Notes under the pieces: model-generated
Database searches by the model: none
The model's input: only the letters and a program-made list of their open reading frames with translations
Told to the model about the DNA's origin: nothing
Position numbers and translations under genes: made by a program
Shown here: positions 1-40,119 of the stretch, one piece after another
Layout of the letters: every line of letters starts with the position of its first letter
Numbering within the stretch: position 1 is the stretch's first letter
From: Planctomycetaceae bacterium
Lineage (GTDB): Bacteria > Planctomycetota > Planctomycetia > Planctomycetales > Planctomycetaceae
Assembly (NCBI GenBank): GCA_900299185.1
Contig: OMIV01000381.1
Location: forward strand, 1-40,119
DNA: 40,119 nucleotides
Direction: 5' to 3'

Positions 1-1679
1 GAATTGACGTCCTCAACGGCGAAAACGGCACTGACCGCTTCGACGCCATCGCGTTGGCTGATGAATCGATCGTCCTCTCGAATACCAGAGTCGTCGTAGA
101 TACTGTCACAACGACCTTCTCTAACATTGAAGAATTCCAGCTCACCGGTAGCAACGATGGCAACTTGATCGACGCCAGCCGCTACTCGGTAGGTTCTGTC
201 ACCATCTACGGTAACGGCGGAAATGACACGCTCATTGGCAGCACGTCAAACGACTTGATCTTTGGCGGCGATGGCGTAGACGTCATCACCGGCCAAGGCG
301 GTGCTGATACCATCAATGGCGGCAACGACCGCGACTTCCTGTATGGCGAAGCTGGGAACGACCTCATCCGTGGCGATGCCGGTAATGACTATATAGACGG
401 CGGCACCAACAACGACTCGATTGAAGGTGGCCTAGGCCAAGATGAAATCCACGGCGGAAACAATAATGACTCGCTCTACGGCTTCGCTGCGGACTTGTCA
501 TCGCCTCTGGCAATCCAAGATGGTGATGATTCCATCTTTGGCGAATCCGGAAATGACCTGTTGGTCGGCAACAACGGCAACGATGTCGAAGACGGTGGAC
601 TAGGCGACGACGTGATCTTCGGTGGCTCAGGTGCAGACACTCTGATCGCTGGAGTTGGCAATGACACGGTTGATGGTCAAGGAAACGCATTATCCAGCCT
701 ACTCGGCGTCGACGTTCTCCAGTTGCCGGATGGCGTCGTCGGAAATGACATTTACTCGATATCGTATACAGCTCCTAGAATTGTTATTAAGCGAACGAAT
801 CAGACCCCATTCACCGTATTGATGAAGCAAGTCGAGATTGTGCAACTCAACACAATGGGTGGTGATGACGTCGTAACAGTTGGGAGTTTGGCAGCAGCAA
901 CGACGGAAACCGTTCGATTTGAAATCAATCTTGGCGACGGTAACGACTCATTGGATGCCTCTGCGAGCAATCTGGCTAAGTTGTTCTGGTCAGTTCGCGG
1001 TGGTGCCGGAAACGATTCGATCCTCGGCGGTGCGGGCGTTGATGCCCTCTTCGGTGACGATGGGAACGACTTCATCTCTGCTGGACTCGCAGCGGATACT
1101 GTCTCTGGCGGTGCAGGTGACGACATCCTCTACGGTGGTAGCGGCGAGGACTCGGTCAATGGAGACGCCGGCAACGATGTGATTCGCGGTAATGGTGGCA
1201 AGGATACCCTGATCGGTGAAGCTGGTGACGACCGCATCTACGGCGATGCTGGCAACGACTCGATCCTGGGCGGCGATGGCTCAGATAAGCTGAGCGGCGG
1301 AACTGAAAACGATACCGTTGATGGTGGCAATCAAGATGACGTGGTCCGCGGCGATGAAGGCATCGACTACGTTGTCGGTGGCAATGGCAATGATACGGTA
1401 AGTGGTGGTGCTGGAAACGACCTCGTGACAGGCGGAGCAGGACGTGACTACGTCTTCGGCGATTCTGGTAACGACGTTGTCAAAGGCACGAACGATCCCG
1501 ACGTTGTCGTAGGTGGCGACGGAAATGATACTGTTGAAGGTAACGGTGGCTTCGACACACTGACGGGCGGCAACGGCAGCGGAGATGCTCCAGATGCCGG
1601 AGATCGAATTGGCGAAGTTACGGAAATCGATAATGCCTTCGTGATTGCTCGCAGCATTCTCGACCGCTTGTTGTTCTAA
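1..1679 (+). CDS. RTX (hemolysin-type) calcium-binding repeat protein, 3' part; 5' end outside window
   Basis: The frame is open from the first bases of the window (codons from position 3), so this is the C-terminal part of a longer protein; the TTG at 54 need not be the start. It carries dozens of nine-residue RTX repeats of the type GGxGxDxUx (for example GGAGNDSIL and GGDGNDTVE), which in known families bind calcium in a parallel beta-roll. The repeats come in two blocks (about residues 50-210 and 300-525 counted from position 54), split by a non-repeat segment of about 80 residues. The protein ends in a short hydrophobic tail (ILDRLLF) after the last repeat. Such proteins are usually secreted and sit at the cell surface. 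The enzymatic or adhesive part, if any, would lie upstream. A strong terminator follows at 1700. The family call is certain; the specific role is unknown. Confidence 0.9.
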   Translation, partial: IDVLNGENGTDRFDAIALADESIVLSNTRVVVDTVTTTFSNIEEFQLTGSNDGNLIDASRYSVGSVTIYGNGGNDTLIGSTSNDLIFGGDGVDVITGQGGADTINGGNDRDFLYGEAGNDLIRGDAGNDYIDGGTNNDSIEGGLGQDEIHGGNNNDSLYGFAADLSSPLAIQDGDDSIFGESGNDLLVGNNGNDVEDGGLGDDVIFGGSGADTLIAGVGNDTVDGQGNALSSLLGVDVLQLPDGVVGNDIYSISYTAPRIVIKRTNQTPFTVLMKQVEIVQLNTMGGDDVVTVGSLAAATTETVRFEINLGDGNDSLDASASNLAKLFWSVRGGAGNDSILGGAGVDALFGDDGNDFISAGLAADTVSGGAGDDILYGGSGEDSVNGDAGNDVIRGNGGKDTLIGEAGDDRIYGDAGNDSILGGDGSDKLSGGTENDTVDGGNQDDVVRGDEGIDYVVGGNGNDTVSGGAGNDLVTGGAGRDYVFGDSGNDVVKGTNDPDVVVGGDGNDTVEGNGGFDTLTGGNGSGDAPDAGDRIGEVTEIDNAFVIARSILDRLLF

Positions 1680-1699
1680 TTGACTCCGTCTAGCAATAT

Positions 1700-1728
1700 G
1701 AAAGTGGCAGCATCTCGCTGCCACTTTC
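1700..1728 (+). terminator. Intrinsic-terminator-like hairpin after the RTX gene
   Basis: A perfect 12-bp inverted repeat (1700-1711 with 1717-1728) closes a 5-base loop 21 bases after the RTX stop codon. The right arm ends in CTTTC rather than a long T run, so termination strength is inferred from the stem. Confidence 0.7.
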
Positions 1729-1778
1729 CATTTCACGACCTGCGGTTTCTCATCTCGCTTACGTTTAAAGGGAATTGA

Positions 1779-2351
1779 TTGGTACTCTTAAACCGCATTT
1801 ATACGCGCGGCGGGGATCTCGGAGAGACTTCCTTAGGTGATGGAAGCCGAGTCCCGAAAAATCATCCTCGAATCATCGCGTATGGCGGTGTCGACGAACT
1901 GAATTCAATCCTTGGGATCGCCCGAACGGTGACGCTCCCTGAACCAATCGATGGATGGATTGGCCAAATTCAGAACGACCTATTCGACGTCGGGGCTGAC
2001 CTTTGCGTGCCAATCGAAGATGGCGAGAAAGCCAGTCAAAGGCTGCGAGTTTCCCCAGAACAAGTCGCCAAGCTGGAACACTGGATCGACGAAACCAACG
2101 AGTCGCTAGAACCGCTCACTAGCTTCGTTCTGCCCGGCGGATCTACGGCAGCAGCTTGGCTGCACTTAGCTCGAACGACGTGTCGACGAGTCGAAGTTGG
2201 TGTCTGGGATTTGATGGGGACAACCACGATCAATCCAGAGGTTGCCAAGTACCTGAATCGACTCTCCGACTTGCTATTCGTGCTAGCTCAATATGCGAAT
2301 GACAAGGGACGCCAAAGCGTACTTTGGATACCTGGGAAACATCGCCAATAA
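1779..2351 (+). CDS. Cob(I)yrinic acid a,c-diamide adenosyltransferase, PduO type
   Basis: This enzyme transfers the adenosyl group of ATP to cob(I)alamin to make coenzyme B12 in the cytoplasm. The 190-residue length fits the PduO-type family. The N-terminal ATP-binding signature is present (YTRGGDLGETSLGDGSRV, about residues 8-25), followed by AYGGVDELNS (34-43), LPGGSTAAAWLHLART (118-133) with the family Arg pair nearby (CRRVE), and NRLSDLLFVLAQ (160-171). The start is a TTG at 1779, five bases after AAAGGGA (1767-1773); no ATG lies in frame before the signature. The gene follows the RTX terminator and precedes a lyase of the methylisocitrate-lyase superfamily on the same strand, but no B12-dependent mutase lies in the window. 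The gene is often named pduO, cobO or MMAB-like; no symbol is assigned here. Confidence 0.93.
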   Translation: MVLLNRIYTRGGDLGETSLGDGSRVPKNHPRIIAYGGVDELNSILGIARTVTLPEPIDGWIGQIQNDLFDVGADLCVPIEDGEKASQRLRVSPEQVAKLEHWIDETNESLEPLTSFVLPGGSTAAAWLHLARTTCRRVEVGVWDLMGTTTINPEVAKYLNRLSDLLFVLAQYANDKGRQSVLWIPGKHRQ

Positions 2352-2513
2352 CTCCGCTGCGGCTTCACATCAGGTTTCGGATATTACACTGCTAGTGTTG
2401 TTCGATCCGCTTGGCTTTTTACGATTCGCCGCGCCGAGTTTCGTCATTATCAAGTGTGGCAAATCTGTAATGAGAGCCGCCTCGATTGTTTTCGACGGAA
2501 AGGATGAGCGACA

Positions 2514-3374
2514 GTGTCATCGCCAGACAAGAATCGTCGGCTCCGAGAGCTTCTGAAGCGACCGGGTATTATTCGATCGTTTGCACCGCATGATGTTTTC
2601 ACCGCTCGGATACTCGAAGACGCGGGCATCGAGCTTCTGTTCCTAGGGGGATTCGGAGTATCTGCCAGTGTCTTGGGTTATCCCGATGTTGGGCTAACAA
2701 CCCTCACAGAAATGGTCGAAGCTGTCCGACACATGAGTGAGCGACTCTCGGTGCCATTAATTGCTGATGGTGATACTGGCCACGGAGATCTTCACAACGT
2801 GGCGCGCACCGTTCGAAACTTCGAAGAGGCGGGTGCTTCTGGGATGTTGCTTGAGGATCAAGTTGCACCAAAACGATGTGGCCACTTCGCGGGGAAACAA
2901 GTTGTGCCCGTCGAGCAAATGGTCGCGAAGCTAAAAGTCGCACTCGACACTCGGCGAGATTCGAACTTCGTCATCATTGCTCGCACTGATGTGAGAGCGC
3001 TGGAAGGGCTCGATGCAGCGATCGAACGAGCTGTGCGATTCGGAGAACTCGGAGCCGACATTTGTTTTGTTGAAGCGCCTCAGTCTCGTGAGGAGTTAGC
3101 CCGAGTCGCACTTGAAGTCCCATTTCCGCAATTGGCAAACATGTTGCCTGGAGGTCTGACTCCGATCTTGTCAGCAACCGAACTGGAACAACTGGGCTTC
3201 AAAATCGTAGTGGATCCAGTCGGAACTCTTCTCGCGACAGGTCACGTCGTGCGCCGTCTCGCGAAGGCCATGTTGAACGACGGACGGGTAGATCACATGC
3301 AGAACGAAATGCTCTCCTTCGGCGAAGTGAAACAATTGCTGGGGTTGTCGGAGATTGAGCAGGCTCGGCTCTGA
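2514..3374 (+). CDS. Isocitrate lyase/PEP mutase superfamily lyase (methylisocitrate-lyase-like)
   Basis: A 286-residue TIM-barrel enzyme of the isocitrate lyase/PEP mutase superfamily, which cleaves or forms C-C or C-P bonds next to a carboxylate using Mg2+. Visible motifs are ADGDTGHGD (residues 84-92, metal-binding Asp), EDQ (114-116), KRCGH (120-124) with the catalytic Cys122, and IARTD (155-159). The KRCGH Cys favours a lyase (2-methylisocitrate, 2,3-dimethylmalate or oxaloacetate cleavage) over a phosphonopyruvate mutase; the exact substrate cannot be read from sequence. The start is a GTG at 2514 with GGAAAGGA at 2497-2504, nine bases upstream. The neighbouring adenosyltransferase raises a weak possibility of a link to propionate metabolism, but 2-methylcitrate synthase and dehydratase are absent here. 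Confidence 0.88.
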   Translation: MSSPDKNRRLRELLKRPGIIRSFAPHDVFTARILEDAGIELLFLGGFGVSASVLGYPDVGLTTLTEMVEAVRHMSERLSVPLIADGDTGHGDLHNVARTVRNFEEAGASGMLLEDQVAPKRCGHFAGKQVVPVEQMVAKLKVALDTRRDSNFVIIARTDVRALEGLDAAIERAVRFGELGADICFVEAPQSREELARVALEVPFPQLANMLPGGLTPILSATELEQLGFKIVVDPVGTLLATGHVVRRLAKAMLNDGRVDHMQNEMLSFGEVKQLLGLSEIEQARL

Positions 3375-3522
3375 ATGCAGCCCCATTCATTCGCGACACT
3401 TTCAGTGGCCGTATCCCGAATGAAATCGTTGACCGACTTCTTAAGTTGTGAATGCCGACAAACACTCCACTTGATCGCGACATAGATCAGCGCCAGCAGC
3501 TAAGCATTTGAGAGAGATTCTT

Positions 3523-4983
3523 ATGACACTCATGCTCGGGATCGATCTGGGCACGACCAAAACTACGGCCATCGCGGTTGATGCTCAATCGGGGTCGATC
3601 GTCGCTCAGGCCACATCCCCCACCAGCCAAAATACTGCGACACCGCGCGATCAAGAGCGTGGACGCAGCGAGTTCGATGTCATCAGTCTCACTCAAGCGG
3701 GCATCGAATGTTTGCGTGGAGTGGTGCAGCGACTTGGAAGTCGAGTTCGAGAAGTAGTCGGCCTCGGCATCACTGGTCAGCAGCATGGCTCCGTTATTGT
3801 CGATCGTCAGCGTCGTCCGCTCACTCCGTTTATCAATTGGCAAGATCAGCGAGGCAACGACCTTGATGAGAGCGGACGATCTTGGGTCGAAAAAGCCAAT
3901 GAAAGAATCGATGAAGAGACGGCAAGGCGTTCTGGTTGTCGACTAAGAACCGGCTTCATGGGCACGACTCTTTACTGGCTGCGAGAGACCAATCAGCTTC
4001 CAGCCGACGGCCGCGCCTGCTTTTTGATGGACTATTTCGCCAATGAGCTGACCGACGGACCGCTTTTGACGGATCCCAGTTGTGCGGGATCAGCAGGTGT
4101 TTTCGATGTCCCGACTCGCGACTGGAGCGAGGCTGCTCTGAGTGCGATGGGATTAGAACGAGTTCAGTTCCCTCAAGTGCGAGAAGCGAACAAGGTCGTT
4201 GGGCGATTAACCGACCGCGCTTCCCAATCAACGGGGTTGCCATCCGGCATGCCGGTCTTTGTTCCAATCGGCGACCATCAGGCGTGTTTCTTGGGGAGCG
4301 TGGCAGATCGGTTCGAGAGCGTCCTCTTAAACGTGGGCACGGGAGCTCAAGTCGCCGTCTTCACTCCACAATGCGACTACAGGTTTCCGATTGAACTCAG
4401 ACCGTTCCCGATCAGCGGCAACCTACTGTCATTCGTGGGCTTAAGTGGCGGATGGTCATTTCAAGTTGTGGAACGATTCTTCCGGCTCATCGGCGAGCAA
4501 CTCTTTGGACAGAAGATTGAAGGAACGCTCTATTCGCAACTCACGAAATTGGCGTCTCAAGAATCGCCCGGCAGCGCGGGTATGTCGCTGTTGCCGACAT
4601 TCTCTGGCACTCGAGCAAACCCTCATAAGCGAGGTGCGTTATCAGGGATCTCGGCTCGCAGTTTGACCCCAGGCAACCTCGTGCGTTCATTGCTTGAAGG
4701 CATGGCTAATGACTATCGCCAAGCTTACGAACTGATTTGTTCGGTCACCGGAAAGAAGCAATCAAGACTCGTGACTGCGGGCAACGGGCTGCGAGAGAAT
4801 CAGTTGCTGTCGTCGATCGTCGAAAACGAAATGCAGCTCGTTCCCGTAGCAACTAAGCATCGTGAAGAAGCCGCGTTCGGAGCAGCGTTGATCGCTGGTG
4901 TCGGAGCGCAGGTCTTCGAAGATCTGCACGCTGCCGGGCGATTGGTGCAATATGCCGACGTCTCACCTTCAGAAACGAAATGA
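3523..4983 (+). CDS. FGGY-family carbohydrate kinase, sedoheptulokinase-like
   Basis: A 486-residue cytoplasmic sugar kinase of the FGGY fold. The N-terminal phosphate-binding signature GIDLGTTKT is at residues 6-14, GITGQQHG at 82-89, INWQDQRG at 104-111, the catalytic-base motif GDHQ at 250-253 (Asp251), and a C-terminal adenosine-motif region (TAGNGLRENQLL, then EEAAFGAALIAG). From memory, the spacing and wording of GQxHG, WQD, GDxQA, LNVGTGAQ and the C-terminal block resemble human sedoheptulokinase (SHPK) more than xylulokinase; this is recalled similarity, not a computed alignment. Automatic annotation may call it xylulokinase. ATG 3523 is chosen because AGAGAGA lies six bases upstream; a TTG at 3508 would add five residues. 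The kinase faces a KDG kinase gene in convergent orientation. Confidence 0.88.
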   Translation: MTLMLGIDLGTTKTTAIAVDAQSGSIVAQATSPTSQNTATPRDQERGRSEFDVISLTQAGIECLRGVVQRLGSRVREVVGLGITGQQHGSVIVDRQRRPLTPFINWQDQRGNDLDESGRSWVEKANERIDEETARRSGCRLRTGFMGTTLYWLRETNQLPADGRACFLMDYFANELTDGPLLTDPSCAGSAGVFDVPTRDWSEAALSAMGLERVQFPQVREANKVVGRLTDRASQSTGLPSGMPVFVPIGDHQACFLGSVADRFESVLLNVGTGAQVAVFTPQCDYRFPIELRPFPISGNLLSFVGLSGGWSFQVVERFFRLIGEQLFGQKIEGTLYSQLTKLASQESPGSAGMSLLPTFSGTRANPHKRGALSGISARSLTPGNLVRSLLEGMANDYRQAYELICSVTGKKQSRLVTAGNGLRENQLLSSIVENEMQLVPVATKHREEAAFGAALIAGVGAQVFEDLHAAGRLVQYADVSPSETK

Positions 4984-5002
4984 GCCCACCTTGCTCGGGC
5001 TC
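4982..5002. terminator. Short hairpin between convergent kinase genes
   Basis: A 6-bp inverted repeat (4982-4987 with 4997-5002) directly overlaps the FGGY kinase stop codon and lies between the two convergent kinase genes. There is no clear T tract, so it is only a weak terminator candidate. Confidence 0.3.
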
Positions 5003-5049
5003 TTCAGCCAAGCAATGTGAGCTCAGACGATGGTCTATTGCGTTCTCAG

Positions 5050-6141
5050 TTAGCGCTGCACGCGGCCTGATCCGCTGCCCTTCATGAGCGCTTCAATTTC
5101 TTGGCGCGTCGAATAGTTGAAGTCGCCCTTGATACTGTGCTTCAGGCAGCTCGCCGCAACGGCATATCGCAGGGCTGTTCCCGGCTCTGCGAGTTCCGGA
5201 GTGTTCAGCGCGAAGACCAAGCCGCCGGCGAACGAATCTCCGGCACCAACTCGATCGACGATGTGTGTGATTTGATACGGCGAATACTTGCCTTCGCCAT
5301 TCAGCGGGGCAAAGTGAGCCTGGTTACTGGCGACGTCATACAGCATCGCTCCCCAGTTGTTGTGACTCGCCGAGATACTCTCTCGCAAAGTGATCGCAAC
5401 CTTCGAAACGTTCGGGTATCGCTTCACGATCTCTTGCGCGACATGCACATAACCAGCGGTGTTGATCTGCCCGGCATCAATGTTGGAAGACGGATCAGAA
5501 ATGCCGAGCGTCATTTCGGCGTCTTCCTCATTGGCGATCACGACATCAACGAACTCGACCATTTGCCCAATGACTCGCTTGGCAAGTTCCACCGGTTTAG
5601 TTCCCGGCTCCCAATTCCAAAGCTTCTTGCGGAAGTTCAGATCGCACGAAACGGTCAAGCCTTTCGCTTTCGCAGCCTTGACTGCTGCCATCGCAGAGTC
5701 AGCCGCCGCCTTACTGATCGCTGGGGTGATGCCCGTGATGTGCAACCAATTTGCGTCGCGAAACGCTTCGTCCCAGTGATAGGTCTCAGGACCCGCCAAC
5801 GAAATCGAAGATCCCTCGCGGTCGTAGATCACCGTACCGCCGCGTTGGTTGGCTCCCGTCTCGACGAAGTAGATGCCAAATCGTCCCTGCTTGGTGCGAC
5901 GAACCAACCGACTATCGACACCAAACTTGCCGAGTTCTTGCTCCAACGCATCGGTGATTGGGTTGTCGGGCAGGGCGGTCAGATAGGCCGCTTGCCCACC
6001 TTGAAAAGCGACAGAGACCGCAACGTTCAATTCGCCACCACCAAAGGTCGCTTCCAGCCGACCGGGTATCACTTGGCGGACTCGCAGGTTCTCTTCGGGA
6101 CACAGCCGTAACATCACTTCGCCGAAGGTCACAATTCGCAT
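5050..6141 (-). CDS. kdgK: 2-dehydro-3-deoxygluconokinase (PfkB-family sugar kinase)
   Basis: A 363-residue ribokinase/PfkB-family kinase that most likely phosphorylates 2-keto-3-deoxygluconate to KDPG, the entry of uronate and pectin breakdown products into the Entner-Doudoroff route. The N-terminus MRIVTFGEVMLRL, FGGGELNVAVSVA (residues 33-45) with substrate-binding Gly and Asn, and the C-terminal DRVGAGDSFAGGL (296-308), with the catalytic Asp in GAGD, are all visible. The long insert around residues 100-135 and overall length match KDG kinases better than ribokinase or fructokinase. ATG 6141 is preceded by AAGAGG eight bases upstream. No aldolase or uronate isomerase is adjacent, so substrate assignment rests on family resemblance. 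Confidence 0.88.
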   Translation of the reverse strand: MRIVTFGEVMLRLCPEENLRVRQVIPGRLEATFGGGELNVAVSVAFQGGQAAYLTALPDNPITDALEQELGKFGVDSRLVRRTKQGRFGIYFVETGANQRGGTVIYDREGSSISLAGPETYHWDEAFRDANWLHITGITPAISKAAADSAMAAVKAAKAKGLTVSCDLNFRKKLWNWEPGTKPVELAKRVIGQMVEFVDVVIANEEDAEMTLGISDPSSNIDAGQINTAGYVHVAQEIVKRYPNVSKVAITLRESISASHNNWGAMLYDVASNQAHFAPLNGEGKYSPYQITHIVDRVGAGDSFAGGLVFALNTPELAEPGTALRYAVAASCLKHSIKGDFNYSTRQEIEALMKGSGSGRVQR

Positions 6142-6319
6142 GGGATTAGCCTCTTAGGAGTTACGTCGACGCAGCGGCTCTACGTTCAAGCCGAATTTGG
6201 TGGCATCTTCCCGACTTTTCAAAGAGGACCGAAGCGATCAGCCGGGACGATTCCGGTGAATCTTCGAAAATAAATCAGAATCCACCGCCGCAAGTGGGCT
6301 CTTTTCCGAATCTCTTAGG

Positions 6320-6576
6320 TGAGTACTACACAGAGCCTGTCGACTTGTGTGGTCATGGCCTTGCTGATGCTCTCGTGACGACTCTTGAGCAGAGTCGCCT
6401 TTGCCCCGAGGGTTCAACAAGTCTCCTCGGGAGCTTTCTATTGGCTGGGGTGTGTGGTGTGTCTCTGCCCTCAAATTGGTACGCCGCCCCCAGCCAATGG
6501 ATGTTCGCTTTGACAACTTGGTAGATCAGAGTTTCGAACCCGATGGCGCGCGGGCCCGCCATCGGGTTTCTTTTTG
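6320..6576 (+). ncRNA. Candidate structured non-coding RNA with intrinsic terminator
   Basis: The 556-base spacer between kdgK (-) and the Gfo/Idh gene (-) has no credible gene, but reads on the plus strand as a compact folded RNA. Seen directly: a 7-bp hairpin (6379-6385/6391-6397), a 7-bp hairpin (6405-6411/6425-6431), an 11-bp perfect arm pair (6440-6450/6488-6498) enclosing 37 bases, and a 12-bp GC-rich terminator stem (6537-6548/6557-6568) followed by TTTTT at 6571-6575. A weaker closing helix could join CTAC 6326-6329 with GTAG 6521-6524 and TGTC 6338-6341 with GACA 6512-6515. I looked for tmRNA, SRP RNA, RNase P and 6S hallmarks and found none. The 5' end is a guess; no clear promoter is visible. 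It is transcribed opposite to both flanking genes. Confidence 0.5.
6537..6575 (+). terminator. Strong intrinsic terminator of the candidate RNA
   Basis: A perfect 12-bp stem (6537-6548 with 6557-6568) with an 8-base GC-rich loop is followed within two bases by five T residues on the plus strand. The minus side lacks a T run, so it works for plus-strand transcription, where no protein gene ends nearby. Confidence 0.8.
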
Positions 6577-6640
6577 GCTTCAGACAATCTCGATCTAATG
6601 CTCTTCGAGACTTTGCACGCGACGAACTTAGTTCAATGAA

Positions 6641-6670
6641 AAAGGCGGACTGCATTCACAGTCCGCCTTT
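6641..6670 (-). terminator. Intrinsic terminator downstream of the Gfo/Idh gene
   Basis: A perfect 11-bp stem (6641-6651 with 6660-6670) and 8-base loop lie 28 bases past the stop of the minus-strand oxidoreductase. The minus strand continues into a T run (A residues at 6639-6643 on plus). A TTTTT at 6673-6677 on plus makes it potentially bidirectional. Confidence 0.75.
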
Positions 6671-6697
6671 CCTTTTTACTGATCGCCCCGAAGCAGA

Positions 6698-8068
6698 CTA
6701 GAGGCTGACGTTGATCTCATAGCCCTTGCGCTGCTCGCGACCTTGCCACACGTTGAGCGCTTTGTCGTTCGTGATCTGCTCGGTCTTCGGATCCCATTCG
6801 AGCGTCTTGTCCAATCGAATGGCGATGTTCGCCAGATGGCACGTCGTCATCGCTCGATGGTGCGACCACACGTCGCTGATCGGCTTCTCGCGAGTCTTTA
6901 CGCACTCCATGAAGTTCTTCATGTGCGATTCGGGCTTCTTACCGCCATAGACCTTCTCGATCGCGCCGTCGGGCAGCGGCTTATCTTTGAGTGCCTCGAT
7001 CGGACCGCCCTTGATCGCGCCGCGGCTGACATGAAAGCGGCCTTCGGTGCCTTCGAAGAGAATGCCATTGCCGTCTTTCGAGTTGCTGACGATGTGCATC
7101 TCGATGCCTTCCGCGAAGTTGGCTTGCACATGGAACTTGTCAGCGGCGTTGTAGCGGTCGTCTTGCACCGGCATGCCGTTCTTGAACTCGACGGGATGAT
7201 GATGCTCGACGGGAATGACTTTGATCGGCCCGTCTTGTCCGATCGCCCATGACGCGATGTCGACGTGATGCGCACCCCAGTCGGTCATCTTTCCGCCCGA
7301 GTACTCGTACCACCAACGGAACTCGTAGTGGCAACGGCTATTGCCCCAGCGTCCGCCTTCTTTGAAGCGGAAGTCGACGAGCGGAGCTTGCCCGAGCCAC
7401 TTCTCCCAATTGAGTCCCTTCGGCACGTCGGCCTTCGGGATCTCGCCGCACGTCGGAGCCCCGCCGATATCGCATGTCGCCTTCAGCAACTTGCCGATGC
7501 GGCCTTCGCGAATCAGAGCAACCGCTTGAATGAAGCGTTGCCCCATCTCGCTGCGTTGCTGAGTTCCGACCTGAAAGACGCGCTTCGTCTCATTGAGCAC
7601 TTTGACGATCTGCTTGCCTTCGTTGATCGTCAGCGTGAGCGGCTTCTCGCAGTAGATATCCTTTCCGGCCTGCATCGCTTCGATGGCAATCTTCGAGTGC
7701 CAATGGTCGGGAGTAACAATTGTGACAATGTCGATGTCTTTGCGATCAAGGATCTTGCGATAGTCATCGTAGGTGTCGATCGAGCGATTGACGCCCTTCT
7801 TCGTCTGCGCGTCGGTGCAAATCTTCTTACCTTCTTCGACGTGATTGGCATCGACGTCACAGCACGCAACGACATCGCCGAAGTTCATCGCGCCGCCGAT
7901 GACTTGCTTCCAACGATCGCCGGTGCCGATCGAGCCGATCAGCGGCCGCTCATTGGCGCTTTGAAAGCCGTGCGCAATCGGCTGCGAACTGGTGAACCAA
8001 TACGGCATCGTGGCGCCAGCCAACGCGGCGGTGCCCATAAACTGGCGACGGTTTTGACGAGTACTCAC
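6698..8068 (-). CDS. Tat-exported Gfo/Idh/MocA-family oxidoreductase
   Basis: A 456-residue NAD(P)-dependent oxidoreductase of the Gfo/Idh/MocA family. The N-terminus is a twin-arginine signal (NRRQFMG, residues 6-12, then a hydrophobic stretch), so export in folded form is expected, as is common for planctomycete members. The dinucleotide-binding region GSIGTGDRW (45-53) and the hallmark EKP motif (141-143, CEKPLTL) are present, as is a [13 protein letters not shown] motif (DWGAHH is typical of the exported subgroup). The start is taken as GTG 8068 because AAGGAG stands seven bases upstream and the Tat motif follows at once; the frame stays open to 8170 but that extension has no signal-like character. 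Substrate unknown, probably a sugar or sugar derivative. Confidence 0.9.
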
Positions 8069-8657
8069 AGTCGGACTCCTTGTCGAAACAGAAAGAGAAA
8101 TGGCCCAATTTGAGGCGCATGAGAATGCGGCTCGCAGCATGCGAACTAAGGAGTCTAGGACGATCGTCAACAGCTCGTCGATCGTCGCCGTGATCGGCTA
8201 CTTGGGCGCGAAAAAGTCTGACTAACGACTATTGAGTTCATCAGACAAAAGTAAAAGTGCGGTTGAAGGCTTCGAAGAATGGCACCTAACACAAGGGAAT
8301 GTGGTGCTTCAGAGCTTTAACACAAAATCAAAGAGATGCTGGAAACTGAGATTGACGCCGTTAGCATTCGCCGCCGCTGAGGGATAGCGGATGTCGCTAA
8401 TTGGGAATTGGCGGCCGCTGACAGCAAGAAGTTGATGATTGGCCAACGTCATTCATGGCCACTGTGAATCGAAGGAACGATTCGCTCATGCGGAAAGGAC
8501 TCCGCGGTAACACGTCGCTTAATGAACGTGTTTCCGATGAGAACTTCTCGTCGTGCTGATCGCCCCCATTCGAGTCACCGTGCTATGGCAGTGTCGTGTC
8601 GCGGCCCCATCGGCTTCAGGGAGATTCGATCGCTTATTCGAGGGAAAGGAATCCAGT
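8069..8657. other. 589-base divergent spacer with a run of hairpins (candidate leader or small RNA)
   Basis: There is no convincing gene here. On the plus strand, six short inverted repeats follow one another: 8374-8378/8386-8390 (5 bp), 8441-8445/8456-8460 (5 bp), 8466-8471/8478-8483 (6 bp), 8490-8494/8501-8505 (5 bp), 8509-8515/8526-8532 (7 bp) and 8536-8541/8547-8552 (6 bp with one G-T pair). The last four are almost contiguous over 87 bases and end about 105 bases before the next start codon. No terminator T run follows. This could be a structured leader of the amidotransferase-like gene or a small RNA; each hairpin alone is short enough to occur by chance. Confidence 0.35.
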
Positions 8658-9506
8658 ATGACGAAGAAGCCCATCATCGGGGTCACGGGTGATTTTCGAC
8701 CGGCTCGTCAGGATGCAGGAGCGTTGAGTTGGTTCAACGCGGGTTACTTTGACTGCGTTACTGACGCCAAGATTGAAACCGCCGGCAACAACAAAGCCCG
8801 TAACTGTCCCGGAGGTCTGCCAATCCTCATTCCTCCATTGACCGAGGATGCAGATATCGCGGCAGCCATCGATATGGTTGATGGGCTGGTCATCACTGGA
8901 TGTGCCTTAGACGTTGATATTGTGAAGCAAGGCTACGATCCGCATCCCGCGCTTCGCCCCATGCCTGCTCGTCGTGAAAAGTTCGAACGCACCCTCTGCA
9001 AGCTCGCCATGGAGCGCAAGATTCCGGTGCTTGCCATCGGTTCGGGCATGCAACTGCTCAACCAAGTTTGCGGTGGCACGTTGCTGCGACACATCCCCGA
9101 AGATCTGCCGAAGCCATTGCAGCACAGAGACCCCGTCGAGCCGAACTTGCGACACCTCATTGAGATTGAGGAAGACTCGCTGCTATTCGACATCTACGGA
9201 CCGGGCGAAATCCGTGTGAATAGCCAACACCACATGGCTGTCGGGCAATTGGCCAAGCAGTTCAAAGTGAGTGCTCGCTGCCCAGACGGAGTGATCGAAG
9301 CCTACGAGTCGGTCAACGAGAAGTGGTTCGTTCTTGGAGTGCAATGGCATCCTGAGAATGGCACGTCGTCGCGGCTCGACATGCAAATCTTCGAAGCCTT
9401 CGTCCAAGCTTGTGACGACATTCGCCGAGGTGCCAAGGTCGTTCTGCCGTTCCCGAAGTTGGCATCTCAACAACGAGATCGCGAACGCGAGCGAGTCGCT
9501 GCGTAG
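8658..9506 (+). CDS. Class I glutamine amidotransferase-like (peptidase C26/PuuD family) lacking the catalytic Cys
   Basis: A 282-residue protein of the gamma-glutamyl-gamma-aminobutyrate hydrolase (PuuD, peptidase C26) family. It starts with the family motif KPIIGVTGDFR (residues 4-14), has VDGLVITG (74-81) and ends with GVQWHPE, which keeps the His and Glu of the triad. The nucleophile elbow, normally ICRGMQ, reads IGSGMQ (127-132), so the catalytic Cys is Gly128. The rest is well conserved, including GGTLLRHI. It is therefore probably not a standard gamma-glutamyl hydrolase; a binding or regulatory role, or Ser129 as a substitute, would be speculation. ATG 8658 has GGGAAAGGA seven bases upstream; the frame remains open further 5' without features. 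Confidence 0.85.
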   Translation: MTKKPIIGVTGDFRPARQDAGALSWFNAGYFDCVTDAKIETAGNNKARNCPGGLPILIPPLTEDADIAAAIDMVDGLVITGCALDVDIVKQGYDPHPALRPMPARREKFERTLCKLAMERKIPVLAIGSGMQLLNQVCGGTLLRHIPEDLPKPLQHRDPVEPNLRHLIEIEEDSLLFDIYGPGEIRVNSQHHMAVGQLAKQFKVSARCPDGVIEAYESVNEKWFVLGVQWHPENGTSSRLDMQIFEAFVQACDDIRRGAKVVLPFPKLASQQRDRERERVAA

Positions 9507-9705
9507 TTCGCTCTCTGCTTAAGTGATTGATTCCCACAACAACCCCGCGCCATTCTCGTCACGAGTGCTGACTGATTCACCAAGAGTCATCGTCAGGCTG
9601 CTCGGCAAGAATGTCGCGGGGTTTCGTGCTATGAGTGCGACAGGTTTTGTTGGCAGCTCGCTCGTGCCGCGAGTGAGTCCAGGCTTTGGTCTTTGGAGAA
9701 CTCTC

Positions 9706-11178
9706 ATGCCGTCGTTTGTTCGCTGTGTGATGCTCGCTCTCATTCTCGCAACTAGCTGGCAAACGGTCGTTGCACAGACAGCGACTGGCGAAAAGGCCGA
9801 TCCATTCGCGAAGTGGGAGAAGTCCATCCAAGCCTTTGAAGAACAGGACCAAAGGACTCCGTTCCCCAAAGGTGAGATCGTTTTCGTTGGCAGTTCGAGC
9901 ATTCGCATGTGGAAGGTCGAAGCTTCATTTCCTGGATTCAAAGTTCTGAATCGAGGCTTTGGAGGATCTCAGATTGCAGACTCGGTTCACTTCATCGATC
10001 GCCTTGTCTTGAAGCACGAACCGCGAACCGTCGTCTTCTATGCCGGCGATAACGACATCGCTGGTGGCAAGTCGGCTGAGCAAGTCTTCGCAGACTTTCA
10101 GAAGTTTGCCGAGGCGCTGCATACCAAGCTCCCGCAAACCAAGCTGTTGTTTGTCGCAATCAAGCCCAGCACATCTCGATGGAAGTTGGCCAAGATTCAG
10201 CAGGCCGCCAACTTGGCGATTTACGAATACGCCAAAAGCCACGACTTCATCTCATTCGTCGATGTTTGGCAGCCCATGCTCGATGCCGAAGGTAACCCGC
10301 GAGGCAACCTCCTGCTGAAAGATGGCCTACACATGAATGAGGACGGCTATCGCATTTGGAATGCGCTCGTGCTGCCACATCTTCTTGGCGCAAAAGAACG
10401 AGTTGAAGTTTCCGCACGCGAAGTGACCAACTCGGGCGAGCATCTCTATCGAGTGCAATCTTCCTTACAGGCGGGTGAAACCAAGGTGCGAGTGCTTGTG
10501 CCTGACGACTTGCCGACCAACGGTAAGCCGCGCGTCGTCTACGTGCTTCCGGTCGAAGCAGGTGACGAAAACAAATATGGAGACGGACTCAGCGAAGCCC
10601 GCCGGCTCAACATTGCGAATCGCTGGGGAGTCATTTGCGTGGCTCCGACCTTCAGTCACTTACCGTGGTACGCGGACCATCCGACCGATCCGCAAGTGCG
10701 TCAAGAAAGCTACTTCCTCAAAGTCGTTGTTCCGCTCATTGAAGCCCGCTACCCAACGTCTGGCCGAGCGGAAGATCGCTTACTCTTGGGCTTCAGCAAA
10801 TCCGGCTGGGGCGCGTTCTCACTACTGCTGAGAAACCACCAAGCGTTTGGTAAGGCTGTCGCTTGGGATGCGCCGCTGATGATGAACGCTTCCGGCAAGT
10901 ACGGATCTGGTCCGATCTTTGAAACCGATGAAAACTTTCGAGCCTATCAGCTCACCGAATTGGCGCGACAAGAAGCACTTCGCTTCAACAGCACGCCCCG
11001 CCTTATCCACATCGGTCACGGAAACTTTCGAGCAGAGCATGTCGAATTCGAAGCAGTGCTCAATCAACTGAAGATCGCTCATCTTCATCAAGACGGTCCA
11101 AATCGGAAGCACGTTTGGGAGAGCGGTTGGGTCGAGGACGCCGCTCGTTTACTCCTTTTGGATCAACCAGCGCGCTGA
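9706..11178 (+). CDS. Exported two-domain esterase: SGNH/GDSL hydrolase plus alpha/beta-hydrolase domain
   Basis: A 490-residue protein with an N-terminal signal peptide (about residues 1-23). The first domain is an SGNH hydrolase: VGSSSIRMW (61-69, block I with nucleophile Ser), RGFGGSQ (83-89, block II Gly), GDND (114-117, block III Asn) and DGLHMN (206-211, block V Asp and His). The second half (about 245-490) is an alpha/beta hydrolase-like domain with LGFSKSGWGA (361-370), where Ser364 sits in a nucleophile-elbow-like turn, a possible acid region around WDAP (387-390), and a GHGNF segment near the C-terminus that may hold the His. Both halves look intact. The likely job is deacylation of extracellular polysaccharide or other esters. 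ATG 9706 follows GGAGA by six bases; the open frame extends to 9523 with no export signal. Confidence 0.85.
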   Translation: MPSFVRCVMLALILATSWQTVVAQTATGEKADPFAKWEKSIQAFEEQDQRTPFPKGEIVFVGSSSIRMWKVEASFPGFKVLNRGFGGSQIADSVHFIDRLVLKHEPRTVVFYAGDNDIAGGKSAEQVFADFQKFAEALHTKLPQTKLLFVAIKPSTSRWKLAKIQQAANLAIYEYAKSHDFISFVDVWQPMLDAEGNPRGNLLLKDGLHMNEDGYRIWNALVLPHLLGAKERVEVSAREVTNSGEHLYRVQSSLQAGETKVRVLVPDDLPTNGKPRVVYVLPVEAGDENKYGDGLSEARRLNIANRWGVICVAPTFSHLPWYADHPTDPQVRQESYFLKVVVPLIEARYPTSGRAEDRLLLGFSKSGWGAFSLLLRNHQAFGKAVAWDAPLMMNASGKYGSGPIFETDENFRAYQLTELARQEALRFNSTPRLIHIGHGNFRAEHVEFEAVLNQLKIAHLHQDGPNRKHVWESGWVEDAARLLLLDQPAR

Positions 11179-11322
11179 CCTTCGTGACTTCTATGGCGAA
11201 AGTAGCAAGCGATGATTGACGACGGTTCGGAGACTTGGCTCTACTCACTAACCTTTCGCGGCCCTGGCCAATGATCACGTAAATCGCTCTTTGCCGAAGT
11301 CACTCACTGCTTGGAAGTCTTC

Positions 11323-11994
11323 ATGTTTTGTCGTGTTTTGCTGCTTCTGTTGCTGAGCGTGCTGACCTTGGCGGGATGCCAAGAAGACAAGTCCGCCATG
11401 GCGCTGAAGAACTTAGGCGGCGTTGTTTCGCGCGAGGACGATCGCACGACGGTCAGGTACGTGCATACGAAAGACACAGACACGAAGCTCAAGCGTTTGA
11501 ACTTCCAGATTGCTGGCACCTTCATTCGCATTAGCCACATCGAACTCAACGCGTGCGACGCTTCGGACCGCAGCATCGAACAGCTCACCCGTATTAAAGA
11601 TCTCGAAGTGCTGCACATCTTGCAGTGCCCGCACCTGACCAACGTCTCGATGAAGTTGCTTGGTCAAAACCTCAAGCTGCAAGAGTTGGTCATACTTCAC
11701 ACGCATGCGGACGACCACGGCTTTGAAGACTTGGCGAAGCTTTCTCAGTTACGAACATTGGAAATCAGCGGCATCGGCGACAACACGTTGAACGCCATTA
11801 GCCAGCTCAAGAACTTGGAACGTCTCTCGTTGGTCGACAGCAAGATCAATGAATCCGGGGCTCGCAGTTTGGGACGCATGCCGAACCTTCGAGTGCTCGA
11901 CTTCTATCGCTGCGAAATGCGCGAGAACATCGAGCAGCAAGTCCGGCATGGGCTGCCTCAAACACGCATCACCATTCATCGCAATTCGAAGTAG
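11323..11994 (+). CDS. Leucine-rich-repeat lipoprotein
   Basis: A 223-residue protein with a lipoprotein signal peptide: a hydrophobic core of leucines and the lipobox LAGC, so Cys19 is the predicted lipidated residue. The rest contains about five leucine-rich repeats of roughly 23-25 residues (for example LKLQELVILHTHADDHGFEDL and the following LSQLRTLEISG and LKNLERLSLVDS segments), of the type common in planctomycete surface proteins. LRRs usually mediate protein binding; no enzymatic motif is visible. ATG 11323 has GGAAG five bases upstream; a TTG at 11311 would add four residues. It is followed by an FmdB-like gene 18 bases on, so the two may be co-transcribed. Confidence 0.8.
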   Translation: MFCRVLLLLLLSVLTLAGCQEDKSAMALKNLGGVVSREDDRTTVRYVHTKDTDTKLKRLNFQIAGTFIRISHIELNACDASDRSIEQLTRIKDLEVLHILQCPHLTNVSMKLLGQNLKLQELVILHTHADDHGFEDLAKLSQLRTLEISGIGDNTLNAISQLKNLERLSLVDSKINESGARSLGRMPNLRVLDFYRCEMRENIEQQVRHGLPQTRITIHRNSK

Positions 11995-12012
11995 GTTGAA
12001 GGAGTAGAAGAC

Positions 12013-12312
12013 ATGCCCGTTTACGTTTACGAAATCATCAACGAAGACGGTCAACCCGGAGAGCAATTCGAGATCCGGCAGAGCATTCACGACAAAGCCC
12101 TGCAGGTTCATCCCGACTCGGGCAAGCCAGTCCGACGCGTCATTCAGCCCGCGTATGTCGCCGGTTCCCACTCACAGATGGCGATTGGCAAGAACCTCAA
12201 GAACAATAAGAAGATCGAAGAGCTTGGCTTCACTCGCTACGAGCGCCAGAGCGACGGCACTTACGAGAAGACCGCCGGCAAAGGTCCGAACATGATCAAA
12301 AAGCAGAAGTAG
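12013..12312 (+). CDS. FmdB-like small protein without zinc-ribbon cysteines
   Basis: A 99-residue protein whose first half follows the FmdB/CxxC_CxxC_SSSS pattern: MPVYVYE at the start, then FEIRQSIHDKAL, then HPDSGKPVRRVI. In the classic family these surround two CxxC pairs that bind zinc; here all cysteines are gone (none in the whole protein), with Asp, Ser, His and Gly in their places. The C-terminal half is Lys-rich (NLKNNKKIEELGF, ending MIKKQK), compatible with nucleic-acid or ribosome contact, but that is inference. AAGGAG lies eight bases before ATG 12013. Upstream is the LRR lipoprotein and downstream, 36 bases on, an inositol-phosphatase-like gene, suggesting one operon. Confidence 0.75.
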   Translation: MPVYVYEIINEDGQPGEQFEIRQSIHDKALQVHPDSGKPVRRVIQPAYVAGSHSQMAIGKNLKNNKKIEELGFTRYERQSDGTYEKTAGKGPNMIKKQK

Positions 12313-12348
12313 CAGAGCACATCTCGTTCGAACCTGAGGAAGGAACCT

Positions 12349-13416
12349 ATGGCTCCGAACGGCGACAGCGAATGGACCGACCGCTTGCTGCAAGTCGGCT
12401 TCGCGGTGCAACAACGCTTACACCAGCAGTTACGTTCGGCAGCAACCTGGGACGAACTCGCCATCTCCACAGGTGAGATGGCGGGAGACCGGATCTACGC
12501 GATTGATCGCGATGTCGAAGATCTAATTCTGCACGAGATCTCGCGTTGGCCGCTCGACTGCTTTCCGCTGCTCTTGGTCGCAGAAGGATTCGGTGAATCC
12601 GGCCAGCTCTGCTTTTCGGGGCCGTCACAACGCCCCCTTGAGAACACTCCCAATTCAGCGTCGCTCAAGTACCGCATCCTCATGGATCCGATCGACGGGA
12701 CGAGGATGCTGATGTACGACAAACGCTCGGCGTGGTTCTTAGCCGCAGTTGCTCCAGATCGAGGCGACCAGACATCTCTAGCAGATGTGTTCGCCTCTGT
12801 GATGGTCGAGCTGCCTCCCAGCAAACAAAACCTTGCCGACTGCTTCACTGCGACGTGCGGTCATGGGACGAATGGATTTCGCGTCGACGTTACTGAGGCT
12901 GAGAACAATTCGACGCATTCTCGGCGAGTTCCCATTCCCGTGCGACCGAGCCCTCGCACCAATCTTCGCGATGGCTTCGTCTCGGTTGTCAGCTACTTCC
13001 CTGGTCTCAAGGTCATGGCAGCAGAGCTGGCGGAAGCAATCGCGGCCGTTGATCAGCAAATGGGGTTGGCCCCGAATTCATTCGACGACCAATACATTTC
13101 AACGGGCGGGCAACTTGTTCAACTGATGACGGGACGAGACCGCTGCGTCATTGATCTCAGGCCCATCTGGGCAAAGTCCGATCGTTGCCGAGGCCGAGTG
13201 ATCTCCGCTCATCCGTATGACCTCGCCGGACTGCTCGTTGCTCAAGAAGCTGGAGTTATTGTGACAGACGGTTATGGCCAATCTCTCAACGCGCCGTTCG
13301 ACGTGACGTCTGAGGTGCATTGGTGCGGCTATGCGAATGCCGCCATTCAACGGCTCGTCGAACCCATCGTGCAATCACACATCCATGACGAACTCAAGGT
13401 ACCGGGCCACGAATAA
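12349..13416 (+). CDS. Inositol monophosphatase family protein
   Basis: A 355-residue member of the Mg2+-dependent Li+-sensitive phosphatase superfamily (inositol monophosphatase, CysQ, FBPase-like). The central metal-binding motif DPIDGT is at residues 113-118, an upstream acidic Glu in VAEGFGE (77-83) replaces the usual GEE, and the C-terminal motif YDLAGLLVAQEAGVIVTD (about 289-306) matches the family's second signature. It is longer than typical inositol monophosphatases (about 260-280), with inserts around residues 85-105 and 140-205, so the substrate may differ. ATG 12349 is preceded by AAGGAA. The position downstream of the FmdB-like gene suggests co-transcription. No partner identifies the pathway. 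Confidence 0.87.
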   Translation: MAPNGDSEWTDRLLQVGFAVQQRLHQQLRSAATWDELAISTGEMAGDRIYAIDRDVEDLILHEISRWPLDCFPLLLVAEGFGESGQLCFSGPSQRPLENTPNSASLKYRILMDPIDGTRMLMYDKRSAWFLAAVAPDRGDQTSLADVFASVMVELPPSKQNLADCFTATCGHGTNGFRVDVTEAENNSTHSRRVPIPVRPSPRTNLRDGFVSVVSYFPGLKVMAAELAEAIAAVDQQMGLAPNSFDDQYISTGGQLVQLMTGRDRCVIDLRPIWAKSDRCRGRVISAHPYDLAGLLVAQEAGVIVTDGYGQSLNAPFDVTSEVHWCGYANAAIQRLVEPIVQSHIHDELKVPGHE

Positions 13417-13425
13417 GATCGAGTC

Positions 13426-13461
13426 GCGGAGCGACTCAGCTACGTAGCTCAGTCGCTCCGC
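13426..13461. repeat. Near-perfect 36-base palindrome, copy 1 of a dispersed repeat
   Basis: The arms at 13426-13436 and 13451-13461 are perfect complements (11 bp), and the centre 13438-13449 is itself a perfect 12-base palindrome; only one opposed pair in 36 bases fails to match. A nested alternative hairpin also forms at 13421-13437. A 41-base stretch from 13420 matches 34403-34443 at 38 of 41 positions. It lies between the inositol-phosphatase-like and M50-like genes, like a REP-type intergenic element. Confidence 0.8.
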
Positions 13462-13545
13462 AACTGAGAAGATCCAGCAATGCGTTGCCGCTGAAATCAC
13501 TCAACCACGAGCATCGATCACTCCCCAATTGACGAGGTGGCCGCC

Positions 13546-14118
13546 ATGTCACGATTTCCGCAAGTGCTGCTCATCCTCACGTTCATCCCTATGTGCTGGC
13601 TGGGGATGATGGCGGCTCATGAATGCGGTCATGTGATGGCCGCTATTTGTTCTGGTGGGACAGTCACCAAAATCGTGCTCCATCCATTCGCAATCTCGCG
13701 CACTGATATCGATCCCAATCCGCATCCGCTGTTGGTCGTTTGGGGCGGGCCATTGCTGGGAGTCCTCTTGCCCCTTGGTATCTGGGGGCTCTTTCGACTC
13801 GCACAATGGCCACTCGACTTTCTGCCGCGTTTTTGGGCTGGGTTCTGCTTGATCGCAAATGGTGCCTACATCGGAATCGGATCGTTCGACGCGATCGGCG
13901 ATGCGCGTGAGATGCTGCTCCACAAAACGCCACTGTGGTCTATGTGGCTCTTTGGTGTCCTCACTGTCCCCTGTGGTTTCGCAGTATGGCATCGGCTGGG
14001 AACGTCATTCGGCCTGGGCTCGGCTGCGGGGCACGTTGATCGCCGAGCCGTCATCAGCTCGGTGCTGCTGTTTGTCACCATGACGACGCTGCTTGGTCTT
14101 CTCTGCCCCACTTCCTGA
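13546..14118 (+). CDS. Putative M50-like integral membrane metalloprotease
   Basis: A 190-residue membrane protein with about four to five hydrophobic segments (residues 7-24, 60-85, 95-115, 130-148 and 168-187). The zinc-protease motif HECGH (25-29, HExxH) lies at the end of the first segment, as in the site-2 protease (M50) fold, and a conserved-looking FDAIGDA stretch (about 122-128) could supply the third ligand region. It is short for M50 and has no PDZ domain. It probably acts within or near the membrane, but the substrate is unknown. ATG 13546 has GACGAGG eight bases upstream; a GTG at 13537 would add three residues. It follows the palindromic repeat and precedes a cyclase-family gene. 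Confidence 0.7.
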   Translation: MSRFPQVLLILTFIPMCWLGMMAAHECGHVMAAICSGGTVTKIVLHPFAISRTDIDPNPHPLLVVWGGPLLGVLLPLGIWGLFRLAQWPLDFLPRFWAGFCLIANGAYIGIGSFDAIGDAREMLLHKTPLWSMWLFGVLTVPCGFAVWHRLGTSFGLGSAAGHVDRRAVISSVLLFVTMTTLLGLLCPTS

Positions 14119-14193
14119 AGTTCGCGGCCATCGATTAAAGAACCCGATCGCTTGGATGCATCAAGGAATCCATCGCACTTTAGGAGCCAGCAA

Positions 14194-14973
14194 GTGTTGC
14201 CTCGTCATCGCCTTATCGACCTCAGTGTTCCGCTCGAAAACAACTCTGTCAGCGAGCCGTTGCCTGGCACAATTCACTATGTCGATCATCAAACCGAGGG
14301 CCTCGCGCAGATGAGTCACTTCTTCGGTGTGAAGCCGGAAGACCTTGTCTATTCGCAGGGTGAAGGTTGGGCGATCGAAGAGTTGAAGATGATTACGCAC
14401 ACCGGCACCCACGTTGACGCGCCGTACCACTACGGTCGCACGTCTGGAGGGCAACCAGCCAAACGCATCGACGAAGTGCCGCTCGAATGGTGCTTCGCAC
14501 CGGGAGTCATCTTCGACATGCGTCATAAGGCTGCCGGTGAAGTCATCACGGTCGATGATCTCAAGAACGAACTGACGCGCATCGGCTATCAACTCAAGCC
14601 GCTCGACATCGTGCTGTTGCAGACCGGGGCGGATAAGCGGATCAACTCGAAGGAGTACTTCTTACAGCCGGGCCTCGGTCGCGAATCGACGCTTTGGCTG
14701 GTGGAGCAGGGTGTGAAAGTCATCGGTATTGATGCCTACACACTCGACCGCCCGTTTGCTGCGATGGTCGCCGATTACCGCCGAACCGGAGACGGTCGAC
14801 TCATCTGGCCGGCTCACTTTGCAGGCATCACCGCCGAGTACTGCCAGATCGAGAAGCTCACAAACCTCGACCAGATCCCAATGCCATTCGGATTCTACGT
14901 CTCATGCCTACCCGTGAAGATCAAAGCCGCCAGCGCCGGCTGGTGCCGAGCTGTAGCAATGATTCCAGAATAG
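14194..14973 (+). CDS. Cyclase-family metal-dependent hydrolase (kynurenine-formamidase-like)
   Basis: A 259-residue member of the cyclase family (PF04199), which includes bacterial kynurenine formamidase. The metal-binding hallmark HTGTHVDAPYH is at residues 69-79, with the early LIDLSVPL (8-15) and a later GIDAYTLDRP region also typical. No tryptophan-degradation genes are nearby, so kynurenine is only one candidate substrate; related enzymes cleave other amides, lactones or isatin. The start is GTG 14194 with TAGGAG seven bases upstream; the frame is open to TTG 14152 but the extra residues are not family-like. Confidence 0.82.
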   Translation: MLPRHRLIDLSVPLENNSVSEPLPGTIHYVDHQTEGLAQMSHFFGVKPEDLVYSQGEGWAIEELKMITHTGTHVDAPYHYGRTSGGQPAKRIDEVPLEWCFAPGVIFDMRHKAAGEVITVDDLKNELTRIGYQLKPLDIVLLQTGADKRINSKEYFLQPGLGRESTLWLVEQGVKVIGIDAYTLDRPFAAMVADYRRTGDGRLIWPAHFAGITAEYCQIEKLTNLDQIPMPFGFYVSCLPVKIKAASAGWCRAVAMIPE

Positions 14974-15130
14974 AAATCGACGTTCGAAGAGTCTCGTGGG
15001 CGCTGTGCAAACTGCGTCGTGCTTCCCGACTTCAATTCTCGTATTGTGAAGTTCGTTGATCACACGCCCAATCAGCGCTGCGGACATGAAGCGTTTATGC
15101 AATTGGACCGAGTGAGTGCCTGCTAAAAAG

Positions 15131-15160
15131 AAACGGGACGGCAAGATTGCCGTCCCGTTT
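15131..15160 (-). terminator. Intrinsic terminator of the PQQ-propeller gene
   Basis: A perfect 13-bp stem (15131-15143 with 15148-15160) and 4-base loop lie 38 bases past the minus-strand stop codon, and the minus strand runs into TTTTT (A residues at 15125-15129 on plus). Confidence 0.85.
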
Positions 15161-15198
15161 GAAATGCGACTTCACGTCAGGTGCTTACCGAGATCGCA

Positions 15199-16887
15199 CT
15201 ATTCTTTCTTGCCGATCGCGAAGAGCACGGACTTATTTGCGATGAACAGCGTGTCGTTAGCCACAACTGGCGTGCTGTAGACAGCGTTGCCCATGTTGAC
15301 TTCAGCAATCTGCTTCTGCTTCTTGCTGAGTTCGAAGATCACGATATCGCCGTCTTCATCGCCCATGTAGACCTTGTCTTCCACGATCAGCGGCGAGCCC
15401 CACGAGGCTGCGAACATGTCGTAAGTCCAATACGCCTTCGGCGGGAAGGTGCCGTCTTCGTTCTTTTGAGTCTTGTCGATTTCCTTCGCATCGACGCAGT
15501 GGAACAACCCGCTGTAGTCCGCACAGAACACGAGATTGTTCTTGATCGCCACGGTGCCGATCGTGCGATGCATCGTTTCTTCAAAGTCGATCTTGCCGTT
15601 ACCGTCGCGATCGCTCTTGGAATAACGCCAGACCGCTGCCGAGTTCGGATTCAGCTCGACCTTGTCGCCTTCTTCAGCCGCCTGCAGACGACGATGTTCG
15701 ACCGGCTTGCCGTTCTTGTCCTTAACCAACGTTGGACTGACGTCGCCGCGTTTATTGGGATCGATGCACCACATGTGACCGATACCTTCGCCGTGCTCGG
15801 GGTCTTGACCAACCGAGATGTAGACCATGCCGTCATAGATCACGGGGGTCGCAATCAGCTCGTTACGAGTACCTCGACCGCCGAGGATCCACTTCGACTC
15901 TTTCGGATTGCAATCAAACTTCCACAGCAACTTGGCGTTGCCTTTGCCATCGCCCTTTGGATCGAAGCAGTAAAGCCAAGTATCGCCACCGGCAAACATG
16001 ACCTGCTCTTGGCCATTGAAGACACCGTAAGTCGGAGACGACCACTGACCGTGCAGAATGTTGATGCCTGGGCTCTTGTCGGACCAAAGCACTTTTCCGG
16101 TGTTGCGATCCATCGCAATGAAGCTGGCAGCTTCTGGAGCGGGAATGTTGATGTGCGACTCATCGACACCGTTGGCCGTATGCACGAAGAGCACGTCTCC
16201 GGCAAACGTCACCGAGCAGCTACACATGTTGTGCTGAGAAACGCCCAGCGCCGCCATCATGTCGTAACGCCAGATGATGTCGGCTTCGTACTTGTCTTCG
16301 TTGGGTTCGGTCTTGAAGGGGCCGTCGTTCTCTCCATCGCGAAAGCCTTCAGCGTCGCAGCAGACGACTTCGCCGCGGCTGGTCACGTACCACACGCGAT
16401 TGCCATCAACAGCGGGCGAGCAACAGATGCCTTGCAGCGGCCAGTCATGCACGCGGCCAGTCGGCAACTTGGGGCTCGAGTGCTGCCACAAGAACTCGCC
16501 GGTCTTCTCATCGAAGCACAGCAGGCATCCCAAGTCGACGCTCGACGGATAGCGCTTGATGTAGCCCGCGCCGTTATTGGTGCCGACATAGACCTTGCCA
16601 TTCGCGACGACGGGGTTGCCATAAGTCTGCGAACCGAGATTCGCTTTCCACTTGATGTTCTCGCCGGATTCAACGTCCCACTTGGTCACGATGCCCTTGC
16701 CGTCGGGCGTGTTATTGCGCGAGTTCGTTCCGCCCCACATCGGCCAGTCCTTGGCGCCAACCTTCAAGGTCGAGATGAACTTCGATGCTGCTGCCGTTGG
16801 ATCGAATCCTTTGTCCTGAGCCGAACTTTCCGTCATCGCCCCCGCAGCCACAACCGCCGCGAGTGCCAAAGAAAACCGAAGCTTCAT
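15199..16887 (-). CDS. Exported PQQ-type beta-propeller protein with an EF-hand-like loop
   Basis: A 562-residue protein with a signal peptide (about 1-24) and a WD/PQQ-like beta-propeller fold: blades recur as DxxTGExxW and GNPVVANGKVYV-type segments (for example 92-101, 125-134, 258-268, 538-549). Between blades, residues 425-436 form DRDGNGKIDFEE, a canonical EF-hand calcium loop. Two adjacent Cys-Cys pairs occur at 155-156 (GICCSP) and 176-177 (VVCCDA). Whether it binds PQQ is unclear, since many such proteins in this phylum have no known enzyme activity. ATG 16887 is preceded by GGAGA five bases upstream. A strong terminator follows. The next upstream minus-strand gene is a second propeller protein, but separate spacing suggests its own unit. 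Confidence 0.87.
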   Translation of the reverse strand: MKLRFSLALAAVVAAGAMTESSAQDKGFDPTAAASKFISTLKVGAKDWPMWGGTNSRNNTPDGKGIVTKWDVESGENIKWKANLGSQTYGNPVVANGKVYVGTNNGAGYIKRYPSSVDLGCLLCFDEKTGEFLWQHSSPKLPTGRVHDWPLQGICCSPAVDGNRVWYVTSRGEVVCCDAEGFRDGENDGPFKTEPNEDKYEADIIWRYDMMAALGVSQHNMCSCSVTFAGDVLFVHTANGVDESHINIPAPEAASFIAMDRNTGKVLWSDKSPGINILHGQWSSPTYGVFNGQEQVMFAGGDTWLYCFDPKGDGKGNAKLLWKFDCNPKESKWILGGRGTRNELIATPVIYDGMVYISVGQDPEHGEGIGHMWCIDPNKRGDVSPTLVKDKNGKPVEHRRLQAAEEGDKVELNPNSAAVWRYSKSDRDGNGKIDFEETMHRTIGTVAIKNNLVFCADYSGLFHCVDAKEIDKTQKNEDGTFPPKAYWTYDMFAASWGSPLIVEDKVYMGDEDGDIVIFELSKKQKQIAEVNMGNAVYSTPVVANDTLFIANKSVLFAIGKKE

Positions 16888-17095
16888 GTCGTTCTCCATC
16901 GAAATGATGTTTGAAATCAATCTGACAAACTCGGGGCGTCTTCAATCCGCGAGTGACTCGCCTTCGATCAACCGTCTGACGCCGTTGCTAGTTGCAAGAG
17001 CGATGAAGCTCCCAAGCAACTCACTGTGAAGGCGTTTGAGGAACTATCTCTCGCCGACTCGTCGGCATTTCCCCAAGACGCCAGAGCATAGAGCA

Positions 17096-19633
17096 CTAAT
17101 CCGCCCACACCTTCACGTTGTCGTAGAACACTTCAGCGTCGTTGGCGTTGCCGAACAGACCGGGGCTGCCGATCTCGTTGGCGGGCTCGTCTTCCCAAGT
17201 GATGGCCCAATCCGCCGGTTCCTTTTGATCGCGAGGCCAGACCTTACCTTGCAAGACGGCGACCTTCTTGCCGTCCTTGTCCTTCGTGGAAGCATGAAGC
17301 TTCAACGTGAACCACGTGTTAGGTTGCAGGTCGACCTTTTGTTGGTGGTACTTGATCTCGTGAGAGATCCACGAAATCAGCTTCAGTTGCTTGTGCTCGC
17401 CCATGAAGTCGAGGCGATAACGCTGAGCAATCAAACCGGCATCACCAATCTTGCCCAAGCGTTGGGTCAGATAGATGTCGGCTTGAATCGAGTAATTCGC
17501 CAAGTCTGGTCGGCCCATCGTACCGAAGCTGCGAGTCCCCTTGGGGATCGTCGTGATCTTGGTCATCACTCCGTTGCCTTCGATCTTACGAGCCCCTTGC
17601 TTAACGGTCAGCTTGGGCTGCTTGTCGGCGAGTTCTTCCCAGGTCCATTCGCTGATGAGCTTCTCGGCTTCCAGAGCCTTCAAGAGCGGTTCAATCTCTG
17701 TCTTGGCTTCGTCGAGCGTCTTGACCTTTTCAATCAACCGCAGGAACCGCAGGAACTCAGTCCAGCGTTGATCGGGAGTGGTGTTGTCGAAGACCTGCAT
17801 CGGTCGTCCGCTGTTGGTGAAGCCCGACTGCAAGAAGACGTAAAGCCGAGCGATATTTTCGCCCTGAGTCTCGAGCTTCTTGTAGAGATCGAAGTCGATG
17901 ACGATGTTGCGGTAGCGCATGCCAACCCAACTCACAGGCACTTGGCCATCGTTGAAGTCGAAGTTCCAAGGCAGATCCGGAGTGACTCGGATGCGAGCCG
18001 TGCCAGCGAGTTCGCCAACCTTGGCTGTAATCGTTGCTGCACCGTGAATGTTTTCGGACGGTGTTTCAAAGCGTCCTTGAGCATCAACCTTGCCTGCGCC
18101 AGCCACTGAGAACTGAACCTCTTCAGGCTTGGCAGTTCGCAAGAATTGCCCCTTGCTGTTGTAGAGTCGAACGACGTGACGTTGAGCTTGGCCCTTCGCG
18201 CCGCTCCTCAAGAGTGACTCGCATGGAACAATTTGCACATGGGCTGGGTTCGGGTCTTCTTCCAGTGGTGCTTCCGGTGCGACTTCCGGTCGAGGATCAG
18301 CACTCGGTTTCACGTCCTTATTGCCGATGCAATAGAACTCTTCGTTCGTCGCCAAGAAGATGCGGCCGTTCGAGACGATCGGTGAAGCATCAACGTCAGA
18401 CGGCAATCGAGTATTGAAGACCTTCTTCAGTCCCTTCTCTTCATCTGGCTCGAAGACGTAGTAACGACCATAGCCTTCGCAGACATGGATCTTGCCGTCA
18501 GCGAAGATTGGGCTTCCGCGACCTTGCGTACCCAGCTTCTGCTTGCCGATCACTTTGCCCGTCTTAAGTTCGACGACGTAGAACAGACCAGAATCGTCGA
18601 CGACATAGATTCGATCGCCGACAACCAGAGGCGATGTCTTGCCGACATAGATTTCGAGATCTCGCCAAGCTTCTTTGCCCGGTTCAATCTTGCCCTTCGC
18701 CCCCAGCGGCAATGCCAACAGAGCGGCCATCTTGCTGGTGTCTGAGTTCTCTTCACTGTGACCAGAGATCGCGAAGTCGCCAGCAATGACCGGCGAGGTA
18801 TTCACGCCGCGATACGAGATGAGGTAGTTCCAAACTGGAACACCGGTGTTGGGCTGCATGGCATGCACGCCGCCGTCACCCGAGCCGAACACCATCAGCG
18901 GAGTGCCTTTGTAGTTCGTCAGTGCCGGAGTGCTGTAAGTGGTGTCATAAGGCAGCGGCGAAGTGCCGTTGATCCAGACGGGCTGACCATTGCGCTTATC
19001 GAACGCCATGAAGCGGTGAGTCGGTCGAGCCGAATCGCCCCAGCCTACAATGACCGCGCTGATCAAAACGAGATCGCCACGCAGCACAGGGAAGTTGGTT
19101 CGTCCGCCGTAGGTGCTCAACAAGCCAAACTCTTCCGTGAGCGACCGCGACCAAACCGTCTTGCCAGTTTCGCCATCGATGCAGACGAAGTTACCGCAGA
19201 CGCCTTGCGCATAGATGCGACCGGTCTCCGGGTCACCGACAACAGACGACCAAGCCACGCGCGTATCAGGCACGTCCGAGAGGAAGACGTTGAATTTGTT
19301 CTCCCACAAGACCTTGCCTGTCGCAGCATCAGCACAGACGACTTTCTCGCCTTCCTGAGCCGTCGCCGGATTCAAGCGAGCAAGCATGTAGAGCTTGCCG
19401 TTCATGCAAATGGGAGTGGATCGCGTTGCGAGTTCCTTGCTCTTCCACAGCAAGTTTTCGCCATCGGGCGACCAACTGGTCACCAGACCTTTCTCGCGCG
19501 AAATGCCATTGGCTTCAGGACCTCGCCACTGGGGCCAGTCCATCGGCTTAGCTTTCCATGCATCGCCAGCAGACGCTTGCAGCGCCATGCAAACCGAGAT
19601 CGCCCATACGAGCGCGGTTGAGAAGTGCTTCAT
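17096..19633 (-). CDS. Large exported PQQ-propeller protein with Ig-like and jelly-roll C-terminal domains
   Basis: An 845-residue protein with a signal peptide (about 1-22). The beta-propeller covers roughly residues 30-440, starting with WPQWRGPEANGIS and carrying repeated DxxTGKxxW blades (104-110, 154-161). A Pro/Glu-rich linker (441-465) leads to an Ig-like segment (about 466-555, ending in a GTARIRV strand) and a region that starts FDFNDGQVP. The last 150 residues (about 700-845) resemble a concanavalin/LamG-type jelly roll ending YDNVKVW, similar to DUF1080-like carbohydrate-binding folds. ATG 19633 follows AAGAGAG at about eight bases; the frame is open to 20068 but that part overlaps the ppk gene end and is not protein-like. 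Possible role: extracellular sensing or carbohydrate binding. Confidence 0.85.
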   Translation of the reverse strand: MKHFSTALVWAISVCMALQASAGDAWKAKPMDWPQWRGPEANGISREKGLVTSWSPDGENLLWKSKELATRSTPICMNGKLYMLARLNPATAQEGEKVVCADAATGKVLWENKFNVFLSDVPDTRVAWSSVVGDPETGRIYAQGVCGNFVCIDGETGKTVWSRSLTEEFGLLSTYGGRTNFPVLRGDLVLISAVIVGWGDSARPTHRFMAFDKRNGQPVWINGTSPLPYDTTYSTPALTNYKGTPLMVFGSGDGGVHAMQPNTGVPVWNYLISYRGVNTSPVIAGDFAISGHSEENSDTSKMAALLALPLGAKGKIEPGKEAWRDLEIYVGKTSPLVVGDRIYVVDDSGLFYVVELKTGKVIGKQKLGTQGRGSPIFADGKIHVCEGYGRYYVFEPDEEKGLKKVFNTRLPSDVDASPIVSNGRIFLATNEEFYCIGNKDVKPSADPRPEVAPEAPLEEDPNPAHVQIVPCESLLRSGAKGQAQRHVVRLYNSKGQFLRTAKPEEVQFSVAGAGKVDAQGRFETPSENIHGAATITAKVGELAGTARIRVTPDLPWNFDFNDGQVPVSWVGMRYRNIVIDFDLYKKLETQGENIARLYVFLQSGFTNSGRPMQVFDNTTPDQRWTEFLRFLRLIEKVKTLDEAKTEIEPLLKALEAEKLISEWTWEELADKQPKLTVKQGARKIEGNGVMTKITTIPKGTRSFGTMGRPDLANYSIQADIYLTQRLGKIGDAGLIAQRYRLDFMGEHKQLKLISWISHEIKYHQQKVDLQPNTWFTLKLHASTKDKDGKKVAVLQGKVWPRDQKEPADWAITWEDEPANEIGSPGLFGNANDAEVFYDNVKVWAD

Positions 19634-19785
19634 GAGTCGACTCTCTTGAGGGGGAATCGGAGGGTCCAAAGGTAGGCCAAAAACGCGGAGCCGAACCTTA
19701 GCCCCGCTCATGTTGACCAGCAAGGAGCGGGGTCCGCAGCGAAGGTCGAGCGAGCATCCAGAAGTACTCGCACGATAGGTCAGAG

Positions 19786-21918
19786 TTACTCTAACCCCGG
19801 TGCCTGATACGGCTCGAAGACGGTGTTCTTCGAGTGCTCGGCAAGTTCGACCATGCGACATGTTTCTTGATAGAGCCACTCTTGCGCGCGGAGCTTGTTG
19901 GAGCTGCGTTTGCCAGCAACCTTGAAGCTGCCGTCTGGCTGCAGGATGCGTCCCTTCGCTCGGTCTTTGAAATAGCTGTTGAGGATCGCAATCAATCGAT
20001 CGCGTGAAGCGGTGTCTTCGATCGGAGCCAACAGCTCGACTCGCCGATCGAGATTGCGCGGCATCCAATCAGCGCTCGAAATGAAGACGCGTTGGTCGCC
20101 GCCGTGGTTGAAGTAAAGCACACGCGCGTGCTCCAAATAACGATCCACGATGCTGATGACTTCGATGTTCTCACTGAGTCCCGGCACTCCCGGTCGGAGA
20201 CAGCAGATGCCTCGAACATTAAGCCGCACCTTCACTCCAGCCTGCGAGGCTTTGTAGAGCAGCTCGATCAGTTCCGGATCGACCAGTGAGTTCAGCTTCG
20301 CCGTGATCTCCGCGCGCTGCCGCTGCTTCTTGAATTGAATCTCGGCTTCGATCATCTCCACCAACCGCTCTCTCAAACCGAACGGCGCCGCAGCGATCAA
20401 TCGAAACGCGAGTGGTTGCGAGTACCCCGTCACGGCATTGAAGAACGACACGGCATCGTGACCGAGCGACTCGTCACAAGTCAGCAGACTAACGTCGCTA
20501 TAGAGCCGCGCGGTTTGTTCGTTGTAGTTACCCGTCCCGAAGTGGACGTAGCGCTGAATGCCCTGCGGTTCGCGTCGAACAACGATGCAAGTCTTGGCGT
20601 GCGTCTTCAATCCTTTGACACCGTAGAAGACTTGCACGCCCGCCAGTTCGAGGGCTCGCGCACCTTCAATGTTACGAGCCTCATCAAAGCGCGCCTTCAG
20701 TTCGACAATCACAGTCACGTGCTTGCTGTTTTGAGCCGCTCGCGCCAGCGCCGCCACGATCGGGCTATTGCGGCTTGTTCGATACAGCGTCTGCTTGATG
20801 GCAATGACGTCAGGGTCGATCGCGGCTTGCTCGATAAAACGAACAACGGGATCAAAGCTCTCATAAGGGTGATAGAGCACGATGTCGCGCTTCGAGATCG
20901 CGGCAAACATGTCCTCGGGAGGATCGACCAACGGCGAGTTCTTCGCAGGCCACGACTCGAATCGGTTCTCGGCACCAGTGCCCATCTCGGTGAGCTGCAT
21001 GAAGGCCGACAACTCCAACGGTCCCGGAATGCGATAGATGTCGCGATCAACAACATCCAAGCTCACACGCAAGAACTCGGTGAGTTCGGGCGACGCAGAT
21101 TCAGAGAGTTCCAGTCGCACACAGTCACTCTTACGTCGCTCCGTCAGCAGTTGCTGCATCTGCACCAACAGGTCGGACGCCTGATCTTCGCGAATGGCCA
21201 TGTCGGCATTGCGCGTGATTCGGAACGCGGCGCACTCAACCACTTTCTCCATCGGAAAGAACTGGTGAATGCAGTGTTCGATGACTTCTTCCAACAGCAA
21301 GAAGCCATAGCCGGTCGTCACGGGAAGCGACACAAACCGCATGCTCGTGCGACCAAACGGAATGATGGCATAGCGCGTTTCGAACTCGTCGAGATTCGAT
21401 TCGAGCGGACGCTGCAACCGCACGCAGACATTCATCGAACGGTTCGACAGCAGCGGCAATTGGCCTTCGTGCTGAGTAACCGTCAGCGGAGCCAACGTGG
21501 CGAAGACTTCTTCCATGCAGACTTGTTGCACGTATCGGTCTTGCGAGTCACTGAGTTCGTTGACTCTCAACCGCTGAATGCCGGCCTTGCTTAGTTGCGG
21601 CTCAATCTCGGTGAGGAAGCATGCATATTGGTCGTCGACAAACCGCCGAACTCGTTGGCTAATCGCAACGAGTTGTTCCTCTGGCGTCATTCCTGACGGG
21701 TCGATGGTTTGACTGCCACCTTCCGACAACGTCTGCAATCCACCGACGCGGACCATGAAGAACTCGTCGAGATTCGAAGCCGTAATCGCGAGGAACTTCA
21801 AACGTTCCAACAGCGGGATTGAAGCGTCGCGAGCTTCGTCGAGCACACGTTGATTGAACTCAAGCCAGCTAAGCTCGCGGTTGAAAAATCGAGGATCAGA
21901 ATCAGGCATGATGGGCAT
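19786..21918 (-). CDS. ppk1: Polyphosphate kinase 1
   Basis: A 710-residue enzyme that reversibly polymerises the ATP gamma-phosphate into polyphosphate. The N-terminal domain begins RFFNRELSWLEFNQRVL (residues 10-26), followed by LAITASNLDEFFMVRV (43-58). The two catalytic histidines of the phospholipase-D-like domains are present: His440 in THAK and His597 in YLEHARV. HFGTGNYNE (459-467) is also conserved. Length is normal. The start may be ATG 21918 or ATG 21909; neither has a good ribosome binding site. It lies downstream of the flagellar genes on the same strand, separated by 145 bases. Confidence 0.96.
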   Translation of the reverse strand: MPIMPDSDPRFFNRELSWLEFNQRVLDEARDASIPLLERLKFLAITASNLDEFFMVRVGGLQTLSEGGSQTIDPSGMTPEEQLVAISQRVRRFVDDQYACFLTEIEPQLSKAGIQRLRVNELSDSQDRYVQQVCMEEVFATLAPLTVTQHEGQLPLLSNRSMNVCVRLQRPLESNLDEFETRYAIIPFGRTSMRFVSLPVTTGYGFLLLEEVIEHCIHQFFPMEKVVECAAFRITRNADMAIREDQASDLLVQMQQLLTERRKSDCVRLELSESASPELTEFLRVSLDVVDRDIYRIPGPLELSAFMQLTEMGTGAENRFESWPAKNSPLVDPPEDMFAAISKRDIVLYHPYESFDPVVRFIEQAAIDPDVIAIKQTLYRTSRNSPIVAALARAAQNSKHVTVIVELKARFDEARNIEGARALELAGVQVFYGVKGLKTHAKTCIVVRREPQGIQRYVHFGTGNYNEQTARLYSDVSLLTCDESLGHDAVSFFNAVTGYSQPLAFRLIAAAPFGLRERLVEMIEAEIQFKKQRQRAEITAKLNSLVDPELIELLYKASQAGVKVRLNVRGICCLRPGVPGLSENIEVISIVDRYLEHARVLYFNHGGDQRVFISSADWMPRNLDRRVELLAPIEDTASRDRLIAILNSYFKDRAKGRILQPDGSFKVAGKRSSNKLRAQEWLYQETCRMVELAEHSKNTVFEPYQAPGLE

Positions 21919-22063
21919 TACAGAATTCGAGGAGCGTCAAACGGACCGACGCCCCGCATTGAAGCCCAGACAGCAAAAAGATGGCAGCCTGAATTGTGAA
22001 TTCTCGCAGGACGCTCGACGAACGCAGCTTCGGCGCGCTCGCGAGTCGCTCAGTGTTGACGAC

Positions 22064-23749
22064 TTACTTCGAGCGTCGCGCACTGAGGTTCTTCAACTGC
22101 CAACGAGCCAAGTCACGCAGTTCAGGCTCATCGGATTGAGTTGCGACTTCTCGGTAATAACGGCCCGCTTCGGTCCAGTCGGACTGACGACGCAGAGGGG
22201 TCGCCAAGAGATAGCTCGCGAACGCGCGGTCGTGGCTATTCGCGGCTTGATCCAGCGCCGTGCGGAAGGCGACTTCGGCGTCTTCGAACATTCCCTTCGC
22301 ATACAGCCGACTGCCGATCGTGACGAAGTCTGCTGGCAGGTCTTCCGCAGAAACGACGCGCGTCTTCGCGGACGATTCGGAAGTCGCAACCTGAGTCTGA
22401 TCCGCTCGGACTTTGGTGATGACCTGAGTGACGAGCGTTTGCAGTTGCGCGGCTTGAGCAACGTTGGTGCGAGCCGCCACTTCGCGAGCTTGCATGTCAC
22501 TCGCTTCCAAGGAACTGCGAAGCTGACTGCGTGCAGCCTGCATCTCGGCGACTTCTCGTTCGAGTTCCGACAGCAACACATCTGCCGGATGAACTTCAAC
22601 CGCAGCAGACTGTGGATGCATCAAAGGCAATGGCGACTTCGCAGCTCCAGTGGGAGACGGAATGCTCGCCGGACGCGCCACGGCAGGAATCTCGACCGGA
22701 CGAGCCGTCACGGGTTGAACGGCTGGCAGATTGATTACAGGCACCGGCACCACCGGGATGACCGGCGGAGTGATCGAGAGCGACTCTGGCTGCGGCACTT
22801 GAATGACCGGCGTCGGCAACGGAGTCGAGACCGAAGCAGCATTCGTGACCGAACTACGTTCGTCGTCGAAACTCAGTTGAGCCAGTTCTTGCAGCGTCCC
22901 TGCAGTCGTAATGATCTGCTTGCCGGGAGTGATGACTCCATCACCGACAACGGCAGCAGCTTCCGCTCGCGGAGCAGGCTTGGCGTCTGCAATCGTGGCA
23001 ATGCTCAGAGCCTGAGGAACATTTCCTACAGTCGGCATTGCGACTTCGGCCTTGGTCGTAATCACATGGGTGACTCGCAGCGGTCTGGCTGCGTTCTGAG
23101 CAACGTCGGGCGCCGACTTGCGATTGATCGAGGCAGAGTTCAACTCGTTACGCGTAGGAGAACTGATGGGCTGCAAGCTCGCCGGTGGAACCATCGGCAC
23201 AGGCGGGACCGGATTGACGAACTCCTGCGCCGGAGTACCGACGCTGGTCGCCTTCGCGATCGACGATGTGGCATACGATCCCTGAGTCGGGCCGAGCGCT
23301 CGCTGAATCGCCGCCACTGGCAACAGCGGCCCACGATCGGTGATGAACGGTGCCTTTTGAGCGTACTCGCGATTGGCACCCAGCTCTTGAGCCGTCGAGC
23401 CAGTTGCGGTGCGTTTTGGCACCACTGCAAAATGGTTGGCTGCGGCTTCTTGCTGCGCCGCCGTCATCTCGACGGGACGTTGGAATGTACGCCCGGCATT
23501 GAGCTTGTCTGCGGGCACTGGAGGAGCTGTGATCACGCCCGCTCGAACTTGATCGGCCTCGCTCTTACTACCCGGCGCCGGACGCGTGATCTTCTTGCGG
23601 CTCAAGTCCACCCGAGTCTTCGGAATGTAGATCAATGCCGAAGACTTCTTGGGTTGTTCGGCGGGTGATTGAGCTGTCGCAACCGAAGCCGAGACCGCCA
23701 ACACCAGGCTCGAAGTAAACAGCACGCGCAGACTTTTTCTTAGGTCCAT
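22064..23749 (-). CDS. Exported Pro/Ala-rich protein with coiled coil and TPR-like C-terminus
   Basis: A 561-residue protein of unknown function. The N-terminus is a signal peptide ending ATA-Q near residue 26. Residues 30-390 are low-complexity and rich in Pro, Val, Ala and Thr, with a PVIPVVPVPVINLP stretch, typical of an extended wall-spanning or unstructured region. A helical segment (about 400-450, LLSELEREVAEMQAARSQL) looks like a coiled coil. The C-terminal 90 residues contain TPR-like helices (SRLYAKGMFEDAEVAFRTAL, then ASYLLATPLRRQSDWTEAGRYYREV), as in periplasmic YbgF/CpoB-like proteins. It follows the MotE-like gene by 80 bases, so a role in flagellar or envelope organisation is possible but inferred from position only. 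Confidence 0.75.
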   Translation of the reverse strand: MDLRKSLRVLFTSSLVLAVSASVATAQSPAEQPKKSSALIYIPKTRVDLSRKKITRPAPGSKSEADQVRAGVITAPPVPADKLNAGRTFQRPVEMTAAQQEAAANHFAVVPKRTATGSTAQELGANREYAQKAPFITDRGPLLPVAAIQRALGPTQGSYATSSIAKATSVGTPAQEFVNPVPPVPMVPPASLQPISSPTRNELNSASINRKSAPDVAQNAARPLRVTHVITTKAEVAMPTVGNVPQALSIATIADAKPAPRAEAAAVVGDGVITPGKQIITTAGTLQELAQLSFDDERSSVTNAASVSTPLPTPVIQVPQPESLSITPPVIPVVPVPVINLPAVQPVTARPVEIPAVARPASIPSPTGAAKSPLPLMHPQSAAVEVHPADVLLSELEREVAEMQAARSQLRSSLEASDMQAREVAARTNVAQAAQLQTLVTQVITKVRADQTQVATSESSAKTRVVSAEDLPADFVTIGSRLYAKGMFEDAEVAFRTALDQAANSHDRAFASYLLATPLRRQSDWTEAGRYYREVATQSDEPELRDLARWQLKNLSARRSK

Positions 23750-23829
23750 GTCGATCGCTCCCTCCCTGGAGCTCGCTCAGTACGTCGCAGCGATTCGGCG
23801 CTATTCGAATTTCAAAGTCGAACAACGTC

Positions 23830-24501
23830 CTAGTGGATACGAATTCCTGCACCACGTAATTGCTCGGTCAACGATGCCGCGAGCGTTGGTTGTGGCTCCG
23901 CCACCAAGGCCAACACGCGGGCAGCTTTTCGATCTTCGAGAACGCTCATAACCGAGACCGCACTCTCTGTTCGGTCATCTCTCGCGAGGTCTTGAACCAC
24001 TTCGGCCAAGCCCTCGGGAGTCATTTGCTGATAAGCCTCAACCATCAATCGACGACGTTCGTTCGGAGACGCTTTCGCGATGTCCTGCAACCGCCGCTTC
24101 GACTTCATTGAACCATCCGACAACGCTCGTTCGCTGAGCTTGTCGATCAACTGCGATTCAATTTGCTGCTTCACATTATCAATCAAACCACGTTCAGATC
24201 TGATGTCGCTAAAGGTCCGCTCCAGACTCCGCTCACGTTCGAGAATCATCCTGCTTCGTTCTGCTGCGGCCGCTAACTGCTCTTCCAACTCCGACTTCGT
24301 GGAGTCAGCGGAAGCCTTGCTCGCGACTTTCTCTGATGCCGCACCGTCAGCCACCGTGCCCTTGTCAGCAGCCAGTTCGCCACTTCCGCCTTCGATGCGA
24401 AATGCCGGACTGATTTCCAAGTTGGACTTCATCCAAGGGAAGAGAACTAAGACGGCAAAGATGAATGCCGCTCCCATCAAGAACGCGGAAATAAATCGCA
24501 T
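23830..24501 (-). CDS. MotE-like membrane-anchored coiled-coil protein with MgtE-N/FliG-like helices
   Basis: A 223-residue protein with one N-terminal membrane segment (residues 3-23), an acidic/Ser-rich linker, a long coiled coil (about 65-125, with RSRMILERERSLERTF) and a C-terminal helical repeat (about 145-220, YQQMTPEGLAEVVQDLARDD... SVMSVLEDRKAARVLALV). This is the layout of MotE, a chaperone of the MotC stator-linked protein, and of MgtE N-domain-like proteins in flagellar operons. The start is taken at ATG 24501, where the membrane segment begins; ATG 24579 would add 26 residues. It is encoded right after fliE, which supports a flagellar role. Confidence 0.72.
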   Translation of the reverse strand: MRFISAFLMGAAFIFAVLVLFPWMKSNLEISPAFRIEGGSGELAADKGTVADGAASEKVASKASADSTKSELEEQLAAAAERSRMILERERSLERTFSDIRSERGLIDNVKQQIESQLIDKLSERALSDGSMKSKRRLQDIAKASPNERRRLMVEAYQQMTPEGLAEVVQDLARDDRTESAVSVMSVLEDRKAARVLALVAEPQPTLAASLTEQLRGAGIRIH

Positions 24502-24625
24502 CGTAGGCCCTTTTTTTGTGCTGCTTGCTCGCCCATCGGTCGGTGTGGCGGCATTTCCATCGCGTCGTATCGCATCCATGCTTACGAGCGCGAGTCGGGT
24601 TTTTACGGATGCCCGTATTGATTGT

Positions 24626-24913
24626 CTACAACTGCATTCGCATCACTTCTTGGTAGGCGTCAGTCACCTTGTTTCGCATTTCCATAAACATCCGGAAGCT
24701 CAAGTCTGCTTGAGTCAGTTGCAGCATGACTTCTTGAACGTTGTCCGTTTCACCGGTCACCAGCTTCTGCACCGCAGCATCCGCGTTGACCTGCTGTGTA
24801 TTCACGTCTCGCAAGAAGCTTTCGACGATCTCGTTGAACGCCACTCCGTTCGACTTGCGTTGCAACTCGGGCAGAGCATCGAACGACATCGAGCTGAGCT
24901 GATTGACTTCCAT
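24626..24913 (-). CDS. fliE: Flagellar hook-basal body protein FliE
   Basis: A 95-residue protein of normal FliE length. FliE links the MS ring to the rod. The C-terminal signature is clear (VQEVMLQLTQADLSFRMFM, then RNKVTDAYQEVMRMQL, residues 59-95), and F26-F33 (FNEIVESF) matches the N-terminal helix. ATG 24913 is preceded by GGAG six bases upstream. It is the third gene of the flgB-flgC-fliE order that is standard in many bacteria. Confidence 0.94.
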   Translation of the reverse strand: MEVNQLSSMSFDALPELQRKSNGVAFNEIVESFLRDVNTQQVNADAAVQKLVTGETDNVQEVMLQLTQADLSFRMFMEMRNKVTDAYQEVMRMQL

Positions 24914-24973
24914 GTCAAACTCCCGTGGGGAAGAGATTCGGTTTGTCGCTGGTTAGATGACCGGCAAACGGCA

Positions 24974-25412
24974 TTACGTGTTTCGAACCAGGTTGAACGA
25001 CTGCTCGGCCATTTCTCGGAAGGTTTGAGCTGCCTTCAAATTGGCTTCGTAGGCTCGCGTTGCAGTCACCAAATTCACCATTTCGACTGGCAGATTGACG
25101 TTCGGCATCGTGACGAAGCCGTCGGCATTCGCGTCGGGATGGCCAGGGTTGTAGACCTGAGGCATCTCGGACTGATCGTCGACCGCACCCAGCGTGCGAA
25201 CGCCGCCGAGTTGCTTACCGCGCTTCGAGGCTTCTCCGGTCATCGCGGCCCGATCGAGCACGGCTTCAAACACCATGTCTTTGCGGCGATAGGCCCCACC
25301 TTCTGGAGTCCGCATTCGCGATGTTGTTGGCAATCAACTCCATCCGCAGACGCTCGGCGCGCATGCCCGTGTTGCTGATTCCAAATGACCCCAAGAGATG
25401 TCCGAAACTCAT
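24974..25412 (-). pseudogene. flgC: Flagellar basal-body rod protein FlgC, frameshifted
   Basis: FlgC is a proximal rod protein. The N-terminus reads from ATG 25412 (AAGGA eight bases upstream) as MSFGHLLGSFGISNTGMRAE and reaches the rod signature ELIANNIANA at about 25311. The frame then leaves the family sequence and stops within about 45 bases. The continuation (RTPEGGAYRRKDMVFEAVL through NLVTATRAYEANLKAAQTF and the end at 24974) lies in another frame starting at 25312. Typical FlgC has three or so residues between NIANA and RTPEGG that are missing here, so an 11-base deletion (or 2-base loss in a shorter variant) explains both gap and frame change. Both halves are otherwise well conserved. 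No slippery sequence suggests programmed shifting. Confidence 0.88.
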
Positions 25413-25473
25413 GAGTTCGATCCTTCTCACTCGTCCGTTTTCGAAGCCCAAAAACTGCTGCCATCCGATCGCG

Positions 25474-25833
25474 TTACCGACCAGTGATGGCCTGCCGCAT
25501 CTGAGCGACTCGGTTATTGATGATCTGCAAGTAGGTGTTGTGCAGCATCGAATTCTTCTGCATCGCCCCCATCTCGCCGTCGATGTCGACGTTGTTGCCG
25601 TCGACTCGAGCAGGCGACTTCTTGTCTGCTCGAACTTCAGCAGAGACAACACTCGCGTTGATCCGCCCCTCACGCTTCATCTGCGTGGCCAGCGTCTCCT
25701 CGAAGTGCAACTCCATCCGCTTAAAGCCCGGCGTATTCACATTGGCGATGTTGTTGGCGATCACGCGATGGCGGACCGTCGACACATCAACCAGCTTAGA
25801 CAGCACTTCGAATTGTGAAGGTTTAATGTTCAT
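25474..25833 (-). CDS. flgB: Flagellar basal-body rod protein FlgB
   Basis: A 119-residue proximal rod protein. The rod-protein signature NNIANVNTPGFK follows residue 25, preceded by FEVLSKLVDVSTVRHRVIA, and the C-terminal helix (YLQIINNRVAQMRQAITGR) is typical. The chosen start is ATG 25833; the frame stays open to 25953 but the extra residues do not resemble the family and no better start is seen. The ribosome binding site is weak. It heads the minus-strand flagellar cluster, with flgC 61 bases downstream. Other rod, hook and export genes are not in this window. Confidence 0.92.
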   Translation of the reverse strand: MNIKPSQFEVLSKLVDVSTVRHRVIANNIANVNTPGFKRMELHFEETLATQMKREGRINASVVSAEVRADKKSPARVDGNNVDIDGEMGAMQKNSMLHNTYLQIINNRVAQMRQAITGR

Positions 25834-26199
25834 GCCGGTGGTATCGGTTGCGGAGGCTATTCCGATTGATGTCCCCTTTCGGCCCGGCGGATCTTCGTAA
25901 TTACTGCGACCGTCAGAACAAGAATCGCCACCCCAAACTACCCAGTCATCCAATCGGCAGCGGTACGAATGAGCCTATCCCCAAGTCTCGTCTGTACTCC
26001 AGAAGGGCAGCACACTATCGGTGCCGAACTGTTCCTCAGGACTTGTGACCGACCGACGATTTCGAAGGTTGACTTGGCTTGCCGTGGGAAGGCTGAATAA
26101 TCCCAGTCCCGCTGATGAGATTGGCTCAGCCAGCAAGCCGTCAACGACCATTTTCGGAAGTAGCGAACCGCCGTGCCTCGACCTGATTTCGATAAGCCC
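25834..26199. other. Divergent spacer upstream of flgB
   Basis: This 366-base stretch lies between flgB (-) and an unknown plus-strand gene. It should hold the promoter of the flagellar cluster. I looked for a sigma-54 pattern and a sigma-28 pattern on the minus strand; a GGCAC segment near 26020 has the wrong spacing to a downstream GC, so no promoter is claimed. A 58-codon minus-strand frame (26151-25975) is present but lacks support. Confidence 0.4.
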
Positions 26200-26649
26200 A
26201 TGTCGACCTCCAGCCTCATCACTCACTTGGTTGACCGTGCCGAGACCGTGATTAAAGCCGCTGAAGCAGCCAACTATCCGCTCGAAATGGATCCCTATCG
26301 AGCACAGCTATTTGACATTTTTGCGCTCGCCGAAGCTTCTGGTCTGCTGATTGAGATGGGGCCGCATTTACAGGCCGACGCGCTCGCAGAGCGTCTCTCC
26401 GAACGCTGGAACTTGAAAGCGATTGGAGAGGCCGGTCTGAAACTCAGTGCGACCAGCAACGACCCAGTGATGCGCCGAGTGCAGTTGTTGTGGTCCGCTT
26501 GCCGCCTGTGGATGGCTTGGACTTATGCCTGGGAACGATGGGATTTCTACCACTCCGACGCTCCGGCTGCGGATGCTCCGGCCGCACCTGAAACTGAGCA
26601 AGCAGCAGCTCAAACACAGTCCGAGTCCGCGTCCAAACAGCCCGAATGA
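26200..26649 (+). CDS. Conserved-looking hypothetical helical protein
   Basis: A 149-residue protein (158 if the GTG at 26173 is used; neither start has a good ribosome binding site). Function not recognised. The sequence is mostly helical and amphipathic, with a Trp/Arg-rich stretch (LLWSACRLWMAWTYAWERWDF) around residues 98-118 and an Ala/Pro/Glu/Gln-rich disordered tail (about 120-149). It has no signal peptide and no membrane segment. It stands alone between the flagellar cluster (divergent) and the DUF1501 gene. The codon pattern looks like that of its neighbours. Confidence 0.65.
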   Translation: MSTSSLITHLVDRAETVIKAAEAANYPLEMDPYRAQLFDIFALAEASGLLIEMGPHLQADALAERLSERWNLKAIGEAGLKLSATSNDPVMRRVQLLWSACRLWMAWTYAWERWDFYHSDAPAADAPAAPETEQAAAQTQSESASKQPE

Positions 26650-26819
26650 GTAGCCTCGGTTTACTCGCAGGCAACAGACTTGCTGGCGACTTTGACTCGC
26701 AAGTCTGACTAAACTCCCACCCGGCTTCGGACGACTCTGCCGACAGGTTCGCTCGCAGGACGCATCACTTCACTCACGACGTTGCCGCGTTTCGTCTGAA
26801 TCCACCGGGAGCCCTGAGC

Positions 26820-28259
26820 ATGCAGCACACTCGCTTCAATCATCCGCGATTTGGCCGTCGAACCGCGTTGCAAGCCGGCGCGGTGGGGCTGTTGGGACTC
26901 GGCAGCAATCACCTGTCGGCTCTGCGAGCTGCGGACTCTGCTCCCGTGCAAGTCAAAGCCCGAGCGGCGGTCTATGTGTTTTTAAGCGGAGGATTGGCTC
27001 AGCATGACTCGTTCGATTTGAAGCCGGATGCCCCTGAGAACATTCGCGGCGAGTTTGCTCCCATCCAAACTGAAACGCCCGGCCTACAGATTTGCGAGCA
27101 CTTGCCGATGCTCGCAGCACGTAGCTCAAAGTGGTCATTGGTCCGATCTCTGACGCATCCTTCGAACGATCACTCGCTGGGCCATCACATCATGCTGACG
27201 GGTCGGTCAATTGCTCCGCCGACCTTCAACGCCAGCAAGCCCATGCCCGAAGACTGGCCGTCGATCGCCGCCATTGCTGGGGATCAGATGCCGTCGAGAA
27301 ACAATCTGCCGCCGGCGGTCGTCTTGCCCGAGCGACTCATTCATCGCACGGGCCGAGTTATCCCCGGCCAATTTGCGGGCATGATGGGTGCTCGTCGCGA
27401 TCCGTGGTTCATCAACGCCGCGCCCTTCAACAGCAAGGCTTATGGCGCCTATCCGTCTTTTGAATTCGATCATCAAAACGGAGCCCACAAGACTGGCATC
27501 GACTTTCAAGCTCCACATCTCGCGCTGCCGGACGGATTGAATCTGAGCCGACTCGATCGACGAGTCAGCCTGTTGCACTCCATTGACGACCAACAACGAA
27601 TGCTCGATCGAAACGCTTCGACCAACCAATTCGATCGCTATCGAGAAGGTGCGGTCCAATTGCTGACCGACGCCAAGATCAAAGCGGCATTCGATGTCGT
27701 GAATGCGGATCCAAAGATCCTCGATCGATACGGCCGCAACTCGTTTGGTTGGTCCATACTCATGACAAAGCGACTGATCGAAGCCGGTGTCAGCCTCGTG
27801 CAAGTCAACCTCGGCAATAACGAAAGCTGGGACACTCACGGCAACGCCTTCCCGAACTTGAAGAACTTCCTCTTTCCGCCCAGTGACCAAGCTCTGTCCG
27901 CGTTCTTGGATGACATGAGCGATTCCGGCATGTTGGATTCCACGCTGATCGTGATGGCTGGCGAGTTCGGTCGAACGCCGCGCGTCTTCGGGTTGCCTCA
28001 GCACTACAAGCTGCCGGGCCGTGATCATTGGGGCGGAGTGCAATCCGTCTTCTTCGCCGGTGGTGGAGTGCAGGGCGGTCGTGTCATTGGGTCATCGGAC
28101 AAGAACGGTGCTTATCCTGCCGCTGATCCACAGAAACCCGAGAACATGGCGGCGACCATTTACGAAGCCTTGGGGATCCCGCGTGAAGCTCAATGGCGAG
28201 ACGACGTCGGTCGCCCCAACCACATCTACTACGGTGATCCGATTCGCGGCTTGACCTAG
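26820..28259 (+). CDS. DUF1501 domain protein with Tat signal
   Basis: A 479-residue member of the DUF1501 family, a sulfatase/alkaline-phosphatase-fold group abundant in Planctomycetota. It begins with a twin-arginine signal (FGRRTALQAGAVGLLGLG, residues 11-28). Family features visible are AVYVFLSGGLAQHDSFDLKPDAP (about 50-72), RSLTHPSNDHSLGHHIMLTGR, ETWDTHG-like NNESWDTHGNAFPNLK, and GEFGRTPR with a final GRDHWG. The fold suggests metal binding by the Asp and His residues, but the reaction is unknown. DUF1501 genes are usually paired with a DUF1549/DUF1553 gene; none is present here. A GGGAGC sequence precedes ATG 26820. Confidence 0.92.
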   Translation: MQHTRFNHPRFGRRTALQAGAVGLLGLGSNHLSALRAADSAPVQVKARAAVYVFLSGGLAQHDSFDLKPDAPENIRGEFAPIQTETPGLQICEHLPMLAARSSKWSLVRSLTHPSNDHSLGHHIMLTGRSIAPPTFNASKPMPEDWPSIAAIAGDQMPSRNNLPPAVVLPERLIHRTGRVIPGQFAGMMGARRDPWFINAAPFNSKAYGAYPSFEFDHQNGAHKTGIDFQAPHLALPDGLNLSRLDRRVSLLHSIDDQQRMLDRNASTNQFDRYREGAVQLLTDAKIKAAFDVVNADPKILDRYGRNSFGWSILMTKRLIEAGVSLVQVNLGNNESWDTHGNAFPNLKNFLFPPSDQALSAFLDDMSDSGMLDSTLIVMAGEFGRTPRVFGLPQHYKLPGRDHWGGVQSVFFAGGGVQGGRVIGSSDKNGAYPAADPQKPENMAATIYEALGIPREAQWRDDVGRPNHIYYGDPIRGLT

Positions 28260-28302
28260 CCGCTCGTTTCGAGCCTCGCCCAGCATCATCGAAAGGACTG
28301 CG

Positions 28303-29892
28303 ATGACCACTTCTCTACGGCAAGATGCCTTATCTGTGCTGGCTCGCCTCGGAGTCCCAACTCCGCTGACTGCGATTGCCATTGGAGACAATTGGCACCA
28401 CGGTGGCTCCGGTCTTCAAGCGACTTCACGGCCTTCGACAACGAGCAACCAGTGCCATGCTCGCTCGCCCATCGATGGTTCGACTCTGGCTACATTCCCG
28501 CTCGCCACTCCTGAGCAATGTGAGTTAGTCGTTGAGGCTGCACATCAAGCGTTCGCAGCTTGGCGAGTTGTACCGGCTCCGAGACGTGGCGAGTTTGTCC
28601 GACGAGTCGGCGAACGCTTACGCGCCGTGAAGCAGGATCTTGCCCAATTGGTAACGCTCGAAGCCGGCAAGATTACTCAGGAGGCTCTCGGTGAAGTCCA
28701 AGAGATGATCGACATCGCCGACTTCGCGGTAGGACTCAGTCGGCAGTTGCATGGTTTGACGATCGCCAGCGAGCGACCGGGGCATCGCTTGATGGAGCAG
28801 TGGCATCCGCTCGGGGCTGTCGGAGTTATTACTGCGTTCAATTTCCCCGTCGCCGTCTGGGCTTGGAATGCCATGTTAGCGTGGGTCTGTGGCGACACCG
28901 TCGTTTGGAAGCCGTCGCCGAAAACGCCACTCACATCGATGGCTTGTCAGGCGATCGTCAATCAGGTTCGCGCCGAGATGCCCGACGTACCTGCCGCCAT
29001 TTCGAGCTTCATCATCGGCGACCGCGATGTGGGCGAAGCTCTCTGTGACGACGCTCGTCTTTCGCTGATCTCCGCAACGGGTTCAGTGCCGATGGGTCGC
29101 GCGGTCGCTCAACGAGTCGCCGCGCGACTGGGCCGTTCTCTACTGGAACTGGGCGGCAATAACGGCATGGTCGTGACGCCGTCTGCAGACTTAGAACTCA
29201 CAGTTCGCTCAGCCGTCTTTGCCGCCGCCGGAACCTGCGGCCAACGTTGCACGACTCTGCGAAGGCTCTTGGTGCATGAGAGCCTGGCCGATCAACTCGT
29301 CGCGCGACTGAAGCAAGTCTTCGAACGCTTACCCATCGGAGAACCGCGCGAAGCCGGAGTACTCGTCGGTCCGTTAGTTGATGAGGCCGCTTACCTGGCG
29401 ATGCAATCTTCCTTACACACGGCGACAGAGCAGGGCGGCACCGTCCACTTCGGACAACGGCACACGGACGGCGTTCCCGCCGGCGGCTTCTACGTGCGAC
29501 CTGCCATCGTGGAGATGCCGCGCCAAACCTCGATCGTGAAGCACGAGACCTTCGCTCCGATCTTGTATGTGCTGCGGTATCAGTCTCTCGATGAAGCCAT
29601 CGCGCTGCACAACGACGTCCCTCAGGGATTGTCGTCATCGATCATCACCAACGACCTGCGCGAAGCCGAGAAGTTCTTGTCTCCCGCCGGTTCCGACTGC
29701 GGCATCGTCAACGTGAATGCCGGGACGAGCGGTGCCGAAATCGGCGGAGCATTTGGCGGCGAGAAGGAAACCGGAGGCGGCCGCGAGTCCGGATCAGATT
29801 CCTGGAAGACCTACATGCGTCGCACCACGAGTACGATTAACTACTCCGGCCAACTCCCGCTTGCGCAGGGCATCAAATTCGACGTTGATTGA
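28303..29892 (+). CDS. ALDH7-type aldehyde dehydrogenase (alpha-aminoadipic semialdehyde dehydrogenase-like)
   Basis: A 529-residue NAD(P)+-dependent aldehyde dehydrogenase of the ALDH7 (antiquitin) group, which oxidises alpha-aminoadipate semialdehyde in lysine breakdown. Seen: FNFPVAVWAWN (about 185-195), KPSPKTPLT, the general-base motif LELGGNN (about 281-287), the nucleophile GQRCTT (Cys316) and the ALDH7 C-terminal signature TSGAEIGGAFGGEKETGGG followed by SWKTYMRR and PLAQGIKF. The C-terminal signature separates ALDH7 from other ALDHs. AAAGGA lies seven bases before ATG 28303. No other lysine catabolism genes are in the window, so the substrate is inferred from family. Length is normal for the group with a slightly long N-terminus. 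Confidence 0.92.
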   Translation: MTTSLRQDALSVLARLGVPTPLTAIAIGDNWHHGGSGLQATSRPSTTSNQCHARSPIDGSTLATFPLATPEQCELVVEAAHQAFAAWRVVPAPRRGEFVRRVGERLRAVKQDLAQLVTLEAGKITQEALGEVQEMIDIADFAVGLSRQLHGLTIASERPGHRLMEQWHPLGAVGVITAFNFPVAVWAWNAMLAWVCGDTVVWKPSPKTPLTSMACQAIVNQVRAEMPDVPAAISSFIIGDRDVGEALCDDARLSLISATGSVPMGRAVAQRVAARLGRSLLELGGNNGMVVTPSADLELTVRSAVFAAAGTCGQRCTTLRRLLVHESLADQLVARLKQVFERLPIGEPREAGVLVGPLVDEAAYLAMQSSLHTATEQGGTVHFGQRHTDGVPAGGFYVRPAIVEMPRQTSIVKHETFAPILYVLRYQSLDEAIALHNDVPQGLSSSIITNDLREAEKFLSPAGSDCGIVNVNAGTSGAEIGGAFGGEKETGGGRESGSDSWKTYMRRTTSTINYSGQLPLAQGIKFDVD

Positions 29893-29921
29893 CGGGCCTA
29901 AAGATTCAGGAACCCGCTGAC

Positions 29922-29988
29922 TAGATGCGGAGTTTTGCATGACAAGAAGCCGGGCTGCGAAGAGACGCAGCATCTGAGGTCGCATCTA
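29922..29988. terminator. Nested stem-loop between convergent genes
   Basis: An 8-bp outer pair (29922-29929 with 29981-29988) encloses a 6-bp hairpin (29954-29959 with 29966-29971). It lies between the ALDH7 stop and the convergent hypothetical gene's stop, a likely place for a shared terminator. There is no T run, so this is tentative. Confidence 0.3.
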
Positions 29989-30648
29989 TCCATGAGAAGT
30001 GACCTTGCCGTTCGACATCTTCATATGACTTCTTAGAGCACTGATAGCAGATGCCAAATGCTCTGGAATACACACTAATCCATCTTCAAGCCACGGACCA
30101 ATTGCGGTTACGCATTCATCGTGCGCCAGCCTAAGCGACTCTTGGTCGGCGTATCTCGGGTTTGAAAGAAACAAGGCGAGAAAAGCGAATGCTCGCAGTG
30201 TCATGGGACCTGGCGTCGCTGGCGCGTTTAGGTTTTCGGCAACTTGCTCAAGCTGTCGAGCCACCAACGGAATGTAGTGGGGGAAGAAGATTTCAAAGTG
30301 GCGAATCGCCGTCACCACAACAGTGGCATTGGGGCTGGTAAAGCACTCCGCCAATCGATGAAGCAACGCATGAACGTCACCCTCACCTATCTCAATGCGT
30401 CTTCGAATGACGCTAATCGCTCCCGAGATAGCCCATCCTTCGGCGCGATCCATCGTTTCAGACGACGTACTACGAAAAGTTTCCGCGCGATCGAGTGCTG
30501 AAAATGCGGCGTCAACCAACGCATCGGGATAGCTCAAGAAAGAATCGGCGAGATTTGCGCGCCCCCATAACTTCACGAGATCGAGTCCCGTCGCGACTGC
30601 AATCTGAGCCAGAAAGACAAGTGGGTCGCGTAGGTTTGGTTTCTCCAT
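29986..30648 (-). CDS. Hypothetical all-helical protein
   Basis: A 220-residue protein, function not recognised. It is predicted to be mostly alpha-helical with HEAT-like helix pairs (for example VVTAIRHFEIFFPHYIPLV and LRAFAFLALFLSNPRYAD), no signal peptide and no membrane segment. ATG 30648 has only a weak GAAAG upstream. It stands alone between ALDH7 (convergent) and the LRR gene. Such orphan helical proteins can be immunity or scaffold proteins, but nothing in the context supports a specific role. Confidence 0.6.
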   Translation of the reverse strand: MEKPNLRDPLVFLAQIAVATGLDLVKLWGRANLADSFLSYPDALVDAAFSALDRAETFRSTSSETMDRAEGWAISGAISVIRRRIEIGEGDVHALLHRLAECFTSPNATVVVTAIRHFEIFFPHYIPLVARQLEQVAENLNAPATPGPMTLRAFAFLALFLSNPRYADQESLRLAHDECVTAIGPWLEDGLVCIPEHLASAISALRSHMKMSNGKVTSHG

Positions 30649-30756
30649 AGTCTTTCAACCTCAACGCTCAGGTAATGGCAGCTCTTACCAATGATCTCGC
30701 AGTTGGATCAGGAAGAGCTTTGAACGCTGCCGGTGCAAGACCACGTCGAAGTTCCG

Positions 30757-31608
30757 CTAGTTCGCAGCCTTCACGTTCACCCGAACGCCGGACTTCTTGA
30801 GTTCGGCGACTTGAGCGTCTTTCTTGGCAGCGTCGATGGGGTTGTTGTCGACGTGCAAACGCCAGAAGGGAGCGAAACGCTTATCGCCGGCGGCGTCCTT
30901 CTTGGCCATTTCAACCAGCGGACCAAAGTCCTTGATCTGGTTGCCTTCAAGGAAGGTCATGCGTAGCTCAGTGAGTGACCCCAGCGCGGTGACATCTTCA
31001 ATTTGGTTCTCGCGCAGGTCGAGAATCGCGACCCACTTCACGGTGCCGATCGCTTTGATGTCCTTGATCTTGTTTTTACCCAGGTACAGCGAGGACAGCT
31101 TGGGGAAGTCAGCCAGTACGTCGACGTTCTCAACGCGGTTGTCGCTGAGGTAGAGCGCCTGCAACTTCTTGAGCTCCTGCAACGCAGCGAGGTCCGCGAT
31201 CTGATTGTGTTCGAGTTGCAGGTATTGCAGCTTCACAAGCTTCGCGACGGGTTTGATGTCGGTCAGCTTGTTGCTCGACAGATCCAACGATTGCAGTAGC
31301 ACCAAGTCTGCGATGGGAGCTGCATCGGCAATCTCGTTGCCAGCCAAGTTCAACGACAACAAGTTCGGGCACTTCTCCAAACCCTTCAGATCCTTGATGC
31401 CCTTCTTCTTGGCTTCGAGCAGATGCACGTTCTTGAGATCGTCTTCCTTGAGCTCGTCTTTCTCGCCCTTCTTCAAGACTGCCTTTACGGCCGCTTCGAG
31501 TGCCTTGTCCGGAAAAATGGAATCAGCAAACGCCGTCAAAGGCAGCAAGCTGGCAGTCAAAGCCACAACACAACGCAGCAACGCAGCAGAGCGAGTGATC
31601 TTCAGCAT
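30757..31608 (-). CDS. Exported SDS22-like leucine-rich-repeat protein
   Basis: A 283-residue protein with a signal peptide (about 1-28, ending LTAFA-D). A short N-terminal helical cap (30-65, FPDKALEAAVKAVLKKGE) is followed by about seven 22-residue LRRs of the SDS22/internalin type, LxxLxxLxLxxNxIxDixP (for example LQSLDLSSNKLTDIKPVAKL and the next repeat with LEHNQIADL). The C-terminal 60 residues break the regular repeat. No cell-wall sorting signal is seen, so it is probably periplasmic or secreted and binds protein. ATG 31608 has CAAGGA seven bases upstream. Confidence 0.87.
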   Translation of the reverse strand: MLKITRSAALLRCVVALTASLLPLTAFADSIFPDKALEAAVKAVLKKGEKDELKEDDLKNVHLLEAKKKGIKDLKGLEKCPNLLSLNLAGNEIADAAPIADLVLLQSLDLSSNKLTDIKPVAKLVKLQYLQLEHNQIADLAALQELKKLQALYLSDNRVENVDVLADFPKLSSLYLGKNKIKDIKAIGTVKWVAILDLRENQIEDVTALGSLTELRMTFLEGNQIKDFGPLVEMAKKDAAGDKRFAPFWRLHVDNNPIDAAKKDAQVAELKKSGVRVNVKAAN

Positions 31609-31912
31609 GAAGAAATCCTTGAGGTGTAAGAAGGCGGGCCGCAGTCGTTCGGCGCAATGAGCCGAGCCTTAGGACGATCATCGGGACCGAGTTTGCATTC
31701 GGCTGATGCGTCGTTGGAGCAGAAGCTAACGCCATAGGTCGTTGGTGGAGCGGAGTGGCTCAGAGTATTGACCCGGCTGACAAACTCAACGCCGCGCAAG
31801 CAGAGAGCCCGGAAGCGACACATCGCCACCGGGCTCTTCACCAATCACGTCTCTCAATCATCAAGCTCGAACAAGTCGCCGGTCGCTGAATCAACCGGGA
31901 ACTCCGCATCGA
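31609..31912. other. Spacer between LRR gene and sigma factor gene
   Basis: These 304 bases hold no recognised gene. A 9-bp inverted repeat (31804-31812 with 31829-31837), with a smaller 4-bp hairpin in its loop (31815-31818/31823-31826), lies about 75 bases past the sigma factor stop and may be its terminator, though no T run follows on the minus strand. Confidence 0.4.
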
Positions 31913-32464
31913 TCAAACAAGCTGCAACTCCCCCAAGACTTCCTTCAACCGATTCCGCGCCGTGTGCAACCGTCGCTTGATGGTGCCAACAGGGCTGCGG
32001 AAGGAATCGCTCATCTCCTGAATCGATCGACCTTCGATGTAGAAGGCAATCAAGGTGTCTCGGTCCAAGAGCTTGAGCTGTCGCAACCCCGACCAAACTT
32101 GCTCGGCCTGTTCGGCCTGCAACACCGCGTCAAACGGCGCCGAGGTCGTACCACCGATGAAGTCGAAGGTCTCGGATTCGACCGATCGCTCTTTGGGTCG
32201 CCGGACGATTCGATTGATCGAGAGTCGCACGGCAATCTGCTTCAACCAGCCGCAGAACCGTTCTGGCTCTCGCAGTTGAGGCAGCTTCCGCATGGCTCGG
32301 ATGAAGACTTCTTGAGCCACTTCCCGAGCATCCGCCGCGTCCCGCAATCGCTTAAAGACGATGCTGTAAACGGTCGCGTCGAACTGCTCGACGATTTGAC
32401 CAAAAGCCTCTCGGTCACCCTGCTGAGCCAATCGAACCAACGTAAAAAGCTGAGTGTCGTCCAT
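31913..32464 (-). CDS. ECF-type RNA polymerase sigma factor
   Basis: A 183-residue sigma-70 family protein with only regions 2 and 4, the ECF layout. Region 2 spans about residues 22-85 (FDATVYSIVFKRL, AREVAQEVFIRAM, FCGWLKQIAVRLSINRIVR) and region 4 about 125-178, with the helix-turn-helix GRSIQEMSDSFRSPVGTIKRRLHTARNRLKE. A linker of about 35 residues separates them. No anti-sigma gene is adjacent; the next minus-strand gene is the exported LRR protein 304 bases on. ATG 32464 has AAGGCG upstream. ECF factors normally control a small envelope or stress regulon; the target here is unknown. Confidence 0.93.
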   Translation of the reverse strand: MDDTQLFTLVRLAQQGDREAFGQIVEQFDATVYSIVFKRLRDAADAREVAQEVFIRAMRKLPQLREPERFCGWLKQIAVRLSINRIVRRPKERSVESETFDFIGGTTSAPFDAVLQAEQAEQVWSGLRQLKLLDRDTLIAFYIEGRSIQEMSDSFRSPVGTIKRRLHTARNRLKEVLGELQLV

Positions 32465-33467
32465 TCTGAAATCGCCTTATGCAATACCGCCGCGAGCGTT
32501 CGCGCTACGGTGTGGAGAATCAAGACAGTGCCGATAAAGCGACGACAGTCGGCGACTCATGCCACGAGAACAAAGTTCTCAACGGATGAATCCAGGCGTG
32601 AGATTCAGTGCAAAAGGTCCTTACAAAGGATGCACTGCTCGCGCCTCGACCGCGTGCTACCAGCGAACAACTGAGTTTGCCTGCCGCAGCAGGGGAATCC
32701 GGTTACATGTTCGCCAAAGCCGAAGTCCGCAGACTTAGGGCTCGCATAGGAACGAGTTGAACTCAGGGAGTTCAGCTTCGGCGACTAGAACCGAGACGTC
32801 CTTAACTACCCACTACCGGATGCAGTCGTACTACGCTGCAGGCGGGGCACATTCGCGCTGGGCAACACATAGAGGCCAGCCACTCACAGCTGCGTCGCCA
32901 ACCGGACGATCTACGTTCCGATATGCGACGCGAACGATGTGAGTCATGGCGTCCTAGCGCGAGATAACTCAGTCGCTTCTCCAAGCGATTCGGTTTGTTC
33001 CCCAAGAGGGATGCGCAACGGACGCAGACGCTAGCCAGAATCTTCGCACCAAAGGCGGCGAACTGGGCTTGAGCAATCGCGAATGTCGTTGTTCCGTTAC
33101 GCATGACAGCACCTCGTGCGGATTCTTCCGCGTGTGGGGGAAACTCGTCAGTCAGCCTTCACTGGTGTTAGCAGATCGATCGCCATGAGCGACCCAATCC
33201 GATTGTTCAACACGAGCGACAGCAGACAGTCAGCCTTTCGGCTCCTTTCTGAATCGTCTGATTGATGCACTCTCTTGACGATTTCAGCTCGTCCCGAGAG
33301 CGGGCGACCACAAAGCCTGCCCTGAAGAAGCTCAATCCGTAAACGCGGGGATGTGTAGCTTCTCGTGCCGCACTGGACCAGAACGGTCTTTTCGTGGTTC
33401 GCGCGATTTCGAAGAATTCTGGAGAATCTTCCAAACGAGTCGCGCCGGCGGCGACTCTTTCAAACGC
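32465..33467. other. About 1 kb gene-poor region
   Basis: No gene with recognisable homology lies between the sigma factor and folP. Several short frames exist on both strands; the best is the minus-strand frame 32802-33104, listed separately. The base composition looks slightly less GC-rich in third-position-like periodicity than flanking genes (impression only). No long inverted repeats, tRNA or mobile element ends were seen. It may hold regulatory DNA, decayed genes or small RNAs. Confidence 0.4.
32802..33104 (-). CDS. Doubtful small Cys-containing protein
   Basis: A 100-codon frame with ATG 33104 preceded by GAGG at seven bases. The first 50 residues look protein-like (AIAQAQFAAFGAKILASV, then CVRC), but the second half is Arg/Ser/Cys-rich, as in random frames. 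No homolog is recognised. It is listed because it is the best candidate in a 1-kb gap; it may well be chance. Confidence 0.22.
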   Translation of the reverse strand: MRNGTTTFAIAQAQFAAFGAKILASVCVRCASLLGNKPNRLEKRLSYLALGRHDSHRSRRISERRSSGWRRSCEWLASMCCPARMCPACSVVRLHPVVGS

Positions 33468-34337
33468 CTACTCCGCCAAGCGAACCCCGCGTGTGATCGC
33501 CTGCCACGCCAGCAGTGCGTCTCGGGTTTCTCGAATGTCGTGAACTCGCACGATGTCGGCTCCCAATGAGGCCACCGCAATCGACACTCCCAATGTTCCC
33601 GCCAGCCGCTCCTCCATCGGTCGCCCCAAGACCTTCGACAGGAAACGCTTTCGTGAGTGACCAATCAGCAACGGTCGTTCAAACGCCCTGAGCTCGGCAA
33701 TGTTCGCCAACAAATCCACGTTGTGTTGAGCGGACTTACCAAACCCGATCCCAGGGTCGACGACCACACGGCGCCGATCAATTCCGGCGGCTTCGAGTTT
33801 CGCCAAGCCGCTGGCAAGTTCGCTGCGGACTTCCCGGACGACGTCATCGTAATGCGGATTGATCTGCATCGTCTGCGGAGTGCCTTGCATGTGCATGATC
33901 ATGACACCGCAGTCCGACGCCGCGCAAACTGAGATCATCTGAGGATCCGCCGCACAGCCCGAGACGTCGTTGATGATGTCCGCTCCGACGGCCAACACCT
34001 GCCGAGCAACCTCGGCCTTCTGAGTGTCCACCGAAATCAGTCGATCAGTCCGTGCTCGCAACTGCTCGACAACGGGCACGACTCGCCGCAATTCTTCTTC
34101 CAGAGAGACTGGTTCAGAACCGGGCCGAGTCGACTCGCCGCCGACATCGAGAATGTCCGCTCCGTCTTCGACGAGTTGCAGCGCGTGCTCCACAGCTTTC
34201 GTCGGATCGAGCCACAGACCGCCATCCGAAAAGCTGTCGGGAGTCACATTCACAATGCCCATCAGCAAGGGCAGCTCACCAAACGACACATCACGATCAC
34301 GACACCGCCAAGCAAAGCGTTGATGCGAATTCGACAT
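33468..34337 (-). CDS. folP: Dihydropteroate synthase
   Basis: A 289-residue cytoplasmic TIM-barrel enzyme that condenses p-aminobenzoate with dihydropterin pyrophosphate in folate synthesis. Signatures: MGIVNVTPDSFSDGG (residues 26-40), DVGGESTRPG (64-73), then SVDTQKAEVA, INDVSG, MHMQGTP, a DPGIGFGK pterin/pyrophosphate loop, and the C-terminal IGHSRKRF and RVHDI. All expected motifs are intact. ATG 34337 has AAGGAG six bases upstream; the frame extends to 34382 without support. No other folate genes are next to it. Confidence 0.96.
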   Translation of the reverse strand: MSNSHQRFAWRCRDRDVSFGELPLLMGIVNVTPDSFSDGGLWLDPTKAVEHALQLVEDGADILDVGGESTRPGSEPVSLEEELRRVVPVVEQLRARTDRLISVDTQKAEVARQVLAVGADIINDVSGCAADPQMISVCAASDCGVMIMHMQGTPQTMQINPHYDDVVREVRSELASGLAKLEAAGIDRRRVVVDPGIGFGKSAQHNVDLLANIAELRAFERPLLIGHSRKRFLSKVLGRPMEERLAGTLGVSIAVASLGADIVRVHDIRETRDALLAWQAITRGVRLAE

Positions 34338-34402
34338 CGACTTCTCCTTCGAGCACCAACCGTGAGACGAGTGCATCATCAAGGTTTGAATTTCGAGTGC
34401 TG

Positions 34403-34443
34403 CGAGTCGCGGAGCGACTCGCCTACGTAGCTCAATCGCTCCG
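34403..34443. repeat. Dispersed palindromic repeat, copy 2
   Basis: This 41-base stretch matches 13420-13460 at 38 of 41 positions and keeps the 7-bp hairpin (34404-34410/34414-34420) and the central CTACGTAG palindrome; the differences break part of the long arm symmetry. It lies between folP and the methyltransferase gene. Confidence 0.78.
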
Positions 34444-34508
34444 AAGCCTTAGCGTTGAAGACCGACCAGAACGTCACACCGCGATGCAGCCGCCTCTGAC
34501 GGATCGAC

Positions 34509-35207
34509 TTACTTCCTCTTCTTCAACACCAGCATTCGGAACTGACCATGCTCCAACGCGAGCTCGCCGTTTCGCAACGGTAGCTCGGCACCGGTCGCAT
34601 CTCGCAAAGTGATGTCGTAGCCGCGAGCGAGTGCCATCTTGCAGAAGCCAGGACAATGCACGCGGCCCGGATCGCCGATCCAACACACGCCATCGGCTGC
34701 GAGATACCGGTCAAGCACATTCAACACGAGCGGATGGTTGCCAGCCTCGTAAACCACTTCGCAGCCAATGATGAGATCGAATGGCGCGACGTCTCGGTCG
34801 AGCTTTCTCCAATCCAAGTGCCAGCCCGGCACATTGTCGAAGCCGTTGGCCGCAGCGCTGCGCTGAGCACTCTCGACGGACTGCTGGTCATAGTCGCTGA
34901 AGGTCACATCGAGGCCGGCTGCCAGCCCCGCGATGCCAACGAGTCCGACGCCAGTTCCAATCTCAAGCGTCCTCAAAAGAGACGGCCATTTCTCTTCGAG
35001 GATCAAGCGACCCATCGTCGTTGAAGCCGGCCACAGGTACGCCCAATAGGGCATGTAATCATTCTGCTTGTTGGCCTGTTGGACGTTGGGGTCGTCCAGA
35101 AACGCATCCGGTACGGCAGGCAGCGTGAGTCGAAAAGTGCGATCGCCCATCGTGAAGTCGGCCACGGTCCAGCCGCCGGGGATCTCCGGAAGTTCTGTCT
35201 GATTCAT
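34509..35207 (-). CDS. Class I SAM-dependent methyltransferase (METTL21/methyltransferase-16-like)
   Basis: A 232-residue class I methyltransferase. The SAM-binding glycine motif LEIGTGVGLVG is at residues 81-91, the following acidic motif SDYDQQSV at 104-111, and IIGCEVVYEA supplies motif IV. The N-terminal PYWAYLWPAS just before motif I is typical of the protein-lysine methyltransferase group METTL21/Nnt1-like, so a protein target is likely but not proven. ATG 35207 has no good ribosome binding site; the frame is open to 35471, where the extension would overlap the start of nifJ and is not family-like. The gene is divergent from nifJ, with about 210 bases between. Confidence 0.8.
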   Translation of the reverse strand: MNQTELPEIPGGWTVADFTMGDRTFRLTLPAVPDAFLDDPNVQQANKQNDYMPYWAYLWPASTTMGRLILEEKWPSLLRTLEIGTGVGLVGIAGLAAGLDVTFSDYDQQSVESAQRSAAANGFDNVPGWHLDWRKLDRDVAPFDLIIGCEVVYEAGNHPLVLNVLDRYLAADGVCWIGDPGRVHCPGFCKMALARGYDITLRDATGAELPLRNGELALEHGQFRMLVLKKRK

Positions 35208-35417
35208 AAAGCCAATGCAGTCTCTTGCGGTGATGTCATGGATCGCGCGTCGCGCGGAAGTTGAGCTTGTCGGAGCACTCGCGCAGTCGCAACTCAGTCT
35301 CGCCAGTCGAAGTGTGCGGCACGTCATCTGCTTCACAGCGGCAGCGACCTCTGGCAACCACAGTGTGGGGCGCAGAGCGGTCTTCGGCTCATTTTGTCGC
35401 CAGTGCTGGAGTTCGAC

Positions 35418-38400
35418 ATGCCGCAGTCTGTCATGGTGGATGGCAACGAAGCCGCCGCTTCCGTTGCTCATCGGCTGAGTGAAGTCATCGCGATCTATCC
35501 CATCACTCCGGCTTCACCGATGGGTGAGTTTGCTTACGCTTGGACGGCAGCGGGGCAGCGCAACATCTTTGGCAGCGTCCCTGATGTCATCGAGATGCAA
35601 AGCGAAGCCGGCGCTGCGGGAGCCGTGCATGGAGCACTGCAAGCCGGCGCATTGACGACGACCTTCACCGCGTCGCAAGGCCTGCTGTTGATGATCCCGA
35701 ACATGTTCAAGATCGCGGGCGAACTGACGTCCTGCGTCATGCATGTCGCGGCTCGAACAGTGGCGACGCATGCTCTTTCGATCTTCGGTGATCACAGCGA
35801 CGTGATGGCCGTTCGCTCGACCGGCTGGGCCATGTTGTGTGCGGCTTCCGTTCAAGAAGCCCACGACTTTGCGCTGATTTCGCAGACCGCAACGCTCGAA
35901 GCGCGAGTTCCCTTCCTGCACTTCTTCGATGGCTTCCGCACGTCGCATGAGATCAACCTCATCGACGAGCTTGACGACGCGGACCTCTGGGCCATGACCG
36001 ATTTGCCCTTGATTCAAGCTCATCGCGAACGCGCCTTGAATCCTGACCATCCTCTGTTGAGAGGCACTGCTCAGAATCCCGACGTCTTCTTCCAAGCGCG
36101 AGAAGCCTGTAATTCGTTCTACAGCGCTGTCCCGGACATCGTTCAAAAAGCAATGGACCGTTTCGCGGCAAGGACAGGTCGGCAGTATCGGTTGTTCGAG
36201 TATGTCGGTGCTCCTGATGCCGAGCGGGTCATTGTCTTGATGGGATCTGGAGCGGGCGCCGTCGAAGAAGCCGTGGCCGCCTTGAATGCCCAAGGTGAGA
36301 AGGTCGGGCTCGTCAAAGTCCGGCTCTTCCGGCCCTTTGATGTTTCGCGTTTCATCGAGTCGCTGCCGCACACCGTTCGGCACATCGCCGTGCTCGATCG
36401 CACGAAGGAACCCGGTGCGATTGGCGAACCGCTCTATCAAGACATCCTGACCGCGTTGGTCGAGAGCGGACGGACCGCCAATGTCACGGGTGGGCGATAT
36501 GGGCTCTCGTCCAAAGAGTTCACTCCTGCGATGGTCGCAGCAGTCTTCGCGAACGCTGGAGCAGCCAAGCCCAAGAAGCATTTCACGATCGGCATTGTGG
36601 ACGATGTCACACACACCAGCCTGCCGTGGGATGCTGATCAATTCCCCGAAGCTCGCGATGTGCATCGCGCGGTCTTCTATGGACTCGGCAGCGACGGCAC
36701 CGTCGGCGCGAATAAGAACTCAGTGAAGATCGTCAGCGAAAACACCGCGCTGCATGCTCAAGGTTACTTCGTCTACGACTCGAAGAAGTCAGGCGCGGTC
36801 ACCGTCTCGCATCTGCGTTTCAGTCCGCGACCGATCCAATCCACTTACCTCATTCACAAAGCCAACTTCGTCGCGTGTCATCAATTCCAATTCTTGGAGA
36901 CGCGCGACGTACTGGATGTGGCCGAACCTGGCGCGATCGTGCTGCTCAACGCACCTTACGGCCGAGAAGAACTTTGGGACCGACTGCCCATCGAAGTGCA
37001 GCAGCAGATCATCGACAAAGAGTTGAAGCTGTATGTCGTCGATGCTTATCGACTGGCCAGCGAACTGGGGCTGGGCCAGCGCATCAACACGGTCATGCAA
37101 GCTTGCTTCTTCGCGCTGACCGACATCGTGCCCAAAGCCGAAGCCCTCGGTCACATCAGGTCGGCGATCGAGAAGACCTACGGCAAGCGCGGTGACAGCG
37201 TCGTCGAGAAGAACTTCGAAGCGGTCGATCGCGCGGTCGGAGCACTGCATCAAGTCGAAGTCCCTGCGACGGCAACGTCCTCATTGAGCCGTCGGCCAAT
37301 CGTGCCGGACAACTCGCCCGACTTCGTGAAGCGCGTGACGAGTTTGATTCTGGCGGGACTAGGCGATCGTCTGCCGGTCAGCGCGTTGCCCGTCGATGGC
37401 ACCTTTGTCACAGGCACTTCGCGTTACGAGAAACGCGGCATCGCTCAGACCATCCCCATCTGGGATCCCAACGTCTGCATCCAATGCGGGCTATGTTCAT
37501 TGCTCTGTCCGCATGCGGCCATTCGGTCCAAAGCTTTTCCCGAAGCCGCATGCCAGAGCAATGCCCCCGACAGCTTTCAGACGTTGGCTTGGTCGGGCAA
37601 AGACTTGCCGGACTATCGCATGGCCATTCAAGTGGCTCCCGACGACTGCACCGGCTGCGGCGTGTGTGTCGATGTTTGCCCGGCCCGCAACAAAGAGATT
37701 GCCAGCCGCAAAGCCATCAACATGCTGCCGCGCTTAGAGCACCTCGATCGAGAACGCGCGAACTGGGATTACTTCTTAAGCATGCCGGAAGTTGATCGCG
37801 CCGCACTGAAGCCCGATCAACTCAATGCATCGCAGTTGATGTTGCCGCTCTTTGAATTCTCTGGAGCCTGCGCCGGTTGTGGTGAGACGCCTTACATCAA
37901 GCTGCTGACTCAATACTTCGGCGACCGCACCATCATCGCCAATGCCACAGGCTGTTCGTCGATCTTTGGTGGCAACCTACCGACGACTCCCTATTGCACC
38001 GATGCGTCTGGTCGAGGCCCGGCGTGGGCGAACTCGCTCTTCGAGGACAATGCCGAATTCGGGCTAGGAATGCGGCTCGCGGCTGATGCTCAGCAACATC
38101 TCGCTCAGCGGCTCTTGCGCGAGAATGCCGAGGTCATCGGAGCAGACTTTGTCACTGCCATCCTCTCGGCAGACCAAAGCCATGAAGCAGGCATCGCGAC
38201 ACTGCGGCAGCACGTCGCAGCGCTGAAACAACGATTACACCAAGTGTCGTTCCCCAACTCGGCGATGTTGTCTTCGGTGGTTGAATCGCTCGTTCGACGC
38301 AGCGTGTGGATCGTGGGTGGCGATGGCTGGGCGTACGACATTGGCTTCGGTGGACTCGATCACGTTTTGGCTTCGAATCACAACGTCAACATCTTGGTGC

Positions 38401-38965
38401 TCGACACCGAGGTCTACTCCAACACCGGCGGCCAAGCGTCTAAGGCAACGCCTCGCGCGGCCATCGCCAAGTTCGCTGCCGGTGGCAAGGCAGTGCGCCG
38501 TAAAGATCTCGGCATGATCGCCGTCGACTACGGGCACGTGTACGTGGCCCAGGTCGCGATTGGTGCCAATCCGCAGCAGACCATCAAAGCCTTCTTGGAA
38601 GCCGAGTCTTATCCGGGGCCGTCGCTGATCTCGCCTTCAGTCCGTGCATCGCGCATGGCATTGATATGTCAAAGTCGATGACGCATCAGAAGAACGCGGT
38701 GAATAGCGCGTTCTGGCCGTTGTTCCGCTTCGACCCGCGCGAAGCTCAGAATGGACAGCACCCGTTCCACCTCGATAGCCGCAAGCCGACGATGAGCTTC
38801 CGCGAGTACGCCTCGAAGGAAGGCCGCTTCGCCGCGCTGCAACGATCAAACCCCGAAGAAGCCGCGCGGTTGTTTGAGCTCGCTCAAAAAGACATCAACG
38901 ACCAATGGCACTTCTACGAACAAATGGCGGGAGTCGAACGCGAGATCCCCGCGATGACGACCTAA
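35418..38965 (+). pseudogene. nifJ: Pyruvate:ferredoxin (flavodoxin) oxidoreductase, frameshifted near the 3' end
   Basis: This enzyme oxidises pyruvate with CoA to acetyl-CoA and CO2, reducing ferredoxin or flavodoxin. In one chain it has the N-terminal domain (IYPITPASPMGEFAYAW), the gamma domain (GSDGTVGANKNSVKIV), two 4Fe-4S motifs, CIQCGLCSLLCP (about residues 686-697) and CTGCGVCVDVCP (about 743-754), the C-terminal TPP domain starting GACAGCGE, and the TPP-binding GGDGWAYDIGFGG. After GPSLI the frame breaks between 38630 and 38631: an in-frame stop follows at 38679-38681, while the expected ending (PCIAHGIDMSKSMTHQKNAV) continues in the next frame to 38965. One missing base restores the family reading and a length of 1182 residues. 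ATG 35418 has TGGAG six bases upstream. It is likely cytoplasmic. Confidence 0.93.
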
Positions 38966-39044
38966 GAGCAAGCCTTAGTTGGGCCGCTCCCGCTGAAGCA
39001 TCTTTCGTTCTTAACTGCCAGCCGCCTTCATCAGAGACAGCGCC

Positions 39045-40052
39045 ATGACGATCGACATCTCGACCAATTATCTCGGCATGAAACTTCGGTCTCCGATTGT
39101 GGCTTCGGCCTGCCCAGCCAACGCAGCGCTGTCGGTTCTGCATCGGCTGCAAGATGCCGGTTGTGGAGCTGCCGTCTTGCCTTCGTTGTTCGAAGAGCAG
39201 ATCGAACATGAGGAAGCCGTCTTCGGCTCGCTGCATGAATACGGTTCGGAATCCTTCGCCGAAGCCGCGACGTACTTCCCTGAGCTGGATACTTATAACA
39301 CCGGCCCGGACGACTACCTGCGACTGGTCGAAACGGCGACGCGGCAGTTGTCGATGCCCATCATCGCCAGTCTTAACGGCGTGACGAAGGGTGGTTGGAC
39401 TCGCTATGCCAAGCTCATTCAAGACGCCGGTGCGAAGGCGCTGGAACTCAATATGTACTACCTGCCGACGGATCCCGACGTCGACGCGATGCAGGTTGAA
39501 GCGAACTATCTGGAACTCGTGCAGCAAGTGAGTTCGTCGATCTCGATTCCATTGGCCGTGAAGATCGGACCGTGCTTCAGTGCTCCGGCCAACTTCGCGA
39601 AGAAGCTCGTCGCCGCCGGTGCGCGAGGCATCATTCTCTTCAATCGCTTCATGCAGCCGGACATCGACCTCGACTCGATGCAGGTCAATCCGCAACTGGT
39701 TCTCAGCACGAACCTCGAAATGAAATTGCCGCTGCGCTGGATCGCCATTCTGCACGGTCGCATCAACGCGTCCTTGGCGGCAACGTCAGGCATTCACACG
39801 GCTGCCGACGTGTTGAAACTGCTACTTGTGGGAGCCGACGTGACGATGCTGACCACCACGCTAATGAGACACGGTCCGTATTACGTCGCCACGATCCTGA
39901 AAGATCTTCAGGCACTGCTGGAGGAACATGGCTACTCCGCGATCTCACAATTGAAGGGCAGCATGAGCCATCGCCATAGCCCGAACCCGGCTGAGTTCGA
40001 GCGTTCCAATTACATGCGAGCGTTGACGTCATTCACGAGCGACTTCGTCTGA
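39045..40052 (+). CDS. Dihydroorotate-dehydrogenase-like flavoprotein, nifJ-linked
   Basis: A 335-residue TIM-barrel protein of the dihydroorotate dehydrogenase-like group. It opens with ISTNYLGMKLRSPIVAS (residues 5-21), as in class 1 enzymes, and ends with a FMN-phosphate-type GIHTAADVLKLLLVGADVTML region. The active-site segment that in true PyrD reads NxSCPN is ELNMYYLPTDPD (134-145) here, so the usual catalytic Cys is absent and de novo pyrimidine synthesis is unlikely. It starts 79 bases after nifJ on the same strand; from general knowledge, such DHOD-like genes often sit beside nifJ, which suggests a redox role with it. ATG 39045 lacks a clear ribosome binding site. Confidence 0.88.
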   Translation: MTIDISTNYLGMKLRSPIVASACPANAALSVLHRLQDAGCGAAVLPSLFEEQIEHEEAVFGSLHEYGSESFAEAATYFPELDTYNTGPDDYLRLVETATRQLSMPIIASLNGVTKGGWTRYAKLIQDAGAKALELNMYYLPTDPDVDAMQVEANYLELVQQVSSSISIPLAVKIGPCFSAPANFAKKLVAAGARGIILFNRFMQPDIDLDSMQVNPQLVLSTNLEMKLPLRWIAILHGRINASLAATSGIHTAADVLKLLLVGADVTMLTTTLMRHGPYYVATILKDLQALLEEHGYSAISQLKGSMSHRHSPNPAEFERSNYMRALTSFTSDFV

Positions 40053-40079
40053 CGAATCGAGTCGCAAGCCAGCCTCATT

Positions 40080-40119
40080 CCCCTTGCCCCCCTGGGGAGA
40101 GGGGTCAGGGGTGAGGGGC
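40080..40119. repeat. C/G-run repeat at the window end
   Basis: After the last gene come runs of CCCC followed by several GGGG blocks, partly self-complementary around a CCCCCCTGGGG core. This resembles the C/G-run intergenic repeats seen in many planctomycete and other genomes, but only one copy, cut by the window edge, is visible. Confidence 0.5.

Follow-up and report, generated by a model that had tools for sequence, protein, structure and literature searches.

Regulatory RNAs are seldom annotated in the part of the bacterial tree to which the planctomycetes belong, and a survey counts 8 distinct sRNAs across Planctomycetes, Verrucomicrobia, and Chlamydiae combined versus 345 for Proteobacteria (PMC9029176). 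Among the described systems, the Rhodopirellula-1 motif was reported from Planctomycetes by Weinberg et al. 2010 (PMC2864571). B11, a 6C-type sRNA of the actinobacterium Mycobacterium abscessus, carries hairpins with two C-rich loops for which pairing to G-rich mRNA sites has been proposed, and either of these loops represses an mRNA (PMC10470900). Other stable intergenic RNAs include 6S RNA (RF00013), with its long hairpin, and CsrB/RsmB (RF00018), which repeats a loop motif in its hairpins and has a strong terminator.

The window analyzed here, a stretch of 40,119 nucleotides from an uncultured Planctomycetaceae bacterium, contains at positions 6318–6576 of the plus strand what is, from its sequence and that of its relatives, in all likelihood a real RNA gene. 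It is very probably an undescribed regulatory RNA that occupies the same place and strand in related genera, designated g31, G007, and G065. The functional class is indicated by a conserved intrinsic terminator, a structure with compensatory changes, and the lack of a conserved reading frame. The candidate shares with 6S RNA a stable intergenic fold with a long hairpin, and with CsrB/RsmB the loop motif repeated in hairpins and the strong terminator, but its conserved motif is C-rich and not GGA. It resembles B11 in its C-rich hairpin loops, whereas it belongs to a different phylum, has no Rfam match, is larger, shows another architecture, and lies divergent from a kdgK-like gene; by analogy, the resemblance is one of way of working and not of membership. 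Like the Rhodopirellula-1 motif, it is a candidate structured RNA from Planctomycetes. Judged against Rfam 15 and the open literature, where no description of this RNA was found and from which we know the Rhodopirellula-1 motif by description only, the family appears to be new, while the intergenic structured regulatory RNA is familiar as a kind. The candidate is specific and conserved, its 3′ end and loops are defined, its partner gene is constant, and it is directly testable.

Genomic Context and Comparison with Known RNA Families

The candidate is located in the spacer 6142–6697, flanked by a pfkB-type kinase gene (5050–6141, minus strand) and a Gfo/Idh/MocA oxidoreductase gene (6698–8170, minus strand), both assigned to sugar metabolism. 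The kinase contains the PF00294 domain, has orthologues in related genomes, and matches the solved 2-keto-3-deoxygluconate (KDG) kinase 2afb over its whole length (phmmer, E 4.7e-81), which makes kdgK a fair name on sequence grounds; none of the NCBIfam equivalog cut-offs was reached. The RNA is oriented divergently from kdgK and convergently with the Gfo/Idh/MocA gene, and it overlaps no gene, so the preliminary description of this spacer as holding an RNA antisense to its surroundings did not hold in this respect. Across the carriers, kdgK is the sole constant neighbor, whereas the far-side gene, where identified, varies by genus, being Gfo/Idh in the window, FabZ-like in g31, and yet another protein in G007, with the names in g31 and G007 given from our reading of the translations.

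An Rfam scan, proposed in the preliminary description as a check, returned no family for the locus at the gathering threshold of Rfam 15 and none for 6320–6576 at E ≤ 10, and neither tRNA nor tmRNA was found in the window. The sole match in the surroundings at E ≤ 10, a weak one to CsrB (15.5 bits versus a cut-off of 71), fell on the neighboring hairpin at 6643–6668 of the minus strand and not on the RNA. The earlier statement that none of the familiar housekeeping RNA hallmarks fits agrees with these results and was examined further for 6S RNA, which is common in the class. Neither the window's own genome (at E ≤ 0.001) nor its same-genus relative G001 has an Rfam-detectable 6S, though most relatives have one; most simply, the 6S of this genus has probably diverged. 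Together with the strong fold, this could mark the candidate as a housekeeping RNA, for example 6S, that has diverged. However, the 6S model gave no match at E ≤ 10 in 6100–6720, and carriers in G007, G065, and g31 encode 6S at a separate locus, so the candidate is not their 6S. The identity with 6S was rejected for these carriers, and for the copy in the window we consider a housekeeping origin scarcely credible.

Predicted Structure of the RNA

The fold of 6320–6576 on the plus strand reached −108 kcal/mol versus −86.7 ± 4.8 for shuffled sequences (z −4.5; none of 200 shuffles as stable). When stability was adjusted for GC content, the segments starting at 6436 and 6371 of the plus strand ranked first and third among 1228 examined over both strands of the 40 kb. 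The reverse strand is likewise stable (z −4.0), as is usual for hairpins, and the strand was therefore decided by the terminator and the homologues.

The three strong hairpins noticed in the preliminary description are present at 6379–6397, at 6403–6434 (with the CCCCGAGG stem), and at 6437–6501, the last being a long rod whose position and structure are conserved according to the covariance models R1, R2, and R3 described below and to covariation. Its apical loop motif CTGCCCTC (6465–6472), also found in g31 and G007, is mostly unpaired in the ensemble. The textbook intrinsic terminator on the plus strand was equally borne out: it occupies 6536–6576, was recovered by both the terminator scan and the R2 match, and comprises 13 pairs, 8 of them G-C, followed by CTTTTT, with a loop motif, CGGGCC, common to g31 and G065. 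Less can be said for the possible closing helix, which was predicted weakly and is missing from the centroid. The 5′ end at 6318 was guessed from the arrangement in g31, in which the first hairpin starts 6–9 nt past a conserved upstream block.

Homologues in Related Genera

Recognizable copies were found in seven other species of the three further genera, all divergent from the KDG-kinase-type pfkB gene, and those with a terminator end about 370–430 nt from the kdgK start codon. The genome collection from which they come includes uncultured Planctomycetaceae as well as Gimesia- and Schlesneria-like MAGs as named relatives. At this distance, the terminator scan detected plus-strand terminators in five g31 loci (L007, L009, L010, L011, and L013) and in the G065 locus L014, all six carrying the loop sequence CGGGCC that the window also has; other kdgK spacers seldom contain terminators of this kind. 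Sequence search alone would have labeled the RNA an orphan: blastn with the window RNA found no homologue among 59 relatives, and with the g31 RNA none of note beyond g31.

Three covariance models were built. R1 was made from the window sequence alone, and several of its matches lay ahead of kdgK orthologues, on the strand opposite to that gene (L007, L009, L013, and L014). R2 was made from the five g31 species with the window left out; run unfiltered on the window and five loci, its top match was the window at 6430–6573 of the plus strand (40.3 bits; E 7e-8, a rough calibration), followed by L014 in the same place (38.4 bits), with the next best at 15 bits. Over 170 genomes of the family, and under strict filters by which the window's own copy is lost, only g31 and G065 passed E 1e-3 with R2. 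R3, which adds the window and G065 to the R2 set, recovered the copies in the window, g31, and G065 and no further convincing copy, G001 included. Those weak R3 matches elsewhere (22–32 bits) that were inspected proved to be plain terminators or hairpins in which the UGCCCUC loop is lacking. The antisense strand of L007 also scored 38 bits with R2 owing to its near-palindromic stems, which means that part of the 40-bit score of the window reflects generic hairpin content, and the homology claim therefore rests jointly on place, strand, loops, terminator, and upstream block.

The distribution of the RNA is narrow. The nearest kdgK orthologue, from the same genus, is 81% identical, and its upstream region is unrelated to that of the window; the same-genus relative G001 lacks the RNA. 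No single element is universal, since G065 has no UGCCC in the rod and G007 no separate terminator. Upstream of kdgK in genome G031 (L012), a partial copy keeps the promoter-like block and the 5′ half, whereas it has lost the rod and the terminator, and its GAUGCCCUC loop, invariant in g31, has changed; if this single case is read as a dying copy, the changed loop is as expected. The rare distribution, the absence from G001, and the partial loss in G031 would suit chance hairpins or a decaying element with no functional RNA, but position, strand, terminator, loops, covariation, and upstream block recur across genera, and this explanation seems very unlikely.

Covariation, Loops, and Coding Potential

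In the alignment fitted to R2, which by its construction leans towards structure, 98% of the cells pair and 23 of the 45 pairs change on both sides, a level reached by none of 500 shuffles. The unfitted MAFFT alignment of g31 alone contains 3 such doubly changed pairs, a count reached in 5 of 500 shuffles, with 0 or 1 in slid controls. A consensus fold that included G007 was left out because its stem was misaligned. Homologues in the kdgK-upstream spacers of related genera thus keep their helices while the sequence changes, which was the covariation that the preliminary description had named as a check, and this result, together with the absence of an Rfam match, supports its proposal of a structured RNA that is not yet described and ends in a terminator of its own.

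The order of elements in g31 is a 5′ hairpin a few nucleotides past the block, a second hairpin whose loop GAUGCCCUC is invariant, and a short third one; the rod comes next, and a linker of variable sequence separates it from the terminator. The stems covary around loops that retain UGCCC(UC) and CGGGCC. The rod apex GACUGCCCUCGCUGG is invariant in g31, and the apical loop of the long hairpin reads CTGCCCTCGCTGG in g31 and G007 and CTGCCCTCAAATTGG at the same place in the window, where it diverges after CUGCCCUC and where a clear second UGCCC loop is missing. The ensembles leave UGCCC unpaired in the g31 loops, in one 5′ loop of G065, and in the G007 rod loop, and mostly so in the window; of the seven sequences with CGGGCC in the terminator loop, all leave it mostly unpaired. 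A 13-base loop pattern searched in 120 genomes gave about as many matches as its reversed control, and the motif is therefore informative only in context.

A frame of 76 aa is open on the plus strand (6294–6524) and stops 11 bases before the terminator, which could suggest a small protein. The carriers, however, share no reading frame, their frames differing in length, start, end, and sequence, and the stems covary; a coding function is largely refuted and highly improbable.

Upstream Block and Relation to kdgK

A conserved, promoter-like block of 37 bp (CAGAAT ... CCGCAA ... CCGAAT) lies at 6275–6311 of the plus strand, and as a footprint it aligns without gaps between the window and g31, G007, and G065. 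With a matrix trained on g31, G007, and G065 and the window left out, position 6275 of the plus strand was the best of all positions on both strands of the 40 kb, narrowly, at 11.3 versus 11.1 for the second-best position (29228, plus strand), and kdgK spacers without the RNA scored at most 6.2. This evidence is independent of folding, and the block belongs to the RNA unit; no sigma-70 consensus was found upstream of the RNA.

The block may serve the RNA, kdgK, or both. Its position between the two, and the fact that kdgK is the only neighbor that stays constant, would also fit an action in cis, in which divergent transcription or the block itself affects kdgK and the RNA product matters little. 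The conserved loops and the compensatory changes in the stems point instead to selection on the RNA product, and we regard a purely cis-acting role as unlikely.

Possible Mode of Action

The fast-changing stems and invariant C-rich loops, together with the precedent of B11, favor a trans-acting RNA that works by loop pairing. By this analogy, a regulatory RNA of about 260 nt, co-regulated with kdgK, would pair with G-rich mRNA sites through its C-rich loops, a tentative reading that we find possible but short of probable. The non-coding RNA would be transcribed independently from the plus strand and end at its own terminator, and it would form an RNA family that occurs in a small number of genera within a single planctomycete family, in every case divergent from a gene resembling kdgK. 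Its freely evolving stems would display conserved loops (UGCCC, mostly UGCCCUC) able to pair with G-rich mRNA stretches, for example GAGGGCA-like or Shine–Dalgarno-like sites, and a control region common to the RNA and kdgK would coordinate the two. The terminator loop CGGGCC may in addition gate the availability of the other loops by pairing with their GCCC, the predicted GGGC–GCCC kiss amounting to four G-C pairs.

The main rival to mRNA pairing accepts the RNA as real and has its conserved loops bind a protein, so that it would serve as a scaffold or as a sponge in the way CsrB sequesters CsrA. The occurrence of the same motif in two g31 hairpin loops and the length of the apex GACUGCCCUCGCUGG, which exceeds a simple seed, speak for a protein ligand, but the motif differs from the GGA that marks Csr-type RNAs and the CsrB model finds no match on the RNA, and we judge this rival rather unlikely. 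To our knowledge, no protein is known to bind a UGCCC-type loop motif. Returning to the trans-acting RNA, a more elaborate version would see a regulatory RNA specific to planctomycetes that links KDG catabolism with translation, in which the C-rich loops bind mRNAs and the GGGC–GCCC kissing between the terminator loop and those loops serves as an internal switch; this combination is speculative and quite improbable as a whole.

Minor features of the spacer and of its counterparts in relatives complete the description. A second strong hairpin at 6641–6670, with T runs on both strands, is probably the terminator of the Gfo/Idh/MocA gene on the minus strand and could act as a backup of the candidate RNA's own terminator. 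A possible inverted repeat, CTGTAA ... TTACAG, was seen by eye in L007, L011, and L013 and partly in L014 and L006; it separates kdgK from the conserved block and is perhaps an operator upstream of kdgK.
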